The translations under genes were made by a program, and so were the position numbers. The notes beneath the pieces are model-generated. The model was given only the letters and a program-made list of their open reading frames with translations, had not been told where the DNA came from and did no database searches. A DNA stretch of 64,000 nucleotides, taken from positions 62,001 to 126,000 of the forward strand of contig CAIPYE010000001.1 in NCBI GenBank assembly GCA_903869265.1, written 5' to 3'. Positions 1 through 64,000 of this stretch are shown piece after piece. The DNA comes from an uncultured delta proteobacterium. GTDB lineage: Bacteria; Desulfobacterota; Desulfobulbia; Desulfobulbales; Desulfurivibrionaceae. The number at the start of each line of letters is the position of its first letter. Within the stretch, counting starts at the first letter, position 1.

Positions 1-1193
1 GTGGAGGGCAGTTTTTTCTCGTAGTGGAGAAGAATTTTTTCCATGACACTGACCAGCCCCCGAGCCCCGGTGCGTTCCAGCTTGGCCAGCTTGGCTATCT
101 CTTGCAGCGCCGCGTCTTCAAACTGAAGATTGACGCCGTACACCCGAAAATCCTGTTTCTTGGTAACCACGATGGAGCTGTTGGGATTGGCCAGAATCTC
201 GTAAAAATCATCTTCACTCAGTTCATCGAGCACGGCGATAACCGGCAGCCGCCCAACGAACTCACTCTCAAAGCCAAACTCGACAAGATCCTCCGCCTTG
301 ACCTGCTTGAGAAATCGCCCGGCTGTTTTCACCGAGGAGACAGAACTTTCAAAGCCCATGGATTGCTGCTGCACCCGCTTCTTGATGATATCTTCAAGCC
401 CAGCAAAGGCGCCGCTCATGATGAAGAGGATGTTCTTGGTATTGACCAGACGCCGCTCTCTCTTGCCCGTTGCCCGATACTGCTCGATGGCCTCGATCTG
501 CGAGACCGGATCGTGGGCAACCTTGAGTTCGACCTCGGTTTCCTCCATGGGTTTGAGCAGGGCGCGCTGCACCCCGGTGCGGGAGACATCGGCCCCGATT
601 CTAAACGGGCTGGCGGCTATCTTGTCAATCTCATCCAGGTAGATAATGCCGTACTGGGCCCGTTCGATATCCCCGTTCGCCTCCCGGACCAGATCGCGGA
701 CCAGATCCTCCACGTCTCCGCCCACATAGCCGGTTTCGCTGAATTTGGTGGCGTCGCCCTTGATGAAGGGCACCCCGAGATGACGGGCGATGAGCTTTAT
801 AAGGAAGGTCTTGCCAACCCCGGTCGGCCCCATCAGCAGGACATTGCTCTTGATCTGCCCCATGCTGCGTCGTGCCTGCTTGGGCCTGGCCAAGGCATAG
901 CTGATCCGGTTGAAGTGGGTGCAGATCTTGGTGGCGAGAATGGCCTTGGCCTCATCCTGCCTCACCACATACTCGTCAAGATAGGCGATAAGCTCTTCCG
1001 GGGTGGTGTCGAAATGAAAATCAGCCGCGCCGCCGATACCCGGCTGCCCCGCTTCGCTCTCCTCGCCCTGGCCCATGGGCAACAGGCCGCTTGAGATGAT
1101 CTTCACCTTCTGCCCGTATTTTTTCGTGAGATACTCCCCGATCTCCTTTTCCAGCGCCTTCTGGTCGGGAAGACTGGTTTCGTGTTCGCTCAT
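1..1193 (-). CDS. ClpX-like AAA+ ATPase without zinc finger (partial, C-terminus outside window)
   Basis: The reading frame is open from an ATG at 1193 to the left edge (397 residues visible). It aligns by eye with ClpX from about residue 60 on: Walker A GPTGVGKT near 122-129, a GYVGGDVEDL pore-loop region, Walker B IIYLDEIDK near 185 and an arginine-finger region GRLPVIAVLDEL. The first 60 residues have no CxxC pairs, so the N-terminal zinc-binding domain that ClpX uses for substrates and adaptors is missing. It sits downstream of an NtrX-type regulator, with no clpP nearby. A canonical zinc-finger ClpX lies at 53719-54984, so this is a second, divergent unfoldase. Whether it feeds ClpP is unknown; an IGF-type ClpP loop is not obvious in the visible part. 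Confidence 0.85.
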   Translation of the reverse strand, partial: MSEHETSLPDQKALEKEIGEYLTKKYGQKVKIISSGLLPMGQGEESEAGQPGIGGAADFHFDTTPEELIAYLDEYVVRQDEAKAILATKICTHFNRISYALARPKQARRSMGQIKSNVLLMGPTGVGKTFLIKLIARHLGVPFIKGDATKFSETGYVGGDVEDLVRDLVREANGDIERAQYGIIYLDEIDKIAASPFRIGADVSRTGVQRALLKPMEETEVELKVAHDPVSQIEAIEQYRATGKRERRLVNTKNILFIMSGAFAGLEDIIKKRVQQQSMGFESSVSSVKTAGRFLKQVKAEDLVEFGFESEFVGRLPVIAVLDELSEDDFYEILANPNSSIVVTKKQDFRVYGVNLQFEDAALQEIAKLAKLERTGARGLVSVMEKILLHYEKKLPS

Positions 1194-1228
1194 GGCATCC
1201 TCTCCTCAAATCTCGAAAAAATCAGCAG

Positions 1229-2599
1229 CTAGTCTTCGTCCAAGGACAATGACTTCATCTTCCTATGGAGATGACTCCGCTCCAGACCTATTTGTTCCGC
1301 GGTCTGGGAAATATTCCCGTCATTGCCTGCAAGCCGGGCCTTGAGAAAGTCCCGTTCAAAAATCTTCTTGGCCTCTTTATAGTTGAGGGTGTGGTACAGC
1401 GCCTCCAAACCGGCAGTCGATGGCGCAACATCTGCCGGAGCAATGCCGAGCAGTTGCCAGACCAAGGGTTCGTCCACCGTTTCCGTAGGGCACATAATCA
1501 TGACCCGCTCCACAAAGTTGCGCAATTCCCGAATATTACCCGGCCACCCATGCTGCATCATGGCCTGTAGTGCCCCTTGGCTGAACACCTTTTCCCCCAA
1601 CCCTTTTCTTGCGTTATCCGCCACAAAATCAGCGACCAGCAGAGGGATATCTTCCCGTCGTTCCCGAAGCGGCGGCACCTGAATAGGCACCACGTTGAGC
1701 CGATAATAGAGATCCGCCCGGAAGGTGCCGTTCTCGATCTCCTGCTCAAGATCCTTGTTGGTGGCGGCCAGGACCCGAACCTCGACCTGAATGGTTTTCG
1801 AGCCGCCCACCCGCTCAAATTTCTGTTCCTGCAGGATGCGCAGCACCTTGGCCTGGGTCTTGAGGCTCATATCGCCGATTTCATCCAGAAAGAGCGTGGT
1901 GCCGTCGGCCAGGTCGAACTTCCCCCGGCGGCTGGCCGTGGCTCCGGTGAACGAGCCCTTCTCATGACCGAACAGCTCGGACTCGATCAGCTCTTCCGGG
2001 ATGGCGGCACAGTTCAGCTCGATCATCGGCTTGGCCGCGTTCTTGGACAACCGGTGAATGCTCTGCGCCACCAGCTCCTTACCGGTGCCATGTTCCCCCC
2101 GAATCAAAACCCAGGCCTCGGTTGGAGCCACTCGCTCCACCAGTTGCTTGAGTTCCGCCATGGCCGGAGAGGTACCGGTAAGCTGACTGGCGCGCTGGGT
2201 CTGCTGACGCAGGATCAGGTTCTCTTTCTTGAGTCGGGCAAGATCCAGAGCGTTGTTGATGGAAAGGATGATCTTATCGTAGGACGGCGGTTTTTCGATG
2301 AAATCATAGGCCCCCATCTTGGTGGCCTGCACTGCGGTTTCGATGGTGCCATGCCCGGAGATCATGATCACCGGCAACTCGGCCTGGGACTCCTTGATTT
2401 TTTTCAGCACCTCCAGGCCGTCCAGCCCCGGCATCCAGATGTCGAGCAAAACCAGATCGACCCGCTCCTCCTCCAGCAAGGCAAGCCCCTGTTGCCCATC
2501 ATCGGCGGAAAGCGCATGAAACCCTTCGTCCGACAGGATGCCGGACAGGGACTCGCGAATACTCGCTTCATCGTCAATTATAAGGATTGTCTTTGCCAT
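1229..2599 (-). CDS. NtrX-type sigma-54-dependent response regulator
   Basis: 456 residues with the three domains of an NtrC-family activator. The receiver domain (about 1-120) has phosphoacceptor Asp53 in LLDIWMPG. The AAA+ domain has Walker A GEHGTGKE (168-175) and the sigma-54 contact loop GSFTGA (215-220). A C-terminal helix-turn-helix begins at NISQTAEQIGL. It activates sigma-54 promoters after phosphorylation by a partner kinase. The partner is most likely the NtrY-like kinase encoded upstream in the same direction. NtrX is the best family match because of the pairing with a multi-TM NtrY-like kinase and a DUF4390 gene, but target genes cannot be read from this sequence. Confidence 0.9.
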   Translation of the reverse strand: MAKTILIIDDEASIRESLSGILSDEGFHALSADDGQQGLALLEEERVDLVLLDIWMPGLDGLEVLKKIKESQAELPVIMISGHGTIETAVQATKMGAYDFIEKPPSYDKIILSINNALDLARLKKENLILRQQTQRASQLTGTSPAMAELKQLVERVAPTEAWVLIRGEHGTGKELVAQSIHRLSKNAAKPMIELNCAAIPEELIESELFGHEKGSFTGATASRRGKFDLADGTTLFLDEIGDMSLKTQAKVLRILQEQKFERVGGSKTIQVEVRVLAATNKDLEQEIENGTFRADLYYRLNVVPIQVPPLRERREDIPLLVADFVADNARKGLGEKVFSQGALQAMMQHGWPGNIRELRNFVERVMIMCPTETVDEPLVWQLLGIAPADVAPSTAGLEALYHTLNYKEAKKIFERDFLKARLAGNDGNISQTAEQIGLERSHLHRKMKSLSLDED

Positions 2600-2600
2600 C

Positions 2601-2654
2601 GCCGTTTCACTGCTGCCGTTTCACTGCCGCCGCATGCGCTGCTGCCGTTTCACT
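2601..2654. repeat. Three copies of an 11-bp repeat between ntrX-like and ntrY-like genes
   Basis: GCCGTTTCACT occurs at 2601-2611, 2615-2625 and 2644-2654. The unit fills half of the 113-bp gap between the kinase and regulator genes and reaches to the regulator start codon. I see no hairpin with a T-run here. It could be slipped-strand duplication or a protein-binding array. Confidence 0.7.
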
Positions 2655-2712
2655 AAAATTTTTCTGCCAGTATCCAATATACCATGCCCTGCCAGACAGG
2701 CGACACGGTTTT

Positions 2713-4947
2713 CTAGCCATTGTCCAGAGGCAATTCGACAATGAACCGGGCGCCCCGGGGCTCGTTGTCCTTAACCCGGATATAGCCGTGATGATCCGCC
2801 ACCACCGTGCTGGCAATGGCCAACCCCAAGCCAGTTCCGGTTTTTTTCCGCGAAAAATAGGGTTCAAAGAGACGCGGCTTATCCTCATCGCTGACCCCGG
2901 AGCCGTTGTCCCGCACCTCAAATCTAACCACATTGCGCTCCGGCTCGCAGGCAAGAACAATCTCGATTACCCCGGCTGCGACCGTGGCAGCCACGGCATT
3001 ATTGAGCAGGTTGATGAGCACCCGCTTCATCTGCTTGGTATCAAAGGCGAATTGGGGAATCGGCCCCTCCACCCGCAACCTGAATTGCCTGTCCTTATGG
3101 GCCTCTTGATAGAGAATGAAGGCCTCGTTGGCCATTTCGGCAAGACTGCCCATGGTTTTATGCACCGCAGGCATCCGGGCGAAGTTGGAAAATTCGCTGA
3201 CCAATTTTTTCAGCTCGTCCACCTGATTGACGATGGTTTTGGTGCAGATATCAAAAACCTCCTGATCCCCGGACAGCCGGTCGAGGTATCTCTTGCGGAG
3301 CCGTTGGGCGGAAAGTTGGATCGGGGTCAGGGGATTTTTCACCTCATGGGCGATGCGCCGCGCCACTTCACGCCAGGCCGCCATCCGCTGCGCTTTTTCC
3401 AGCTCGGTGAGGTTGTCAAAAACCAGAACCACGCCAAGGGAGTGATTATTCTCATCTTCCAGCCGGGTTATGTTCACCCGCAGCGAAAAGGTGTCATCCC
3501 CCACCGTGAGGCGCAGCGGCCTTTCCAAGGATGACTTGCCGCTGCGAGAAAGCTCAGCGAGAAACCCTTCCAGAACAGTTCGGTGTTCCGGCCGGAGAAC
3601 CGCGTGATACTCCTTGCCCTCAAAGGCCCGGCGGTCGATGCGGAGTAGTTCCTCGGCAAACCGGTTGATCGTGGTGATCCTCCCCTGTTCATCCAGCGAG
3701 ATAACCCCGGCCGCCACATTTTGCAGGACGATCTCCATGTAGCGCCGCCTGGTCTCGGCATCGAGTTGTCCTTGGCGCAGGGCACCATTTGCCTCTTCCA
3801 GCTGCTTTTTGCTGGCAGAAAGATCGCTGGTCATCCGGTTGAAGGAATCAACCAGGGTTCCCATCTCGTCGCCGGAGGTCTTTTCCAGGACAAAATCCAG
3901 CTCCCCCTCGGCCACCCGCCGCGTCGCCTCGGCCAACCGGTCGATGGGTCCGGTCAAACCGCCTGCCACATAAAAAGCGAACCAGATCGCGCAAAACACG
4001 ATCAACAGGGTGACGATCAACAGCATGACCAGCAGGGTGGTTTTAATCGGGGCCTTGAGGATCATCAACTGCTTGTAGCCCTCATACCCTTTGGAAATGG
4101 TCTGCATCCGCCTGACCCGCTCCAGAGGGATGAGCAGGGAGACAACCAACGCCCCCTGCCGGGCCTCCGCGCCGCCGATGCGCACCGAGCTCACCCCGCG
4201 CACCAACTCCCCTGTCGCCACCGGCTGGATGGCCATCCGCTCCTGCTTGTCGGCATACGCGTTGCGGATCATGTCCAACGGAATTTCCGGAACACCGTCG
4301 CTTACAATCTCAGGCCTGTAAGCCCTGGCCAGCACCTCCCGTTGCCCGGAGATCAACTCGATCCCGGCCAGGCCATGGCTCTTGATGATCTCTTGCAGCA
4401 AAGAGGTCAGGCTTTCCCCGGCAATATCCCCGTAGCGTTTCGACTCCAACCGTTCCGCGATCAGACGGGCCTGGCGGTCAACCTGATCTTGCGCTTCCTG
4501 GTAGGTATTCTTGGCAACGGAGATCGATTCCTCAAGGGATTGGGCAACATTGATGTTGAACCAGTAGTCCATGCTGGTGGAGACAAACTGCAAAGCGATG
4601 AAAAAAAGCAGCCCGGTGGGGAAAAAGGACATGGAAACAAAGGCGATCACCAGCTTGGAGCGCAGCTTTGTCCCCAGGAAACGGCGCCGCCGCTCAAAAA
4701 CAAGCTGCGCCAGATTGCGGAGAACCAGAAACACCATCAACAGCAGCAGCAGGACATTGAAGTTGATGAGCACGAAGACCAGGACATTGCCGCTGACCGG
4801 AAAGGGAATGACACCCAACTGCACGATCCTGGTTTCAAAATAGGTCAGCAGAGGGATCAGAACAAGACAGGCAAGGATGATCAGGCGGATGCGCTTTTTG
4901 CGGCGCTGCCGGTCTTTCCTGAGATCATCCTCCTGGGTGGCATCCAT
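2713..4947 (-). CDS. NtrY-like membrane sensor histidine kinase
   Basis: 744 residues. Three N-terminal hydrophobic segments (about 20-40, 53-78, 98-122) are followed by a non-cytoplasmic sensor region and a fourth TM segment near 300. Then come a HAMP linker, a PAS domain (starting around LQNVAAGVISLDEQG), a HisKA H-box IAHEVKNPLTPIQLS and a HATPase_c domain with N-box INLLNNAVAA and G-boxes DNGSGV and GTGLGLAIAS. This is the usual NtrY architecture: autophosphorylation on the H-box His and transfer to the NtrX-type regulator 113 bp downstream. The signal sensed is not evident. DUF4390 lies immediately upstream, as it commonly does beside NtrY in Proteobacteria. Confidence 0.9.
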   Translation of the reverse strand: MDATQEDDLRKDRQRRKKRIRLIILACLVLIPLLTYFETRIVQLGVIPFPVSGNVLVFVLINFNVLLLLLMVFLVLRNLAQLVFERRRRFLGTKLRSKLVIAFVSMSFFPTGLLFFIALQFVSTSMDYWFNINVAQSLEESISVAKNTYQEAQDQVDRQARLIAERLESKRYGDIAGESLTSLLQEIIKSHGLAGIELISGQREVLARAYRPEIVSDGVPEIPLDMIRNAYADKQERMAIQPVATGELVRGVSSVRIGGAEARQGALVVSLLIPLERVRRMQTISKGYEGYKQLMILKAPIKTTLLVMLLIVTLLIVFCAIWFAFYVAGGLTGPIDRLAEATRRVAEGELDFVLEKTSGDEMGTLVDSFNRMTSDLSASKKQLEEANGALRQGQLDAETRRRYMEIVLQNVAAGVISLDEQGRITTINRFAEELLRIDRRAFEGKEYHAVLRPEHRTVLEGFLAELSRSGKSSLERPLRLTVGDDTFSLRVNITRLEDENNHSLGVVLVFDNLTELEKAQRMAAWREVARRIAHEVKNPLTPIQLSAQRLRKRYLDRLSGDQEVFDICTKTIVNQVDELKKLVSEFSNFARMPAVHKTMGSLAEMANEAFILYQEAHKDRQFRLRVEGPIPQFAFDTKQMKRVLINLLNNAVAATVAAGVIEIVLACEPERNVVRFEVRDNGSGVSDEDKPRLFEPYFSRKKTGTGLGLAIASTVVADHHGYIRVKDNEPRGARFIVELPLDNG

Positions 4948-5066
4948 GCTAAGCCGTCATCGCAAGATAATCTTGCCTTCTGATTTGCAAAAACGGCAGC
5001 AGTGATAACGGCGTAAAAAGCCGTAACGGAATAGTTGGACCATCAGCTTTCATTCTGTAACGGCTC

Positions 5067-5654
5067 CTAATACCTGAACTCCACCGTGTACCACTCGGTT
5101 TCAAAATCCCAGAGGCTCCAGAAGGGGATCACATAGTGGGCATAAAGCGGCAGGGTCTTTTCCGCAAGCTTGGCTTTAACCCGGAGCAGATACCCCGCCT
5201 CCGGCACCAGAACCTTCAACGGCGACACCGGAGGACCATTGAGCTGGGCCATGGCTTTTTTCGCCTCAACCAGGGATTTGGTGCGCAATGTCTGGCCAGC
5301 TTGTTCCGAACGGACAATGCTGTACTCCTCTTTCAGGGTGTCATAGCTCAGGGTATGTTCAAAGCGCAGGGAAACGAGTTCCTGATTCATCCAGGTGTTT
5401 CTTTTTTTATCCAGCTTCACATAGAAATTGAAGGTCACGGGGATGCCATTTTTGATCCCCTCTTCCATCTGTTTGGTAAAAGCGTTGTTGACTGTCAAAA
5501 ACAGAAGCAGATCCGTGCTGGAATTGGTGACAATCAACTCCTCGATGGTCGCATTCTGGGCGAGCGCGGACTGCCCGCCACCCCAAAAAAAGACCAGGAC
5601 AAGCAGAAAAGAAGGAAAAACGCGGAATTGTCGTCTATAAAATTGTATGCGCAT
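5067..5654 (-). CDS. DUF4390 family exported protein
   Basis: About 195 residues from ATG 5654 (an in-frame TTG lies two codons earlier; no strong Shine-Dalgarno is visible for either). A basic N-terminus and a hydrophobic stretch FPSFLLVLVFFWGG ending near ALAQ look like a signal peptide, so the protein is probably periplasmic. The mature part is beta-rich with a conserved-looking end WDFETEWYTVEFRY. The sequence and its place directly before an NtrY-like kinase match the DUF4390 family. The role is unknown; an accessory to the kinase's periplasmic sensor is a reasonable guess from linkage only. Confidence 0.75.
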   Translation of the reverse strand: MRIQFYRRQFRVFPSFLLVLVFFWGGGQSALAQNATIEELIVTNSSTDLLLFLTVNNAFTKQMEEGIKNGIPVTFNFYVKLDKKRNTWMNQELVSLRFEHTLSYDTLKEEYSIVRSEQAGQTLRTKSLVEAKKAMAQLNGPPVSPLKVLVPEAGYLLRVKAKLAEKTLPLYAHYVIPFWSLWDFETEWYTVEFRY

Positions 5655-5678
5655 AATCAATTATATTGGGATTGAGGC

Positions 5679-7350
5679 CTAACTGTCGAGGCTTGATTTC
5701 TGAATCTCAGACTGTACATGTTCCCATCTCCCCTGCCACTTTTTCAAGACCAAACTCCTGGCCCGGTCCAAAAATGGGCCAAAGGTTGCGGCATCACGGG
5801 CGCTTACGGCTACCGCCTCATGCAACCGCAGCTGTTCGGCAACAACCTCCGGCGCCACCAGATCAATCTTGTTAAAAACCTTGAGACAGGGAATACCCTC
5901 CAGCTCAAGCTCCCGCAACAAATCCTCCACCACCTGGATATGATCCCCGCAGCGCGGATTGCTGATATCAATCACATGCACCAACACGTCGGCCTCGTGC
6001 AGTTCCTCCAGAGTGGCCTTGAACGCCTTGAGCAACTCCTCTGGAAGATGGCGAATAGCCCACCGTGTCCGTGATTATAACCTCCACATCCTCGGGAAAC
6101 CGCAGCCGTCTACTGGTCGGGTCCAGGGTGGCGAACAGCTTGTCCTCCGCGACAATGGCGCTGTTGGTTAAAGTGTTGAGCAGGGTTGACTTCCCGGCAT
6201 TGGTATAGCCCACCAGCGAGAGAACCGGCAAGTCCTTTTTGCGACGCCGACTCCGCCGCTGCTCCCGCTCGCGGCTGACCTCCTTGAGTTTCTTGGCCAG
6301 CTTGCCCAACCGGTCGTTGATGCGGCGGCGGTCCACCTCCAGCCGGGTCTCACCGGGGCCGCGCCCACCGATGCCGCCGGTGAGCCGGGACAGGGCGTCA
6401 TCCCTGGTGGTCAGCCTGGGCAGCATGTATTTGAGCTGGGCCATCTCGATCTGCAGCTTGCCTTCCCGACTCAAGGCCCTTCTGGCAAAGATATCAAGGA
6501 TCAGCTGGGTCCGATCGATGACCCGCAGTTCGGTGTGGTCGGTTATGGACCGGACCTGGGAAGGATTCAGCTCTTGGTCGAAAATCAACAGATTGGCGTT
6601 GAGCCGCAGCGCGGTCAGCATGATCTCGCCGAGCTTGCCCTTACCCAAGATCAACCGGGGGTTGATCTTTTCCCGCCGCTGCACCACGGTGTCGAGGACA
6701 ATCACCTCGGCGGAGCGCGCCAGATCGACAAGTTCGTCCATGGACTCCTGGGCCTTACCCTTGGACAGCGGGGTCACACTGACCAAAATCGCCCGGTCCC
6801 GGCCAGAATCAATCTCCCGCACCGGACGGGCCTTGGCAAACTCATCCTCCAGGGCGGCAATGAGTTCCCGGCAAGAGTGTCCCTGCTGGCTGGGAATCTC
6901 CGGCTCCAGCAAGAGCCAGTTCTTCCCCTCCACCGTCTGGGGCACCAGATGGGCGGAGTAGAGCCGGGTTGCCACCCCCTGCTCCATCTTCACCACGGTC
7001 ATCATATCCAGCCGCAGGAAGAGCAGATCCATCAGATCATCTTCGCTGATGTCCTCGCCTGCAAGATGGGTATGCACGCAGCGCAACCCTTTGAGCCGCC
7101 CACCCGAAGCCCGGAATTGTTTGAGGGCCGGGATCATGATGGAGCGGTGATCCCCGACCATGACCGCCTCGACCAGCCCGGCCCGGCTGAGCAACACCCC
7201 CACCTGTCGCCCAAGCTCAAAGGCAACCGCGCAAATCTCTTTTGCCAGCTCCGGGCTGATGATCATATCAGGGTTGACCCGGCGGCTGGCAATGCGCTCA
7301 AGCCCTTTCATCTGGGCGGTTTTCAAGCCGCTGGTATTGCCGGTTATCAT
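5679..7350 (-). pseudogene. hflX: HflX ribosome-associated GTPase, reading frame broken near 6055
   Basis: HflX is a GTPase that splits stalled or hibernating 70S ribosomes. Codons from ATG 7350 encode the N-terminal HflX domain (VNPDMIISPELAKEICAVAF), the linker and the G domain with Walker A GYTNAGKST and switch II up to DTVGY, then leave the family sequence and stop at 5968. The rest of HflX (LPEELLKAFKATLEELHEAD onward) continues in another frame to the stop at 5679. The switch lies at 6053-6058, where the minus strand reads GGCTATTCGC. Two extra bases would restore GYIRHLPEELL, close to the usual DTVGFIRDLPEEL. I see no slippery heptamer for programmed shifting. It is either a 2-nt deletion or a sequence error. 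The gene begins 2 bp after selB. Confidence 0.85.
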
Positions 7351-7352
7351 GC

Positions 7353-9272
7353 CTATGACTGCCGCTCCCGCAACAGACGCCGGTCGCCAACCCGGATAGT
7401 CACCTTGATTTTATCAAAATACTCCAGCAGGGGGATGGAAAATTTTCTGGTCAGGCCGGTGAGATTTTTAAAGCGCGGCGCGTCGATCTCCCCATCTTTT
7501 TTGATGAAAGCCACAATCTGTTCCTGCAAGGTTGCTATAGCCCGGGTCTGGAAATAGAGATCCTCGCTGATCTTGACCAAAACCTGCTCGCGGACCAGCA
7601 ACTCGAGAACCTCGCGGACCAGGGGGGCGGGATACTTGGCAAACCGTTCCTGCACCTCCCGCACGGTGGGCGGCGTCAGTCCGGCCTCCCCGTAAAAACC
7701 CTCCATTTCAGCACGGATGCTTTTGGCATCCGTTTTGAGCGATACCTGATGGCTGGTCAGCCTGACCGTTGCTTCATCGACGACAATTGCCCCCTGTTTA
7801 ACCAAGGTATTGAGCAGCAGCTGAAAAAACCGCTGATCCAAGTCGCCGTGCAGCCGGGAACGCAGCTCCTCCTTGGACAACCCCGGCTTCATCGAATTGT
7901 CCCGGTGAAAATCAGCCAGAATCTTGGTCAACGATGCGCCCATACCCTCGAAGGTTTCCGCCGCGACCATGCGCTGCCGGTCCGAATCGACCATGATAAT
8001 TTTTCGGCTGGAGATGGGGGTGTCAAGCAGCTTCCTAAAACGCTTGCCGAACTGGCCCATCTTGACGCAGAGCGCCTCGAAGGTGAGCCCGGCAACCCCG
8101 GCCTCCCGCAGATGCAACAGCGAGACATCCTCGGCAGAGCCCTCCTGATACAGGGCGAAAACCTGGCTGTTCGCCTCCTTAAACCGCCGCCGTTTGGGCG
8201 GAGAACCGTTCCAGATACCGCCGCCGCCGATGGTGGCAACGGGCGAGTAGCTTCGCACCACATAGCGGTCCCCGGGCCAGGCGCCGAACGGCTCCTCCAG
8301 CAATATTTGCACGTTTGCCCGGCTGCCAGGGGAAAGCTCTTCATCCTCCAGCAGCGCGATACGGCCCATGATCTCGGCGGTACCGATGTGCACCCGCACC
8401 CGGCTTCTGTTCTTGAGGGGCTTGGCGTTACCGGAAAGATAGAAAAAATCGGCGTCCAGCAGAAAGGAGGGCGCGAGGGTTCCTGGAGTGGCGAGCATGT
8501 TGCCCCGGGCAATCATCTCGGTGTCCAGACCCTGGATGTTGATGGCAGTGCGCTTGCCCGCCTCGACCAGCTCCACATCCTGGCCATGCACCTGGATGCC
8601 GCGAATCTTGGCGGTATGGCCCTGAGGATAGACGGTGATGTCCTCGCCCACCCCGATTCGGCCTGAAATGGAGGTGCCGGTGACCACCACCCCGAACCCC
8701 TTCATGCTGAACACCCGGTCCACCGGCAACCGAAACGGGCCATGGGCTTCGGAAAACTCGCTGGTCCGCACCAGGGTGTCCAGCACCTCCCGGACCTCGT
8801 CCAGCCCCTCGCCGGTGGTGGAGGAAACCGCGACCATGGGTGCGTCTTCCAAAAAGCTGCCGGCCAGGAACTGACGCACATCCTCTTGCACCAGCGCCAG
8901 CCACTCCGCATCCACCATATCCTTCTTGGTGAGGATCACCAACCCCCGCTTCACCCCGAGCAGTCGGCAAATCTCGAAATGCTCCCTGGTTTGGGGCATG
9001 ATCCCCTCGTCCGCCGCAATGACAAAGGCGAGCAGATCGATGCCCGTGGCTCCGGCCACCATGTTTTTCACGAAACGTTCGTGGCCGGGAACATCGATGA
9101 TGCCGAGGCGATGGCCGCAGGGCAGATCAAGAAAGGCAAAGCCAAGCTCGATGGTGATGCCCCGCTTTTTCTCCTCCTTGAGCCGGTCGGTGTCAATGCC
9201 GGTGAGGGCCTTGACCAAACTGGTCTTACCGTGATCCACATGGCCAGCCGTGCCGAGAACAATCTCCCGCAT
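7353..9272 (-). CDS. selB: Selenocysteine-specific translation elongation factor SelB
   Basis: SelB is the EF-Tu paralogue that delivers selenocysteinyl-tRNA to UGA codons followed by a SECIS hairpin. The 639-residue protein starts with G1 [10 protein letters not shown] (residues 10-19), followed by switch [12 protein letters not shown]3 DVPGHE and G4 TKKD. Then come EF-Tu-like beta-barrel domains and, from about residue 380, the winged-helix repeats ([32 protein letters not shown]) that bind SECIS RNA. Length is normal. It shows that the organism uses selenocysteine, which supports the UGA reading of the HesB-like gene at 17583-17930. No selA, selD or tRNA-Sec is in the window. It heads the selB-hflX-DUF4390-ntrY-ntrX gene series. 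Confidence 0.96.
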
Positions 9273-9275
9273 CTG

Positions 9276-9914
9276 CTACCAGTTCCCTTTCAGGTACGGG
9301 TTGTTGCGAGCCTCATCGCCCACGGTGGATCTGGCCCCGCCATAGCCATGCCCAGGCCAGACCACAGTCTCCGCAGGCAGGGTCAGAATCTTTTCGTTGA
9401 TGGCAGCAAGCATCTGTTTGCTGTCGCCGCCGGGAAAATCGGTGCGCCCAAGTCCTTCGACAAACAGAGTGTCGCCGGTGAAAAGATGGGGAGCACCATA
9501 GAGACAGATTCCGCCCGGAGTATGTCCAGGGGTATGGAGAACCGTAAGGATGAGCTTGCCGATGACGATCTTCTCGCCATCGGTTACGGTCCGGTTCACC
9601 GGCGGCGAAGCAGGCAGGCCGAGCATGGAAAAATAGTCAATAACCTCCGGCCGGGCGAAAAACTCGGCATCCGCCGCGTGCATGACGATGGGCGCGCCGG
9701 TGGCCTTTTGGATCACCCCGTTGCCGCAGACGTGATCCGGATGGCCGTGGGTGCAGAGAATCGCCTCCACGCTCAGCCCCTCAGCCCGGCAGAAGCCGAG
9801 AATCTGCTCCTCGTTGCCGCCGGGATCAATGATTGCGCACTTCTTTGTTTCCTCGCAGCCCACCACATAGCAGCACACAGCCATGGAGCCCACGGTCAGC
9901 TGTTTTACGATCAT
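9276..9914 (-). CDS. MBL-fold metallo-hydrolase, glyoxalase II-like
   Basis: 212 residues with the metallo-beta-lactamase-fold metal ligands: THGHPDH (motif 2), HTPGHTPGG (motif 3), FTGDTLF with its Asp (motif 4) and PGHG near the C-terminus. This binuclear metal site is typical of short glyoxalase II/GloC-type thioester hydrolases. The start ATG at 9914 is 11 bp after the Mrp-type ATPase gene and its stop is 3 bp before selB, so the three are probably co-transcribed. The substrate (a thioester or persulfide) cannot be decided from sequence. Confidence 0.88.
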   Translation of the reverse strand: MIVKQLTVGSMAVCCYVVGCEETKKCAIIDPGGNEEQILGFCRAEGLSVEAILCTHGHPDHVCGNGVIQKATGAPIVMHAADAEFFARPEVIDYFSMLGLPASPPVNRTVTDGEKIVIGKLILTVLHTPGHTPGGICLYGAPHLFTGDTLFVEGLGRTDFPGGDSKQMLAAINEKILTLPAETVVWPGHGYGGARSTVGDEARNNPYLKGNW

Positions 9915-9925
9915 CTCCCGGACCC

Positions 9926-10888
9926 TCAGCAGTCGCAGGTGTTCGGGTTGCAGGGCCCGCTGCCGCAGCCGCAGCTTGATGCACCCTTGGCCATGGGGAT
10001 GGAGGTGGCGGCAACGTTAATGGGCAGCTCTTTCTCGACCTTGGCCAAAAATTCCTCAAACGCCTGGACGGCCGGGCTGGTGGCCCCGGAAGAGAGATAG
10101 GGCTTGCCGTCATCCCCGGCGATAACCACCCTGGCATCAAGAGGAATTCGGCCCAAAAAGGGCACGGAAAATTCCGTGGCCAACTGCTCGCCGCCGCCGG
10201 TCTTGAAGATATCCACCGGCTTGTCGCAGTGCGGGCAGATAAAGCCGCTCATATTCTCCACGATCCCGACGATCTTCATGGAAACATGCTTGCAGAAATT
10301 GATGGACTTACGCACATCGGCCAGGGCTATGTTCTGGGGGGTGGTCACGACCAGAGCCTTGGCGTCCTTGATGGTGTGGGCCACGGTCATGGGCTCGTCC
10401 CCGGTGCCTGGGGGCGCGTCGATGACCAGATAATCCAGATCGCCCCAATTCACATCCGCGATAAACTGGCGGATTGCCTGATTTTTGAGAGGCCCGCGCC
10501 AGATGACGGGATCATCCCGATTCTCCATCATGCTCTCCAGCGAGATGACCTTGAGCTTGTCATTGTATTGCAGGGGCGGCATCTTGCCGTCCTTGGTGAG
10601 CTCGCCGTCCATGCGGCCAGGCATGCCAAGCATGCGGACGATATCCGGGCCGTGGAGATCAACATCCATGAGGCCGACCTTGTAGCCCTTTTGCGCAAGG
10701 CCTAATGCCAGATTCACCGAAACGGTGGACTTGCCGACCCCGCCCTTGCCGCTCATCACCAGAATCTTGTTTTTAATCCGGTCCAGAGAAGCGGCGATTG
10801 CCGTATTTTGCTGGGCTACCGCCGCATCGGCGGAGCCGCAGCCACTTGCTTTCTTAGTACCACAGGTTTCACTGCTACAATTCGACAT
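9926..10888 (-). CDS. Mrp/NBP35-family iron-sulfur carrier ATPase
   Basis: 320 residues. The deviant Walker A MSGKGGVGKSTVSVNLA lies near 45-60, with DVDLHGPD and the switch DAPPGTGDEP. These define the Mrp/ApbC/NBP35 P-loop family, which carries and transfers [4Fe-4S] clusters. The bridging CxxC is in ICPHCDKP. Extra cysteine clusters occur at the N-terminus (CSSETCGTKKASGC) and the C-terminus (SSCGCGSGPCNPNTCDC); the N-terminal set resembles NBP35, and the Cys/Gly-rich tail resembles that of the HesB-like protein at 17583. A GGAGG Shine-Dalgarno lies about 7 nt before ATG 10888. Confidence 0.93.
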   Translation of the reverse strand: MSNCSSETCGTKKASGCGSADAAVAQQNTAIAASLDRIKNKILVMSGKGGVGKSTVSVNLALGLAQKGYKVGLMDVDLHGPDIVRMLGMPGRMDGELTKDGKMPPLQYNDKLKVISLESMMENRDDPVIWRGPLKNQAIRQFIADVNWGDLDYLVIDAPPGTGDEPMTVAHTIKDAKALVVTTPQNIALADVRKSINFCKHVSMKIVGIVENMSGFICPHCDKPVDIFKTGGGEQLATEFSVPFLGRIPLDARVVIAGDDGKPYLSSGATSPAVQAFEEFLAKVEKELPINVAATSIPMAKGASSCGCGSGPCNPNTCDC

Positions 10889-11037
10889 GACCTACCTCCA
10901 AATAATATGAAAAATCAAAAAATGAACGAATTCAGGGGAAGCTTTATCTTATACTGTAAGACCGGGTGTTTTGAAAGGCAAAAGCCCGCCTCTTCTTCAT
11001 ATGAAGGGAAGGGCTGTTCTCCGCTCCTGCCAAAAAA

Positions 11038-11061
11038 AATGGCTACCCGGAGGCAGCCATT
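11038..11061 (-). terminator. Rho-independent terminator of the DUF3334/CheX-like gene
   Basis: On the minus strand AATGGCT and AGCCATT form a 7-bp stem, extended by CC/GG after one mismatch. It is followed by a run of eight T (the A-run at 11032-11039 on the plus strand). It lies about 30 bp beyond the stop of the gene at 11089. Confidence 0.85.
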
Positions 11062-11088
11062 TACGAGGATCACCGGGGAAGCAGAAGG

Positions 11089-11625
11089 TCACAGGGAGAC
11101 AAACTCCGTCCGCTCCAGAGCCATTTCCATATAAAACCGGTGGGTATCCAGGCTGAACACCATCCTCCGGTTATCCTGAAAATCAAGGTCCGGGGTGAGG
11201 GTGATGGCGGTGTTCAAGGATAAGGCCTTGGGCTGTCCGATGTAGGAGGTGAGATCAAACCTGCCTTCCACCATCTGCATGGCCTTGCCCATGAACTGAT
11301 TGGTCATCTCCCCCATGGTGTCAACCACCTCGGCGGAGGTCGAATCCTTGGCCAATTCGCTCTCCGGCATCCCCATGGCAAGCATGTAGCTCCGATAGAG
11401 GCCCATGGCAGCTCCGGCGGAGAAATTCACCACCACCAACCCGTTATAATCCCCGGTGAACTGAACAAAGCAGCCAATTTCCGGCCGCAGGCTCACCTTG
11501 GGAATAATCTGGATGGTCTTTGAATACTTGATGGCTTTTTGGGTGCTTTTATCCAGGGTCTTCTTAACGGCCTGACAAAAAATCTCGGCGATTATGTCGA
11601 TGGTTGCCTGTTTTTCACTCATCAC
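11089..11625 (-). CDS. DUF3334 / CheX-like protein
   Basis: 178 residues. The central part (SAEVVDTMGEMTNQFMGKAMQMVEG) resembles the CheX/CheC helix with its E-x2-N pattern, and the following LNTAITLTP strand fits the CheX fold. The whole sequence fits the family I know as DUF3334. CheX proteins dephosphorylate CheY-like receivers. Here the catalytic-type E and N (GEMTN) are present, but there is no chemotaxis gene around. The gene is monocistronic, with GGGAGGG before the start at 11625 and its own terminator at 11038-11061. It ends the backbone segment just before the genomic island. Confidence 0.7.
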   Translation of the reverse strand: MMSEKQATIDIIAEIFCQAVKKTLDKSTQKAIKYSKTIQIIPKVSLRPEIGCFVQFTGDYNGLVVVNFSAGAAMGLYRSYMLAMGMPESELAKDSTSAEVVDTMGEMTNQFMGKAMQMVEGRFDLTSYIGQPKALSLNTAITLTPDLDFQDNRRMVFSLDTHRFYMEMALERTEFVSL

Positions 11626-11666
11626 TACCCTCCCTCACTGCCAAGAACCAAAAACCATTATCATTG

Positions 11667-11724
11667 TGGTGCCCAGGACGAGAATCGAACTCGTACGAAA
11701 TTGCTTTCGAGGGATTTTAAGTCC
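11667..11724 (-). repeat. Truncated tRNA-Leu 3' half, candidate island attachment site
   Basis: 58 bp matching the 3' half (anticodon loop to CCA) of the intact tRNA-Leu(UAA) at 16234-16320. The first 31 bp from the CCA end are identical. The variable arm then differs as AAA-TTGC-TTT here against GGG-TTGC-CCC there, a paired change that keeps the stem. Identity resumes through GAGGGATTTTAAGTCC and is lost in the 5' strand of the anticodon stem, so this copy has no D-arm or 5' acceptor strand. Together the copies bracket 4.5 kb of foreign-looking genes, as expected for integration into the 3' end of a tRNA gene. Confidence 0.88.
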
Positions 11725-12009
11725 TCCCTATGGCCATTCAATAAATATTGAAAATCCAACATGTTACTGATTTCAAACTAAAAAACGCTTAACCATTTTC
11801 AGATAATTTTCTTCATTTTTAACCATTTTCTAACTTTTCAGTCCCCAGATCGTTCCCAGAATTCGAGTTCCCTGTCCAAATTTTATTGCTTTAGGACCCC
11901 AACTGCAATCTCAAGGTCTGAAGACGAATTTCTTTTAATTTATACAGGGGCAATTGTCAATCTACGATAAAAATGAACCTATGATGGACAGAACCTGACG
12001 CCGAGGGGC
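11725..12009. other. AT-rich gene-free flank inside the island
   Basis: No open frame with a credible ribosome site is visible. The stretch is clearly richer in A and T than the backbone and contains the pair of TTAACCATTTTC repeats described separately. An integrase gene, expected next to such a site, is absent. Confidence 0.6.
11789..11830. repeat. Two direct repeats TTAACCATTTTC 30 bp apart
   Basis: TTAACCATTTTC is found at 11789-11800 and again at 11819-11830, a period of exactly 30 bp (about three helical turns). The pair lies 65-105 bp inside the island from the truncated tRNA-Leu copy. Tyrosine integrases often bind short direct repeats (arm sites) at such places, so these may be leftover arm sites; this is inference. 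Confidence 0.6.
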
Positions 12010-12058
12010 TTTACATTACCAACAATACCATCTATAGTGCTATTAATAGTGAACTATA
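12010..12058 (+). promoter_or_regulatory. Sigma-70 promoter with nested palindromic operator for the first toxin-antitoxin pair
   Basis: TTTACA (12010-12015) and TATAGT (12033-12038) are separated by 17 bp. The -10 box is the left arm of an inverted repeat whose right arm ACTATA is at 12053-12058. Between them lies the perfect 10-bp palindrome CTATTAATAG (12040-12049). The antitoxin start is 32 bp downstream. Palindromes over the -10 box fit autorepression by antitoxin or toxin-antitoxin complex, which is standard for type II systems. Confidence 0.7.
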
Positions 12059-12089
12059 CGTGCCGTGAAGAATGCCAAGGAGGGATTGC

Positions 12090-12347
12090 ATGCCAAATGT
12101 ATCTGCCAATGACCTGAAGACAAAAGGTATTTCCGCCATTGAGGCCGTCCTTGCCCACCAGCCGGAAGCGATCATCTCCGTGCGCGGCAAAGAGCGATTC
12201 GTAGTGATGGACATGGAGCATTACCACTACCTGAGGGAATGCGAGCTGGAATCTGCCCTTGCCCAGACCCGTGCTGACCTCGCCGAAGGCCGTTTTATTA
12301 AGGAAAGCGCCGAAGAACACCTAGCTCGTCTCAAAGGTGCTGCGTGA
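12090..12347 (+). CDS. Phd/YefM-family antitoxin
   Basis: 85 residues, beginning MPNVSANDLKTKGISAIEAVL. The pattern of a short beta strand, a helix with DLKTKG, then ISVRGKERFVVMDMEHY is the Phd/YefM DNA-binding fold. The C-terminal part (ALAQTRADLAEGRF) would wrap the toxin. I chose ATG 12090 rather than ATG 12072 because AAGGAGGG lies 5 nt before it and encoding it would make little sense. Its stop overlaps the GTG start of the toxin by 4 nt, so the two are translationally coupled. Confidence 0.87.
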   Translation: MPNVSANDLKTKGISAIEAVLAHQPEAIISVRGKERFVVMDMEHYHYLRECELESALAQTRADLAEGRFIKESAEEHLARLKGAA

Positions 12348-12619
12348 GCTGGTCGCTGGTCTTTACCAAACAATATGAAAAACGCGCCCTGCGATTTTTG
12401 AAGCGTCACCCCGAGCTGGAAAAACAGTATCTCAAAACACTGCAACTGATGGAAGTCAACCCGTTCCATCCCTCACTCCGCCTGCACCCTCTCTCCGGGC
12501 GTCTCACAGGTTTGCACTCAGTTTCTATCACCCTCTCTTATCGCATCACCCTTGATTTTCTGATTCAGGAGCAAGAGATTATCCCGGTAAACGTGGGCGA
12601 TCACGATTCAGTGTACTGA
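12344..12619 (+). CDS. RelE/ParE-superfamily toxin
   Basis: 91 residues from a GTG start in the GTGA overlap with the antitoxin. It shows the RelE/ParE-fold pattern: basic N-terminal helix (FTKQYEKRALRFLKRHPELEKQYLKTLQLM), then SLRLHPLSGRLTGLHSVSITLSYRITLDF and a final strand IIPVNVGDHDSVY. This fold gives ribosome-dependent mRNA interferases or gyrase poisons. The GDHDxVY ending is of the type seen in YafQ/RelE-like mRNA interferases, so I favour that, but the activity is not proven by sequence. Confidence 0.85.
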   Translation: MSWSLVFTKQYEKRALRFLKRHPELEKQYLKTLQLMEVNPFHPSLRLHPLSGRLTGLHSVSITLSYRITLDFLIQEQEIIPVNVGDHDSVY

Positions 12620-12752
12620 GCATACAATTACTGATAATGCTTTTCAGAGTTTTAATCGACGAAAAACGGCTGATCACCCATTCTCATGCATTCCAGTCCA
12701 CCCCACCGGAATGACGTGTTGACGGACGATTTTTGTCTGCTGTAAACGAAGA

Positions 12753-12781
12753 TTGACCGCAACAACTTTTTGTATTACAAT
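12753..12781 (+). promoter_or_regulatory. Sigma-70 promoter of the second toxin-antitoxin pair
   Basis: TTGACC (12753-12758) and TACAAT (12776-12781) have the ideal 17-bp spacing. They lie 26 bp before ATG 12808, with an AGGAGG ribosome site between. Its presence shows that the second pair does not depend on read-through from the first. Confidence 0.75.
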
Positions 12782-12807
12782 GTCATTCACAATAGGAGGA
12801 AAATACT

Positions 12808-13071
12808 ATGTCTGCGAATGCATTGGTTCAAGCCCGCATTAATGAGGCCGTAAAAAAGGAAGCCACAACTGTTTTGGCGAAAATGGGTTTGACCGTATCG
12901 GATGCGGTGCGGCTGTTGCTGACCAAAGTGGCGCGTGAGCACACTTTGCCGTTCGACGTGAGAACGCCTAACGCCAAAACCAAGGCCGCGATGCAGGAAC
13001 TTGAAACCGGAAAGGGGAAGCGCTTCAAGAACGTAAAGGACTTGATGGCCGACATGAATGCGGACGATTGA
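12808..13071 (+). CDS. RelB/DinJ-family antitoxin
   Basis: 87 residues. The N-terminal ribbon-helix-helix VQARINEAVKKEATTVLAKMGLTVSDAVR is interrupted here only by normal family variation and is typical of RelB/DinJ. The PF(D/E)VRTPNAKT segment follows, and then an acidic toxin-binding tail. AGGAGG lies 8 nt before the ATG. It binds its own promoter and neutralises the YafQ-type toxin, whose gene starts 14 nt before this one stops. Confidence 0.92.
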   Translation: MSANALVQARINEAVKKEATTVLAKMGLTVSDAVRLLLTKVAREHTLPFDVRTPNAKTKAAMQELETGKGKRFKNVKDLMADMNADD

Positions 13072-13339
13072 GCGTTCTTCCGCCTTCAAGCGGGATTATA
13101 AACGGGAAGCGAAAGGGCCACACCGGGCCGCGTTGGAAGGTGAACTTTTCGATGTGTTGACAGCGCTGGCAACAGACCAACCGCTGGCAGAGAAGTACCG
13201 GGACCATGCACTGGTGGGCGAGTGGATGGGATACCGTGAATGTCACATCAAGCCCGACCTGTTATTGATCTACAAGAAACCAGATACCAAAACGCTACGG
13301 CTGGCACGACTCGGTTCTCACTCAGAGCTTGATTTGTAA
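13058..13339 (+). CDS. YafQ-family mRNA interferase toxin
   Basis: 93 residues. The start MRTIERSSAFKRDYKRE, the middle LVGEWMGYRECHIKPDLLLIYK and the end LRLARLGSHSEL are characteristic of YafQ, in which the His of the final GSHSEL motif is catalytic. In YafQ the toxin cleaves mRNA on the ribosome. It overlaps the DinJ-like antitoxin by 14 nt in another frame. It stands between the antitoxin and the large primase-helicase, all plus strand. Confidence 0.92.
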   Translation: MRTIERSSAFKRDYKREAKGPHRAALEGELFDVLTALATDQPLAEKYRDHALVGEWMGYRECHIKPDLLLIYKKPDTKTLRLARLGSHSELDL

Positions 13340-13404
13340 TGGCTGATTGATCTTCCGTTTTGTGTCCGTGAGATATTACGACAAATTGCCAAACGTATCG
13401 TAGC

Positions 13405-15816
13405 ATGAGCACGAACTATAATGAAAAAAAGATGCAAGCCGATGGGCCATCCACCGAGACTTCTGGTGAACTCCAGGGACTTTGGGAGGAAAACAACCGT
13501 CTCAAAGCTCTGCTGACCCGTCACGGCATCGTTTGGGATGTGCTACCTGTCGCTGAACTGAATACCGCACCTATCGAGACTGTCCCAGTCCCAAGTCAGT
13601 TCACTGCCGCCGACAAAATTGCTCTCTTCCGCCGGTTGTTTCGAGGGCGAACCGATGTCTATCCGCTGCGCTGGGAATCGGCTAAGGGCGCATCCGGTTA
13701 TTCTCCGGCCTGCGGCATAGAATGGAAGCCCGGCATCTGCCACAAGCCTAAAGTTAAATGCGGTGAGTGTAGCCATCGCGTGCTGCTGCCGGTGACCGAT
13801 CAGGTGATCTACGACCATCTGGCAGGGAAAAAGACTATCGGCGTCTACCCCCTCTTGACCGATGACAGTTGCTATTTTCTGACGGCCGATTTCGACGAAG
13901 CCGACTGGCGCGAAGATGCTAAGGCATTTATGCAGTCCTGCCGGGAGATGGCGATCCCCGCGGCGCTGGAAATCTCCCGCTCCGGCCAAGGTGCACACGT
14001 TTGGATCTTCTTTGCTGATCCGGTTCCGGCCCGCGAGGCCAGGCAACTCGGAGCCGCGCTGATCAGCCACACCTGCGACCGCACGCGGCAATTGTCTCTG
14101 GGGAGCTATGATCGGCTTTTCCCTAATCAGGACACCCTGCCCAAGGGCGGGTTCGGAAACCTGATTGCACTCCCCTTGCAGAAACAGCCCAGAGCACTGG
14201 GGCGCAGCGTGTTCGTCGATGAACATCTGGAGCCTTATCCCGATCAGTGGGGTTTTCTCGCATCGTTCCGGCCGTTCTTCCGGACGGAATTGGAAGACGC
14301 AATCTTGCGAGCAAGTGGCAATCGACATCCCCTTGATGTGGCCCTTGCCTTGGAAGAGGACTGCAAACCTTGGCAACGCAGGGCACCTGAACCCACCAGG
14401 GTTTCCGGACTCTTGCCGGAATCCCTGACCCTGGTGCTGGCCAACCAGATTTTCATTGCCAAGGCCGAGTTGCCTCAACCCCTGTCCAATCGTCTGATCC
14501 GTCTGGCGGCGTTCCAGAATCCTGAATTCTACAAAGCCCAGGCCATGCGTCTGCCGGTCTGGAACAAGCCCCGCATCATTGGCTGCGCCGAAAATTATCC
14601 CCAGCACATTGGGCTGCCGAGGGGATGCCTCGATGCCATGCTAGCCCTGTTGCACGACAACGGCATCAACCCCGCGTTTAAGGATGAGCGGTTGACGGGC
14701 CGGAAAGTGACGGCAAAGTTTATCGGAATTTTGCGCAAAGACCAGAAGGCAGCTGTGCGGGAGATGTTCAGGCACGAAATCGGCGTTCTCTATGCCCCAA
14801 CGGCGTTCGGCAAGACGGTCACCGCCGCTGCTCTGATTGCGCGGCGGAAGGTAAGCACCTTAGTGCTAGTCCATCGCGCCGATTTACTGCGACAATGGAA
14901 GGAGCGGTTGTCCAATTTCCTGGATGTTTCTAAAGGCGAGATAGGTGTCATCGGCGGCGGCAAGAAAAAACTGTCCGGCAAGATCGACATCGCTGTTATA
15001 CAGTCGCTGTCGCGCCGGGAAGATGTGGGCGAATTACTCGACGGTTATGGACAGATCATCGTTGATGAGTGCCATCATTTGTCGGCCTTTTCTTTTGAAG
15101 CTATCCTTAAACAGGCCAAGGCCAAATATGTAGTCGGGCTGACCGCTACGCCGGTACGCCGCGATGGACAACAGCCGATTATCTTCATGCAGTGCGGGCC
15201 AATCCGCCACAGCGCAGCAAGGCCAGAAAACTTACCGACACAGCAGGCGGTCTGGCCTAGAATTCTGTTCGCTCCGGAAATTCCGCTGGATTCACCGATT
15301 CAGGAAGTATTCCGCATTCTCGCTAACGATGTCGCACGCAATCGGCGCATTGCCGAGGATGTATCGACCGCCTATCGAGAGGGCCGCAAGGTGCTGGTGC
15401 TCTCCGAGAGGACAGATCACTTACCGTTGTTGCAGGAGGCACTGGGTGATGAGGTCGAACACTGCTTTGTCCTGCATGGCCGCTTATCCAAAAAGCAGCG
15501 GTCGAAAGTGTTTGCCGAACTGGATGCACTGGATGAATCCGCCCCGCGAGTTTTGCTCGCCACCGGTCGTCTGATCGGTGAAGGGTTTGACCATCCACCG
15601 CTGGATACGCTGGTCCTGGCCATGCCGATATCCTGGAAAGGGACGCTACAACAATATGCTGGACGCCTGCACCGTGAGCATGCCGACAAGCAGAACGTGC
15701 GTATTTACGATTACGCCGAGAAGGATCAACCACAACTTGCCCGCATGTGGGACAAACGCCAACGCGGCTACCGGGCAATGGGATATCAGATTCAGTCACC
15801 GGAGTCGTTATTCTAG
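13405..15816 (+). CDS. TOTE conflict-system primase-helicase (AEP + SF2 helicase)
   Basis: 803 residues. A short coiled coil (about 22-40, LQGLWEENNRLKALL) is followed by an archaeo-eukaryotic-primase-type domain. This has a Cys cluster (C103, C112, C119, C122), the metal site ADFDEADW (161-168) and SRSGQGAHVW (191-200). The second half is a superfamily 2 helicase: motif I TAFGKT near 465, motif II DECHH near 554, motif III GLTATP, and motif VI QQYAGRLHRE near 750. This combination is what NCBI-style names call TOTE conflict-system AEP/helicase proteins, thought to act in defence against invading DNA. The start at 13405 has only a weak ribosome site, 65 bp after the YafQ stop. No separate nuclease gene is adjacent. 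Confidence 0.88.
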   Translation: MSTNYNEKKMQADGPSTETSGELQGLWEENNRLKALLTRHGIVWDVLPVAELNTAPIETVPVPSQFTAADKIALFRRLFRGRTDVYPLRWESAKGASGYSPACGIEWKPGICHKPKVKCGECSHRVLLPVTDQVIYDHLAGKKTIGVYPLLTDDSCYFLTADFDEADWREDAKAFMQSCREMAIPAALEISRSGQGAHVWIFFADPVPAREARQLGAALISHTCDRTRQLSLGSYDRLFPNQDTLPKGGFGNLIALPLQKQPRALGRSVFVDEHLEPYPDQWGFLASFRPFFRTELEDAILRASGNRHPLDVALALEEDCKPWQRRAPEPTRVSGLLPESLTLVLANQIFIAKAELPQPLSNRLIRLAAFQNPEFYKAQAMRLPVWNKPRIIGCAENYPQHIGLPRGCLDAMLALLHDNGINPAFKDERLTGRKVTAKFIGILRKDQKAAVREMFRHEIGVLYAPTAFGKTVTAAALIARRKVSTLVLVHRADLLRQWKERLSNFLDVSKGEIGVIGGGKKKLSGKIDIAVIQSLSRREDVGELLDGYGQIIVDECHHLSAFSFEAILKQAKAKYVVGLTATPVRRDGQQPIIFMQCGPIRHSAARPENLPTQQAVWPRILFAPEIPLDSPIQEVFRILANDVARNRRIAEDVSTAYREGRKVLVLSERTDHLPLLQEALGDEVEHCFVLHGRLSKKQRSKVFAELDALDESAPRVLLATGRLIGEGFDHPPLDTLVLAMPISWKGTLQQYAGRLHREHADKQNVRIYDYAEKDQPQLARMWDKRQRGYRAMGYQIQSPESLF

Positions 15817-16064
15817 GAAGTGGCACAAACCTAGATACGAAGTTGGCGTGAAGGTAAAAGTGTGGTTGCCGCACCAACCGCGACAACTTTGATGCGAATC
15901 GTGCGCCTGGAGATTCAGAACGTCAAGATGCAGGAGGCCCCTGAAACTTTTGCCTGATGGCAAAAAGTCTGGCCAGATCCGCAAGGAATAGACCCTGGCG
16001 ATGGGAAAAGCACCGTCTGCAACTGATATCATTTATTTTGAGCCTGAGCAGAGGCAAATAAAAA

Positions 16065-16100
16065 TACGAGGGATAAAAAATCCCTTGCGTCATGGCCATT
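16065..16100. repeat. Degenerate third copy of the tRNA-Leu/att region
   Basis: TACGAGGGAT, then an A-run, then TCCCTTGCGTC reproduces the anticodon-stem region of the tRNA-Leu at 16271-16298 on the same strand, with the loop altered. It is followed by ATGGCCATT, which is also found just beyond the truncated tRNA copy (11730-11738). It thus joins one piece from each end of the island. It may be a scar of an earlier integration; each match alone is short. Confidence 0.45.
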
Positions 16101-16192
16101 AATTTCTTGTAATAACGAGAAGTTGAGTTGGTGACAGGTTGGGAAACATTTTTTCCGTGACGAAATCGTTCCGAAAATTGTCCAGAAAAAGC

Positions 16193-16228
16193 AACAGGCA
16201 CTCACAGAATATTGCGTAACTGCCTGTT
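16193..16228 (-). terminator. Terminator downstream of tRNA-Leu(UAA)
   Basis: AACAGGCA (16193-16200) and TGCCTGTT (16221-16228) form an 8-bp stem with a 20-nt loop. On the minus strand the stem is followed by GCTTTTTC. It starts 5 bp beyond the tRNA 3' end. A T-run on the plus strand could let it work both ways. Confidence 0.65.
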
Positions 16229-16233
16229 TTTAT

Positions 16234-16320
16234 TGGTGCCCAGGACGAGAATCGAACTCGTACGGGGTTGCCCCCGAGGGATTTTAAGTCCCTTGCGTCT
16301 ACCAGTTCCGCCACCCAGGC
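16234..16320 (-). tRNA. tRNA-Leu (UAA)
   Basis: 87 nt with encoded CCA. The acceptor GCCTGGG pairs with CCTGGGC allowing two G-U pairs. The anticodon arm AGGGA-CTTAAAA-TCCCT gives anticodon UAA. The long variable arm (CGGGGGCAACCCCG region) is typical of tRNA-Leu, and the T-loop contains TTCGA. Its 3' half is duplicated at 11667-11724, so it is the probable integration target of the island. Confidence 0.96.
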
Positions 16321-16421
16321 ATGGTGCTCAAATCAATGGTGCGGTGTACCATATCACCCTGCAAAAATCAACAGCCATCAGCCAGATCCAAAGGACACCG
16401 TTGCCTTTTTTGCCATGACGT

Positions 16422-17027
16422 TCAGCCGTGCTCCTCAAAATACTGCACCCGATAGGTGGACACCTCAAGGCTTCCGGATTGCCAGGCATCGGCAGGCAAT
16501 CCGGCCTTCCGGCAGAGATGGCTTAAAAAATCCTCCGGCTTGGGCAATTGCTCCCAGACCTGGGGCAGGAAGGTGGCGCCTTGTACACCCTTTCGGATAA
16601 TGACCCCATCAATCCCGACCTGCAAGATGCGGAGCAGCTCCTCTGCGTTTGCATGGGCCACGGGCTTCGGCTCGGTAAGAATGCTGATTTCCATCTCGAT
16701 TGCGTCCAGTTCTTTTTTTTCCACAGGCCTGAATCGGGAATCCTCAAAAGCGGCATGGAGGGCATTGCGCTTCACGCCCTCAACAATGGAGTCAATGGCA
16801 ACAAGGCTGCCGATACAGCCACGCAGCTCACCATGTTTTTTCAAGGTGACAAAGGTTCCCCGTTTGTGCTGCAGCTCAGCATCCAGCAAGCGGGCCGCGA
16901 TCTCGGCGTCAGGCTCCTGCGCCTTCAGGCCAAGTTGACGGGCGATGGTTTCACGCGCCAGCCAGAGCAGCGCTTTCCCCTGTTCTTCTGTCAGGACTGC
17001 GATCTGTGCAACTTCATCCCTTGCCAT
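16422..17027 (-). CDS. amrA: AMMECR1-domain protein (AmmeMemoRadiSam system protein A)
   Basis: 201 residues. The family signature LRGCIGS is present (KKHGELRGCIGSLVAID), followed by DSRFRPVEKKELDAIEMEISIL and LPQVWEQLPKPEDFLSHLCRKAGL, all typical of the AMMECR1 fold. In many anaerobes it occurs with a Memo-like protein and a radical SAM protein (the AmmeMemoRadiSam trio) of unproven function, apparently in modification chemistry. Neither partner is within this window, so here the gene is alone, divergent from the cytochrome c gene. Confidence 0.9.
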   Translation of the reverse strand: MARDEVAQIAVLTEEQGKALLWLARETIARQLGLKAQEPDAEIAARLLDAELQHKRGTFVTLKKHGELRGCIGSLVAIDSIVEGVKRNALHAAFEDSRFRPVEKKELDAIEMEISILTEPKPVAHANAEELLRILQVGIDGVIIRKGVQGATFLPQVWEQLPKPEDFLSHLCRKAGLPADAWQSGSLEVSTYRVQYFEEHG

Positions 17028-17165
17028 GACCAGCTCCTTTATTCTTTCTTTTTTTCCATACCATTTTCATAGTACAGTATCTTTAGAAAGCTAAAAAAAG
17101 CATAGTAATTTTCCTGTAAAAGGATGTTCGACGAGCTCAATTGATTCAAGGGGGAACAGCACCGT

Positions 17166-17528
17166 ATGAAAACAACCACTATCCTTCTGGCTGCAAGCGC
17201 TCTCTTTCTTGCCGCCACGGGCAGCTCCCTTGGCGCAGATGTCCACCACGGAAAACTGCTCTTTGAAAGCCCGGCCCTCGGGGGCGGCACCTCCGGCAAG
17301 ACCTGCCTCACCTGCCATGAGCATGGTCGGAATTTCAGCCCGGAAACCATGAGCAAGAAGCAATATCTTGTCATGGGCAACCCCGTTGCTAGCCTGGCGG
17401 AGGTTATCAATTTCTGCATTGAGGTAGCCTTGCGCGGCGAGGCAATTGCTGAAAACGGCGAGGAAATGAACGACCTGCTCGCCTACCTGCCAGTCTTTAT
17501 CAAAAACAACAGCACCAAGGCTCAATAA
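17166..17528 (+). CDS. Small periplasmic monoheme cytochrome c-like protein
   Basis: 120 residues. An N-terminal signal peptide (MKTTTILLAASALFLAATG...LGA) precedes a short mature domain with one heme-binding CLTCHE (CxxCH). Possible axial methionines occur at ETMSKKQY and in GEEMNDLLAYL; the latter position fits class I cytochromes. The mature protein is about 97 residues, so it would be a soluble periplasmic electron carrier. It is monocistronic, ending at a strong terminator. The electron partner is unknown. Confidence 0.82.
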   Translation: MKTTTILLAASALFLAATGSSLGADVHHGKLLFESPALGGGTSGKTCLTCHEHGRNFSPETMSKKQYLVMGNPVASLAEVINFCIEVALRGEAIAENGEEMNDLLAYLPVFIKNNSTKAQ

Positions 17529-17558
17529 AAAACCCCGGCCAAAGCCAGGGTTTTTTAT
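17525..17558. terminator. Bidirectional terminator between cytochrome c and HesB-like genes
   Basis: CCCCGGC and GCCAGGG form a stem with loop CAAA, with one C-A mismatch. Six A precede it and six T follow it, so it can stop the plus-strand cytochrome gene and the minus-strand HesB-like gene, which end on either side. Confidence 0.88.
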
Positions 17559-17582
17559 TACAACAAATTTAAAACAAAACGA

Positions 17583-17930
17583 TCAGCAACCGCAGGATCC
17601 GCCGCTGCCACCGCTGCCGCAGGAACTGCCGCAGCTTCCGCCGCCACCGAGAGGCTTGGCCGAAGAGATGCCGAAACCGGAACGGGGTCCGGCTTCGATG
17701 AAGTCTACCTTGATGACTCCACACTGATTGCTGAGATTATTGTCCAGCAGGAACTTTATCCCGCCATGTTCATACGTCGCGTCGTTTTCTTTTGGCTCAT
17801 CCAGAGCCAATCCCAAAGAGGGGCCTGCTCAGCCACCCTGCATCAACGCAACACGTACGGCAGAATCGATATTATTATCGGCCAGGTACGCTTTCAGTTT
17901 AACAACCGCCTGCTCTGTTACTTCAAGCAT
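17583..17930 (-). CDS. HesB/IscA-like selenoprotein (in-frame UGA = Sec34)
   Basis: Reading from ATG 17930 (AGGAG 8 nt upstream) gives MLEVTEQAVVKLKAYLADNN, then VRVALMQGG-UGA-AGPSLGLALDEP, and runs on to TGA at 17583: 115 residues with Sec at position 34 (UGA at 17829-17831). HesB/IscA proteins have a conserved Cys in GGCSG or GGCAG at exactly this place, and HesB-like selenoproteins with U there are known in deltaproteobacteria. Both sides of the UGA are in one frame and match the family. A hairpin fitting a bacterial SECIS follows (17792-17810), and selB is 8 kb away. The tail is Gly/Ser/Cys-rich (SCGSSCGSGGSGGSCGC) in place of the usual CGCGxSF. A role in Fe-S or other metal handling is inferred. 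Confidence 0.88.
17792..17810 (-). promoter_or_regulatory. Candidate bacterial SECIS hairpin
   Basis: On the minus strand TTGGCTC and GAGCCAA form a perfect 7-bp stem closing the loop TGGAT. The loop begins 25 nt after the UGA, and G is at its second position. From memory, bacterial SECIS elements need an apical loop about 16-37 nt after UGA with a G in one of the first two loop positions; this one satisfies both. It lies inside the coding sequence, as bacterial SECIS elements do. Confidence 0.72.
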
Positions 17931-18156
17931 CCTAATGATCTCCTCATCAAATGGTTCATAAAAAAATATCCCGGCTCTGGGGGCCGGCAAGAAAAAAGTA
18001 ATTTCAGCTTTTCCTTAGCTGACAAATTAAGAAATATCCCCGCATAAGTCAAGGCTGGTTTTTTGTTTTGCTCTCCGTCTGATTCACGCTATAACTAAAA
18101 AAGCATTTCCCAAAGCAACAGAGGTCTTTCCTCCTTCATTGTGCGAGGCCCAACAG

Positions 18157-19251
18157 ATGAAAAAAATCGTCATATCCACCGGCGGCGGCGATGCCCCCGG
18201 ACTGAATGCTGTTATCTACGCAGTGACCAAATCCGCCCATTACCGGGGTTGGGAGGTCTACGGCAGTCACGGCGGCTACAAGGGGTTGCTCGACCCGGAC
18301 GAGCTTATCAGCCTCACCCCGGAAATCGTTGAGGACATCACCCCCACCGGCGGCACGATCCTCGGCTCCACCAACAAGGGAAACCCCTTTGCCATGCCCG
18401 TGGAAAACATGGCCGGCGAGGTGCTGCTCCGCGATGTTTCCGACCGGGTCATGCAAAACTTCACCCGCATGGGGTTTTTCTGCCATATTGCCGTGGGCGG
18501 CGACGGCAGCCTGGAGATCGCCCACCGTTTCGCCACGGAAAAGGGGATGCCGGTGATCGGGGTGCCCAAGACCATTGACAACGACCTGCTGGCCACCCAA
18601 AGAACATTTGGCTGCGACACCGCCGTGGCCACCGCAACAGATGCCCTTGACCGGCTGCATTCCACGGCCAAGTCCCACGACCGGGTCATGGTGGTGGAAG
18701 TCATGGGCCGCGATTCCGGCTGGATCGCCATCAACTCCGGGATCTCGGGCTGCGCCGACGTCATCCTCATCCCGGAAATTCCCTTCAACATGGACACAGT
18801 CTGCGACAAGATCAACGACAACGAACTGCACCACAAACATTACGCCATTGTCGTGGTGGCTGAAGGGGCCAGAGCCAAAGATGCCGAGGTCATCCACAAG
18901 GCCTCGGAACAGTGCGCTGTGGGGCGGCAGGAGGTTCTCTTGGGCGGAGTGGGAGAATGGGTGGCGCAACAGATTCGGGAAAAAACCGGCAAGGACACCC
19001 GCTCCCTGGTGCTGGGACACCTGCAGCGCGGCGGATCACCCACCACCTTCGACCGGATGCTGGCCCTGCGCTTTGGCGGCGCGGCAGTGCGATTGGCCGA
19101 ACAGGAGGTCTTCGATCACATGGTGGCGCTCTCCGCCACGGATATTGTTGCCGTGCCCCTGGCCGATGCAATCAAGGCCCGGAAAAAAGTACCGCTGGAC
19201 AGCGACAAGGTCCTGACCGCACGGGAAATCGGCATCTGCCTGGGGGATTGA
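18157..19251 (+). CDS. 6-phosphofructokinase, mixed-substrate (PfkA group III) type
   Basis: 364 residues from ATG 18157, chosen over an upstream TTG because GCGAGG lies 8 nt before it and MKKIVISTGGGDAPGLN is the usual start. Substrate sites include GGDGS (114-118), PKTIDND (137-143, catalytic Asp141), MGRDSGWIA and RGGSPTTFDR. In the family a Gly in GGDGS points to ATP use while Lys in PKTIDND (instead of PGTIDND) points to pyrophosphate. This Gly plus Lys combination marks the mixed-substrate group, so the phosphoryl donor cannot be settled from sequence. It phosphorylates fructose 6-phosphate in glycolysis. Confidence 0.92.
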   Translation: MKKIVISTGGGDAPGLNAVIYAVTKSAHYRGWEVYGSHGGYKGLLDPDELISLTPEIVEDITPTGGTILGSTNKGNPFAMPVENMAGEVLLRDVSDRVMQNFTRMGFFCHIAVGGDGSLEIAHRFATEKGMPVIGVPKTIDNDLLATQRTFGCDTAVATATDALDRLHSTAKSHDRVMVVEVMGRDSGWIAINSGISGCADVILIPEIPFNMDTVCDKINDNELHHKHYAIVVVAEGARAKDAEVIHKASEQCAVGRQEVLLGGVGEWVAQQIREKTGKDTRSLVLGHLQRGGSPTTFDRMLALRFGGAAVRLAEQEVFDHMVALSATDIVAVPLADAIKARKKVPLDSDKVLTAREIGICLGD

Positions 19252-19373
19252 AGAGAAACGCGCCAATAAAATTGGCATGTTATCTGTTCCTCGCTGGCGT
19301 GACTCCTGTTTTTTTGACAAGCCTGACTTTGTCCTTGAGCCCATCCGATCTTGTCACTGCCAGCCCTTGTTTC

Positions 19374-19928
19374 TTATATTTCAGCGTCTTCTCGTAAGAT
19401 TTTTGCATGCATTTCGCGGGTCAGCACCTCGATTCGCTGACTCAACTGCTTCGTGATCTCGGTCAGCTCAGTGTTCTGCTGAAGCAACTCCACCATCTGT
19501 GCCGATTGTTGCGCCGCAAGCGCCAAACGCTGTTCATTCGCCATGGCAAGGGCTTCCCTATGTTGCGCATCGGCATCGGCGTGAGCTTTGTCCCGGTCAG
19601 CCTGTCGCGTTTGTGCAAGCAGAATGAGTGGCGCCGCATAGGCAGCCTGGAGGCTGAATGCCAGATTAAGCAGGATAAAAGGGTAAACGTCGAATTTGGT
19701 GAAGCCAACCGCGTTCATGCCGATCCAGATTGCAACGATAATCGTCTGTGCCACCAGAAAAACAGGCGTCCCAAAAAAACGGGCGAAGGCCTCGGCCTTT
19801 AGCGCGAACCAGTCATTGCCAAATACCGAGGCAAGATGCGTGTGCGGAAGGTGAAAACGGAAATAATTCTGATTCGGCTCAGTTGAGGATGAAAGGACTG
19901 TATCGGATCTTTTTGAGTGTGTTTTCAT
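19374..19928 (-). CDS. DUF1003 membrane protein
   Basis: 184 residues from ATG 19928 (MKTHSKRSD), which has AAGGA upstream. Two adjacent transmembrane helices (TPVFLVAQTIIVAIWIGMNAVG and YPFILLNLAFSLQAAYAAPLILLAQ) joined by FDVYPF are diagnostic of DUF1003. A charged, Gln/Glu-rich cytoplasmic tail after them (ADRDKAHADADAQHREALAMANEQ) looks like a coiled coil. The function is unknown. It is located just downstream of uppP in the same direction (28 bp). Confidence 0.85.
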   Translation of the reverse strand: MKTHSKRSDTVLSSSTEPNQNYFRFHLPHTHLASVFGNDWFALKAEAFARFFGTPVFLVAQTIIVAIWIGMNAVGFTKFDVYPFILLNLAFSLQAAYAAPLILLAQTRQADRDKAHADADAQHREALAMANEQRLALAAQQSAQMVELLQQNTELTEITKQLSQRIEVLTREMHAKILREDAEI

Positions 19929-19956
19929 TTTTTGATCCTTGTCAGATGGTAATTTT

Positions 19957-20820
19957 TCATAAACCGCTCCCATGGAGAACAAAAACGAAAATTGCTGCAA
20001 CAAGACAATAATAGCCGAAAAACTGCCAGCGACCTTTCTCCAGCCAGTTGGAAAGCCAGCGCAAGGCCAGAAGTCCTGACAAAAAGCTCAGCACCATCCC
20101 GATAATGCTGGGTAGAAAGAGGCCCGCCAGATGCGTTCCCTGTCCTGATGAGGCAAGATCCTGTGCCTTCAACAGCCGCAGGATCTCGCGGGCAATCACG
20201 GGCGGAGTGAGCACGACGGCAAGAGCAAAGCTGAATTCCTCGGCCTTATCACGGGCGATCCCCAGCAAAAGTCCGGTGGATATGGTCGCCCCGGAACGAG
20301 AAAATCCGCGAAACGGGAGGCAGAGACCCTGGACAATGCCGATCAGCGCGGATTCCGTGATCCCCAAATTGGTAGAGTTTGCCGAGTGTTTTCCAATGAG
20401 ACCGGCGAGGATGATCAGCAGCCCTGCCGCAGCCAGGGCCGCCGAAATCAGACCCAGGTTGCCGAACAGCAGCTCGATCTCGGCGTGCGGCACATCACGC
20501 ATGGCGAACCTTTCGAGCAAAGCCTTCAACGAGAGTCCGACTCCGCCGGTCAATGCAGTGGCAATCATGATACGTTTGCATGCATCCCAAAACTGCTTCG
20601 TGGAGGTAAAAAAATTCTCCCTCCAGGCTCTCCAAAAGTAACAAATTACTGCAAACATGGTTCCAGTGTGCAGCATGACCAGCAAGAGCGTCATCCCCGG
20701 CGTGGTCGGGTCAAGCCCCATCAACTTCGCGGCAACGATGACATGGGCTGAGCTGGATACCGGCAACAGCTCGGCAGCCCCCTGAATCAAGGCAAGGATA
20801 AAAATCTGGAACATGGTCAT
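19957..20820 (-). CDS. uppP: Undecaprenyl-diphosphatase UppP (BacA)
   Basis: 287 residues, strongly hydrophobic with about eight transmembrane segments. The family motifs are present: QGAAELLPVSSSAH at the N-terminus (E and S/H of the active site) and LCLPFRGFSRSGATIS in the second half (conserved Arg). The enzyme recycles undecaprenyl pyrophosphate for peptidoglycan synthesis at the outer face of the inner membrane and gives some bacitracin resistance. The FRGxSRSG motif is intact. Confidence 0.95.
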   Translation of the reverse strand: MTMFQIFILALIQGAAELLPVSSSAHVIVAAKLMGLDPTTPGMTLLLVMLHTGTMFAVICYFWRAWRENFFTSTKQFWDACKRIMIATALTGGVGLSLKALLERFAMRDVPHAEIELLFGNLGLISAALAAAGLLIILAGLIGKHSANSTNLGITESALIGIVQGLCLPFRGFSRSGATISTGLLLGIARDKAEEFSFALAVVLTPPVIAREILRLLKAQDLASSGQGTHLAGLFLPSIIGMVLSFLSGLLALRWLSNWLEKGRWQFFGYYCLVAAIFVFVLHGSGL

Positions 20821-20913
20821 GGGATTATAAAACCTGTTGAGTCAATGGAGCGTGGATAAAAAACTGCGGGAGATCCCACCTGCTGTTGGCTGACAAAGGT
20901 CAAGCCACAAGCG

Positions 20914-21222
20914 TTATCCCTTTTCCAGCCGCTCCATGTAAGCATCCCACTCCATGGGCAGCATGGTTTTCTTCAGATTATTGCATTCCTTGCAGCAGGC
21001 GGCAAGATTTCCCTTGGAGCTTGTTCCTCCCCTGGCCAGGGGGACGATATGGTCCATGGTGAGTTCCTTGGCCGGGGTCTTGTTGCCGCAATAGTAGCAG
21101 ATACCAAGGGAAAGCTTGGTCTGCCACCATCTGCTTTTTCGTATCTCCCTCGCCTTGGCGCGTTCGCGGCGGATATCCTCCTCGTCCACGCCCTCGCCGT
21201 ACAGATCGTTATCCAGACTCAT
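20914..21222 (-). CDS. HNH endonuclease family protein
   Basis: 102 residues. Zinc-ligand pairs CYYCGN and CCKEC flank the HNH core LTMDHIVPLARGGTSSKGNLAACCKECN, with the expected D-H, N and H/N positions. Short stand-alone HNH proteins like this are common and may act in repair, defence or as selfish elements. The start overlaps the end of folC by 4 nt, so it is the last gene of the uvrD-folC-HNH unit and probably co-translated. Confidence 0.9.
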   Translation of the reverse strand: MSLDNDLYGEGVDEEDIRRERAKAREIRKSRWWQTKLSLGICYYCGNKTPAKELTMDHIVPLARGGTSSKGNLAACCKECNNLKKTMLPMEWDAYMERLEKG

Positions 21223-22556
21223 GACGCCACCTCCCCCAGCAAAATCTTCCGCGCCGCCCCCACCAGATACAGCGATCCTGCCACGCAGATCAGATCCCCG
21301 CTCTGCGCCATCTCAGCGGCCAGGGCCAGGGCCTCTTTCACCGTTGGTGCGGACTGCGTCTTGCTGCGCTCCTCCTCGGGCAAAATGGCAACCAACTGCT
21401 CCACCATGGCCGAGCGTTCGCTTTCCGGCCGGGTGAAGATGATCCGGTCCGCCAGGGGAGCGATGGCGTTGAGGGTCGCGGCAACATCCTTGTCCCCCAT
21501 GCAACCCCAGACCAGAATGAGCCGAACGTAATTGAACTCGCTGACCAGGGCATCGATAAGGCTATCAACCCCGGCAGGATTGTGCGCCCCGTCCAGCAAA
21601 TAACGGCGTAGCGAGGCAGGTTGTTCGGCTGCGCCCTCGGCAGGGCATGCCACCGGCTTGCCACCAGCCAGGCAGAAATATTCAAGGCGACCGGGCCAGG
21701 TTACGGAAAGCAGCCCCTGCCGAATCGCCTCCCCGCTCACCGGCAAAGTGGTGGAGATGGTTTCCAGCGCAGCCAGGGCCAGGGCAGCATTACCGATCTG
21801 ATAGCCGCCTTTCAAGCGGCAATGCAATCCGGCAAGAGAGTGACCATTGTCGATGCCACGGTACTGCCAGCTTCCCTCCGGGGTACGGATCGCCTCAAAT
21901 TCCCTCCCCAACAGGAACAATGGGGCCTGGCGCTCCTGGCACACCTGCGCCACCACTACCAGGCTTTCGTCCGCAGCCAGCCCGGCAACGACGGGCACGC
22001 CGGACTTGATAACTCCGGCCTTTTCAAAGGCCACCGCAGCCAGGGTGTTGCCGAGGTACTGTTCATGGTCCATGCTGACATTGGTGATCACGGAAACCAG
22101 TGGGGTCACCACGTTGGTGGCGTCCAGCCTGCCGCCCATGCCGACCTCCAGGATGGCCACATCCACCTGCTCCTCGGCAAACCAGAGCAGGGCCAGGGCC
22201 GTGGCAAACTCGAAATAGGTGATCTGCCGCTCACCCAGCGCCGCGCGGATCGCACTGGCCTGGCGGGCAAACGCCTCTTCGGAGATGAACCGCTCATCGA
22301 TCCGAAACCGCTCCCGCACGCAGCTTAGGTGCGGCGAGGTGTACAGCCCGACCTTGTAGCCGCCCCGAGTCAGGATCTCCCGCAGGGTCGTAGAAACAGA
22401 GCCCTTGCCGTTGGTGCCGGCCACATGGATAAACCGCAAACCCCGGTGCGGATTGCCCACCGAATCGAGGAACTGGCTCATGATCTCCAACCCCAGCTTG
22501 ATCTTGAAAAACTGCAGGTTATCGAGAAAACCCCACGCCTCTTGGTAATTCATCAT
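21219..22556 (-). CDS. folC: Bifunctional dihydrofolate/folylpolyglutamate synthase
   Basis: 445 residues, usual length. The Mur-ligase-type ATP site FIHVAGTNGKGSVSTTL is near 43-58, followed by the conserved SPHL and the P-loop-like DATNVVTPLVSVITNVSMDHEQYLG. C-terminal LLDGAHNPAG is the family signature. It adds glutamate to dihydropteroate and extends folate tails, which retains folates in the cell. It overlaps the UvrD-type helicase gene by 4 nt on one side and the HNH gene by 4 nt on the other. Confidence 0.95.
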   Translation of the reverse strand: MMNYQEAWGFLDNLQFFKIKLGLEIMSQFLDSVGNPHRGLRFIHVAGTNGKGSVSTTLREILTRGGYKVGLYTSPHLSCVRERFRIDERFISEEAFARQASAIRAALGERQITYFEFATALALLWFAEEQVDVAILEVGMGGRLDATNVVTPLVSVITNVSMDHEQYLGNTLAAVAFEKAGVIKSGVPVVAGLAADESLVVVAQVCQERQAPLFLLGREFEAIRTPEGSWQYRGIDNGHSLAGLHCRLKGGYQIGNAALALAALETISTTLPVSGEAIRQGLLSVTWPGRLEYFCLAGGKPVACPAEGAAEQPASLRRYLLDGAHNPAGVDSLIDALVSEFNYVRLILVWGCMGDKDVAATLNAIAPLADRIIFTRPESERSAMVEQLVAILPEEERSKTQSAPTVKEALALAAEMAQSGDLICVAGSLYLVGAARKILLGEVAS

Positions 22557-24778
22557 GACACCAACTCCAGCTTGGCATAGTCAAGATGCAGGGTCTTGCG
22601 CCCGTGTCGGGCAAAGAGCACCTCCAGCGATTTGGGGCTGACGATCTTTTCCACCACGCCCTCTCCGAAAAACGGATGCCGCACCCGGTTGCCAAGCTTG
22701 ATACTCGGGGCGGACGATGAACCGGATGGGCTTGCCGGGGCCGAAGACTTGAGGGGCGGAATACTGTAATCGGGCCGCTCCTCCTGTCCCCCACCATAGG
22801 CGGAGGATTGGTGCTGCCAGGCAGCGGGGGCAGGCGACTGGGTCAGGGCATGGGGCAATTCCTGCAGAAAGGGAGAAGGCCCGCCCGCAGCCGAGGAGGA
22901 GTCGTAGGACATGACCTCCTGGGGGTAGACCAGATACAGCTGCTTGCGGGCCCGGGTCGCGGCCACATAGAGCAGGCGACGCTCCTCTTCCCGGTGCGCG
23001 GGCAACACGGCCTGGGCCGAGGGAAAGCGACCCTCGGCCAGATTGATGATAAAAACCGTGTCCCACTCCAGCCCCTTGGCCGAATGGATGGTGGAGAGCA
23101 CCAGCCGCTTGCCGCCGTCCTCCTCCACCGCTCCCGCCTGGGGCGGATCAAGGGAGGCGTCGTCGAGAAAGGTCTGCAACTCGGTATACCCGCCCATCAC
23201 CCGACCCAACTCGTCCAGATCCCGACGGCGGCGGGGATAATCGTCGTGGTAGAGCCGTTCGAAAATCGGCTCATAGTAGTCCATGATCCGCTCGAACATC
23301 TGGCCCATGCTCATGCCCGGCTGCCGGAGTGCCTCAAGCATTTCCAGCAAATCGGTCAAACCCTCTTTCCAGGTTTTGCCAGCCGGATATTCCCTAAGCG
23401 CCGCCAAAGGATCGTCCGCGCTCTTGACCCGGCTCAGGATATTCTGGGCCGTCTTGGGCCCCACCTTATCGAGCTGCAACAGGAGCCGGTTCCAGGAGAG
23501 ATGATCGTGGGGGTTAGCCACCACCCGCAGGTAGGAGATGACGTCCTTGTTGTGGGCCAGCTCGTTGAGCTTGAGCCCGCCGCGCTTGTCAAACTCGATC
23601 TGCCGGTGGGTCAGCTCCAACTCCAGTTTGTAGGAGTGGAAACCGGAGCGGAACAGCACAGCAATCTCATCCAGCGGTTCGCCCGCTTCCCGCAGGGCCA
23701 CGATCTTTTCCGCCACATAGCGGGCCTGGGTGGCCTCATCCCTGGCCCCGTAAACCACAGGCTTTTCCCCGCCCGTGATGTTGGTGAACAGGGTCTTGGT
23801 GTATTTCTCCTGGGCTTTTTCGATGATGGCGTTGGTCAGATCAAGAATCTTCTGGGTGGAGCGGTAGTTCTCTTCCAAGCGGATAAGGCGGGTTTCGGGG
23901 AAAAGATTGGGGAAATCCATGATGTTGCGGAAATCCGCGCCCCGGAAGCTGTAGATGGACTGGGAATCATCGCCCACCACCATGACGTTGTTGTGCTGCG
24001 AAGCCATCAGCCGGACGATGGCCGCCTGGATGGGGTTGGTGTCCTGGTACTCATCCACCATGATGTGGCTGAAACGACTGGCCAGCTCCGCATGCACCTC
24101 GGGAAACTCCTCCAGAATCCGCCGCCAGTTCACCAACAGGTCGTCGTAATCCATGAGGCTGTGCTCCAGCTTGAAGCGCTGGTAATGAAGGGCAATGGTC
24201 TGCAGGTCGCCGGCAAAATCATGAAAATGGCCGTATTCGGCCTCAATCAGCTCCTCGATCCCCATCCCCTTGTTCACCGATTTGCTGAGGATACTGATCA
24301 CCACCCGCTTGGAGGGAAAACGTTTGTTCTCGCCCCCCAGGTTCAGAGAGGATTTGAGCAGATTAACAATGCCCTCGGCATCGGACTGGTCGATGATGGT
24401 GAAGTTGGCCGCATAGCCGAGATGGCGGCAGTAGCGGCGCAGGAGCAGATTGGCCGTGGCATGGAAGGTGCCGCCCATGACCCGACGACAGGAGTCGTCC
24501 AGCAGCAGACTGGCCCGGTGCAGCATCTCCTGGGCCGCCTTGCGGGTAAAGGTCAGCAGCAGGATCTGCTCCGGGGGCACGCCCTGCTCGACCAAATGGG
24601 CCAGACGATAGACCAGGGTGCGGGTTTTGCCGCTGCCTGCCCCGGCAATAACCAGCACCGGACCGCTTACAGTGGTCACCGCCTCGTATTGCGCCTCGTT
24701 CAAGGCCTTGCGGCTGATCTGGCTGGCAGTGCGGGCGGGCTGGGGCTTGGGCGTCATGGGAAATAGGGTGGGTTGCAT
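22553..24778 (-). CDS. UvrD/PcrA/Rep-type ATP-dependent DNA helicase
   Basis: 741 residues. Superfamily 1 helicase motifs run in order: Q-motif LNEAQYEAV, motif I VIAGAGSGKTRTL, Ia LLLTFTRKAAQEM, II MVDEYQDTN, III VVGDDSQSIYSFRGA, IV LEENYRST, V STIHSAKGLEWDTVF and VI RRLLYVAATRARKQLYL. It unwinds DNA 3' to 5' in repair and replication restart. The C-terminal ~60 residues (NRVRHPFFGEGVVEKI) form the PcrA/UvrD-like Tudor domain that contacts RNA polymerase. It is the first gene of the unit with folC and HNH, divergent from 24915. Confidence 0.93.
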   Translation of the reverse strand: MQPTLFPMTPKPQPARTASQISRKALNEAQYEAVTTVSGPVLVIAGAGSGKTRTLVYRLAHLVEQGVPPEQILLLTFTRKAAQEMLHRASLLLDDSCRRVMGGTFHATANLLLRRYCRHLGYAANFTIIDQSDAEGIVNLLKSSLNLGGENKRFPSKRVVISILSKSVNKGMGIEELIEAEYGHFHDFAGDLQTIALHYQRFKLEHSLMDYDDLLVNWRRILEEFPEVHAELASRFSHIMVDEYQDTNPIQAAIVRLMASQHNNVMVVGDDSQSIYSFRGADFRNIMDFPNLFPETRLIRLEENYRSTQKILDLTNAIIEKAQEKYTKTLFTNITGGEKPVVYGARDEATQARYVAEKIVALREAGEPLDEIAVLFRSGFHSYKLELELTHRQIEFDKRGGLKLNELAHNKDVISYLRVVANPHDHLSWNRLLLQLDKVGPKTAQNILSRVKSADDPLAALREYPAGKTWKEGLTDLLEMLEALRQPGMSMGQMFERIMDYYEPIFERLYHDDYPRRRRDLDELGRVMGGYTELQTFLDDASLDPPQAGAVEEDGGKRLVLSTIHSAKGLEWDTVFIINLAEGRFPSAQAVLPAHREEERRLLYVAATRARKQLYLVYPQEVMSYDSSSAAGGPSPFLQELPHALTQSPAPAAWQHQSSAYGGGQEERPDYSIPPLKSSAPASPSGSSSAPSIKLGNRVRHPFFGEGVVEKIVSPKSLEVLFARHGRKTLHLDYAKLELVS

Positions 24779-24914
24779 GGCGGCAACTCTAACACAAGAG
24801 CTAGGAGCCTATCGACAAAAAAGTTTTAATTTTCATGCCTGGCTGGTAGAGTGCTTTGTTACAAAATCAAGACATCAGCAAGACAACTTTTTACATAATT
24901 CCAAGGAAATAGAA

Positions 24915-25301
24915 ATGAACAACGCACAGGATATTTTTACTCAGGAAACCCTACGGACCCTCTTTCCGCCCGAACGGGCCAACGCCTTCTTCGACGCCCT
25001 GTTCGGCGACGCCGAAGAAGGGGCCTACGACATCCGCCTCGTTTTCAAGGGCCAGGCGGCAAACACCCTGACCCTTGCTCTGGAACTCCACGAACGCCCC
25101 GGCAAATGCCTGGCCTGCAACCTCACCTACGGCCTGCCCGAAGTATTCAGCCGCCACCCCATCATCAACATCAAGGGGTTGACAGCAGAGATCGACGCCC
25201 TCCTGGGCGACAAGGCCACCTGCACCGACTGGAAACTCGGCACCACCCAGACCGTTTCCAAGAAGCTGCATGTTATTCCGCTGATGATCAGTCTGGCATA
25301 A
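24915..25301 (+). CDS. Conserved hypothetical protein of Desulfobacterota type
   Basis: 128 residues from ATG 24915 with AAGGAA about 8 nt upstream. No signal peptide or TM segment. The sequence LFPPERANAFFDALFGDAEE...YDI and RPGKCLACNLTYGLPEVFSRHPIINI looks like a compact conserved domain with two close cysteines (CLAC) and many charged residues; I recognise it as a recurring small protein of sulfate- and metal-reducing deltaproteobacteria, without known function. It stands alone between the divergent helicase gene and an 11-bp inverted repeat. Confidence 0.75.
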   Translation: MNNAQDIFTQETLRTLFPPERANAFFDALFGDAEEGAYDIRLVFKGQAANTLTLALELHERPGKCLACNLTYGLPEVFSRHPIINIKGLTAEIDALLGDKATCTDWKLGTTQTVSKKLHVIPLMISLA

Positions 25302-25318
25302 AGGGAAACCTACATTTC

Positions 25319-25348
25319 TAGCTATCATGCCAAAAATCATGATAGCTA
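25319..25348. repeat. Perfect 11-bp inverted repeat
   Basis: TAGCTATCATG (25319-25329) and CATGATAGCTA (25338-25348) form a perfect stem with loop CCAAAAAT. There is no T-run after it, so it is not a standard terminator. It lies 17 bp after one gene and 33 bp before the DUF4238 gene. It could be an operator or an RNA hairpin in the DUF4238 leader. Confidence 0.6.
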
Positions 25349-25380
25349 AGACCGGAGAATAACTTTTACAGCTACTTAAG

Positions 25381-26394
25381 ATGAAAAAGAAATCGCCAGC
25401 AAGGCGTCATCATTACCTACCGCAATCCTACTTGGCTCGCTTTACAGACAATGGCACGAAGAAAGGACAGTTCTTTGTGCTCGAAGTCGAATCGGGGCGT
25501 GCATTTCGAACATCGCCGAAAAATGTTGCAGTTGAACTCGATTTTAATCGCGTCGATATCGATGGCCATCCGCCAGATCTTATCGAAAACGCGCTCTCAC
25601 CGCTGGAGCAGAAAGCAGTTCAAGCAATTGCGAATACAATCGCCACAGGAAAATTTCCCAACGATGACGATTACAACTCTATTCTCAATCTAATTTGCCT
25701 CATCGCAGTACGTAATCCATTCTTTCGCAAAGCCTTCAACCGTGCTCGAGAACAAACAATTCATATAATCGGTGACTTGCTGGCATCAAATAAACAGTTA
25801 TGGGAGCATCATGTCCGAAAAGCGAAGGAGAATGGCGAAAACATCCCAGATTCCATATCCTTCGAGGAGATGAAGCGCTTTATAGAAAAAAGAAACTATA
25901 AAATCGATTTTTTCCCCGAGGGCAATCTTCGGGTCGAACTGAACCTGTTCGACAATATTTTGCAGATTCTCGGTGAACGAACCTGGTCGTTAATAATCGC
26001 ACCTCAAGACGGGCCAGAATTCATTTGTTCGGACCACCCGCTAGCTATCAATTGGAAATCCGGCCGTCAAGGTCCGATCGGCTTAGAGTTGCGAGAAACA
26101 GAAGTTTTCTTTCCCTTGAGTCGGCGTGCAGGTTTTTATGGTACCTTCGAATATCCGTTGAAAGATGTTGTTCACGCTAAACCAGGAAATGTTGCAACCA
26201 TGAACCGACGCGTGGTGTTTAATGCCGAAAAACACGTTTTTTCGCCTCTGAAATCGTTTGCAATGTGGATCGACGGCGACATAAAGACCATAAATTGCTG
26301 GGATAAGGAAAACCAGGAACACTCGCCATATTTTCCCATTGGCACGCAGCCGAGCACCGGAAAAGCTGCCGAAAAGGGAGGTTGCACTGTTTGA
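25381..26394 (+). CDS. DUF4238 family protein
   Basis: 337 residues. The N-terminal RRHHYLPQSYLARFTDNG is the hallmark of DUF4238, and FICSDHPLAINW in the second half is another conserved element. DUF4238 proteins are of unknown function and patchy distribution, often near mobile DNA. Codon use and base composition are more A/T-rich than in the neighbours, and a palindromic repeat cluster follows 40 bp after the stop. All of this suggests recent acquisition. No ribosome site stronger than GGAG about 20 nt upstream is seen. Confidence 0.85.
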   Translation: MKKKSPARRHHYLPQSYLARFTDNGTKKGQFFVLEVESGRAFRTSPKNVAVELDFNRVDIDGHPPDLIENALSPLEQKAVQAIANTIATGKFPNDDDYNSILNLICLIAVRNPFFRKAFNRAREQTIHIIGDLLASNKQLWEHHVRKAKENGENIPDSISFEEMKRFIEKRNYKIDFFPEGNLRVELNLFDNILQILGERTWSLIIAPQDGPEFICSDHPLAINWKSGRQGPIGLELRETEVFFPLSRRAGFYGTFEYPLKDVVHAKPGNVATMNRRVVFNAEKHVFSPLKSFAMWIDGDIKTINCWDKENQEHSPYFPIGTQPSTGKAAEKGGCTV

Positions 26395-26435
26395 GCGCAG
26401 CGAGTTTGCAACATCCCGGCAGCTTTGAGGAGCAC

Positions 26436-26517
26436 AGGGCATCCCGCCGCAGGCGGGACAAGGGACACAGGGTGCCCTTTCTTTGGTTCGTTTCTTTGGG
26501 CAAGCAAAGAAATGAAC
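26436..26517. repeat. Cluster of intergenic palindromes (REP-like element)
   Basis: Three nested or adjacent inverted repeats: AGGGCA...TGCCCT (26436-26478) enclosing CCCGCC-GCA-GGCGGG (26443-26457), then GTTCGTTTCTTTG...CAAAGAAATGAAC (26486-26517). Elements with the CTTTGGTTCGTTTCTTTGGGC core recur widely between genes of proteobacteria, as far as I recall. It fills the gap between DUF4238 and the membrane protein gene. Confidence 0.7.
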
Positions 26518-26558
26518 ACCCCACAGAACAACGTCTGCGCTAACGAAACGAGCTATCA

Positions 26559-27212
26559 GTGCCTCTCACCAACTCCCCAACCGAACTCACAACCAGCGCC
26601 ACCGACGCCCTGCTGGCCATCGAATGCGCCGTGATCATCGCTGTCCTCCTACGTTCTGCACCCACGAATCACTGGCGAACAACCCTCTGGTGCGGGGTCT
26701 TTACCCTCCTCGCAACCGCCTCCTTCCTCGGCGCCCTGGTTCATGGCCTAGAGATGCCAAAGTCCATCCGCATAGCCCTGTGGACCCCTCTCTACCTAAG
26801 CCTTGGCATTCTCGTGCTACTGTTCATCATGGGGGCTATTGCGGATTGGCAGGGAAAAGTGGCGGCAAAGCGTCTTGTCCCATGGGGCATCGGCGTGAGC
26901 GCGGCCTTTCTCGGGCTAACCGCGCTGCTGGGCGGAAAGTTTATCGTCTTCATCGTTTACGCGGCAACGATTATGCTGAGCGGACTGGCCATCTACACAT
27001 TTTTGGCCGCCACCCATCGCTTGAAAGGCGCCGCAGTTGTTGCCCTGGCGATCCTGCTCAATCTGGCGGGGGCCGCAGTGCAGGCGAGCAATCTCTCGCT
27101 CCACCTTGTTTTCCCCTTTGACCACAATGGACTCTTCCACCTTGTCCAGATAGCGAGCACCGCGATCCTCGGGCTGGGAGTGCACCGCGGCATGAAGTCC
27201 GTCCAGAGATAA
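26559..27212 (+). CDS. Multi-pass membrane protein, DUF6962-like
   Basis: 217 residues from GTG 26559. About seven hydrophobic segments are visible (for example DALLAIECAVIIAVLL, GVFTLLATASFLGALVHGL, LGILVLLFIMGAI, GVSAAFLGLTALL, FIVFIVYAATIMLSGLAIYTF). Late in the chain is FPFDHNGLFHLVQIASTAILGLG, where conserved-looking Asp/His/Asn lie at a membrane edge. That HNGLFH pattern is reminiscent of DUF6962 and of CREST-type (alkaline ceramidase/PAQR-like) membrane hydrolases, but the function is not established. Translation start is uncertain. Confidence 0.65.
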   Translation: MPLTNSPTELTTSATDALLAIECAVIIAVLLRSAPTNHWRTTLWCGVFTLLATASFLGALVHGLEMPKSIRIALWTPLYLSLGILVLLFIMGAIADWQGKVAAKRLVPWGIGVSAAFLGLTALLGGKFIVFIVYAATIMLSGLAIYTFLAATHRLKGAAVVALAILLNLAGAAVQASNLSLHLVFPFDHNGLFHLVQIASTAILGLGVHRGMKSVQR

Positions 27213-27230
27213 ATGTTCCGCGAACGCGGC

Positions 27231-28043
27231 CTACCACAACCTCTCAAAAAACCGCCCCACCTCACCAGGCCGATGCGCATCCGACCCCGCCACCAGCGGA
27301 ACCCCCAAGGCCACAGCCTCGTCGATCAGTGCGCGCACCGGATACTGCTCCCCCCGATGGGAAAACCCGGAGGTGTTCACCTCCAAAGCCATGCCCTTCC
27401 CGCGCATCGCCTGAAAAATCTCCGTAATCTGGAGCCGATGCGCCGCGGTAAAATGCACCTCGGGATGGTGGCGGAGCACAGCGTCCAGATGGCAAAGCAC
27501 CGTGCCGGGCAGGGCATCAATCGCCTCCAGCAGGGTGGCGAAGTAGTCGGAGATCACCCGTTCCACCCCCTGCTTGCCCAGAGGCTCCAAGTTGGCCTTG
27601 CGGCGGCTCACCACATTGTAGTGACGTCCCTTGATCTCATAGTAATGGAAGGAGAGACCGACCCGGTCCCAGGTGTACTGCTGGAGGAAATCAAGAATCG
27701 CAGAGACCTGCCTGGGGTTGTAGCCCACCTCCACCCCGATCCCGATGCGGAGCCTGTCCCCGTAAACCTGACGCAGCCGCTGCCCTTCGCAATGGTAGTA
27801 GGCGAAATCCTCTTGGGAAAGCCAGGTGTCCTCACGGTAGCGGATGCCACATTCCAGGTGCTCGAGAAAGATCAGCTCCTCAAGCCCCTTGTCGATGGCA
27901 GCGACCACATACTCCTCCATCTCGCCGGTGGCATGATGGCAGAGCCGGGTGTGGACATGGCCGTCGCTCTTGGGGTTGATCAGCATGGGTTTGCCGAAAA
28001 AGGAGAATTTCTCTGGGACTCGTAGATCATTCCGTAAAGTCAT
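27231..28043 (-). CDS. Histidinol-phosphatase (PHP family, HisJ-type)
   Basis: 270 residues. PHP-domain metal ligands are seen in order: DGHVHTRLCHHATG (HxH), LEHLECG, GIGVEVGYNPRQ, SFHYYEIKG, LCHLDAVLRH, EVNTSG and GSDAHRPGEVG. The architecture and length match HisJ-type histidinol-phosphate phosphatases, which carry out the next-to-last stage of histidine synthesis. Other PHP phosphoesterases share these motifs, so the substrate is an inference. A later start at 27986 (MLINPKSDGH) is possible because no ribosome site distinguishes the first ATG. Confidence 0.82.
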   Translation of the reverse strand: MTLRNDLRVPEKFSFFGKPMLINPKSDGHVHTRLCHHATGEMEEYVVAAIDKGLEELIFLEHLECGIRYREDTWLSQEDFAYYHCEGQRLRQVYGDRLRIGIGVEVGYNPRQVSAILDFLQQYTWDRVGLSFHYYEIKGRHYNVVSRRKANLEPLGKQGVERVISDYFATLLEAIDALPGTVLCHLDAVLRHHPEVHFTAAHRLQITEIFQAMRGKGMALEVNTSGFSHRGEQYPVRALIDEAVALGVPLVAGSDAHRPGEVGRFFERLW

Positions 28044-28055
28044 TACCGTTCGCGG

Positions 28056-28140
28056 TGAGCCCTTCGACTGCGCTCAGGAGAGCCCTGTCGAACCGCTGTC
28101 CATTTGCTACTACGGGCCTTCGACAGGCTCAGGCCCAACG
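28056..28140. repeat. Intergenic CCTTCGAC...CTCAGG repeat pair
   Basis: CCTTCGACTGCGCTCAGG (28061-28078) and CCTTCGACAGGCTCAGG (28117-28133) are direct near-repeats. Between them is AGCCCTGTCGAAC, which is the inverse complement of the second unit with small differences, so the DNA can fold. Such TTCGAC-CTCAGG palindromes are dispersed in many bacterial genomes. Confidence 0.65.
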
Positions 28141-28171
28141 GAATTGTGTCTTTAGTTGGACAAAACGATCT

Positions 28172-28360
28172 CTAGGCGTTGCCGCGGGGGAAGAAATGCA
28201 ACACCCCGTCGATATCCGAGGTATCGCAAACGCGCCCTGGCCCGAGCTCGACGAACTGCTCAATGCCTTCCATGTTGATGGAAAATTGCTGGCCGTCCGG
28301 CATGTGGTACACAACCGTCCGGACCTTGGTTATATCAATGGGCGATCCAGCCACTCTCAT
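28172..28360 (-). CDS. Small hypothetical protein (62 residues)
   Basis: The frame reads MRVAGSPIDITKVRTVVYHMPDG and ends DGVLHFFPRGNA. I chose ATG 28360 because GAGGA lies 6 nt before it; an ATG two codons earlier sits on top of that site. No TM segment, signal or known motif. Codon use looks normal for this genome. It lies between two repeat elements. It may be real but has only its ribosome site and length as support. Confidence 0.5.
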   Translation of the reverse strand: MRVAGSPIDITKVRTVVYHMPDGQQFSINMEGIEQFVELGPGRVCDTSDIDGVLHFFPRGNA

Positions 28361-28498
28361 ATTCATTCCTCACCAAATCCTATAAAAAAACAGAACATCG
28401 CTGTCCTGTAATTTAGTCATTGATTAAATTATGGCAAGCCGCCACAAAAAAATTACTATTTTTTAGCCAAAATAAAAACCGGATTTAAACATCCCATC

Positions 28499-28630
28499 TG
28501 TAACTGTTCGGCAGTGCCACAGATGCGCGAAAGAGGCTTGCGAAATGTGCTATTGCACATGAGCAGGCCAATGACAGGTAAGCGAGCCTGCGAGACTCCG
28601 AAGCAGATGCGGTGCTGCCGGACAGTTACA
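28499..28630. repeat. 132-bp element with terminal inverted repeats (MITE-like)
   Basis: The ends TGTAACTGTTCGGCAG (28499-28514) and CTGCCGGACAGTTACA (28615-28630) are inverted repeats with one mismatch in 16, and the pairing continues further inward imperfectly (GTGCCACAGATGC against GCAGATGCGGTGC). An inner hairpin ATGTGC-TATT-GCACAT lies at 28545-28560. It encodes no protein. It starts 4 bp beyond the ftsK stop codon. The layout fits a miniature inverted-repeat element or a stable RNA hairpin; no clear target duplication is visible. Confidence 0.6.
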
Positions 28631-28634
28631 ATAA

Positions 28635-30773
28635 TCAGTACGTCTTGCGAGCCAATACCTCGCGGGGCTTGGAGCCGTCCGCAGGGCCGACAACCCCTTC
28701 CTTTTCCATGAGCTCGATCATCCGGGCGGCCCGATTGTAGCCCACCCGCAGACGCCGCTGCACCATGGAAATGGAGGCCTGACCCGATTCGCACACCAGG
28801 GCCACGGCCTCGTCATATTTCTCGTCAAAATCCCCGGACTCGTCGCCCTCACTGGCCTCGGCTTCCTCACCAAGCTTCAGCACGGTTTCATCGTAGCGCA
28901 CAGCGCCCTGTTCCTTAAGGAAGGTCACAATCCGCTCGGTTTCCTTATCCGAGATGTAGGCGCCGTGGATGCGCTGGAGCTTGCTGGTGCCCGGCGGCAT
29001 GAAGAGCATGTCGCCGGAACCCAACAGGTGCTCGGCCCCGCTCCCATCCAGAATGGTACGGGAATCGATCTTGGAGGAGACCTTGAACGACATCCGCGTT
29101 GGGAAGTTGGCCTTGATCAACCCGGTGAGCACATCCACCGAGGGGCGCTGGGTGGCGAGGATCAGGTGCATGCCCGCAGCCCTCGCCATCTGGGCGAGCC
29201 TGGCCACGGAATCCTCGACCTCGCGGGAGGAGACCATCATCAGGTCGGCCAGCTCGTCAATGATGATGACGATGAGCGGCAATTTGTCCACGGCCTCGGC
29301 GTTGTAGCTGGCCAGACTCTTGACCTTGGCCTCTTCCATCAGCTGGTAGCGGCGCTCCATCTCCCGCACCGCCCAAAGCAGGGCCCGACTGGCCAGCTTG
29401 GGGTCCACCACCACCGGGTGCAGCAGGTGGGGGATATCCTCGTAGCAGGAAAGCTCAATGCGCTTGGGGTCCACCAGCAGCAAGCGGACCTCCTCGGGCG
29501 TGGCCCGAAAAAGGATCGAGCAGATGATGGTGTTGACCGCCACGCTTTTTCCCGAGCCGGTTGCCCCGGCGATGAGCAGATGGGGCATCCGCGCCAGATC
29601 GGCGATCACCGGATTGCCCACCACATCCATGCCCAACCCAATGGTGAGCCGGGAGCTGGCCTTTTGAAATTTTTCGTTGGCAAAGATGTCGCGGACATAG
29701 ACGATATTGCGGGTCGGGTTGGGGATCTCGATGCCCAGCGCGGCCTTGCCCGGGATGGAGCCGACGATGCGCACGCTCTCGGCCTTGAGCCCCAGGGCCA
29801 GATCGTCGGCCAGGGCAATGATCTTGTTGATCTTGACCCCAGGAGCCGGGGAAAACTCGTAGGTGGTGATCACCGGACCTGGGGAGATGCCGACCACCTT
29901 GCCCACCACCCCGAAATCCTTGAGCTTTTCCTCCAATTCGGCGCTGACCGCATAGTAGTACTCGCGGTCCACGACCACCTCGGTATTTTCCGGCTTATCC
30001 AGCAGGGAGAGGGGCGGCAGCCGGTATTCCCCGCTGGCAGCGGGCAGGAGGCGGAAGGAGTCGTCCTCTCCCCCGGCCTCAAGCTTTACCGGGGCATGCA
30101 CCTTGGGCACGATGGAATCATCCTCGTCCGGGCTTGGATCGGTTACAAGGGGAACGGCCGCCGCCTGTTTCTTGCCCTGCCCGGCAGAGGAGTTGACCTC
30201 GTACGCCTTTCGAGCCGCCCATCGGGAGGCCAGAAACCCGCGCAACCGATTGCCAAGGGAATAGGGGGAGAAACTGCTGATCAGCATCAGGGAGATAACC
30301 AGCACCACGAGAAACAGCAGGTATGACCCTGGTCCGCCGAAAAGCAGCTGAGCATACTGGGCCAGGAGGGTGCCCAAGAAACCGGCAACCGGATAGGTGT
30401 GCTCAAAAACAGTGAAAGAGCTCAGGGCAGTAAAGCCGGAGAGGCCTGCGCTGGCCAGGAGAATCCCGGTACAGCCGAATACGATCAGGGGTAGGGTATC
30501 CAGGGTGCAGTCCGGGGAAAAAAGACGGATGGCGAAAAAAAGCAGGAGAAAAGGCAGCCAGAGCGCGGTGATTCCCAAGAGATCCATGAGCAGTCCGGCG
30601 ACAAACTGGCCCACCGTCCCGCCCCAGTTGGCGGTGGCTGTCTGGACCAGCGGCTCCACCGAGGTATAGCTGATCAGGCAGAGAAGCAGAAAAAGGGCGA
30701 CAAACACCCCGAATACGGAAAGTATCTCTCGCCCAAGCGTTGGTTTTTCCTGCTTATTGTTCCCTGAAGCCAT
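28635..30773 (-). CDS. ftsK: DNA translocase FtsK/SpoIIIE
   Basis: 712 residues. Four to five N-terminal TM segments (VFVALFLLLCLIS, LLGITALWLPFLLLFFAI, LIVFGCTGILLASAGL, YLLFLVVLVISLMLI) anchor it at the septum. A linker, the alpha-beta motor with Walker A GATGSGKSV, Walker B LIVIIIDELADLMM and the RAAGMHLILATQRP segment follow. The C-terminal gamma winged helix (RRLRVGYNRAARMIELMEKEGVVGP) reads KOPS-type sites. It pumps chromosomal DNA through the division septum. It is shorter than E. coli FtsK because the linker is short, as in many bacteria. Confidence 0.95.
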   Translation of the reverse strand: MASGNNKQEKPTLGREILSVFGVFVALFLLLCLISYTSVEPLVQTATANWGGTVGQFVAGLLMDLLGITALWLPFLLLFFAIRLFSPDCTLDTLPLIVFGCTGILLASAGLSGFTALSSFTVFEHTYPVAGFLGTLLAQYAQLLFGGPGSYLLFLVVLVISLMLISSFSPYSLGNRLRGFLASRWAARKAYEVNSSAGQGKKQAAAVPLVTDPSPDEDDSIVPKVHAPVKLEAGGEDDSFRLLPAASGEYRLPPLSLLDKPENTEVVVDREYYYAVSAELEEKLKDFGVVGKVVGISPGPVITTYEFSPAPGVKINKIIALADDLALGLKAESVRIVGSIPGKAALGIEIPNPTRNIVYVRDIFANEKFQKASSRLTIGLGMDVVGNPVIADLARMPHLLIAGATGSGKSVAVNTIICSILFRATPEEVRLLLVDPKRIELSCYEDIPHLLHPVVVDPKLASRALLWAVREMERRYQLMEEAKVKSLASYNAEAVDKLPLIVIIIDELADLMMVSSREVEDSVARLAQMARAAGMHLILATQRPSVDVLTGLIKANFPTRMSFKVSSKIDSRTILDGSGAEHLLGSGDMLFMPPGTSKLQRIHGAYISDKETERIVTFLKEQGAVRYDETVLKLGEEAEASEGDESGDFDEKYDEAVALVCESGQASISMVQRRLRVGYNRAARMIELMEKEGVVGPADGSKPREVLARKTY

Positions 30774-30826
30774 TATGCTCGCAGATCGGTTCCGTTGATG
30801 GCGCGCGGACTTGCCCGCATTACAGG

Positions 30827-31240
30827 CTACTTTTCCTTGCTTATATTTTTCAGGATAGCGTCAAGAATCCCATTGATAAAGCCCGGAGAATCCTCGCCGC
30901 AGTAACGCTTGGCCAGCTCGATGGCCTCGTCGATGGCCACCCGGGGCGGCACATCCTCCTTGAACATCATTTCATAGGCCGCCAGCCGGATAATGTTGCG
31001 ATCCAGCACCGACATCCGGCTGACCCGCCAGTTCACCGCGCTTTCTTCGATCTTGGCGTCAAGATCATCCCTCTTGTCGGTGATGCCGTAAACCAGCTCA
31101 CTCCCATAGGGGATGGCTTTTTTATTGATCTCAAAATTCTCGCAGAGCAGCGGAAAATTCTCCACTGCGGAGGTTGCAGTCATCTCCCCTTGAAACAGGG
31201 CGTTGAGGGCAAGCTCCCTTGCCTTGCGTCGGTTTCCCAT
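30827..31240 (-). CDS. nusB: Transcription antitermination factor NusB
   Basis: 137 residues, all-helical. The start NRRKARELALNALFQGEM and the end KYCGEDSPGFINGILDAIL are the standard NusB ends. With NusE it binds boxA RNA to support rRNA antitermination. It follows ribH by 6 bp; the ribH-nusB pairing is very common in bacteria. Confidence 0.96.
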   Translation of the reverse strand: MGNRRKARELALNALFQGEMTATSAVENFPLLCENFEINKKAIPYGSELVYGITDKRDDLDAKIEESAVNWRVSRMSVLDRNIIRLAAYEMMFKEDVPPRVAIDEAIELAKRYCGEDSPGFINGILDAILKNISKEK

Positions 31241-31246
31241 GGATGA

Positions 31247-31729
31247 TCAGGCGAGCTGCGGCAGCAGGTTAACCATCTCGATGGCAGTGGCCGCGCACTC
31301 GGAACCCTTGTTGCCTGCCTTGGACCCGGCCCGTTCAATGGCCTGCTCGATGGAATCGGTGGTGAGGACACCAAAGATGATGGGCACTCCGGATTCCATG
31401 CTGGCCTGGGCAATCCCCTTGGTCGCCTCGTTGGCCACGAAATCAAAATGGGGGGTTGAGCCGCGGATCACCGCGCCAAGACAGATCACTGCGTCATAGC
31501 GGCCGGATTTGACCATCTTCTGGGCAACCAGCGGAATCTCAAAGGCGCCGGGAACCCTGGCCACCTCGATCTCCTTGTCCTTGACCCCGGAACGCATCAG
31601 GGTGTCCAGGGCACCTTCCAGCAGACGCTCGGCAATAAAAGAGTTAAACCGGGCAATGACAATCCCGAATTTTTTCCCTTCGGCCTGCAGTTTTCCTTCA
31701 AAAAATTTCGGCATCGTTTTTTCCTCCAA
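31247..31729 (-). CDS. ribH: 6,7-dimethyl-8-ribityllumazine synthase
   Basis: 160 residues. Motifs: [57 protein letters not shown] (substrate loop and His) and [17 protein letters not shown]. It makes the lumazine that riboflavin synthase dismutates. It stands between ribBA and nusB in a complete riboflavin gene set. Confidence 0.97.
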
Positions 31730-31743
31730 GAGTGTACGAAGAC

Positions 31744-32982
31744 TTAGTTTTTTGTATCCTTGCCGCCGCCGGTGAACAGATCCAGCATATGGCCAAGCTT
31801 GTCCTTCTTGGCCTTCAGGTAATCGATATTTTCCGGTTCCGCCACCATTTCGATGGCCTGCCGTGCAGTGACCTTAAGGCCATAGCCTTCAAGGCCGATG
31901 ATCTTCTTGGGGTTGTTGGTGATGAGCCGCATCTTGCGCACCCCCAAATCCCGAAGGATCTGAGCGCCGATCCCGTAGTCGCGCAGGTCGGCCTTGAAAC
32001 CCAGATGCACATTGGCCTCAACCGTATCCATCCCGCCCTCCTGAAGGGCATAGGCCTTGATCTTGTTGATCAACCCGATACCGCGCCCCTCCTGCTGCAT
32101 GTAGAGGATGATGCCCGCGCCCTCATGCTCGACCATGCGCATGGCGCTGTGCAGCTGTCCGCCACAGTCGCAGCGCTTGGAGCCGAAGACGTCGCCGGTC
32201 AGACAGGAGGAATGCACCCGGACCATGATCTCCTTGGTGGGGTCGATCTCGCCCTTGACCAGGGCAACGTGTTCGAGGTCATCCACATCGTTGGTGTAAA
32301 CAATGGCCCGGAAATCGCCATAGCGGGTGGGGATTTTTGCCTCGGCAGCCCGATGGACCAGCTTGTCCTCGCGGGTCCGGTAGGCGACCAGATCGGCGAT
32401 GGTGGCGATCTTGAGGTCATGCTCCTTGGCAAAGATCTCCAGATCGGGCATCCGGGCCATGGTGCCGTCCTCCTTCATGATCTCGCAGATCACCCCGGAA
32501 GGATTCAATCCAGCCAAGCGGGAGAGGTCAACCGAGCCCTCGGTCTGGCCGGTGCGGACCAAAACCCCGCCCCGCCTGGCGCGCAGGGGAAAGATATGGC
32601 CGGGGCTGACGATATCGCTGGGCTTGGCCTTGGGATCGGCGGCCACCAGGATGGTCCTGGCCCGGTCCGCTGCGGAGATACCGGTGGTGACCCCGGTGGT
32701 GGCCTCGATGCTCACCGTGAAGGCGGTTTCAAAGGGAGACTTGTTGTTCTGCACCATCATGGGGATCTGCAACTGCTCCAGATGATCCGGGGTCAGGGTC
32801 AGACAGATGAGGCCTCTGCCATGGGTGGCCATGAAATTGATCGCCTCGGGGGTGACCTTTTCCGCGGCCATGTACAGATCGCCTTCATTCTCGCGATCCT
32901 CGTCATCAACCAGGATGATCATCTTCCCGGCCCGGATCTCGTCAATCACCTCTTCAATGGAACTTACCGCCATGTCATTCAC
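31744..32982 (-). CDS. ribBA: Bifunctional 3,4-DHBP synthase / GTP cyclohydrolase II
   Basis: 412 residues. The N-terminal RibB half has [19 protein letters not shown] (acidic loop) and [12 protein letters not shown]. The C-terminal RibA half has the zinc site [18 protein letters not shown] and [28 protein letters not shown]. The fused enzyme provides both starting branches of riboflavin synthesis: ribulose 5-phosphate to dihydroxybutanone phosphate, and GTP to the pyrimidine precursor. It lies between ribE and ribH. Confidence 0.97.
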
Positions 32983-33015
32983 CTCAAAACTTCCGCCGCC
33001 TGTTGGCAGAGCACG

Positions 33016-33675
33016 TTATCGCAAAAAACCGTGCTCTGCCAGAAAAGCGGAATTGATTCTTGATTCCCCACCCCCGCCGTCAGCATCCTTGGCGGAGAGC
33101 AATTTTTCCACATACTTGCCGATCAGATCCACTTCTATATTCACCACGCTCCCCTGTTTCAGCGCACCCAGGGTGGTAACCCCGAGGGTGTGGGGGATGA
33201 TGGAAACGGAAAAAGCTTTCGCATCGATACTGTTGACGGTAAGACTGATGCCGTCAATGGCGATGGAGCCCTTTTCGATGATATACTTGCCAAAACCCGC
33301 AGGCACCTGAAAGCTGAACAGCACGAAATCCCCAAGGGGCTGACGGGTAAGCATGGGGGTCGTGGCGTCCACATGGCCGCTGACCATATGCCCGCCCAGC
33401 CGGTCGGTGAGGCGCAGGGCGCGTTCCAGATTGACCACGCTCCCCACGGCCAGCTGCCCGAGATTGGTGCGCTTGAGGCTTTCCGGCGAAACATCCACCA
33501 CGAAACGTCTGCCGCTGATCTCCTTGGCCGTGAGACAAACCCCGTTGACCGCGATGGACTCGCCTTCCGCAGGTTCGGGCAGATCAAAGTCCGCCCCGAT
33601 GGCGAAGAGCATCCCGCCGCCCACCGGCCTTTTTTCCAGTATTCTGCCTTGTCCCAGTATGATCCCGGTGAACAT
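33016..33675 (-). CDS. ribE: Riboflavin synthase alpha chain
   Basis: 219 residues from ATG 33675 ([12 protein letters not shown]), with AGGAAGG 4-6 nt upstream. Two lumazine-binding repeats are visible: [14 protein letters not shown]...[14 protein letters not shown] and [14 protein letters not shown]...[14 protein letters not shown], joined by [10 protein letters not shown]. It dismutates two lumazines to riboflavin. The frame is open further upstream, but MFTGI is the invariant start of this family. Confidence 0.96.
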
Positions 33676-33698
33676 GTCCCTTCCTAAGCGGTCAGCGA

Positions 33699-34817
33699 TC
33701 AGCTGCCAGCTACAAGCTGTTTTTCTATCAGCCCTTCGATCAGCACATCGCCCCCAAGACGCCGCACCTTGGTGACCGTAAAGCCGGGGGCGTCTGCAAC
33801 CTGTTGCAACCCCAGGGTATCCACAAGCGGTACTCCATCGCCGCCGAGAAAGATCGGGGCGACAAAGATATTCACCTCGTCGATCAACCCGGCCCGCAAA
33901 AACGCGCCATGCACCCGGCTGCCCCCTTCGACCAGCACACTGGTGAGTTGCGCCCTGCCAAGCTCGCAAAGTACCACTTCAAGATCAAGCTGTCCTGCGC
34001 CAGTAAGCCTGACCTGCTTGATGACCGCGCCTGCCTTAACCAGAGCCTCGGCCCGTTTCACCTCCGCATCCGGCCCGCAAAAAATCCAGGTGGGAGCAGA
34101 AGACGGCTGTTGCAGCATTTTGGCGGTTGGCGGCAATCTGAGCGCAGTGTCCAGAATAACCCGCAACGGATCCCTGCCCCTGCGGCCCACCAATCTGGTG
34201 GTAAGCGACGGATCATCGCACAGGGCCGTGCCACTGCCGATGAGGATGGCATCCACCCTATCCCGCAACCGATGCACCTGACGCCGGGATTGCTCGTTGG
34301 TGATCCAGGCGCACTGGCCGGAGGCCAGAGCCAATCTCCCATCCAGACTCATTCCGGCCTTCATGATCACCCAAGGCAACCCGGTGGTGACATGCTTGCT
34401 GAATGGCCGGTTCAAGCTCCGGCATTCCTCAGCCAGCACGCCCTGCGTGACCTCAACCTCTTGGGCACCAAGGGTCTTGCAACCCCCGCCCGCCACCAAC
34501 GGATTGGGATCCAGCATGCCGACCACCACCCGCTTGATGCCGCTGGCCAGGATAGCCTGGGTGCAGGGAGGAGTCCGGCCCGTATGGTTGCAGGGCTCCA
34601 AGGTCACATAAATGGTGGCGCCCCTAGCCTTTGCCCCGGCAGCCCGGAGAGCATGCACCTCGGCATGGGGGGTTCCGGCTTTCTGGTGAAACCCCGTGGC
34701 AATAAGCCGGTTATTTTTAACCACAACCGCGCCGACGCAAGGGTTGGGCGAGGTGCGTCCCAGCCCCTTTCTCGCCTCCCTGATTGCCAGCTGCATCCAG
34801 GCGCGGTCGTCTTTCAT
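33699..34817 (-). CDS. ribD: Riboflavin biosynthesis deaminase/reductase RibD
   Basis: 372 residues. The deaminase half carries zinc ligands HAEVHAL and [11 protein letters not shown]. The reductase half has [41 protein letters not shown] and [21 protein letters not shown]. It performs the second and third steps from the GTP branch of the pathway. It overlaps nrdR by 4 nt, suggesting coupled translation. Confidence 0.97.
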
Positions 34818-35284
34818 TTCGCTGTTTCTTCCGGGCCGCCCAGCATACCTTTCAACTCGGCCATGAACTCGCTCAAATCCTTGAACTGCCGGTACACCGA
34901 GGCGAAACGGACATAGGCCACGCCGTCGAGCTTGCGCAGGCCGTCCATGACCCGCTCCCCGACCAGCTTCACCGGAATCTCGCGTTCGCCCATGTCCTGA
35001 AGCTCCCGCTCCAGGGAATCGACAAACTCATCGATCTGCTCCATGCTGACCGGCCGTTTCTCGCAGGCCTTTTGCAGCCCCTCCACCACCTTGTGCCGGT
35101 CCCAAGCCTCGCGGCGCCCATCCTTCTTGATCAGCATGGGCATGGTCACCTCAAGCCGCTCGTAGGTGGTGAACCTGCGGCTGCAGGCATCGCACATCCG
35201 GCGGCGACGGGTGATGGTAAAATCCTTGTTCAGGCGGGAGTCAACAACCCGGTTTTCCAGATGACCGCAGTACGGACATTTCAT
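34814..35284 (-). CDS. nrdR: Transcriptional repressor NrdR
   Basis: 156 residues. The zinc finger is [15 protein letters not shown]...[15 protein letters not shown], followed by an ATP-cone ([32 protein letters not shown]). It senses ATP/dATP and represses ribonucleotide reductase genes at NrdR boxes. No nrd gene is in the window. It is placed between the dCMP deaminase and ribD, a frequent arrangement with ribD and glyA. Confidence 0.97.
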
Positions 35285-35329
35285 AACTTCGCCTTAACGA
35301 GATCTGCGCCGGAGCAGGAAGCCAGACCG

Positions 35330-35779
35330 CTACCCCAGCTGGACAACAGGTACTTTGGCTTCTGCCAACAGCAAGGAGGAAAGGTTGTCGGCATATCCCT
35401 CTTTATAATAGATTTTTTCAATTCGTGCATTGATCAGCATCTTGCTACAGATGGAGCAGGGCATATTGGTGCAGTAGAGGGTGGAACCTTCGACGCTGAA
35501 ACCGTGCAGGGCCGCCTGGATAATGGCGTTCTGCTCGGCATGCAGGCCGCGGCACAACTCATGCCGCTCCCCGGAGGGAATCCCCTGCTGCTCCCGCAGG
35601 CAGCCGATATCCAGACAATGGCTGACCTTGGACGGCGCTCCGTTATAGCCCGTGGCAATAATACGCTTGTCCCGCACCAGAATGGCGCCCACCTTGCGGC
35701 GGAGACAGGTTGAGCGCTGGGCCACCATCTCGGTGATGGACATGAAATATTCGTCCCAGGACGGGCGGGTGTCGGTCAT
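35330..35779 (-). CDS. Deoxycytidylate (dCMP) deaminase
   Basis: 149 residues. Zinc/catalytic motifs are HAEQNAI and CTNMPCSIC, and there is an extra Cys/His insertion ([12 protein letters not shown]...[14 protein letters not shown]) that is characteristic of dCMP deaminases of the ComEB type. It converts dCMP to dUMP for thymidylate synthesis, which fits its place beside glyA (the source of methylene-tetrahydrofolate) and nrdR. Confidence 0.93.
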
Positions 35780-35785
35780 GGCCGG

Positions 35786-37057
35786 TTACTCGTTGTCCCG
35801 TTTCATATCGGGATACAGGGGAAAGGCATCGCACAGGGCGCGAACCTCAAGCCGGATATCGTTCAGGGCTTCCTTGTTCTGACGGTTTTCGATGGCCCGG
35901 TTGATCCAGTCGGCCACCTTGGCCATCTCCGGCTCCTTGAGACCACGGGTGGTCACGGCCGGAGTGCCGATGCGCACCCCGCTGGTGACAAAGCGGCTCT
36001 GCTGGTCAAAGGGAATGGCATTTTTGTTGACGGTGAGTCCCGCTTCTTCCAAGGCCTCTTCCGACTCCTTGCCGGTTGCCCCCTTGTTGCTCAAATCAAC
36101 CAGGAGCAAATGATTGTCGGTGCCGCCGGAAACCAGACGGAAGCCGTGACGGACCAGCCCTTCTCCCAAAGCCTGGGCGTTCTTGACCACCTGGACCTGA
36201 TCCTTCTTGAATTTCTCCCCCATGGCCTCCTTGAAGGCCACGGCCTTGGCAGCGATGACATGCACCAGCGGCCCGCCTTGAATGCCCGGAAAGATCTTGC
36301 TGTCCAATTTTTTGCCGAACTCACCCTTGGCCAGGATCAGGCCGCCCCGCGGCCCCCGCAGGGTCTTGTGGGTGGTGGTGGTGACAAAATCGGCGTACGG
36401 CACCGGAGAGGGATGGACCCCGGCAGCCACCAGCCCGGCGATATGGGCCATATCCACCATGAACAGGGCGCCGACCTTATCGGCTATGGCGCGGAACCCG
36501 GCAAAATCGATTACCCGAGGATAAGCACTCGCCCCGGCCACGATCATCTTCGGCCTCTGCTCAAGGGCAATGCGCTCCACCTCAGCCATGTCGATGCGCT
36601 CGGTTTCCCGGTTCACCCCGTAAGAAACAAACTTATAGAGCTGCCCGGAAAAATTCACCGCTGCCCCGTGGGTGAGATGACCACCGTGGGCCAGATCCAT
36701 GCCCAGCACCGTATCGCCCGGCTGCAACGAGGAAAAATAGACCGCCATATTGGCCTGACTGCCGGAATGGGGCTGGACATTGGCGTATTCAGCGCCAAAG
36801 ATCTTCAGAGCCCGCTCAATGGCCAGGGATTCGATCTGGTCGGCATATTCGCAACCACCATAGTAACGCTTGCCAGGATACCCCTCGGCGTACTTGTTGG
36901 TAAAAATAGACCCCTGGGCCTCAAGCACCGCCTCGCTGACAATGTTCTCGGAGGCAATCAGTTCGAGCTGATTGGACTGCCTTGCCAACTCCTGGCGGAT
37001 GGAACGGTACACATCCGGATCACTCTCTTTCAAATACGACACTGCAGTATCCTTCAT
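35786..37057 (-). CDS. glyA: Serine hydroxymethyltransferase
   Basis: 423 residues. Family motifs: [50 protein letters not shown], and the PLP-lysine motif [14 protein letters not shown]. It moves a one-carbon unit between serine and tetrahydrofolate. The gene starts 132 bp after rpiB, across an imperfect hairpin, and ends 6 bp before the dCMP deaminase gene. Confidence 0.98.
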
Positions 37058-37108
37058 GGTTATTTATGGGTTGAAAACCGCGCCCGTAATATTTCGACAA
37101 AATAATCA

Positions 37109-37141
37109 CGGCCGAAAAATTACTCCAGGTAATTCCGGCCG
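37109..37141. repeat. Imperfect hairpin in the rpiB-glyA gap
   Basis: CGGCCG (37109-37114) and CGGCCG (37136-37141), with inner AATTAC/GTAATT arms, fold around TCCAG. On the minus strand only a mixed T-rich stretch follows, so termination would be weak. It sits in the 132-bp gap, the largest one inside the fab-rib gene train. Confidence 0.45.
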
Positions 37142-37189
37142 CGCAATGAAAAACCGTGCATGGGGTCCACCAAAGAGCAGACCCGTTTT

Positions 37190-37612
37190 CTAGAACATGT
37201 CAATCCGCCGCTGATGCCTGCCCCCGGCAAATTCGGTGCTGACCCAAGCGCGGACTATTTCCACAGCCAGGCCGGGGCCGATAACCCTGGCGCCGAGGCA
37301 GAGGACATTGGCGTCATTATGCTCCCGGCTCATCCGCGCCGTAAACAGCTCATTGCACAACCCCGCGCGAATCCCCTCGAAACGGTTGGCCGCCATGGAC
37401 ATCCCCACCCCGGTGCCGCAAATCAGAATCCCGCGCTCACAACTACCGTTCTGCACCTGGGCGCAGACAGCCTTGGCGAAATCGGGGTAATCGACAGACT
37501 CGGTGGAAAAGCAGCCCTTATCATCCACCGTATGCCCCATCGCTTGAAGAAGCGGAACGATTTCTCCCTTCAGGCCGATACCGCCGTGATCGCAACCGAT
37601 GGCAATATTCAC
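37190..37612 (-). CDS. rpiB: Ribose 5-phosphate isomerase B
   Basis: 140 residues from GTG 37612, which overlaps the fabF stop codon (GTGA); GAGG lies 7 nt upstream. Motifs: IAIGCDHGGIGLKGEIV, SVDYPDFAKAVC, GILICGTGVGMSMAANRFEGIRAGLC (catalytic Cys in ICGTGVG) and SREHNDANVLCLGARV. It interconverts ribose and ribulose 5-phosphates, the latter a precursor for ribBA in the same cluster. An in-frame ATG far upstream lies within fabF and is unlikely. Confidence 0.94.
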   Translation of the reverse strand: MNIAIGCDHGGIGLKGEIVPLLQAMGHTVDDKGCFSTESVDYPDFAKAVCAQVQNGSCERGILICGTGVGMSMAANRFEGIRAGLCNELFTARMSREHNDANVLCLGARVIGPGLAVEIVRAWVSTEFAGGRHQRRIDMF

Positions 37613-38856
37613 GATTTCGCCTCGTATTGCTTCATAAGCAAAACCGCATTGGTTCCGCCAAAGCCAAAGGAATTGGACATGGCGGCCCGAATCTTCATCT
37701 TGCGGGCCTGGTTGGGTACATAATCCAGATCGCACTCGGGATCGGGATTTTCCAGATTCATGGTTGGCGGAGCAATCTGGTGCTTGATGGACAGAGCGGT
37801 AAAAACCGCTTCGATGCCACCTGCCCCGCCCAGCATATGCCCGGTCATGGATTTTGTCGAGCTGATGGCCAGCTTGTACGCCTGATCGCCGAAAACCGTT
37901 TTAATGGCCCGGGTTTCCACCACATCGTTCAACGGGGTCGAGGTGCCATGGGCGTTGATGTAGTCCACGTCTTCCGGACGCATGCCTGCGTCCTTGAGGG
38001 CCATCTGCATGCAGCGGGAAGCTCCGTTGCCATCCTCGGGTGGGGCGGCCATATGGTAGCCATCGCTGCTCAGGCCGTACCCGGCAACCTCGGCATAAAT
38101 CTTGGCGCCACGGGCCAGGGCATGCGCCAACTCCTCAAGAATGAGCACGCCGGCCCCTTCGGAGATGATAAAACCGTCCCGGTCCCGGTCAAAGGGGCGG
38201 GAGGCTTTTTCCGGCTGGTCATTGCGGGTGGACAGGGCCTTCATCGCATGGAAACCGCCAACCGCCAGAGGACAGATCACCGATTCGCTGCCACCGGTAA
38301 TGGCCACATCACATTCATCGTTGACGATGGAGCGAAACGCCTCCCCCACCGCGTGGGTTCCTGCTGCACAGGCGGTGGTGAGGGACAGATTCGGACCCTT
38401 GGTGCCGTAGATAATGGAAATCTGCCCGGCGCCCATATTGGGGATAACCATGGGAATAAAAAAGGGCGTGATGCGCTTGGTCCCTTTTTCCATGGCCACT
38501 TGATGATATTTTTCAATGGTGGGCAAGCCGCCGAGTCCGCAACCCATGATGCTTCCAATCCGGGGAGCGTTTTCATCGGTAATCGGCAAAGCAGCATCTT
38601 TCAATGCTTCCCCGGCTGCGGCAACAGCGTACTGCACAAAAAGATCGAGGTGTTTGGCGACCTTCTTGTCGATATGGTCTTCAACTTGAAAATCCTTGAC
38701 TTCAGCGGCAATGTTGACCCCGATCTCACTGGCGTCGAACCGGGTAATCGGGCCGATGCCGCTGATGCCTGAACACAGCGCACTCCAGGTTTTCTCCACG
38801 CCTGTTCCCAAAGGGGTAACCAGTCCAACTCCTGTGACCACGACTCTTCTGCCCAC
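37609..38856 (-). CDS. fabF: 3-oxoacyl-ACP synthase II (FabF)
   Basis: About 415 residues. The active site consists of Cys in LTTACAAGTHAVG, His in NAHGTSTPLND and His in STKSMTGHMLGGAGG. It elongates acyl-ACP with malonyl-ACP. I prefer GTG 38856 (V-GRRVVVTGVG) because GGTGAGG is 6 nt before it and most FabF proteins start there; an ATG at 38871 is in frame and would add five residues. It follows acpP by about 117 bp. Confidence 0.96.
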   Translation of the reverse strand: MGRRVVVTGVGLVTPLGTGVEKTWSALCSGISGIGPITRFDASEIGVNIAAEVKDFQVEDHIDKKVAKHLDLFVQYAVAAAGEALKDAALPITDENAPRIGSIMGCGLGGLPTIEKYHQVAMEKGTKRITPFFIPMVIPNMGAGQISIIYGTKGPNLSLTTACAAGTHAVGEAFRSIVNDECDVAITGGSESVICPLAVGGFHAMKALSTRNDQPEKASRPFDRDRDGFIISEGAGVLILEELAHALARGAKIYAEVAGYGLSSDGYHMAAPPEDGNGASRCMQMALKDAGMRPEDVDYINAHGTSTPLNDVVETRAIKTVFGDQAYKLAISSTKSMTGHMLGGAGGIEAVFTALSIKHQIAPPTMNLENPDPECDLDYVPNQARKMKIRAAMSNSFGFGGTNAVLLMKQYEAKS

Positions 38857-38973
38857 GCTGAACCTCACCATCTGTTTGCAGAGAAAGAAAGGCCTTGGCG
38901 GGCTACAATCCCACCAAGGTCAGTCCTCAGTTGTTCCTTCCAAGTATCTGCTACCGACAAAAAGCTGTTCGGA

Positions 38974-39207
38974 TCAACCGGCAACCTTGTTGATATGGTC
39001 AATGGCGTTCTGGACGGTGGTGATCTTTTCCGCAACGTCATCGGCAATCTCGATATCGAAAGCCTCTTCCATGGCCATGATCAGCTCAACCAAATCCAGG
39101 GAGTCAGCGCCCAGGTCATCAATAAAAGAGGCTCCGGGCACAACCTTGTCTTTATCAACACTCAGCTGCTCGGCAATGATATCAATGAGTTTTTCCTGTA
39201 CAGACAT
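38974..39207 (-). CDS. acpP: Acyl carrier protein
   Basis: 77 residues, very acidic and helical. The phosphopantetheine serine is Ser36 in [11 protein letters not shown]. An AAGGAGAA ribosome site precedes the ATG. It lies between fabG and fabF, the standard neighbours. Confidence 0.98.
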
Positions 39208-39268
39208 GATCTTTTCTCCTTGCTGGTTTACGGTAACATCTTACCAAGATTCGTTCTTACAATATATA

Positions 39269-40012
39269 TTACATAAACATGCCGCCATTGACATGGATAA
39301 ACTGCCCTGTCACATAGCGCGCATCGTCAGACGCCAAATAGGCGACAGCCCCGGCAATATCCTCGGCCTCGCCCAGCACACCCATGGGAATCTCACCCTT
39401 GATCGTATTGGTGATCTCTTCGGAAAGATTGCGGGTCATGTCGGTGACAATGTAGCCAGGGGCCACCCCGTTCACCGTGATCCCACGGGAGGCAAGCTCT
39501 TTGGCCACGGACTTGGTGAAACCGACAATCCCTGCCTTGGCGGCGGCGTAATTGGCCTGCCCGGCGTTGCCGGCAAAGCCAATCACCGAGGTGATGTTGA
39601 TGATCCTGCCCCACCGCTGTTTCATCATACCCCGGCTCACCGCCTTGGTGCAGAGAAACACGCCCTTGAGGTTGGTATTAAGAACCTCGTCCCACTGCTC
39701 GTCCTTCATCTTCATGAGCAGGGTGTCCCGCGTGATTCCGGCGTTGTTCACCAGGATATCCACCCGGCCATGCGCATCGAGGATCTTCTTGAACGCCGTT
39801 TCGATCTCCTCCGGGGTGGCAACGTTGAACTGGATCGATTCAGCCTTGCCGCCTGCATTCTGGATACTCTTTACCGTCTCTTCCGCAGCCGCCGGGTTGC
39901 TCACATAGTTAACAATGACCGTGGCGCCAAGCGCTGCCAGGCGCTGGCAGATCGCCCGACCAATGCCCCTGCTGCCCCCAGTGACTACGGCGATTTTTCC
40001 GCTCAGGCTCAT
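39269..40012 (-). CDS. fabG: 3-oxoacyl-ACP reductase FabG
   Basis: 247 residues of the short-chain dehydrogenase fold. NADPH site VVTGGSRGIGRAI is at the N-terminus, followed by NNAGITRDTLLMKM, catalytic Ser in NITSVIG, and Tyr/Lys in QANYAAAKAG. The C-terminus YVTGQFIHVNGGMFM is typical. It reduces 3-oxoacyl-ACP in fatty acid synthesis. It overlaps etfA by 4 nt, so the electron-transfer genes and fabG appear to be translated together. Confidence 0.97.
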   Translation of the reverse strand: MSLSGKIAVVTGGSRGIGRAICQRLAALGATVIVNYVSNPAAAEETVKSIQNAGGKAESIQFNVATPEEIETAFKKILDAHGRVDILVNNAGITRDTLLMKMKDEQWDEVLNTNLKGVFLCTKAVSRGMMKQRWGRIINITSVIGFAGNAGQANYAAAKAGIVGFTKSVAKELASRGITVNGVAPGYIVTDMTRNLSEEITNTIKGEIPMGVLGEAEDIAGAVAYLASDDARYVTGQFIHVNGGMFM

Positions 40013-41202
40013 GCGCTCTTCCTTTCTTTGAATTTCGCGATAAGCATGGGCACGATCTCGAAGACATCACCGACAATGCCGTAGGTGGCCACGTCAAAAA
40101 TCGGGGCATCGGGATCACGGTTAATGGCGATAATGGTGTCGGCGGACTGCATCCCGACCAGGTGCTGGATGGCACCGGAGATTCCGCAGGCAATGTATAT
40201 CTTGGGGGCCACGGTCTTGCCGGTCTGCCCGACCTGATGGGGATAGGGGATCCAGCCGCTGTCCACCGCAGCCCTGGAAGCGGCAACCGCGCCGCCCAGC
40301 ACATCGGCCAGTTCGCGGATCATGGCAAAGCCCTTCTCGTTTTCCAACCCCCGACCGCCAGCCACGACAATATCGGCCTCGGAGAGGTTCACCCGGTCAA
40401 GATCTTCGACCACCGACTCAAGCACCTTGACGCGGGGCTTAAGCAAGGCCGGATCCAGATTCACCTTCATGATTTCCCCCTTGCGCGCTGCGTCTCTGAC
40501 AAGAGGTTTCATCACCAGCGGCCGCACCGTGGAAATCTGTGGGCGGGTATGCGGGCAGACAATGGTGGCCATGATGTTGCCGCCAAAGGCCGGACGGGTC
40601 TGGAGCAACGCGCCATCCTCATCACGGATCGCCAGATCCGTGCAATCGGCGGTAAGACCCGTGGCAAGGGTGGTGGCAACCCGGGGGATAAAGGATCTGC
40701 CGATGGCCGTGGCCCCCGCAAGAATAATCTCGGGCTTGTGTTGTTTGGCCAGCGCGCTCAAGGCGTTGCCATACGCATCGTCGGTAAAAGATGCCAAGGC
40801 AGGATCATCAACAACAAACACCTTGTCAGCGCCGTAGGCGATGAGCTCTTCGGCCATGCCCTCGATTTTTGACCCCAGGAGAACTGCGGAAAGGGGAACC
40901 CCTCTTTTTTCGGCCAGCTTACGCCCTGCACCGAGCAGTTCAAGGGCAACGGGGGCAAGCCTGCCATGTCGGCATTCCGCATAGACCCAGACTCCGGACC
41001 AGTCGGCCAGGTTGCCCTGGGTGGCCTTCTCCTCTCGCGCGATGGAAAGAGCCCCGACCTCGCAGACATCCACGCAACTGCCGCAGAGGGTACAGGTCTC
41101 GCTGACTACGGCGACACCGCCGTCAACCTTGATGGCCCCGAAGGTACAGGTACTTTCACAGACACCGCAACCAATACAGGCTTCTATATCAATCTGTAGC
41201 AT
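40009..41202 (-). CDS. etfA: Electron transfer flavoprotein alpha subunit with N-terminal 2[4Fe-4S] ferredoxin domain
   Basis: 397 residues. The first 55 form a bacterial ferredoxin domain with two CxxCxxCxxxC clusters (C9, C12, C15, C19 and C37, C40, C43, C47). From about residue 70 comes the EtfA body, ending with the FAD-binding part: [30 protein letters not shown] and [21 protein letters not shown]. Ordinary EtfA lacks the ferredoxin part; fused forms are known in electron-bifurcating complexes such as the caffeyl-CoA reductase system. With etfB and the acyl-CoA dehydrogenase next to it, it would carry electrons to or from an acyl substrate. Bifurcation is inference. Confidence 0.93.
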
Positions 41203-41225
41203 GGAGAATTCCGTTCGTCTGAAGT

Positions 41226-42005
41226 CTACAAGAGAGGCGACAATTTCGCATACAGTTGGGCAACCTGCTCACTGGGTGTACCCGCAAGCATGGCCCGCGC
41301 ACCTTTCAGTTCCGGAGAAAAGACCTTGACCACCTGAGTGGTGGAACCTTTGAGACCCAACTGCTCCGGGTCTGCCTCGATATCCACCGCAGTCAGCTTG
41401 GTGATATCGATCTTTTTTGCCTTCATCTTCCCCTTGAGGGAAGGAATTCTGGGCTCATTGATCTCTTTGACCACGGTGAACAGCGCGGGCAACTCCACCT
41501 CCACCAGGTCGTAGCCGTCATCCATCAAGCGCTCCGCCCGAATGGTATTACCGGTGCAGGCATTGATCTTGCGCACATAGGCGACAAAAGGGATATCAAG
41601 TCGCTCTGCCAGGCCGGGACCCACCTGGGCTGTATCCCCATCGATGGCCTGCTTGCCGCAAAGGATAAGGTCGAAATCATCGATCTTTTTAATGGCCATG
41701 GACAGGGTGTAAGTGGTCGCCCAGGTGTCCGCTCCGGCAAAGGCCCGATCCGAAACAAGCACCGCCTCATCCGCCCCGCAGGATACGGCCTCGCGCAGCA
41801 TCTCCTCTGCCTGGGGCGGGCCCATGCTGAGCACGGTTACCATGCCGCCGTACTGCTCTTTCAGGCGAACCGCCTCCTCAAGGGCATGCCGGTCGTAAGG
41901 GTTCATAATGGCCTGCACCCCTTCCCTGGACAGGGTGTTGGTCTTGGGGTCCAGGCGGACATCCTTGGCATCCGGAACCTGTTTTACGCAAACGATGATC
42001 TTCAT
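41226..42005 (-). CDS. etfB: Electron transfer flavoprotein beta subunit
   Basis: 259 residues. Start MKIIVCVKQVPDAKDVRLDP, then NPYDRHALEEAVRLKEQYGG and the adenine-nucleotide loop ILCGKQAIDGDTAQVGPGLAERL, followed by VEVELPALFTVVKEINEPRIPSLKGKM. These are the EtfB signatures. It pairs with the ferredoxin-fused EtfA 23 bp downstream and overlaps the acyl-CoA dehydrogenase gene by 4 nt. Confidence 0.96.
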   Translation of the reverse strand: MKIIVCVKQVPDAKDVRLDPKTNTLSREGVQAIMNPYDRHALEEAVRLKEQYGGMVTVLSMGPPQAEEMLREAVSCGADEAVLVSDRAFAGADTWATTYTLSMAIKKIDDFDLILCGKQAIDGDTAQVGPGLAERLDIPFVAYVRKINACTGNTIRAERLMDDGYDLVEVELPALFTVVKEINEPRIPSLKGKMKAKKIDITKLTAVDIEADPEQLGLKGSTTQVVKVFSPELKGARAMLAGTPSEQVAQLYAKLSPLL

Positions 42006-43159
42006 GAGGACCTCATATACTCCTTGTTGAGTTCCTGACCAATAACATTACGCTGGATCTGATTGGTGCCCTCATATATCTGGAGGATCTTGGCATCACG
42101 CATCATCTTCTCCACCGGATAATCACGCATATACCCATAGCCGGCAAGAACCTGTACCGCATCAACGGTGACCTTCATCGCCATGTCGGTGGCAAACACC
42201 TTGCACATGGAGGAGGCTTTGGACATGTCATTTTTATGGGCATCGATATGCTTAGCTGCGGAATATACCAAGGCGCGGCCCGCCTCGACCTGGATGGCCA
42301 TATCGGCAAGAATATGCTGCACGGCCTGAAAAGAGATAATAGGCTTGCCGAACTGGACACGCTGCTTGGCATAGGTAACCGCCTCATCCAAGGCGCCCTG
42401 CCCCAGACCAACACCGAGGATGGCAATACCTGGACGGGACTGATCCAGGGTCTTCATCACGGTGATAAAGCCCATGCCGATCCGACCGATCACCCTGTCC
42501 TTGGGAATGCGACAGTCCTTGAAGATCAGCTCTCGGGTGGAAGAGCAGCGGATACCCAGCTTCTTTTCCTTGACCCCGTACGAAAAACCAGGATCGGTAT
42601 CCTCGACCACAAACATGGTGGCGCCGCGGGGCCCCTTGCTTTTGTCGGTGATGGCGATAACCGTATAGATCTGGGCCTCCCCGGCATTGGTAATCCACTG
42701 TTTGGTGCCGTTGAGGACCCATTCATCGCCATCGAGAACCGCAGTGGTCTGGATGCCGGAGGCATCGCTACCCGCGTTGGCTTCGGTAAGGGCAAAGGCC
42801 GCCAGTTTCTCACCGTTGGCGATAAGAGGCATGTATTTCTGTTTCAGCTCTTCGCTGCCGGAGATAAGAATCGGGTATGCGCCCAGGGCGCTGGCGGCAA
42901 AGGCGGTGGCAACCCCGGTACAGCCACGGGCAAACTGCTCAAGGGCGAGAACGATCTCAAAACACCCCCCGCCCAAACCACCATATTCCTCAGGGATATA
43001 GAGGCCATACAAATCAGCCTTGGCAATAGCGGTTAAGATATCACGGGGATAGTCTTCGGTTTCGTCCAATTCCGCCCTTTGCGGAACAATCATTTCATCG
43101 GTGATCTGCCGAGCAACATCAACGATCATCTGCTGCTCTTCGCTCAAGAAATAATCCAC
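42002..43159 (-). CDS. Acyl-CoA dehydrogenase family flavoprotein
   Basis: 385 residues. Motifs: FALTEANAGSDASGIQTTAV (FAD/substrate), KQWITNAGEA, EEKKLGIRCSSTRELIFKDCRIP-type region (here KEKKLGIRCS), and near the C-terminus QVLAGYGYMRDYPVEKMMRDAKILQIYEGTNQI, in which the Glu of YEGT is the usual catalytic base. It passes electrons to Etf in oxidation or accepts them for enoyl reduction. Its place between fabH and etfB-etfA-fabG, in a cluster without a FabI-type enoyl reductase gene, raises the possibility that it acts in lipid synthesis and not breakdown. Confidence 0.95.
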   Translation of the reverse strand: MDYFLSEEQQMIVDVARQITDEMIVPQRAELDETEDYPRDILTAIAKADLYGLYIPEEYGGLGGGCFEIVLALEQFARGCTGVATAFAASALGAYPILISGSEELKQKYMPLIANGEKLAAFALTEANAGSDASGIQTTAVLDGDEWVLNGTKQWITNAGEAQIYTVIAITDKSKGPRGATMFVVEDTDPGFSYGVKEKKLGIRCSSTRELIFKDCRIPKDRVIGRIGMGFITVMKTLDQSRPGIAILGVGLGQGALDEAVTYAKQRVQFGKPIISFQAVQHILADMAIQVEAGRALVYSAAKHIDAHKNDMSKASSMCKVFATDMAMKVTVDAVQVLAGYGYMRDYPVEKMMRDAKILQIYEGTNQIQRNVIGQELNKEYMRSS

Positions 43160-43216
43160 TCTGCCCCCTTATCCTCAATTACTTTGATATACGGTTGATA
43201 ATGGCACACCCAGTGC

Positions 43217-44194
43217 CTACCATCTGACCAGAGCTGCACCCCAGGTAAAGCCGCCGCCAAAAGCGCAGATGAGAAGCAGATCCCCCTGCTGCAATCGGCC
43301 TTCCCGGTTCGCTTCGTCCATGGCAATCGGCACGGTCGCCGCCGATGTATTACCATATTTGTGCACATTAATATAGATTTTTTCGAGCGGCACACGGAGG
43401 TGATCCGCCAGGCTTTTCAGGATACGGATATTTGCCTGATGGGGCACAATGAGGGAGATGTCAGCGATGGTAAGGCCTTCTTTTTCAAGGACGGCGGTGA
43501 TGGCATCTTCCATGGCCCGGACCGCATAGCGAAAAACATCCTTCCCCATCATCTTGATGAAAGGCCCGTCACTTTGTTGGTGGCTAAGATCGGGGTTCAG
43601 ACTGGGGGCGCTGTCCATATGGAGCAATTCCCACAACCGGCCGTCCGCATAGAGTTGACTCGCCATGATTCCCCGGCCCTGATCGTTGCCAGTCACCAGG
43701 CAGGCCCCGGCACCATCCCCGAAAAGCACACAGGTATTGCGGTCCTGCCAATTGGTCCGGGCGGAAAGATTTTCCGCGCCAATCACCAAAATTTTCATAT
43801 CCGGGTTGTGACGGATGTATTTATCGGCGAGATCAAGGCCGAAAAGAAAGCCGGAACAGGCGGCATTGATATCAAAGGCAAAGGCGTTGACAGCCTCCAG
43901 TTCCTTCTGCACAAGACAGGCGCAGGAGGGCATGGCCTTTTCACAGGAAATCGTCCCGAGGACGATCATGTCAACCTCCGCCGGGGTTACCCCGGCCATA
44001 TCCAGGGCACGACGGGCTGCGACACTTGCCAGTTTGGAAGTCTCCTCGCCTGCCTGGGCTATATGCCTGGTCTTGATGCCTGTCCTGGTGGTAATCCACT
44101 CGTCGGAGGTATCAACCATCTTTTCCAGATCCTCGTTGGTAAGGATCCTTTTCGGCAAACAGGAACCTGTCCCGATAATAACCGCACGGCTCAT
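43217..44194 (-). CDS. fabH: 3-oxoacyl-ACP synthase III (FabH)
   Basis: 325 residues. Catalytic Cys113 in FDINAACSGFLFG, His in LIVPHQANIRIL and Asn in KYGNTSAATVPIA. It starts fatty acid synthesis by condensing acetyl-CoA with malonyl-ACP. It overlaps plsX by 4 nt, the usual plsX-fabH order. Confidence 0.97.
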   Translation of the reverse strand: MSRAVIIGTGSCLPKRILTNEDLEKMVDTSDEWITTRTGIKTRHIAQAGEETSKLASVAARRALDMAGVTPAEVDMIVLGTISCEKAMPSCACLVQKELEAVNAFAFDINAACSGFLFGLDLADKYIRHNPDMKILVIGAENLSARTNWQDRNTCVLFGDGAGACLVTGNDQGRGIMASQLYADGRLWELLHMDSAPSLNPDLSHQQSDGPFIKMMGKDVFRYAVRAMEDAITAVLEKEGLTIADISLIVPHQANIRILKSLADHLRVPLEKIYINVHKYGNTSAATVPIAMDEANREGRLQQGDLLLICAFGGGFTWGAALVRW

Positions 44195-45249
44195 GGGATT
44201 ACCCCGGCAACAGCGGCTTTTTCCAGCGGGGTATCAATTTGTTGCACAAGGAGAGGATCAAAGGAAAAAAGCTCGAGAATTCGGTCATTGACCTTGTTGC
44301 GGGCCATTACGGAGGCAACCCGGATGGCATTTTTTATTGCCACGGCACTTGAACGTCCATGGCAAATTATGGCGTTGCCTCGTATACCGAGCAAGGGCGC
44401 CCCCCCATACTCGGCATAATCAACCCGTTTTTTAAAGGAAACAAAGGCATCCTTGGCAAGCAGATAGCCCAGTTTTGCCTTAAGGCTCTTTGAAATCTCC
44501 TCCCCCAGCATACCCATGACCGCCTCGGCCAACCCTTCGCTGAGTTTCAAACAGACATTGCCGACAAATCCGTCACAGACCATGACGTCGACATCTCCCT
44601 GAAAGGTATCCCGGCCTTCGACATTCCCGATATAGTTCAAGGAACTCTGGTGAAAAAGCTCGTGGGATTTTTTCACCAGGACATTACCCTTCCCCCCCTC
44701 TTCACCGATACTGAGCAGACCGACACGGGGTCGATCCAGACCAAAAAGCACCTGGGAGAAAGCGGTGGCCATGACCCCGAATTGAAAAAGATGTTCAGGG
44801 CGACAATCAACGTTTGCGCCCACGTCCATCATCACCACAGGTCCTTTCAAGGTGGGAAAAATGCCCGCGATTCCGGGGCGGGACACATGCTCCAAACGGC
44901 CAAGCAACTTGAGGGCTGCGGCCAGGGTTGCCCCGGAATTGCCGGCGCTGACAACAGCGTCAACCCTGCCCTCTTTGTGGAGGGTAAAAGCCTTCATGAT
45001 GGAGGAATCTTTTTTCCTGCGGATGGCGTCAAAGGGGGATTCATCCATGCCAACAACCTGGGAGGCATGGACCAGATGAATCCTGGAGGAAGAACTGCCA
45101 TGGGTTGCGAGAATGGCCCCGAGCCGGGCCTGATCACCAATCAGACTAATCTCAAGATCAGAGCCGCTCGCAGCCATGAATGCCCCGGAAACCAGTTCTT
45201 CCGGACCTCGATCCCCGCCCATGGCATCCAAGGCAATATGCAACGCCAT
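44191..45249 (-). CDS. plsX: Phosphate acyltransferase PlsX
   Basis: 352 residues. Start LHIALDAMGGDRGPEELVSGA, then VSAGNSGATLAAALKLLGRL, PVVMMDVGANVDCRPEHLFQFGVMA and VCDGFVGNVCLKLSEGLAEAV are the PlsX signatures. It makes acyl-phosphate from acyl-ACP for phospholipid synthesis. rpmF lies 12 bp upstream, the classical rpmF-plsX-fabH order. Confidence 0.97.
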   Translation of the reverse strand: MALHIALDAMGGDRGPEELVSGAFMAASGSDLEISLIGDQARLGAILATHGSSSSRIHLVHASQVVGMDESPFDAIRRKKDSSIMKAFTLHKEGRVDAVVSAGNSGATLAAALKLLGRLEHVSRPGIAGIFPTLKGPVVMMDVGANVDCRPEHLFQFGVMATAFSQVLFGLDRPRVGLLSIGEEGGKGNVLVKKSHELFHQSSLNYIGNVEGRDTFQGDVDVMVCDGFVGNVCLKLSEGLAEAVMGMLGEEISKSLKAKLGYLLAKDAFVSFKKRVDYAEYGGAPLLGIRGNAIICHGRSSAVAIKNAIRVASVMARNKVNDRILELFSFDPLLVQQIDTPLEKAAVAGVIP

Positions 45250-45261
45250 GGCGTAACTCGA

Positions 45262-45444
45262 TTACTCTGCGGTCAACTTGACAACAGTACGGCCCTTGTA
45301 TGACCCGCAGCCAGGACAAAGACGGTGCGGAAGCTTGGGCTCGCCACACTCGGAGCAGGTGGAAACAGTTACGCCACACAGAGCATCGTGAGAACGACGT
45401 ATTCTGGTACGAGCATGGGAGTGTCTTCTTTTCGGTAAGGCCAT
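45262..45444 (-). CDS. rpmF: 50S ribosomal protein L32
   Basis: 60 residues. Start MALPKRRHSHARTRIRRSHDAL and the zinc ribbon CSECGEPKLPHRLCPGCGSYKGR are typical of L32. GGAGG lies about 7 nt before the ATG. It precedes plsX, and the yceD gene is upstream across 174 bp. Confidence 0.98.
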   Translation of the reverse strand: MALPKRRHSHARTRIRRSHDALCGVTVSTCSECGEPKLPHRLCPGCGSYKGRTVVKLTAE

Positions 45445-45618
45445 TTCTTTTCCTCCAAGTGGAAAGATCTCGGTTACAGCTTGTTGTCTGTAACGGGTTT
45501 CTCAAAAAAACTCAACAGGTTCAACACAAATAACACGGTTTTTTTTGCTTTGCGATGCCAATGGACCACGGGAATGAACAGGCGCGTTTCAGCAAATATC
45601 GCTTCGGAAAATCACCCT

Positions 45619-46137
45619 TCACTGGTTCTTCAATTTTGCCAAAACGTTGAATGGAGATGCGCCTGCCCCTCTGGCACAATCACACGGACAACGACTCAGG
45701 TTCGCCCCGCACTCCGAACACAGCCCCTGACACTTGTCACTGCAGAGTCTTTTCGCTGGCAAGCCAAGATACACCTGCTGCGCAAGCACGGAAAAAACAT
45801 CCACAACAGGCTCCGCAAGATAAACGACATCCAAATCGCTGCCCTTGCAAAAGTATTCCGAAGCAAGACCCGCCTTTTCCTCTTTGGCAAGCAATTCAAA
45901 AACAACCTCAAATTCTTCGGCCAAGGTATGGGCAAAAGACTCAAGGCAACGATCGCATTCAAGAACAACCAAAAGGCGCATGGTGCCAGCAAGCAGAATC
46001 CGCCCGCCCTCTTTTCTTAGAGAAACGGTACACACTCCCGGACCTTGACAGACGACTTCATGACCAGGAACCCAAGAATCATCGTCAATACTAAAAAAAA
46101 GGCCGTCTGCCGGTATTTCGTCCCACTTGATCCGCAC
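45619..46137 (-). CDS. yceD: YceD/DUF177 family protein
   Basis: 172 residues. Central LVVLECDRCLESFAHTLAEEFEVVF and C-terminal CSDKCQGLCSECGANLSRCPCD (Cys-rich end, probably metal-binding) are the DUF177 pattern. In most bacteria it stands directly before rpmF, as here, and has been linked to 23S rRNA processing or L32 assembly in some species. It appears to begin the long rpmF-plsX-fab gene train. Confidence 0.9.
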   Translation of the reverse strand: MRIKWDEIPADGLFFSIDDDSWVPGHEVVCQGPGVCTVSLRKEGGRILLAGTMRLLVVLECDRCLESFAHTLAEEFEVVFELLAKEEKAGLASEYFCKGSDLDVVYLAEPVVDVFSVLAQQVYLGLPAKRLCSDKCQGLCSECGANLSRCPCDCARGAGASPFNVLAKLKNQ

Positions 46138-46311
46138 ATATCACCTGTTCGCAATGCGAAAAATAGAACAGATTAATATAAATAAACACGGCTCATTGTC
46201 AAGCAAATTCGCCATCAGACCTTTTTTCTCATTGCGCACACGTCCAATGGAAGCGGCGTCTTCGACGCGCAAGGCAATCATTACTTGAACAAAAAAGAGG
46301 AATTACAAAGG

Positions 46312-46785
46312 TTACAACAACCGGGAGAGACGGTCGCTCGCCTTACTTAGGCGATGACCAAGCACATGAATAATCCGTCGGAGAAATTTCAAGCCAAGAG
46401 CAGGCGCCTGCTTCAACATCAGTTCCATATTTTCCTGAGAGAGGACCAAGAGATGACTCGTTTCCGTGGCAACAACGGTGGCATGCCGACGCCCCCCGTC
46501 AACAACGGAAATCTCACCGACCAAGCTTCCCCGCTCAAACACGGCAACCAGGATGGGTCTACCAGGGAATATCCCCTCCATCTTGACGGCAAGTTTCCCC
46601 TTGACTAGAAACCCCAGAAAATCACCGGAATCCCCATTTTTCATCACAATTTCCGCGGACTGCCACTCTCGGAACTCAAGATAGGCACACAACTCACCCA
46701 TTTCTTCTGTGGATAAAAAAGAAAATATATCTTTCAACTCTTCAGGCCTGTATCTCCCAAAAAGCTTTTCTTCAACGGTAACCAT
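46312..46785 (-). CDS. Cyclic nucleotide-binding (CNMP) domain protein
   Basis: 157 residues, a single Crp-like beta-roll domain (LCAYLEFREWQSAEIVMKNGDSGDFLGFLVKGKLAV and GSLVGEISVVDGGRRHATVVATETSHLLVLSQENMELML). The phosphate-binding cassette reads GEISVVDGGRRHATV, close to the GExALL-PRxATV consensus but with changes. There is no DNA-binding domain. It starts 6 bp after mlaC, so it is probably the last gene of the Mla operon. A role in regulating transport is possible but unproven. Confidence 0.85.
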   Translation of the reverse strand: MVTVEEKLFGRYRPEELKDIFSFLSTEEMGELCAYLEFREWQSAEIVMKNGDSGDFLGFLVKGKLAVKMEGIFPGRPILVAVFERGSLVGEISVVDGGRRHATVVATETSHLLVLSQENMELMLKQAPALGLKFLRRIIHVLGHRLSKASDRLSRLL

Positions 46786-46791
46786 TTGCGC

Positions 46792-47424
46792 TTATTCAGC
46801 AGCCCCCTTATTGACTTTCTCTTCAAGTCTGGCAATAAGTCCGGCAAAATCCTCCTTACTCAGAATACTGGCAAACTGGGTCCGGTAATTATTCACCAGA
46901 CTCACTCCCTCCACTTCCACATCATAAACCATCCAGTGGTCATCGCTGTTTTTGAGCATATAATTAACCGGGGTTTCCACATTCTTGCGGACCAACTCAC
47001 TGTAAACGATGGCCTTGCTCCCCTGTAAGGCAGCTTTCTTAAAGACGACTTTTTCCCCGGAGTAGGTATCTATTTTGGCTATGTATGTGTTCTCCAGTAG
47101 TTTCTTGAACAAGGAGACAAATCGATCCTGCTCTTGAGGATTTCTATCCTTCCAGTGCCTAGCCAACGCACGTTGGGCCATCTCTCGAAAATCAAACTTC
47201 TTTTCGACAATAGCCACCACACGATTTTTCCTCTCCACCTTGCGAGACGGCCCAGCGAGTTTCTCATCCTGAAGAATCGAAATAATTTCGTCAACTGCAT
47301 CCTTTATGAAAACAACAGGATCGGTTGCCGCAGCGCGGGAAGTACCCTGATGTAAAACAAAGATAGCGATTGCCAGAATAATTACCGAAAGAAACTTCAG
47401 ATACCATTTATTGCTATTTTTCAT
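46792..47424 (-). CDS. mlaC: MlaC-type periplasmic phospholipid-binding protein
   Basis: 210 residues from ATG 47424 (MKNSNKWYLKF), with AGGGG 6 nt upstream. A signal peptide (VIILAIAIFVLHQGTSRAAA) is followed by the Ttg2D/MlaC domain: FDFREMAQRALARHWKDRNPQEQDRFVSLFKKLLENTY and VNYMLKNSDDHWMVYDVEVEGVSLVNNYRTQFASIL, typical elements. MlaC ferries phospholipid between the outer-membrane MlaA and the inner-membrane MlaFED complex. Confidence 0.93.
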   Translation of the reverse strand: MKNSNKWYLKFLSVIILAIAIFVLHQGTSRAAATDPVVFIKDAVDEIISILQDEKLAGPSRKVERKNRVVAIVEKKFDFREMAQRALARHWKDRNPQEQDRFVSLFKKLLENTYIAKIDTYSGEKVVFKKAALQGSKAIVYSELVRKNVETPVNYMLKNSDDHWMVYDVEVEGVSLVNNYRTQFASILSKEDFAGLIARLEEKVNKGAAE

Positions 47425-47459
47425 TTTCGCCCCTACAATCCTTCCTTGGGTTGCTAACA

Positions 47460-48557
47460 TTATTGAACAACCCTGGCTTCGCTGAATCCAGCGGCACAGA
47501 GTCTTTGCTCCTCCTGCTTGGCAATCTCAAACTTATGCCCTACAGGAACCTGTAAGGCATAAAAGTTATAGCCTCCCCGGTCATACACCTTGACAACCGC
47601 CTCTGTATCCATGGCAAGCAATTTTTGGCGCATAGCCAGAACCTGTTCTGCGTCGACCGAGGTTCCAACCTGGACAAAAAAATCGTCAACCAAAACTGGC
47701 GCTGAATCCAATTCTTGAGAAACCGGCACAGGCATATTCTGGGCGTATGTTTTTTCAATCCTATCAGATGAAGAGATATACACGGAGTCACTGCCCACGG
47801 CAACATCATGTATTTTCTTCTGCCGATACTGACGATATGCATCGCGCAAGGACACATAAGGATCAATGGCGGACTCCTTAAAATCTTCGTAATCCCCCAA
47901 CGTGAGGGAGGTATTATTCACTTCCTTGCCTGCCTCTATAGCCACCCCAGCACCAGCGTCAGACATGGCCAGATAGGACACTGGGCTCAAGAAAAAATCC
48001 CCTGCCAGACCAATGGTATCACGCACATTCGACGGTCCGAAGAAAGGCCAACAGATATAGATGCCTTCTCCGAGCCCATACACCCCCAAGGTTTGCCCCA
48101 GATCCTCATCCTTGGGAGACAGGCCAAACTCGTTTTTTGCAGGATCGGCAAGACCGGCAATACCAAGAGTAGAGTTGATAACAAAACGGGCGGTTTCAAC
48201 CCCACTGTTCACAACTTTTCCCTGTAGGAGATTGTTCACAATCCGAACCGGCGCCAGAAGATTTTTCAAAAAGCTCCGCACACACATGCGCACATCTTCG
48301 GCTATGAGATAAGCATATCCCTGGGACACTGGCTTGACCGCCCAAAAATAAAGCTTGTCGTTAAAATGATAGAAGGCTCGATTAACCGGCTCCAGCGGAT
48401 CAGAGACGAGACCAATGTCCTGTTCTTCCCCAAAAGTCGGCTCATCATTACCTGTAACGCCCTGCCCCAAAACCACGGACATCGACCCCAACCAGATCGC
48501 CAGGCAACAGAAACATATTCTGCATAGTTGTGGAAAAAAGCTGTCACGATTTTTCAT
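47460..48557 (-). CDS. mlaA: MlaA (VacJ) family protein with C-terminal SPOR-like domain
   Basis: 365 residues. After a signal peptide (LCRICFCCLAIWLGSMSVVLG, with no clear lipobox in the usual position) comes the MlaA domain: DPLEPVNRAFYHFNDKLYFWAVKPV, RSFLKNLLAPVRIVNNLLQGK, STLGIAGLADPAKNEFGLSPKDEDLGQTLGVYGLGEG and the Trp-Pro-Phe-Phe-Gly-Pro-Ser motif. It removes outer-leaflet phospholipids at the outer membrane. The last ~80 residues (DDFFVQVGTSVDAEQVLAMRQKLLA...FYALQVPVG) look like a SPOR peptidoglycan-binding repeat, an addition absent from E. coli MlaA. Confidence 0.9.
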   Translation of the reverse strand: MKNRDSFFPQLCRICFCCLAIWLGSMSVVLGQGVTGNDEPTFGEEQDIGLVSDPLEPVNRAFYHFNDKLYFWAVKPVSQGYAYLIAEDVRMCVRSFLKNLLAPVRIVNNLLQGKVVNSGVETARFVINSTLGIAGLADPAKNEFGLSPKDEDLGQTLGVYGLGEGIYICWPFFGPSNVRDTIGLAGDFFLSPVSYLAMSDAGAGVAIEAGKEVNNTSLTLGDYEDFKESAIDPYVSLRDAYRQYRQKKIHDVAVGSDSVYISSSDRIEKTYAQNMPVPVSQELDSAPVLVDDFFVQVGTSVDAEQVLAMRQKLLAMDTEAVVKVYDRGGYNFYALQVPVGHKFEIAKQEEQRLCAAGFSEARVVQ

Positions 48558-48740
48558 GGTCGCCCTCTGTAACCCTAGTTGCTGAACTAGCTGATTTTTT
48601 TATCACCAAGCCCAGCTGAGCAGGACACACAAGCTGTGTGATACTAAAAAAACAGCGTACCTAGTTATGTATGCCAGATACGCCGGTTTTTTAAAAGAAA
48701 TTAAAAACAACCCCGCCACAATCCGAAACCAAGCAGGTCC

Positions 48741-49187
48741 TCAGACCTTGCCGAAAATATATTTACTCACCAGTTCCTCAAGATCAACAGCAGACTCTGT
48801 TTCCGTGATAACACCGCCATCAACCAGCAATTCTTCCGAGCCACCCTGAGAAATTTTGATATATTTATCCCCGATAATCCCCTGGGTTTTAATTGAAGCG
48901 ATTGCGTCATCGGTAATCTTTACCCCGTTATTGATCTGAAGCTGTACTTGGGCCTGATCATTTTCGCCCAAGGAGATATTGCTTACCTTGCCGACATTAA
49001 CCCCTGCCATTTCAACCAGGGCTCCGCGCTTAAGGCCTGAAACATTGCCAAAATTCGCCCGAACTGAGTATGTCTTCTCCATTGAAAACACTGAAAACTC
49101 GCCCAATTGCAGAGACATATAAGCAAAAGCCAGAAAACCTGTCAGAACAAAGAGCCCAACAATCGCATCAAAATTTATTTTTTTCAT
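48741..49187 (-). CDS. mlaD: MlaD-type MCE domain protein
   Basis: 148 residues. One N-terminal TM helix (AIVGLFVLTGFLAFAYMSL) is followed by an MCE domain (VRANFGNVSGLKRGALVEMAGVNVGKVSNISL...ASIKTQGIIGDKYIKISQGG). It forms the hexameric ring of the MlaFED(B) complex in the periplasm. It lies 5 bp after mlaF. A 183-bp gap to mlaA holds short palindromes (for example around ACACAAGCTGTGTG) but no gene. Confidence 0.95.
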   Translation of the reverse strand: MKKINFDAIVGLFVLTGFLAFAYMSLQLGEFSVFSMEKTYSVRANFGNVSGLKRGALVEMAGVNVGKVSNISLGENDQAQVQLQINNGVKITDDAIASIKTQGIIGDKYIKISQGGSEELLVDGGVITETESAVDLEELVSKYIFGKV

Positions 49188-49192
49188 ACCCT

Positions 49193-49960
49193 TTATTCCA
49201 TCTCCCTGCTTAAATAAACCTTCCCCATAGTACTCTGCACAAAGGCCTGAATCTCTGGAAGTTCACTCTGTTGAATATCCTCAGGGCTGGCAAATGTGTT
49301 GAACTTGCCCTTATTAACCAAAATAACCTGATCAGCCAAATTGAAAATTTTAGGAATATCGTGACTGACTATAATTGAGGTATATCCGAATTTCTTCTGG
49401 GTCTCCAGAAAAAGCTGATAAATTTCAAGGGATTTCTCGGGATCAAGGCCCGTGGTCGGCTCATCAAAAAGCATTATTTCCGGCTGCAACATCAGTGCCC
49501 TGGCAAGCCCCACCCTTTTTCTCATGCCGCCGCTCAATTGGGCCGGATATTTGTCCTCATGCCCCGTGAGACCAAGTTGCGCCAGGGTGGCAAGCACCCG
49601 CGTCCGAATCTCCTCGCGCCCCAGTCGTGTCCGCTCTTCAAGAGGCAGAGCCACATTGGCAAAAACAGTCAAGGAATCCAGAAGCGCCGACCCCTGAAAA
49701 AGGACGCCGAATTTTGTCCGAATCTCGTTCAGCGCCTTGCCACGCATCCGGGAGATATCCTGCCCACCCACCAGAATCTGCCCGGAATCCGGTCGCAAAA
49801 GCCCGAGGATGAGCTTCATGGTCACACTTTTCCCCTGGCCACTCGGTCCGGCTATAACCGTGGTTTTGCCGGAATTGATCATCAGGTTAACCCTGTCAAG
49901 AATGGTCTGCCGACCAAAGGATTTTACGACATCTTTGAACTGAATAACAGCCTGGCTCAT
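49193..49960 (-). CDS. mlaF: MlaF-type ABC transporter ATP-binding protein
   Basis: 255 residues. Walker A GPSGQGKSVTMKL, signature LSGGMRKRVGLARAL, Walker B IMLFDEPTTGLDPEKS and switch His in IIVSHD. The GPSGxGKS form and GLDPEKS are typical of the Mla/Ttg2A class. It drives lipid transfer with MlaE. It overlaps mlaE by 4 nt. Confidence 0.96.
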   Translation of the reverse strand: MSQAVIQFKDVVKSFGRQTILDRVNLMINSGKTTVIAGPSGQGKSVTMKLILGLLRPDSGQILVGGQDISRMRGKALNEIRTKFGVLFQGSALLDSLTVFANVALPLEERTRLGREEIRTRVLATLAQLGLTGHEDKYPAQLSGGMRKRVGLARALMLQPEIMLFDEPTTGLDPEKSLEIYQLFLETQKKFGYTSIIVSHDIPKIFNLADQVILVNKGKFNTFASPEDIQQSELPEIQAFVQSTMGKVYLSREME

Positions 49961-50745
49961 AACAGTATCGCCGTAAGCAGATAGTCCCAGATAAGAATCG
50001 CGACGGAAGAAAGAACAACTGCCTGCGTGGTCACCTTGCTCACACCCTCAGCGCCAAAACCGGCCCCCCGGATAACGTGAACAAAATACCCTCGCCCCGC
50101 ACACACCCAGACGATCACCAGGGCAAAAACAAAAGATTTTATGATACCCATGTTTATATCTTGATTCACAACACTCTGCTCCATGCCAGACCAATACGCC
50201 CCGGGATTGACCCCCAACAAGCCGCACCCGGCCAGATACCCGCCGAAGATACCGACACCATTAAAGAAAACGGTGAGAATCGGAACCGAGATGAGCGTGG
50301 CAAGAAACTTTGGCGTGATGAGATAACGGAAAGGATCGATGGCCATACATTCGAGGGCATCAAGCTGTTCGCTATTGCGCATGATCCCGATTTCGGCACA
50401 CATGGCCGACCCGGCGCGCCCGGTGACCATCAGTGCCGTCAAAACCGGGCCAAGCTCACGGAGCAAGGACAGGGAAACCGCCGATCCCAAAGCGCCTTCC
50501 GACCCGAATTTACGCAAGGTATAATATCCCTGCAACCCAAGGACCATCCCAGTGAACCCTGCAACAAAAAATATAACCCAGAAAGAATTAGCACCGATCA
50601 GGCGAACCTGGCGAATCATGGCGGAAAATCGAAACGGCCTCTTAAAGACGCCGCCAAGACCAAAAACCAAAAACGACCCCATTCGGCCCAGATCTTCCAG
50701 GAGCCATATGGTATTGCTTCCAATTTTTTCCAGGTAACGGATCAT
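49957..50745 (-). CDS. mlaE: MlaE-type phospholipid ABC permease
   Basis: 262 residues from ATG 50745 (MIRYLEKIG), with GAGGAG three nt before it; an earlier in-frame ATG at 50844 would add 33 unconserved residues. The MlaE signatures are present: FVAGFTGMVLGLQGYYTLRKFGSE, LGPVLTALMVTGRAGSAMCAEIGIMRNSEQLDALECMAIDP and five to six TM segments. It is the first gene of the mlaE-F-D-A-C series and lies downstream of the tRNA-Asp terminator. Confidence 0.94.
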   Translation of the reverse strand: MIRYLEKIGSNTIWLLEDLGRMGSFLVFGLGGVFKRPFRFSAMIRQVRLIGANSFWVIFFVAGFTGMVLGLQGYYTLRKFGSEGALGSAVSLSLLRELGPVLTALMVTGRAGSAMCAEIGIMRNSEQLDALECMAIDPFRYLITPKFLATLISVPILTVFFNGVGIFGGYLAGCGLLGVNPGAYWSGMEQSVVNQDINMGIIKSFVFALVIVWVCAGRGYFVHVIRGAGFGAEGVSKVTTQAVVLSSVAILIWDYLLTAILL

Positions 50746-50924
50746 AGACTCCTCGGGCAGGGTTTTGTGCAACAACACGTTTCCCTGCAAACCATTATGG
50801 TAAACTTCATGCATCAGCCGGTTATTCGGCTTGCAACATCCCATAAAAATTTAATTTTACTCATGGGATACAAGCGGTGTCAAGCATTTGCTCCATGGAA
50901 AGCGGAAAACCTGGGACAACAGAT

Positions 50925-50960
50925 CAAAAAAAAGGGATTAGCTGTAATGGCTAATCCCTT
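50925..50960 (-). terminator. Terminator of the tRNA-Val-tRNA-Asp transcript
   Basis: On the minus strand AAGGGATTAGC and GCTAATCCCTT form an 11-bp perfect stem with loop CATTACA, followed by eight T (A-run from 50926 on the plus strand). It is 12 bp beyond the tRNA-Asp 3' end. Confidence 0.93.
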
Positions 50961-50972
50961 GATTCTTTTGTA

Positions 50973-51049
50973 TGGCGGAGTGGACGGGGCTCGAACCCGC
51001 GACCCCCGGCGTGACAGGCCGGTATTCTAACCAACTGAACTACCACTCC
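50973..51049 (-). tRNA. tRNA-Asp (GUC)
   Basis: 77 nt with encoded CCA. Acceptor GGAGTGG pairs with CCACTCC; anticodon loop CTGTCAC gives GUC; T-loop TTCGAGC. It is 5 bp after tRNA-Val on the same strand. Confidence 0.97.
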
Positions 51050-51054
51050 TCTTG

Positions 51055-51130
51055 TGGTGGGCGAAACAGGGATCGAACCTGTGACCCTCGGCTTGTAAGG
51101 CCGATGCTCTCCCAGCTGAGCTATTCGCCC
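51055..51130 (-). tRNA. tRNA-Val (UAC)
   Basis: 76 nt with encoded CCA. Acceptor GGGCGAA pairs with TTCGCCC; anticodon loop CTTACAA gives UAC; T-loop TTCGATC. First of a two-tRNA transcript with tRNA-Asp. Confidence 0.97.
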
Positions 51131-51261
51131 CACATGAAGTGTGGCAAGATATACCCTTGCCACCCCTCATCCGTCAAGCAAAAAACTTACCGCATTCCAA
51201 AAATAAAAGACCCACAGGCGGCGTCAGATTCTTCTTTCCGCATGCGGACAAAAAACCTCTC

Positions 51262-53682
51262 TTAATGAGCCACATTGCTTGACGGAAGCACTCCTTCCAC
51301 ACCAAGACCGCCGAAAGGAATCTCCTTGAAAAGGATATCCCCTTCTTGGAGCACCAAGGCCTTAGCCAGCACTTCATCCACATGCTCAACCAGTTCCACG
51401 GTGAGCCCCTTGAGTACTTTTGCCGGTATTTCGTTGAGATCCGCTTCATTCTCCCGAGGAATCAGAACATGCTTAATATTCCCCCGTCGTGCGGCAAGGA
51501 GTTTTTCGGTGAGCCCGCCAATGGGCAAAATCCTGCCACGCAGGGTAATCTCGCCGGTCATGGCGATATCCCGCCGGACCGGAAGCTTGAGTAAGGCGGA
51601 AACCATCGAGGTCGCCATGGTAATCCCGGCAGACGGCCCATCCTTGGGAATGGCCCCTTCCGGCACGTGGATATGGATGTCAAGCTTCTGATAAAAATCA
51701 GGCAATAGGCCAAGCTGCAAGGCACGGGTCCGCACATAGCTCAAAGCCGCCTGAGCGGATTCCTGCATAACATCGCCAAGCTTTCCGGTCACGGTTAGAT
51801 TCCCTTTTCCTGGCATCAGAGCCGTCTCTATCTGCAGCAACTCGCCTCCCACCTCGGTCCAGGCCAGACCGGTGGTGAGGCCAACCTTGTCCCGCTCCTC
51901 GGCCAGACCGAAACGGTACCTGACCCCACCCAGATACTTGGCAATGGCCGCATCGTTCAGCCGATATCGCTTGTCCGTCTTTTTCTTTTGCCTGTCCCGG
52001 GCCACCTTGCGACAGACCGAGGCAATGGTGCGCTCAAGATTCCGGACCCCCGCCTCCCGGGTGTATCTCCGGATAATCTCAAGAATCGCGCCATCGTTGA
52101 AGGTAATATCCTCCCGCCCAAAGCCGTTGGCCTCCAGCTGCTTCGGCACCAGAAAGCCCTGGGCGATGTGCAGCTTATCCTCTTCCGTGTAGCCATTGAG
52201 CTTGATCACCTCCATCCGATCCTGAAGCGGAGCAGGGATGGCATGCAGATTGTTGGCGGTGGTCACGAAAAAAACCCCGGACAGATCATAGTCGAGATCA
52301 AGATAATGATCGTTGAACGCGACGTTCTGTTCCGGGTCCAACACCTCCAGCAGGGCGGAAGAAGGGTCGCCCCGAAAATCCATGCTCATCTTGTCCACCT
52401 CATCGAGGCAGATTACCGGATTCACGACCTTCGCCTTCTGCATGGACTGGATAATCTTGCCCGGCAAGGCCCCGATATAGGTGCGGCGGTGCCCTCGAAT
52501 TTCGGCCTCGTCACGAACCCCACCAAGGGAAAGCCGAACGAATTTGCGCCCCATGGCGCAGGCCAGGGACTTGCACAGCGAGGTTTTCCCTACGCCCGGG
52601 GGGCCAACCAGACAGAGGATCGGCCCTTTGATTTTCTCAACCTGGGCCTGCACGGCAAGATATTCGAGGATTCGCTCCTTGGGCTTCAAAAGACCATGGT
52701 GGTCCTGGGCAAGGATTTCCTCTGCCTCCAGAATATCGATCTTCTCTTCGGTTTTTTCCCGCCAGGGCAGACTGAGGATGCAGTCGATATAATTGCGAAC
52801 CACCGTAGCCTCAGCCGACATGGCAGGCATCATCTTCAACTTCTTGAATTCCTGCTCCAACTTAACGCGAGCCGCTTCGGGCAGGTTTTTCTCCTGAATC
52901 GCCTTGTCCAGCGCCTCAAGCTCGGAAGAAGCATCCTCGGCGCCGCCCATTTCTTTCTGGATGGCGCGAAGCTGCTCCGCCAGAAAGTAATCCTTCTGGG
53001 TCTTATCCATTTTTTTCTTGACCCTGGCTCGGATAATCTCCTCAAGCTCGGCGATCTCTATTTCCTTATGAATAAGGGACAACACCTGCTCCAACCGCCC
53101 AACAACCGAAAAATTAGCGAGGATCTCCTGTTTTTCCTGCACATTCAGGGGCAGATGCGCGGCCAGGACATCCACAAATTTTGCGGGCCTCTCAATGCGG
53201 GCTAAGGATTTGATAACCTCGGCCGGCACCTTTTTGTTGTATTTGACGTACTCCTTGAAGCTTGTCTGGATCTCCCGCACATAGGCGGTTGCTTCCAGTC
53301 CACCCTCGTCCTCGGCCTCCTCGCCTGCAAGCTGCACAACAAAATAGTCGGGATTGGGCAGGTGCTTTATAATCCTGCCCCTTCTTTTGCCTTCAACCAA
53401 AGCCTTGATTGTGCCATCGGGCAAACGGAGCAGTTGCATAACCGTGGCCACGGTTCCCACCGCATGCACGCTATCCTCGGTGGGATCGTCCTCGGCCGCG
53501 TCCTTTTGCGTTACCAAAAAAATCTCAGACCGCTTGGCCATTGCCTCTTCAAGGGCTTTTATGGAGCGCTCTCGGCCAACCACCAACGGCGCCACCATAT
53601 AAGGGAAGATCACGATATCCCGCAAGGGCATCATCGGATAGGCAACTTTCTGTTCGGAATCAGACTCAACCATAATGACCAA
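51262..53682 (-). CDS. lon: ATP-dependent protease Lon
   Basis: 806 residues, full length. The N-terminal substrate domain starts [24 protein letters not shown]. The AAA+ domain has Walker [14 protein letters not shown] and Walker [11 protein letters not shown]. The C-terminal protease domain has the Ser-Lys dyad, Ser in [14 protein letters not shown] and Lys in [13 protein letters not shown]. It degrades misfolded and regulatory proteins in the cytoplasm. It is the last gene of the tig-clpP-clpX-lon group; 36 bp separate it from clpX. Confidence 0.98.
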
Positions 53683-53718
53683 TACACCCTTGGTGGTTTT
53701 TATTAACTGCCCAGCGAA

Positions 53719-54984
53719 TCATGCGCTTTTCTTTGTTTCCGCTTCGTTATCGTACAAAATCACCGGATAATCTCCGTTCAGCACCACCTGCTCGCTGATC
53801 ACGCATTCCCGCACATTTTCCTTGGAAGGCAGCTCGTACATGATATCGAGCATCGCCTGCTCCATGACCGTTCGCAAGCCTCGTGCTCCGGACTTTCTTT
53901 TGATCGCCTGCTGGGCGATGGCCTTGAGCGCGCCCTCGGTGAAGCGCAACCGGATATTGTCAAAGGCGAAAAGACGCTCATATTGCTTGGTCAGAGCGTT
54001 TTTCGGCATACGGAGAACACGGACCATATCCTCCTCATCCAGTTCCTCCATGGTCGCCACCACCGGCAAACGACCGACCAACTCCGGAATCAGGCCAAAC
54101 CGCAGCAGGTCTTCCGCCTGAACCTGGGCAAGTATATCTCCCACCGTCTTTTTCGGCTTGCCAACAACCTTGGCCCCAAACCCCATGGACTTGGTGCCGG
54201 TTCGTTGTTTGATCACGCCATCAAGCCCGACAAAGGCTCCGCCACAGATAAACAGAATATTGGTGGTATCAATCTTGATATATTCCTGCTGCGGATGCTT
54301 GCGCCCGCCCTTAGGGGGAACACTGGCCACAGTCCCCTCGATGATCTTCAGCAGAGCCTGCTGCACCCCCTCGCCGGAAACATCACGGGTAATGGAAGCG
54401 CTGTCTGATTTCCGTGCTATCTTATCGATTTCATCGATATAGATGATGCCGCGACTGGCCCGCTGGATATCGTGATCCGCAGCCTGGAGCAGATTAACCA
54501 GGATGTTCTCCACATCTTCGCCAACATAACCCGCTTCGGTCAGGGTGGTGGCGTCGGCCATGGCAAAAGGAACATTGAGAATCTTCGCCAGGGTCTGAGC
54601 CAGAAGCGTCTTTCCACAACCGGTCGGGCCGACCAGCAGAATATTGCTTTTTTGCAATTCGACCTCGCTGCCGTCGTTGCTTCCCTGGGCCTCTATGCGC
54701 TTATAATGATTGTGCACCGCAACCGCGAGAACCTTCTTAGCCTTTTCCTGACCAATTACATGCTCGTCAAGGTGAGCCTTGATGTCATGGGGCTTAAGGG
54801 TCGAAGCCTCCAGTTGCGATTCCAGCGCCTGCTGCCGGTCCTCGGTGACGATCTCATTGCACAGGTCTATGCACTCGTTGCAGATATACACCGTCGGCCC
54901 AGCGATCAGCTTCTTGACCTCGTCCTGGCTTTTGCCGCAAAAAGAACAGGTTACTTCCACTTCGCCATTATGATCTTTTGCCAT
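53719..54984 (-). CDS. clpX: ATP-dependent Clp protease ATP-binding subunit ClpX
   Basis: 421 residues. The N-terminal zinc domain is [30 protein letters not shown]. The AAA+ domain has Walker [16 protein letters not shown], pore loop GYVGED, Walker [11 protein letters not shown] and sensor region. It unfolds tagged proteins for ClpP. The start overlaps the end of clpP by 17 nt. Compare the zinc-finger-less ClpX-like protein at the left edge of the window. Confidence 0.98.
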
Positions 54985-55594
54985 AACCTTTCTCCTCTTC
55001 AGGATTCGTTCGCTTCACAAGCACCTTGTCAATTACGCCATAGACTTTGGCTTCCTCAGCGCCCATGAAAAAATCCCGGTCTGTATCAACTTGAATCTTC
55101 TTAATTTTTTGCTTGGTATGATGCGCCAGAATGGAGTTTAGGGCCTGCCGCATCCGCAAAATTTCCTTGGCGTGGATATCAATATCGCTGGCCTGCCCCT
55201 GGAAACCGCCCATGGGCTGGTGCAGCATGATCCGGGAGTTCGGCAACGCATACCGTTTTCCCTCCGTACCCGCGGCGAGGAGCACCGCGCCCATGCTGGC
55301 CGCCTGTCCCATGCACAGGGTGGCAATGTCACACTTCACATAGTGCATTGTATCATAAATTGCCATGCCGGCCGTCACGACCCCCCCGGGGGAATTGATG
55401 TAAAAGGTGATATCCTTATCCGGATCATCGGCTTCCAGAAAAAGGATCTGGGCGATGATTATATTGGCTATATCGTCATTTATGGCCGAACCCAAAAAAA
55501 TAATCCGCTCCTTCAACAACCGGGAATAGATATCATAGGCCCGCTCTCCGCGGGGACTCTGCTCAACAACCATGGGGACGAGATTCATAAACAT
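54968..55594 (-). CDS. clpP: ATP-dependent Clp protease proteolytic subunit ClpP
   Basis: 208 residues. Catalytic Ser100 in [11 protein letters not shown] and His125 in MLHQPMGG, with the Asp in DTDRDFFMG. The N-terminal [30 protein letters not shown] is the usual processing and axial-loop region. It lies between tig and clpX. Confidence 0.98.
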
Positions 55595-55629
55595 ACTCCT
55601 TCAAAGAATTTCGGGGAATCACTCACGCC

Positions 55630-56925
55630 TTAGGCAACAGCAGCCACGATTTTCATCTTAGCTGCGTCAAGCAGGAAGCTCAGTATTTTCTCGTTCAACA
55701 ACTCCGCCATGAAGGGCAGCAGGTCATCCCGGCTGGAAAAATATTTCTTCACTTCGCTGACCGGCATGTTGTACTGTTCGGAGATACGTTTAAAGCCTTT
55801 ATCGATGTCTTCATTTTCCAGCTTAAGCCCTTCCTTTTCTGCAACTTTTTTCAAAATGAAATCGCCCTTGACCCGTGACTGCGCCGCAAGCTTATACTGT
55901 TCGACCAAGGCATCCCGGTTGAACCCGGCGGCTTCCAGGGTCATCCCCTGCCGCTCCAGATTGCTTTCCAGTTCCTTGATCATTGCCTCGATCTCATAGG
56001 CCACCAGTCGCGGCGGAATCTCAAAATCATGTTTTTCAATCAGCACCCGCATCAGTTTGTCGGTGAGGTCGCCCCGCTGAGCATCCTTCTTGGCCTGTAG
56101 CTTCTTTTCACGGATATGGGCCTTGAGCGCGTCCAGACTGGCAAAGTCCTCGCCCACTTCTTTGGCAAATTCATCATCAAGCGCGGGCAGCACACGCTCC
56201 TTGACATCCTTGACATTGAGCTTGAACTCCACCTTCTTGCCTGCCAGGATCGGATTGGCGAAGTTTGCCGGAAAATCTATTTCCTGAGAAGTTTCCTCGC
56301 CTTTCTTCAGGCCAAGAAGTTTCTCCTCAAACTCGTTTCCATTCTGGCCGCTCCCCACGTCAACCGAATAATTTTCTCCGACAACCTGTTTGATTGGATT
56401 GCCGTTATGATAGCCCTGGAAATCAACCACGGCCAGATGCCCCTTTTCAATGGCGCGGTCTTCAACGCTTTGCAGGGGAGCCATCTGCTTGCGTAGCACC
56501 TCAAGCTCCTGGGAAATTTCCTCGTCCGTCACCTCAAGGGCGGCCTGTTCGATTTCAAGGCCCTTGTACTCAGTCAGTTCAAACTGGGGCCGAACATCCA
56601 CCTCTGCGATGTAGACAAAGGTGCCGTTTTCGGCAAATTTCTGTTCCCGGATATCAGGATGCACAACCGCATCGATTTTACTTTTCTCAAGGGCGTCAAA
56701 ATAAGTGCCCTGAATCAACTTCTCCGCCACGTCATACTCAACCTTGGGCCGATAATTTTTCTCCAGCACCTGACGGGGTATCTTCCCCTTCCGAAACCCT
56801 TTCAATGAAACTTCAGAGTTCAGTTTCTTATAGGCGGACTCCAACTCCTGAACAACCTGCGTTTCCGGCAGAGTTATGATCATTTTTTTGGTAAGCGAAC
56901 TTACATCTTCGACATTGATCTGCAT
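55630..56925 (-). CDS. tig: Trigger factor chaperone
   Basis: 431 residues from ATG 56925 (MQINVEDVSSL), with AGG 6 nt upstream; a slightly longer start at 56946 is less likely. The ribosome-binding signature GFRKGKIPRQVLEKNY is near 45, the FKBP-type PPIase domain follows around 150-240 (AIEKGHLAVVDFQGYHNGNPI), and a helical C-terminal domain completes it. It binds nascent chains at the ribosome exit. It starts the tig-clpP-clpX-lon series. Confidence 0.97.
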   Translation of the reverse strand: MQINVEDVSSLTKKMIITLPETQVVQELESAYKKLNSEVSLKGFRKGKIPRQVLEKNYRPKVEYDVAEKLIQGTYFDALEKSKIDAVVHPDIREQKFAENGTFVYIAEVDVRPQFELTEYKGLEIEQAALEVTDEEISQELEVLRKQMAPLQSVEDRAIEKGHLAVVDFQGYHNGNPIKQVVGENYSVDVGSGQNGNEFEEKLLGLKKGEETSQEIDFPANFANPILAGKKVEFKLNVKDVKERVLPALDDEFAKEVGEDFASLDALKAHIREKKLQAKKDAQRGDLTDKLMRVLIEKHDFEIPPRLVAYEIEAMIKELESNLERQGMTLEAAGFNRDALVEQYKLAAQSRVKGDFILKKVAEKEGLKLENEDIDKGFKRISEQYNMPVSEVKKYFSSRDDLLPFMAELLNEKILSFLLDAAKMKIVAAVA

Positions 56926-57057
56926 GCAACACCTTCCTTGTTTCAAACATTTTCAACAACACAGTCATACAGTAAGGAGCGTCTTCGAGTTCTCTCCCCA
57001 CGGTATGGATGAGATATTTGCCTATACCCAGGCCTTCGAGCCGGAGCTGTTTTCGCT

Positions 57058-57141
57058 TGGTGCGAGAGGGGGGAGTCGAACCCCCATACCAAAGGCGCTG
57101 GTTCCTAAGACCAGTGCGTCTACCAATTCCGCCACTCTCGC
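57058..57141 (-). tRNA. tRNA-Leu (UAG)
   Basis: 84 nt with encoded CCA. Acceptor GCGAGAG pairs with CTCTCGC; anticodon loop CTTAGGA gives UAG; a long variable arm (CGCCTTTGGTATG region) and T-loop TTCGACT are present. It lies just upstream of tig in the same direction. Confidence 0.96.
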
Positions 57142-57385
57142 TTGAACAGTGAAAAATAACCAACTTTCGGGTCACAGTCAAGGACGGCTTGCGATTTTGT
57201 CCCGATTTAAAGCCAATCCCTCGACACAAAAGGAAACAGACTGCCTTTCCCCTCGGGCGGACAACCAAAACCTTGCCACGCACGCATACTTTTCACCGCA
57301 TTTCCATTCCTGAAATTCTGCACAGATCCACTTGACAAGCCAGGCGAAAAAGGGTTTAAAAGCAAAAAAAGAACAAGCATTTCAT

Positions 57386-57537
57386 CATCCCGGAACACGG
57401 TGTAACTCCGTGGCGGTCCCGCCGCTGTAATCGGGGATGCTGGTCGGCACAGGGAATTTCCCGGTCACTCCCAGAGCGTATCACTCTGGGGGGAAGGCCG
57501 CAGACCAGCAGACGATCCGAAAGTCAGAAGACCTGGT
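57386..57537 (+). promoter_or_regulatory. Cobalamin (adenosylcobalamin-type) riboswitch
   Basis: The expected conserved blocks occur in order: GGAACACGGTG, then GGTCCCGCCGCTGTAATCGGGG, GGTCACTCCCAGA, a hairpin CCCAGAGCG...CTCTGGGG, GGGAAGGCCGCAGACC and GATCCGAAAGTCAGAAGACC. The CCGCCGCTGTAA block and GAAAGTCAGAAGACC end are the B12-box elements. An intrinsic terminator follows 57 nt later, so ligand binding would stop transcription before the peptide and radical SAM genes. A gene-free stretch of about 240 bp lies between tRNA-Leu(UAG) and the aptamer. Confidence 0.93.
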
Positions 57538-57593
57538 GATAATGTTTTTCACGCATGTATTGCTGTTCGTCTGGGTATTCTAATGGAAACAGA

Positions 57594-57632
57594 ACCCGGA
57601 GTGACTCCTATAGGGGTTGCTCCGGGTTTTTT
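57594..57632 (+). terminator. Intrinsic terminator of the cobalamin riboswitch
   Basis: ACCCGGAG (57594-57601) pairs with CTCCGGGT (57620-57627), with inner ACTCC/GGGGT-type pairing, and a run of nine T follows. Its place between aptamer and first gene makes it the expression platform. Confidence 0.92.
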
Positions 57633-57668
57633 TTATGCACGCAGGTCAACAACCACGAGGAGAACACC

Positions 57669-57797
57669 ATGAAAACCCAGAAACAGATCATTTCATACCG
57701 TCGGCGCTGCAATCTGATCGGTCAGGGAACCGGCCTTTCCCATTATATCCTGCTCGCCCCCAGCGCGAACACAACCCCAGAGGACGGCAGCAACTAA
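57669..57797 (+). CDS. 42-residue candidate RiPP precursor peptide (CbpA-like)
   Basis: Start ATG 57669 follows GAGGAG by 6 nt. The peptide begins MKTQKQIISYRRRCNLIGQG and ends PSANTTPEDGSN. It has one Cys (position 14), a basic YRRRC block, a Gly-rich turn, SHYILL, and an acidic/Thr tail. No signal peptide or TM helix. Its TAA shares one base with the ATG of the radical SAM gene (TAATG), so both are translated together. A short peptide coupled to a radical SAM/SPASM enzyme is the standard layout of a modified-peptide pathway. I recall the family names CbpA/CbpB for a cobalamin-riboswitch-linked pair like this, but could not check. Confidence 0.75.
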   Translation: MKTQKQIISYRRRCNLIGQGTGLSHYILLAPSANTTPEDGSN

Positions 57798-59188
57798 TGG
57801 CACAAACAGACAAACTGACCGCAACGGCCATTTTCGCCAACACCGGCCATGGCCCGAATTTTTCCCTGCTGGAGATCGGCGACCCTGACCGGGTTGCGGT
57901 TGTTGAAGCGGAGACGGCCTATTGGGCCCTGGTTGACCGCCATGACTTGCCCCAGGCCCTGGCTGGTTCCATGGTCGAAGACTTCATGGCCCGCGCACCG
58001 GAGTTTCATGCGGAAATGGATCACCTGCGCACGGGCTTGCAGCTCTCCGCCGCGTATGTGAACCCCACAGAACGCTGCAACCTGAATTGCAGCTACTGCT
58101 ACCTTCCAGAAGAGATGCGCAAAAACGGCATCGATATGGGCGAGGAAAAGCTGATGCTCGCCCTTGAACGGCTGGGGGAACATTTCCGGAAGATTTTGCC
58201 GGAGGGGGTAAAGCCCCAGCTTATTTTTCACGGCAGCGAACCCATGGTTGCCAGGGATGCTGTGTTTGCCGCGATTTCGAGATTTAAAGACGACTTTCAC
58301 TTCGGCATCCAGACCAATGCCACCCTGCTTGACGACACGGCAATCAGTTTTTTAAGGGAGCACCGGGTCGGCATCGGCCTATCCCTGGATGCCCCCACCG
58401 CAGAGGTCGCCAACCGCACCAGGAAGAACTGGCAGGGCAACGGATATTACGACACGGTTGTATCGGTGATCAAAAAACTCGCTGATTACCCGGCCCTGAA
58501 TGTCATAACCACCGTAACCCAAGCCAACGTGCACACCCTGACCGAAATGGTGGACTTTTATCACGGGCTGGGGGTGCGGGTGGTAATGCTCAATCCGGTG
58601 CGCTGTACCCGCCAAGGCGGAATGGACCTGAAACCGGACAACCATGTCCTGGCCGAGGCCTTCTTCAAGGCGCTGGACCGCTCTTTTGAGCTTCTTGAAC
58701 AAACCGGCAGAAAGCTCGTCATCGCCAACTTTGCCAATGTTCTGGCCGGAGTCATCGGCCCGACCGGTCGCAGACTGATGTGCGACATCTCTCCCTGTGG
58801 AGGCGGCCGTTGTTTCTTTGCCGTTTCCGCAGACGGCGAGGTTGTGCCGTGCAGCGAATTCATCGGCATGAACGAGTTTTCCGGTGGGAACATCTTCCGT
58901 GATGATCCTGCCGATATTCTTGCCAGCAAGCCCTTCCAGGAAGTAACAAACAGGAAGGTGGAAAAAATTGTCCCCTGTGCAGGATGCGCCATTCGGCATT
59001 TCTGTGGAGCACCCTGTCCTGCCGAAATCTACAAGGTGTCTGGCGATATCAATGCACCGAGCCCCTACTGTAGTTTCTTTGAGGAGCAGGTCCGCCATGC
59101 CTTCCGTATAATCGCCCAGCAACGGGAGGATGCCTATCTCTGGGACAGCTGGCAGACCGAAACAGAAATGTCCTATTGCTGGAAATAA
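57797..59188 (+). CDS. Peptide-modifying radical SAM/SPASM enzyme (CbpB-like)
   Basis: 463 residues from ATG 57797, which overlaps the precursor stop by one base. Residues 1-85 are a distinct N-terminal domain. The [4Fe-4S]-SAM motif CNLNCSYC (C94, C98, C101) follows, then the partial TIM barrel with HGSEPMV in the GGE-like position. The C-terminal SPASM region has many Cys: CDISPCGGGRC, VVPCSEF, VPCAGCAIRHFCGAPCPAEIY and SPYCSFF, for auxiliary Fe-S clusters. Such enzymes make C-C, C-S or epimer changes in peptides. The riboswitch ties expression to cobalamin shortage. The bond made is unknown. No transporter or protease gene is next to it; a terminator follows. Confidence 0.88.
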   Translation: MAQTDKLTATAIFANTGHGPNFSLLEIGDPDRVAVVEAETAYWALVDRHDLPQALAGSMVEDFMARAPEFHAEMDHLRTGLQLSAAYVNPTERCNLNCSYCYLPEEMRKNGIDMGEEKLMLALERLGEHFRKILPEGVKPQLIFHGSEPMVARDAVFAAISRFKDDFHFGIQTNATLLDDTAISFLREHRVGIGLSLDAPTAEVANRTRKNWQGNGYYDTVVSVIKKLADYPALNVITTVTQANVHTLTEMVDFYHGLGVRVVMLNPVRCTRQGGMDLKPDNHVLAEAFFKALDRSFELLEQTGRKLVIANFANVLAGVIGPTGRRLMCDISPCGGGRCFFAVSADGEVVPCSEFIGMNEFSGGNIFRDDPADILASKPFQEVTNRKVEKIVPCAGCAIRHFCGAPCPAEIYKVSGDINAPSPYCSFFEEQVRHAFRIIAQQREDAYLWDSWQTETEMSYCWK

Positions 59189-59202
59189 CTTTTTTTCCAT
59201 AA

Positions 59203-59236
59203 AAACCAGCCGGATCCTCCACCGGCTGGTTTTTTC
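59203..59236 (+). terminator. Terminator after the radical SAM gene
   Basis: AAACCAGCCGG (59203-59213) pairs with CCGGCTGGTTT (59222-59232) around ATCCTCCA, followed by T residues. It bounds the riboswitch-controlled unit at two genes. Confidence 0.92.
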
Positions 59237-59350
59237 TCTAAACCCTTCCGGTCTTTTCCAATCTCGATTACAATATCATAGCAGACACGCGCTCAAACGC
59301 CGCAAAACGCCTCTATAGCGTGAGCAGAAAACACATGAGGAGATATTGCC

Positions 59351-59929
59351 ATGAAAGTCGTCGCTTTTAACGGAAGCGCCCGCAAGGGAGGAAATACCGC
59401 AAAATTATTGAATACCGCCTTGGACGAGCTGGCCCTGCAAGGGATCGATACGGAACTGGTGGAATTGTCAGGCCAACCGATCTCCGGCTGCACCGCCTGC
59501 TATAAGTGTTTCAAAAACAAAGACAATCGTTGCGCCGTAAAAAAAGACATCATCAACGATTGCCTTGCCAAAATGATTGCGGCGGATGGCATTCTCCTGG
59601 GTTCCCCCACCTACTTCGCCGATGTCTCCGCAGGAATGAAGGCTCTAATTGAGCGGTGTGGCATGGTTTCCCGGGCAAACGGCGATCTGTTCAAACGCAA
59701 GGCCGGGGCCGGAGTGGTCGCGGTCCGTCGGGCAGGGGCCATTCAAGTGTTCAACTCCCTCAACGCCTTTTTCCTGATCGGCCAGATGATCGTGGTGGGT
59801 TCTTCTTACTGGAACATCGGCATCGGCAGGGAACCGGGCGAGGTGGCCAACGACGAGGAAGGCATGAAAACCATGCACGACCTGGGACGCAACATGGCCT
59901 GGCTCCTCCAGAAAATCAAAGCGGAATAA
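59351..59929 (+). CDS. NAD(P)H-dependent flavin reductase / iron-sulfur flavoprotein-like
   Basis: 192 residues of flavodoxin fold. FMN-binding NGSARKGGNTAKLL is at the N-terminus, and GSPTYFADVSAGMKALIERCG follows. Between them is ISGCTACYKCFKNKDNRCAVKKD, with closely spaced cysteines as in iron-sulfur flavoproteins, though the spacing is not the compact Isf motif. AGGAG lies about 8 nt before ATG 59351. A terminator separates it from the peptide unit, so it has its own transcription. Substrate unknown; this family reduces quinones, oxygen or metals with NAD(P)H. Confidence 0.87.
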   Translation: MKVVAFNGSARKGGNTAKLLNTALDELALQGIDTELVELSGQPISGCTACYKCFKNKDNRCAVKKDIINDCLAKMIAADGILLGSPTYFADVSAGMKALIERCGMVSRANGDLFKRKAGAGVVAVRRAGAIQVFNSLNAFFLIGQMIVVGSSYWNIGIGREPGEVANDEEGMKTMHDLGRNMAWLLQKIKAE

Positions 59930-59933
59930 GCAA

Positions 59934-60683
59934 TCAGCCCAGAAATCCCCAGGACTGCACCTCCCGCTGCAACAAATGGTTGTCGTACCGTTTCAGCAGG
60001 GCAATGGCTTCCCGCGTGGCCGCCAAGGAAAAATGGAGCCGCTCCAATTTGCCTTGTTCCATGTCCTGAACCCTACGCAGCAATTGGATGGTCTGGATTG
60101 AAAGCGGCTGGGAGTTCGCCGTGGCCTGGAGTTCGCAACGGCTGCACACCAGACCGTTGCGCAGAGGACTGAAACGGTACAATACCCCCGGTGCGCCCAA
60201 GACACGGCAATCGAGACAGCCTGTCAGATCGGGACGATACCCGAGGATATCCAGCATCTTGACGTGAAAAAAAATGATCGTCCGCTTGGCTCCCCCCCTC
60301 GCGGTAGAAAGCCCCTCCAATGCCCAGACAAGCAACCGAAAAAGCACTTCGTCACTGTCATGTTCCCTGGTCCAGTGCAGGACAAGTTCGCAGAGGAGAG
60401 AGGCGGCGATATACAGTTCATAGTTTTCCCGCAGTCTGGGGAAGGGGTCTTGCAAATCTGCCTGATCCAGGCGCATGAGCGAACTGTGTCGGCTTGGGAC
60501 AAAATGGATGACAAGGAGGGAAAACAATTCGAGCTTATTGACAAAACGCTTCTTGCTACGCTTGGCGCCTTTAGCGATAAGGACGATTTTGCCGTGCTCC
60601 AAGGTGTACAGGGTGACGATCTTGTCAGAATCCCCGTGATCTTTAACCTGGAGCACAATAGCCAAGCTTTGCTGCAAGGACAT
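59934..60683 (-). CDS. recO: DNA repair protein RecO
   Basis: 249 residues. An N-terminal OB fold (SLAIVLQVKDHGDSDKIVTLYTLEHGKIVLIAKGAKRSKKRF) and a helical part with zinc pairs CLDC and CSRC are the RecO plan. It helps RecF/RecR load RecA on gaps. It converges on the flavin reductase gene with only 4 bp between the stops, and lies 17 bp after the RodZ-like gene. Confidence 0.95.
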   Translation of the reverse strand: MSLQQSLAIVLQVKDHGDSDKIVTLYTLEHGKIVLIAKGAKRSKKRFVNKLELFSLLVIHFVPSRHSSLMRLDQADLQDPFPRLRENYELYIAASLLCELVLHWTREHDSDEVLFRLLVWALEGLSTARGGAKRTIIFFHVKMLDILGYRPDLTGCLDCRVLGAPGVLYRFSPLRNGLVCSRCELQATANSQPLSIQTIQLLRRVQDMEQGKLERLHFSLAATREAIALLKRYDNHLLQREVQSWGFLG

Positions 60684-60700
60684 CTGCTCTCGCTGTGACT

Positions 60701-61828
60701 CTATTCAGTCGGAAAGGAAATCCGAGCGCTATCCATTGACTTGCCAAGGGAAGGCACCGGTTTGCCGTTCAGGGTGAGAATTATGCCGCCGGCATTTCCG
60801 ACAAAAAGGGAAATCTTTTTTTCCGCCTGCCAGACCAGGTGATCTCCAGGCTGATAAATGGCTGACTTCTTCTTTTCCTTGTCTATCTGCACGGAAAGCC
60901 AGGTCGACTCGGTGAACTTAGCCTCCAGGACATAATTCATCCCCGGGGCTTTTACTGTGGACGGTGGCGGGGAAACAGCCGATACAAGCGCTGGTTTGGC
61001 CACCTCCTGAGACGCCGGGTTCTGGCTCGGTTTCTCCTTGATGGCCTGCGGATAAATTATGGGCTTTCCGTCATTTGTTTTTTTTTTAAGTCCGGGACCC
61101 TGGTCCCCTTCAACTCTCTGGGGTTCCACTAGAGGTTTCTTCTCTTCTCGTCCTGTTTTTACAGCGTCGGCCCCAGGCAGGGAAAGAGCCGGGGCTTGTG
61201 TTCCACTCTGCGTCACAGGCGGTGCCTGCTCTGGCCCCACATTACTGACGGCGGACTCTGTACCTGGCTCGCCGGTCACCGGCGCGGCGGGAGGAGACGG
61301 TTGCTGTTCAATCTGGACTTGGGGGGTCGTGTCTTTTGTGGAGATATTGGCAGGAGGAGCGGAAGAATTCAAAAAACTAAGGACCAGATACCCGGCAAGA
61401 AAAAGGACGCCTGCGACAATAAAAAAGACGATGAAACGTCCCATCGGAAAAGTTTGGACCTCGGCCATGACCTCACCGGCAAGAACCTCCTGGACATTGA
61501 TTTTCTCTGTTGGCCGGGTTTCTCCATTATTCTGTTCAATATACCAGGCCAAGGCCTCGTTGGGATCAAGACCAAGATACTGCGCATAATTCTTCACAAA
61601 GCCACGGGCGAAAACCTCCGCAGGCAAAGCCTTGGGATTGTCTTCCTCAATGGCCCGAAGAGTTGAGGCATGGATGCGCGTTTTGTGCGCGATTTCATCG
61701 AGGTCTTTTCCCTGATTTTGTCGATGCCTTTTCAGATAGCTGCCAAGGGTTTCATCGGCTCGTGATAAGGCGGTAGGTTGGCCGGTTGCGTCATCAGCAG
61801 ATGGTGAGTCCTTGGTCATGAGAGACAT
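60701..61828 (-). CDS. RodZ-like protein (HTH_25 + TM + DUF4115)
   Basis: 375 residues. An N-terminal helix-turn-helix (LGSYLKRHRQNQGKDLDEIAHKTRIHASTLRAIEED and ARGFVKNYAQYLGLDPNEAL) is followed by a TM helix near 135-155 (GRFIVFFIVAGVLFLAGYLVLSF), a long Pro/Ala/Gln-rich linker and a C-terminal beta domain (FTESTWLSVQIDKEKK...GDHLVWQAEKKISLFVGNAGGIILTLNGK) of DUF4115 type. RodZ anchors MreB in rod-shape growth. Shape role is inferred from architecture. Confidence 0.87.
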   Translation of the reverse strand: MSLMTKDSPSADDATGQPTALSRADETLGSYLKRHRQNQGKDLDEIAHKTRIHASTLRAIEEDNPKALPAEVFARGFVKNYAQYLGLDPNEALAWYIEQNNGETRPTEKINVQEVLAGEVMAEVQTFPMGRFIVFFIVAGVLFLAGYLVLSFLNSSAPPANISTKDTTPQVQIEQQPSPPAAPVTGEPGTESAVSNVGPEQAPPVTQSGTQAPALSLPGADAVKTGREEKKPLVEPQRVEGDQGPGLKKKTNDGKPIIYPQAIKEKPSQNPASQEVAKPALVSAVSPPPSTVKAPGMNYVLEAKFTESTWLSVQIDKEKKKSAIYQPGDHLVWQAEKKISLFVGNAGGIILTLNGKPVPSLGKSMDSARISFPTE

Positions 61829-61862
61829 CCCTTCTCCAGAGGTTATTGGGACACAGACTAGA

Positions 61863-62852
61863 CTAAAGTATTTTTTTGATATACGCCTGATCGCGCAGCT
61901 CTTTTACCCATTTCTGAAACTGGCTGTTCAACGTCTCCTCATACAGACGCTGCCTGATCTGCTCCTTCACCGTCTCGTATGAAGCCTGAAAACCAACATC
62001 TCCCTTATCGGAAAGAAGCTTGAAAAACTGGTACCCGGCCGGAGTCTCCTGAATGGCGCTGATCTGCCCCACCTGTAGGCCGAGGATACTTGCCTTCATG
62101 TAGGCCGCCATTTCCGACTTTTTGAAAACCCCGATATCTCCACCATCCTTGGCCGATGGCAAATCGGAAGACTGCCGTGCCAGGGTGCGAAAATCCTGCC
62201 CGGCAAGGGCCTGCTGCCGAGCCTCTTCAGCCCGCCGCCTGGCATCATCTTTTGCCGCCTGACTGTCGTCCTTCCAGACGAAACCCATCTGCAGAACATG
62301 GTAGGCGTCTTCCTTCATTTTCTGGGCATAATTTTTTTCGTAATACTCATGTATTCGCTCCTCATTCACCACGACCCGTGAACGGATTTCGTAATCGATC
62401 AGTTTATCTTGTAAAATCTGACTCCTGATAAGCTCCCGGTAGTCCTGCTCATTCGTGCCCATGAGCGCCAACTGCTGCCAAAACTTTTCAGGGGTGGTCT
62501 TGTTGCGCTCGATGATATTCTTGATCGCACTGTCCACCTCGGGGTTGCCCACCGAAATCCCCATCTTCTTGGCCCGCTGGGCAACAATGAGTTTATCGAT
62601 AAGAGAGGAAAGTATCTCCTCCCTGGCCTTCAGCAGGGTCGGCTCAACCTGTTCCGGCGGAGCTTCCTGGGTGATCCGGCGGAACAGGGCCGCCCCTTCC
62701 CGATTGAGATCAGAGAAGGTAATGACATCATCATTGACAATGGCGATGATGCGATCCACCATCTCCGCCCGGGCAACAGGCGGATGGAAAAAAGCGAGGA
62801 GGCACAGGGCCGCACATACAAAACGTAAGGGAAATTTCACTGATGCACTCAT
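61863..62852 (-). CDS. SurA-like periplasmic chaperone / peptidyl-prolyl isomerase
   Basis: 329 residues. A signal peptide (FVCAALCLLAFFHPPVARA) is followed by a SurA N-domain (IIAIVNDDVITFSDLNREG, LLKAREEILSSLIDKLIVAQRAKKMGI) and one PpiC/parvulin domain (HVLQMGF, ARQSSDLPSAKDGGDIGVFKKSEM, GYQFFKLLSDKG). Only one parvulin domain is present, where E. coli SurA has two. It would help outer-membrane proteins fold. It lies 68 bp after mfd, a common neighbour in deltaproteobacteria. Confidence 0.9.
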   Translation of the reverse strand: MSASVKFPLRFVCAALCLLAFFHPPVARAEMVDRIIAIVNDDVITFSDLNREGAALFRRITQEAPPEQVEPTLLKAREEILSSLIDKLIVAQRAKKMGISVGNPEVDSAIKNIIERNKTTPEKFWQQLALMGTNEQDYRELIRSQILQDKLIDYEIRSRVVVNEERIHEYYEKNYAQKMKEDAYHVLQMGFVWKDDSQAAKDDARRRAEEARQQALAGQDFRTLARQSSDLPSAKDGGDIGVFKKSEMAAYMKASILGLQVGQISAIQETPAGYQFFKLLSDKGDVGFQASYETVKEQIRQRLYEETLNSQFQKWVKELRDQAYIKKIL

Positions 62853-62920
62853 AACAGTTTGAAAATATTGTTTTTAATCTTATTTAACTTCATAGCCGGT
62901 AAATTTTACCACAGTCATTT

Positions 62921-64000
62921 TCAAATGTCATCTTCCGCGAGCAAGGCGAGAATATTTTGCGCATTCCGGAGTGTTTGCTCCGGCAAAACACCAGGTTCGG
63001 TTGTGACGATCAAACGGGATTCAGGAGTAAAGCGCGCCTTATTTTTATGTTTTTCAAGCAGACGCATAATCTTCTCCGGGGTCACCGGAGTTTTTTCATG
63101 AAAGGAAAAAACAAGATTGGCAGAACCCTGCTCCAGCTTGCTGATCCACAAACGCCTGAGTAATGTTTTCAGGGCCAGCACCTCAAACAGGTTGAGCGCC
63201 TCCTGGGGGAGCTGGCCATAGCGGTCGGTGAATTCATCCTTGAGGTCCATCAGCTCTTCCACCTGCTCCGCGTTGGTCAGACGGCGGTAGGCAATATAGC
63301 GCTGTTCCGTCGAAGGGATATAACGTTCTGGAAGAAATGCCGAAAGCTTGAGATTGATTTCAGGCTCGATCTGCTCAGGGGGCTGCTCCACAGCCACGCC
63401 TTTTCGCTTCAAGTCGAGAACCGTCTGCTGCAACAGTTCAAGATACAAATCATAGCCCACCGCCGCAATGTTGCCGCTTTGCGAGATTCCCAGGATATTG
63501 CCTCCCCCCCGGATTTGCAGATCACTCATTGCCAGCTTGAAACCGCCGCCAAGCTCGTTGTAATCCATGAGCGCCCGCAGACGCTGCTGGGCATCCTTGG
63601 ACAGGCCATCCAGGGATGGGACCAGCAGATAGGCATAGGCCTGCTCCCGAGATCGCCCCACCCTGCCGCGCAACTGATAAATTTCCGCCAGACCAAGCCG
63701 GTCCGCCCTGGTGATGACAATAGTGTTGGCGTTGGGGATATCAAGCCCTGATTCGATAATGGTGGTGCAGACCAGCACATCGATCTCTCCCTTGATGAAA
63801 CGGACCATGATCTCCTCAAGAGCCTTTCCCACCATCTGGCCATGGGCCACGGCCAACCGCGCCTCAGGGACAAGCTTCTGCACCCTGGCCGCCATTGCCT
63901 GGATGGAATGGACCCGATTGTGGACGAGAAAGACCTGACCGCCCCGTTGCAGCTCACGAACCACGGCCTCCCTGATCACCAGTTCGTCATCGCGGGCGAC
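62921..64000 (-). CDS. mfd: Transcription-repair coupling factor Mfd (partial, N-terminal part outside window)
   Basis: The last 360 codons of a minus-strand frame that is open to the right edge. Helicase motifs IV-VI are seen: VFLVHNRVHSIQAMAARVQKLVPEARLAVAHGQM, VLVCTTIIESGLDIPNANTIVITRADRLGLAEIYQLRGRVGRS and AYAYLLVPS. The C-terminal TRCF domain (EINLKLSAFLPERYIPSTEQRYIAYRRL) follows. Mfd removes RNA polymerase stalled at DNA lesions and recruits UvrA. The translocation motif region and the C-terminal regulatory domain look intact. Confidence 0.95.
   Translation of the reverse strand, partial: VARDDELVIREAVVRELQRGGQVFLVHNRVHSIQAMAARVQKLVPEARLAVAHGQMVGKALEEIMVRFIKGEIDVLVCTTIIESGLDIPNANTIVITRADRLGLAEIYQLRGRVGRSREQAYAYLLVPSLDGLSKDAQQRLRALMDYNELGGGFKLAMSDLQIRGGGNILGISQSGNIAAVGYDLYLELLQQTVLDLKRKGVAVEQPPEQIEPEINLKLSAFLPERYIPSTEQRYIAYRRLTNAEQVEELMDLKDEFTDRYGQLPQEALNLFEVLALKTLLRRLWISKLEQGSANLVFSFHEKTPVTPEKIMRLLEKHKNKARFTPESRLIVTTEPGVLPEQTLRNAQNILALLAEDDI

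Follow-up and report, generated by a model that had tools for sequence, protein, structure and literature searches.

A cobalamin-riboswitch-controlled peptide and radical SAM/SPASM enzyme pair, CbpAB, with a proposed role in cobamide assembly

Introduction

In the PqqA/PqqE system, the intracellular cofactor PQQ is made from a small peptide with the help of a SPASM enzyme. CteB, another enzyme of this kind, is the thioether-forming maturase of SCIFF peptides. In cobamide (B12-type cofactor) biosynthesis, BzaF is the anaerobic 5-hydroxybenzimidazole synthase that supplies a lower ligand, and cobalamin riboswitches are known to control B12-independent isozymes as well. The pair considered here, CbpB and CbpA ('cobopep'), is already known in the form of the NCBIfam models TIGR04163 and TIGR04164, respectively; a literature search on these models, cobopep, and CbpB with riboswitch returned nothing on the cbpAB system.

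The locus described here encodes a CbpB far above the TIGR04163 cut-off and a CbpA whose core matches TIGR04164. By analogy with PqqA/PqqE, it may combine a small peptide and a SPASM enzyme to feed an intracellular cofactor, but CbpA lacks the Glu-Tyr motif and no pqq genes are neighbours. CteB is the best listed match to CbpB in both sequence and fold, including an RRE-like N-terminus; however, the two share 23% identity, CbpA has one Cys against the six-Cys SCIFF pattern, and CbpB stands in a B12 context. The anaerobic benzimidazole synthases BzaF and BzaAB would occupy the slot that we propose for cbpAB and likewise have cobT as a neighbour, whereas their proteins are unrelated to CbpAB and use AIR as substrate, with no peptide. 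New here are the riboswitch and operon context, the archaeal cbpAB pairs, a reduced CbpA motif, and the mutual exclusion of cbpAB and BzaF among genomes with de novo corrin synthesis; the archaeal, operon and BzaF contexts are undescribed in the literature found.

Results

Architecture of the locus

The unit lies within a 64,000-nucleotide stretch (the window) of the genome of an uncultured Desulfurivibrionaceae bacterium, hereafter the own genome (G000). An Rfam scan placed a member of RF00174, above the gathering threshold, upstream of cbpA on the same strand (Table 1); this element is predicted to bind a cobamide and to switch expression. A first-pass annotation had described an aptamer, a terminator, a 42-residue peptide gene, an enzyme gene whose ATG shares a base with the peptide stop, and a second terminator, all of which were confirmed at base level. 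In the TAATG overlap, the cbpB ATG starts at 57797, the final base of the cbpA TAA. The closing stem-loop and T-run were missing from the pattern-scan list, though visible in the sequence.

Table 1. Features of the cbpAB unit. Coordinates without a locus or genome label, here and in the text, are window positions.
Feature	Position	Strand	Basis
Cobalamin riboswitch aptamer	57392..57532	+	Rfam RF00174, 65.6 bits, E 6e-14, gathering 31.5
P13-like hairpin CTGTT/AACAG, loop with TGGG	57563..57592	+	sequence; conservation in 10 congeners
Candidate antiterminator, CTGGGTATTC (57571-57580) with GAACCCGG (57592-57599)	57571..57599	+	inferred; nearly invariant in 10 congeners
Intrinsic terminator before cbpA	57591..57635	+	strong stem 57591-57630, then T8
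cbpA, 42-aa precursor peptide MKTQKQIISYRRRCNLIGQGTGLSHYILLAPSANTTPEDGSN	57669..57797	+	ORF, Shine-Dalgarno GAGGAG, homologues
Conserved CbpA core Y10-R-R-R-C14...G22-L-S-H25-Y26	57696..57746	+	alignment, 77 distinct peptides
cbpB, 463-aa radical SAM/SPASM peptide maturase	57797..59188	+	TIGR04163, PF04055, PF13186, AlphaFold2 model
CbpB N-terminal strand-strand-strand-helix domain, residues 21-80, RRE-like	57857..58036	+	model secondary structure; CteB alignment starts at residue 21
Radical SAM motif C94-x3-C98-x2-C101	58076..58099	+	invariant, bacteria and archaea
SPASM-region cysteines C329, C334, C352, C394, C397, C403, C407, C425	58781..59071	+	alignment
Closing terminator of the unit	59204..59236	+	stem-loop and T-run, read directly in sequence

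The leader folds far better than its shuffles (z -4.5). The 3' segment of the candidate antiterminator is also the 5' arm of the terminator, making the two structures mutually exclusive, and the CTGGG of the antiterminator stretch also sits in the loop of the P13-like hairpin, where, judging by eye, TGGG may kiss CCCG of the L5 region. Because such kissing would mask the antiterminator and leave the terminator free, the platform reads as OFF with B12 bound: binding would hide the antiterminator, the terminator would form and cbpAB would be silenced, which is the usual logic and agrees with the earlier suggestion of expression at low cobalamin. Of 42 bacterial leaders, 32 have a strong terminator in the interval from riboswitch to cbpA, and its stem sequence is specific to the clade. 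A tRNA gene (57061-57141, minus strand) immediately precedes the riboswitch and is oriented against it; it is found also in congeners L026 and L033. Beyond the closing terminator follows an NADPH-dependent FMN reductase family gene (59351-59929), present in five congeneric loci too.

The peptide CbpA

Own CbpA is homologous by position and core, though under the curated threshold it is not a TIGR04164 member (25.8 bits, E 5e-6, cut-off 35). Among 77 distinct bacterial and archaeal peptides, the Cys, Gly-Leu and His columns are invariant, His is preceded by S, T or A and followed by Y or F, and Cys and His lie 8-11 positions apart, giving the minimal motif C-x(5-8)-G-L-[STA]-H-[YF]; part of this conservation is by construction, because the search pattern itself fixed C, G and H and demanded an aliphatic residue, then S/T/A, before the H and an aromatic one after it. 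The pattern does not account for the aliphatic residue being Leu in every case, nor for a match at almost all loci, and the motif occurred in 1 of 4200 shuffled upstream regions. Arg stands three positions before Cys in 64 of the 77, mostly as Y-R ahead of the Cys. The prediction that YRRRC and SHY are the conserved columns therefore stands for Cys, G-L, [ST]-H, [YF] and, for the most part, the preceding Y-R, and falls for the RRR run. CbpA has a single Cys and no signal sequence.

The enzyme CbpB

CbpB is a member of TIGR04163 ('peptide-modifying radical SAM enzyme CbpB'; 676.8 bits, cut-off 375), and the names suggested in the first-pass annotation were right: the search of RiPP models returned TIGR04163 above and TIGR04164 below its cut-off. 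A CxxxCxxC motif, SPASM cysteines, an RRE-like N-terminus and an adjacent precursor fit a radical SAM/SPASM peptide maturase, and the proposed pairing of peptide and maturase is supported. The eight SPASM-region cysteines are at least 97% conserved among 58 aligned bacterial and archaeal CbpB proteins. The AlphaFold2 model (pLDDT 81) opens with three strands and helices in RRE style, and its best solved structure match is CteB (PDB 5wgg/5why; CbpB residues 21-443, Z 31, 3.5 Å over 378-390 residues); no PDB structure among those listed was nearer, which says nothing on fold novelty. Because CteB is a thioether-forming maturase, a Cys-based cross-link is the first guess for the chemistry, and CbpB would by this analogy modify CbpA, probably by cross-linking. 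Membership among the SCIFF or ranthipeptide maturases was rejected, as CbpB scores 134 versus 340 bits for PapB and 105 versus 425 bits for the SCIFF maturase, and CbpA has one Cys.

Bacterial distribution and gene context

Of the 258 genomes of the class, 14 have CbpB; for the phylum the count is 36 of 395, in 25 genera. The peptide is present at every examined bacterial cbpB locus with intact upstream sequence. A riboswitch directly precedes cbpAB at 36 of the 38 bacterial loci having upstream sequence (Rfam scan), bearing out the B12 control first proposed for this locus. The order riboswitch, peptide, enzyme is repeated in tens of genomes; the arrangement is therefore not due to chance. 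At the other two loci (G393 and G571), cbpAB lies inside cobamide-biosynthesis operons, with a riboswitch at the operon head in G393 and the order cobT-...-cbiP/cobD-cbiB-cbiA-cbiC-cbpA-cbpB-cbiX-cbiM-cbiN-cbiQ-cbiO-cbiD-cbiE-cbiL-cbiF-cbiG-cbiH in G571; placement between cbiC and cbiX-cbiMNQO occurs in two bacteria. Most bacterial units are free-standing and distant from cob genes, and they have no recurring operon partners except clade-specific flanks. The unit had been noted to contain no exporter or peptidase, and none recurs beside cbpAB across tens of loci; together with the missing signal sequence, this makes the suggested intracellular action likely. One contig, L096 (G598), carries two cobalamin riboswitches (1889-2074 and 4605-4820), one preceding cbpAB and the other between cbpAB and a btuC-like gene.

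The archaeal branch

The entry point to an archaeal branch was CbpB of a Geoglobus MAG, which scores above the TIGR04163 cut-off (459 bits). CbpB occurs in 41 of 393 searched genomes of that archaeal phylum. At 39 of 40 loci, GGL[ST]H[YF] or a near variant of it marks a peptide just upstream, one of these 39 peptides being cut by a contig end; the peptide is conserved well beyond the own genome. Archaeal CbpAs are typically about 27 aa and often SPF-terminated; many are about 26 aa, with almost no leader. Those tested score 20-29 bits against TIGR04164 and, like own CbpA (26 bits), fall under the 35-bit cut-off, so annotation based on this model would miss them. At eight of the 40 loci, from two separate CbpB branches, cobT (TIGR03160, 453 bits) follows cbpB directly and almost gaplessly on its 3' side. 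No cobalamin riboswitch was found at the 20 archaeal cbpAB loci scanned. Homologues without a riboswitch had been named in advance as evidence against the proposal, and they do exist in archaea; because they keep the peptide and some adjoin cobT, they strengthen the B12 link rather than refute it.

Corrin synthesis and BzaF-type paralogues

The gene cbiD, which marks the de novo anaerobic route to corrins, is present in 35 of 36 cbpAB-positive and 20 of 44 cbpAB-negative genomes (p=3e-7) in a sample of 80 related genomes, the 44 negatives having been chosen by hand out of an even draw across the phylum. Neither strict CbiM (5 of the 36) nor acetyl-CoA synthase (32/36 versus 33/44) showed a significant link to cbpAB. 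The sole cbiD-less exception among the 36 is the own genome, which is 99.2% complete and without cbiC and cbiD; its congeners G197 and G208 are likewise cbpAB-positive without cbiC/cbiD. Since genomes of this kind keep cbpAB, the need for the pair goes beyond cobalt insertion, and a pure cobalt-insertion idea is further weakened because cbpAB is not co-lost with cbiC/cbiD inside the own genus. A second cobalamin riboswitch in the own genome (G000:C15:192517-192698; L107 12518-12699, minus strand) heads genes for a btuB-like receptor, a BtuF-CbiZ fusion (PF01955, 178 bits), TonB, BtuC and BtuD. From its gene content, the own genome appears to take up and remodel corrinoids instead of building the ring; remodelling would in turn require a lower ligand.

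Turning to lower-ligand synthesis, 13 ThiC paralogues (L205, L207, L209, L212, L251, L254, L257, L261, L266, L270, L275, L283 and L286) form a BzaF-type clade with LSLGNG.RAG where ThiC has LSLGDG.RPG; cobT is adjacent in four and near in a fifth. The assignment rests on the clade (quick tree), the discrete motif and the neighbours because NCBIfam does not separate BzaF from ThiC, the two BzaF-type proteins tested scoring as ordinary ThiC. Within the sampled bacterial genomes, to which these counts refer, a BzaF-type paralogue was found in none of the 36 cbpAB-positive genomes. Among cbiD-positive genomes the comparison is 0 of 35 with cbpAB versus 11 of 20 without (p=1.4e-6), and counted by family it is 0 of 13 versus 7 of 15 (p=0.007). 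The own genus shows the switch as well: cbpAB is missing from G203, which carries BzaF, whereas G000 and G195 carry cbpAB and lack BzaF. Mutual exclusion, together with cobT beside cbpB in archaea and beside BzaF in these bacteria, makes alternatives at the lower-ligand step the economical reading of cbpAB and BzaF, the cobT link being read from locus neighbours. To our knowledge, adenine-type and other purine lower ligands require no dedicated gene or synthase, so a genome without BzaF does not necessarily miss a step.

Discussion

We propose that CbpA is made ribosomally as a short precursor, that the RRE-radical SAM-SPASM enzyme CbpB would modify its invariant Cys and/or G-L-[ST]-H-[YF] segment, and that the product would act inside the cell in cobamide assembly. 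In Desulfobacterota, modified CbpA would be produced under corrinoid scarcity, since B12 binding is predicted to favour the terminator. The best-fitting step would be the supply of the lower (alpha-axial) ligand to CobT, in place of BzaF. That cbpAB has a role somewhere in cobamide metabolism is very probable. The explanation as a whole, a B12-controlled RiPP in cobamide assembly and most likely at the lower-ligand step, is our leading candidate at slightly under an even chance, and the lower-ligand step specifically is a tentative assignment; we hold the cobamide link strongly and this step less firmly because of the sample, the way BzaF was assigned and the existence of purine ligands. It is doubtful, if worth entertaining, that the lower ligand derives from the peptide or cannot be made without it, in a hitherto unrecorded peptide-based B12 branch shared by Desulfobacterota and archaea. 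How a Cys/His peptide might be converted into a base accepted by CobT is not obvious.

The first-pass annotation had suggested that the product binds cobalt or a corrinoid, or replaces a B12 function; gene context and phylogenetic profile point instead to cobamide assembly. A carrier whose Cys and His residues hold cobalt or an incomplete corrinoid, for delivery at low B12 to CbiX/CbiK or salvage enzymes, would suit the invariance of both residues, the placement of cbpAB, which precedes cbiX-cbiMNQO in two bacteria and lies close to cbiMNQO at one archaeal locus, and B12-repressed logic; we consider it unlikely, as the own genome, G197 and G208 retain cbpAB without cbiC/cbiD, strict CbiM is rare, and both the BzaF exclusion and the tie to cobT would go unexplained. 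A further rival is a role at another cobamide step (reductive adenosylation, the nucleotide loop or remodelling) or as a peptide regulator, with the BzaF exclusion a lineage effect. The riboswitch and operon settings tie cbpAB to no fixed partner gene and the family-level p value is only 0.007, which leaves room for such a role, but exclusion also holds inside the own family and genus, and cobT adjacency is common to the BzaF and cbpAB settings, which renders it improbable.

A B12-sparing role, with the modified peptide serving as a cofactor or modulator to take the place of a B12-dependent activity or to silence it, would accord with the general control of B12-independent isozymes by cobalamin riboswitches. 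No enzyme travels with the pair, however, acetyl-CoA synthase shows no link and the archaeal linkage is to cobT, so we give this idea little credence. Least credible of all is a secreted RiPP, metallophore or antimicrobial: the architecture is RiPP-like, but no exporter or peptidase recurs nearby, CbpA has no signal sequence, and the archaeal forms have almost no leader.

In published comparative genomics, about 42% of predicted bacterial cobamide producers have no known gene for the lower ligand (PMC6461909); should cbpAB fill that slot, it would account for some of them. Such a function would be a new cofactor role for RiPPs and would predict that archaea and Desulfobacterota contain cobamide forms or routes not yet recognised. 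Whatever the step, the two-gene unit is conserved in two domains and tied to B12 assembly, and its undescribed function is open to direct testing, with substrates of only about 26 residues.

Two flanking features of the archaeal loci may be added. In the Geoglobus MAG (L019, about 7300-9800), a TldD/TldE-like peptidase pair lies directly upstream of cbpAB; a role as proteolytic processor of CbpA, suggested by this locus, was rejected, the arrangement being confined to one lineage. A gene divergent from cbpAB, encoding an RHH and AIRS-like protein of about 309 aa, accompanies nine archaeal loci (L165, L159-L163, L169, L177 and L187) and in L165 leads into cbiMNQO near cbpAB; its product is possibly a B12 or cobalt regulator, or an alpha-ribazole-related enzyme.

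Follow-up and report, generated by a model that had tools for sequence, protein, structure and literature searches.

What does the short open reading frame (ORF) at positions 57669 to 57797 (plus strand) encode in the 64,000-nucleotide stretch of DNA analyzed here (the window), and what is its product for? The frame, cbpA, translates to MKTQKQIISYRRRCNLIGQGTGLSHYILLAPSANTTPEDGSN*, a 42-amino-acid peptide with one cysteine, a YRRRC pattern, and an SHY pattern, exactly as a first-pass annotation had described it. A Shine-Dalgarno-like GAGGAG was read from the sequence at 57657 to 57662 (plus strand), six bases upstream of the ATG at 57669, and the stop codon overlaps the ATG of the next gene, cbpB, in the sequence TAATG (57795 to 57799); ORF reading of the opposite strand across this stretch revealed no convincing competing gene. 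Comparison of the first 33 codons with those of nine congeners gave a pS of 0.16 to 0.57 and a pN of 0.01 to 0.04. We regard the ORF as a real gene that purifying selection maintains and that is coupled with a gene for a radical SAM/SPASM protein.

That gene, cbpB (57797 to 59185, plus strand; 462 amino acids), scores 676.8 bits against NCBIfam profile TIGR04163 (CbpB), for which the cut-off is 375, and its product contains the Pfam domains Radical_SAM and SPASM. The window peptide scores 25.8 bits (E value of 5.4e-06) against the matching CbpA profile, TIGR04164, which is under that profile's cut-off of 35; automatic annotation may therefore overlook cbpA, and membership of the peptide rests on its position directly 5' of cbpB and on a core shared at 74 of 76 loci. 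The pair is thus CbpA/CbpB, a catalogued family, for which no function or product was found in the literature that we searched. The earlier view of the peptide as a radical SAM substrate is borne out, inasmuch as it is a predicted CbpA precursor paired with a radical SAM/SPASM gene, but the accompanying view that it resembles no common substrate class has to be given up, since the enzyme lies far above the family cut-off even though the peptide does not reach its own.

CbpB has the features of a radical SAM/SPASM maturase. The CX3CX2C motif (C94, C98, and C101; 58076 to 58099, plus strand) is invariant in 58 aligned CbpB sequences, the SPASM region shows a seven-cysteine pattern (C334-x12-G-x4-C352, C394-x2-C397-x5-C403-x3-C407-x17-C425), and each of these cysteines is either invariant or conserved to 90% or more; two further residues, C329 and E354, never vary. 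In the AlphaFold2 model (pLDDT of 91.3), the closest solved structure among the matches listed is CteB, the SCIFF thioether maturase (Z of 35 and rmsd of 3.1 over 375 residues). This alignment starts at residue 20-21 of the CbpB model and residue 1-2 of the CteB chain and so includes the N-terminal domain of CbpB (residues 21 to 78; 57857 to 58030, plus strand), which, from the model, is probably a peptide-recognition (RRE-like) domain. Single-thioether chemistry of the CteB, PapB, or QhpD type is plausible for a peptide with one cysteine, yet CbpB falls far below the equivalog cut-offs of these enzymes (105.1 bits against 425 for TIGR03974, SCIFF; 133.6 bits against 340 for NF047865, PapB), and CbpA matched no SCIFF, PapB, or QhpD-type precursor family in NCBIfam.

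Counting as CbpB homologues those above the TIGR04163 cut-off, we found CbpB in 36 of the 395 genomes from Desulfobacterota, the phylum of the window, in 36 of 246 genomes of one archaeal phylum, reached via a Geoglobus MAG, and on a plasmid of the alphaproteobacterium Methylovirgula. A homologous cbpA ORF with the same core lies 5' of cbpB at 74 of the 76 loci from these three sources; of the remaining two, one (L140) has a frameshifted copy, and the other (L166) carries decayed cbpA and cbpB, with frameshifts in both, so that the pair appears to have been lost together. A search for C-x(2-12)-GL[AST]H[YF] gave hits in frame 5' of cbpB at the same 74 of 76 loci; 2.1 Mb searched on both strands gave a single further hit, and the full window gave one in all, a rarity that places the cbpA pattern beyond chance. 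Because any hit must contain C, G, L, and H, the sole evidence that these four residues are invariant is the small number of loci without a hit. The Methylovirgula copy, already annotated as cbpA, carries the same core. On that plasmid (Methylovirgula sp. HY1 plasmid pHY1; positions 11795 to 13374 of the extracted locus, L101), the annotated cbpA-cbpB pair lies about 2 kb from pqqA-pqqD-pqqE, with a second radical SAM gene and sufE upstream.

Counted column by column, 39 bacterial and 35 archaeal peptides place the conserved core of the window peptide at residues 10 to 28 (YRRRC-NLIGQGT-GLSHY-IL; 57696 to 57752, plus strand), within a consensus of (R)xxC-x(4-7)-GL[S/T]H[Y/F]. The alignment of homologues that the first-pass annotation had called for does show a conserved Cys, His, and aromatic residue. 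Its YRRRC pattern survives in part: the Cys is general and the Arg at C-3 largely so (all bacterial peptides and 22 of 35 archaeal ones), while the first Tyr and the other Arg residues vary among the 74 peptides. All 74 have exactly one Cys, which agrees with the earlier remark that a sactipeptide cysteine ladder is lacking and sets CbpA apart from sactipeptides, with their several cysteines and several thioethers. The Ser of SHY is replaced by Thr and once by Ala, and the Tyr by Phe in 6 of 74 peptides, which argues that those hydroxyls are not essential; the Cys, His, Gly, and Leu, all four required by the search pattern, remain candidates for the chemistry. Bacterial peptides are 29 to 49 residues long and nearly all archaeal ones 25 to 36, with start codons estimated; bacterial tails are variable and often Lys rich, and archaeal tails end in SPF or ALF. 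The C-terminal TPEDGSN, suggested earlier as a possible removable follower, is not a conserved one, as the tail varies even within the genus and is absent elsewhere.

The key to cbpAB function is a cobalamin riboswitch, which the first-pass annotation of the ORF left unmentioned. An aptamer (RF00174; cmscan score of 65.6 bits against a gathering score of 31.5, E value of 1.3e-14) occupies 57392 to 57532 on the plus strand, and the gap between it and cbpA holds a strong intrinsic terminator hairpin (57591 to 57630, plus strand; an 18-bp stem and then a T run), the likely expression platform. The terminator region folds at -31.7 kcal/mol (z of -7.4 against shuffles); the count of terminator-like sites in the aptamer-cbpA region was not above chance. 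Transcriptional B12 riboswitches are normally laid out in this way. The riboswitch also lies 5' of cbpA at 31 of 33 further bacterial loci (two of the 33 from the same genome), or 32 of 34 with the window. The two loci that do not have one (L065/L025 and L066/L026) lie inside cbi operons, in the order cbiA-cbiC-[cbpA-cbpB]-cbiX-cbiM; at another locus (L067), cbpB is convergent with cbiB-cobD-cbiHGFED, and in seven archaeal loci cobT stands directly 3' of cbpB. In most of these seven, a ribbon-helix-helix protein fused to an AIRS-type domain is encoded divergently from cbpA; the arrangement was seen at L132 to L135, L137, L141, L149, and L157, and at L160 the gene is downstream of cbpA-cbpB. 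This protein may be a regulator sensing a cobamide precursor. CobT (PF02277) was detected in 38 of 40 CbpB-positive and 23 of 40 CbpB-negative genomes. In genomes of one family within the same taxonomic order (G014, G052, G088, G117, G171, and G281), at least two CobT matches were seen, mostly without a second ThiC copy, and these organisms may use yet another lower ligand; in G014, the two matches are pieces of one place.

In most genomes cbpAB is a stand-alone transcription unit, and no conserved neighbors besides B12 genes were found. Among the loci, cbpAB has no conserved neighbor that would serve as a dedicated peptidase, a transporter, or a second tailoring enzyme. TldD and TldE are a peptidase pair that processes some RiPPs, and at one archaeal locus (L019) tldD and tldE lie directly 5' of cbpA-cbpB, about 0.3 to 2.8 kb upstream of cbpB; as they adjoin it only there, TldD-TldE was rejected as a dedicated peptidase. 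At L164, two genes read by eye as MetE-like (core methionine synthase) lie directly 5' of cbpA-cbpB. In the window, a gene for a flavodoxin-like FMN reductase (59351 to 59926) follows cbpB; it stays beside the site throughout the genus with or without cbpAB and is therefore probably unrelated.

The window's own genome narrows the step at which cbpAB could act. Neither CbiC nor CbiD was found in this 99% complete genome, which has CobT-CobS and a riboswitch-controlled BtuB-BtuF-TonB-BtuC-BtuD region (the Btu and TonB names were assigned by reading, not by profile search); the only two cobalamin riboswitches found in it are those of cbpAB and of the Btu region. Taken together, this places the role of cbpAB outside corrin ring synthesis. 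A strict link between cbpAB and de novo B12 synthesis was likewise rejected, as the presence of CbpB does not correlate with that of CbiD across the genus. The same genomes bear on the idea that CbpAB makes a metallophore or other cobalt ligand, acting through Cys and His, for delivery to CbiX or for the uptake of cobalt. The placement of cbpAB between cbiC and cbiX-cbiM in two families and near cbiM/cbiO at one archaeal locus (L137) would suit it, but the window's genome and two congeners (G402 and G413) are CbpB positive without CbiD (and in the window's case also without CbiC) and so have no corrin synthesis to feed. Cobalt delivery is weakened by such genomes and gives no reason for the exclusion of bzaF described below; we consider it improbable. 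A product that spares B12 as a replacement cofactor under cobamide shortage, as MetE does for MetH, would account for the riboswitch control and for the stand-alone unit in most genomes, but it predicts neither that exclusion nor the co-location with cbi genes and cobT, and we hold it to be decidedly improbable.

The decisive observation is the mutual exclusion of cbpAB and bzaF, the gene for BzaF, an anaerobic lower-ligand synthase whose product is 5-hydroxybenzimidazole. At least two ThiC-family copies are present in 2 of 75 CbpB-positive and 34 of 85 CbpB-negative genomes (Fisher's exact test, P = 2e-9, with phylogeny ignored). NCBIfam profiles do not separate BzaF from ThiC, and PDB searches match ThiC structures only, so a ThiC tree and diagnostic columns were used to tell them apart; CbpB-negative copies were drawn mainly from genomes with at least two, and the tree accordingly tests identity, not frequency. 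A clade with support of 1.0 holds the copies that adjoin cobT, cobD, or cbiB (L177, L178, L180 to L182, and L218); it comprises 21 copies from CbpB-negative genomes and one fragment from G410. Ten archaeal copies, all from CbpB-negative genomes, form its sister group. All other ThiC-family copies of the 40 CbpB-positive genomes sampled fall outside the BzaF clade, and the 31 BzaF-type copies, the G410 fragment apart, all come from CbpB-negative genomes. Six alignment positions (N66S, D96E, T162A, D227N, P231A, and L249N) set the 40 CbpB-positive copies apart from every one of the 31 that are BzaF type, whether from bacteria or archaea; in the CbpB-positive copies, four of these positions hold in 40 of 40 and two in 39 of 40. 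G410, which is CbpB positive with 7% contamination, has the BzaF-type fragment and two unlike ThiC sequences of two lineages and is probably a mixed bin. The BzaF of Geobacter sulfurreducens likewise sits in a cbi cluster (PMC7726332), and we read the clade as BzaF from the tree, operon context, riboswitch, and diagnostic residues, rather than from comparison with a characterized reference sequence. Several to many CbpB-negative genomes also have no BzaF-type copy, so that loss of BzaF does not require CbpAB, and across phyla the exclusion is partly phylogenetic.

Within the window's genus, 10 CbpB-positive genomes have one ThiC copy, and six CbpB-negative genomes (G406 to G409, G412, and G414) have two. 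In all six, the second copy is BzaF type with its own cobalamin riboswitch 5', and it occupies one syntenic site, after a DAHP synthase gene and before a gene for phosphomannomutase, a site common to a neighboring genus (G261). The cbpAB site has the order tig, tRNA, [cbpAB], FMN reductase, and in CbpB-negative congeners it retains differently decayed remnants: three cbpB fragments in G408, 65 bases in G412, and about 100 bases in G414. No cbpB remnants were detectable at the site in G406 and G409; the contig of G407 stops short of it. On a tree of the 2.8-kb clpX/clpP/tig region, there are five state changes in the genus, giving four independent supported pairs, all reciprocal, although four pairs fall short of significance by the sign test (P = 0.125). 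The remnants and the reciprocal exchange indicate that the cbpAB and bzaF units are both old in the family, with one kept per genome, and this one-of-two retention reads, from the genomes, as the signature of redundant function. Loss traded against a metabolic gene sits poorly with the idea that CbpA is an exported RiPP, antimicrobial or signal, whose membership of the B12 regulon is incidental. SPASM maturases do often make such peptides, but export and immunity genes are not conserved beside cbpAB and the core is conserved across two domains of life; we give this idea almost no weight.

Read most simply, the mutual exclusion would have CbpAB provide the same thing as BzaF, a lower ligand for CobT. 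We favor, by a modest degree, the reading that CbpAB substitutes for BzaF and, by a peptide-derived route, provides a lower ligand or else something that removes the need for a BzaF-derived one, upstream of or alongside CobT. The riboswitch layout, the pairing of the genes, the conserved core, the genomic association, and the exclusion of bzaF with reciprocal loss can all be read from the sequences. Replacement of BzaF by cbpAB is well supported; the chemistry and the product are inferences, and the evidence for lower-ligand biosynthesis by cbpAB is genomic, namely the bzaF exclusion and the cobT linkage. Counting against substitution, the only ThiC-family gene found in G140 (L066, 5503 to 6786, minus strand), ThiC type by the tree, lies inside the cbi operon together with cbpAB. 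On this reading, CbpB would be the radical SAM/SPASM enzyme that matures CbpA, a minimal precursor of the RiPP type. Under cobamide shortage, the riboswitch would be unbound and cbpA-cbpB transcribed; the N-terminal domain of CbpB would bind CbpA, and the enzyme would radically modify the C...GL[S/T]H[Y/F] core, presumably by a single cross-link (a thioether from Cys or a bond at His). The product, whole or, as we suppose, trimmed by a general peptidase, would then enter cobamide completion. It is possible, though we lean against it, that this product is itself the base that CobT attaches.

CbpAB might instead make no base, the modified peptide serving purinyl or other non-benzimidazole cobamides, for example as a corrinoid-binding peptide that offers His as axial ligand, or by assisting CobT or the trafficking of cobamides. 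This would explain equally the bzaF exclusion, the riboswitch control, and the archaeal cobT neighbor, and the His is conserved throughout CbpA; moreover, among predicted cobamide producers, the 42% that lack any known gene for a benzimidazole or a phenol may make purinyl ones (PMC6461909). However, many CbpB-negative genomes are without a BzaF-type copy, so such cobamides evidently need no CbpAB, and a corrinoid carrier of 26 residues is unlikely. We consider this role unlikely, if a serious contender.

If CbpAB does substitute for BzaF, it must use another chemistry: like cbpAB, bzaF forms a cobalamin-riboswitch unit in the same genus and has cobT and cbi neighbors, but BzaF is an unrelated protein with no peptide substrate, acting on aminoimidazole ribotide (PMC7726332). 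The PQQ system (PqqA/PqqD/PqqE) resembles cbpAB in pairing a short peptide with a SPASM enzyme and in possibly yielding a peptide-derived cofactor piece; it differs in its core, in having a separate RRE protein, and in its partners, as PqqB, PqqC, and peptidase partners are not conserved beside cbpAB. PQQ and mycofactocin are precedents for a peptide as a cofactor source.

Although the family itself was already named, its link to lower-ligand provision appears to be new, and reciprocal loss against bzaF gives CbpA/CbpB a testable job. In a 2018 survey, 42% of bacterial cobamide producers had a lower ligand that could not be predicted (PMC6461909); some of those genomes, and some archaea, would be explained by cbpAB. 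Should the base itself prove to be peptide derived, it would stand beside PQQ and mycofactocin and would be the first such cofactor piece inside B12.
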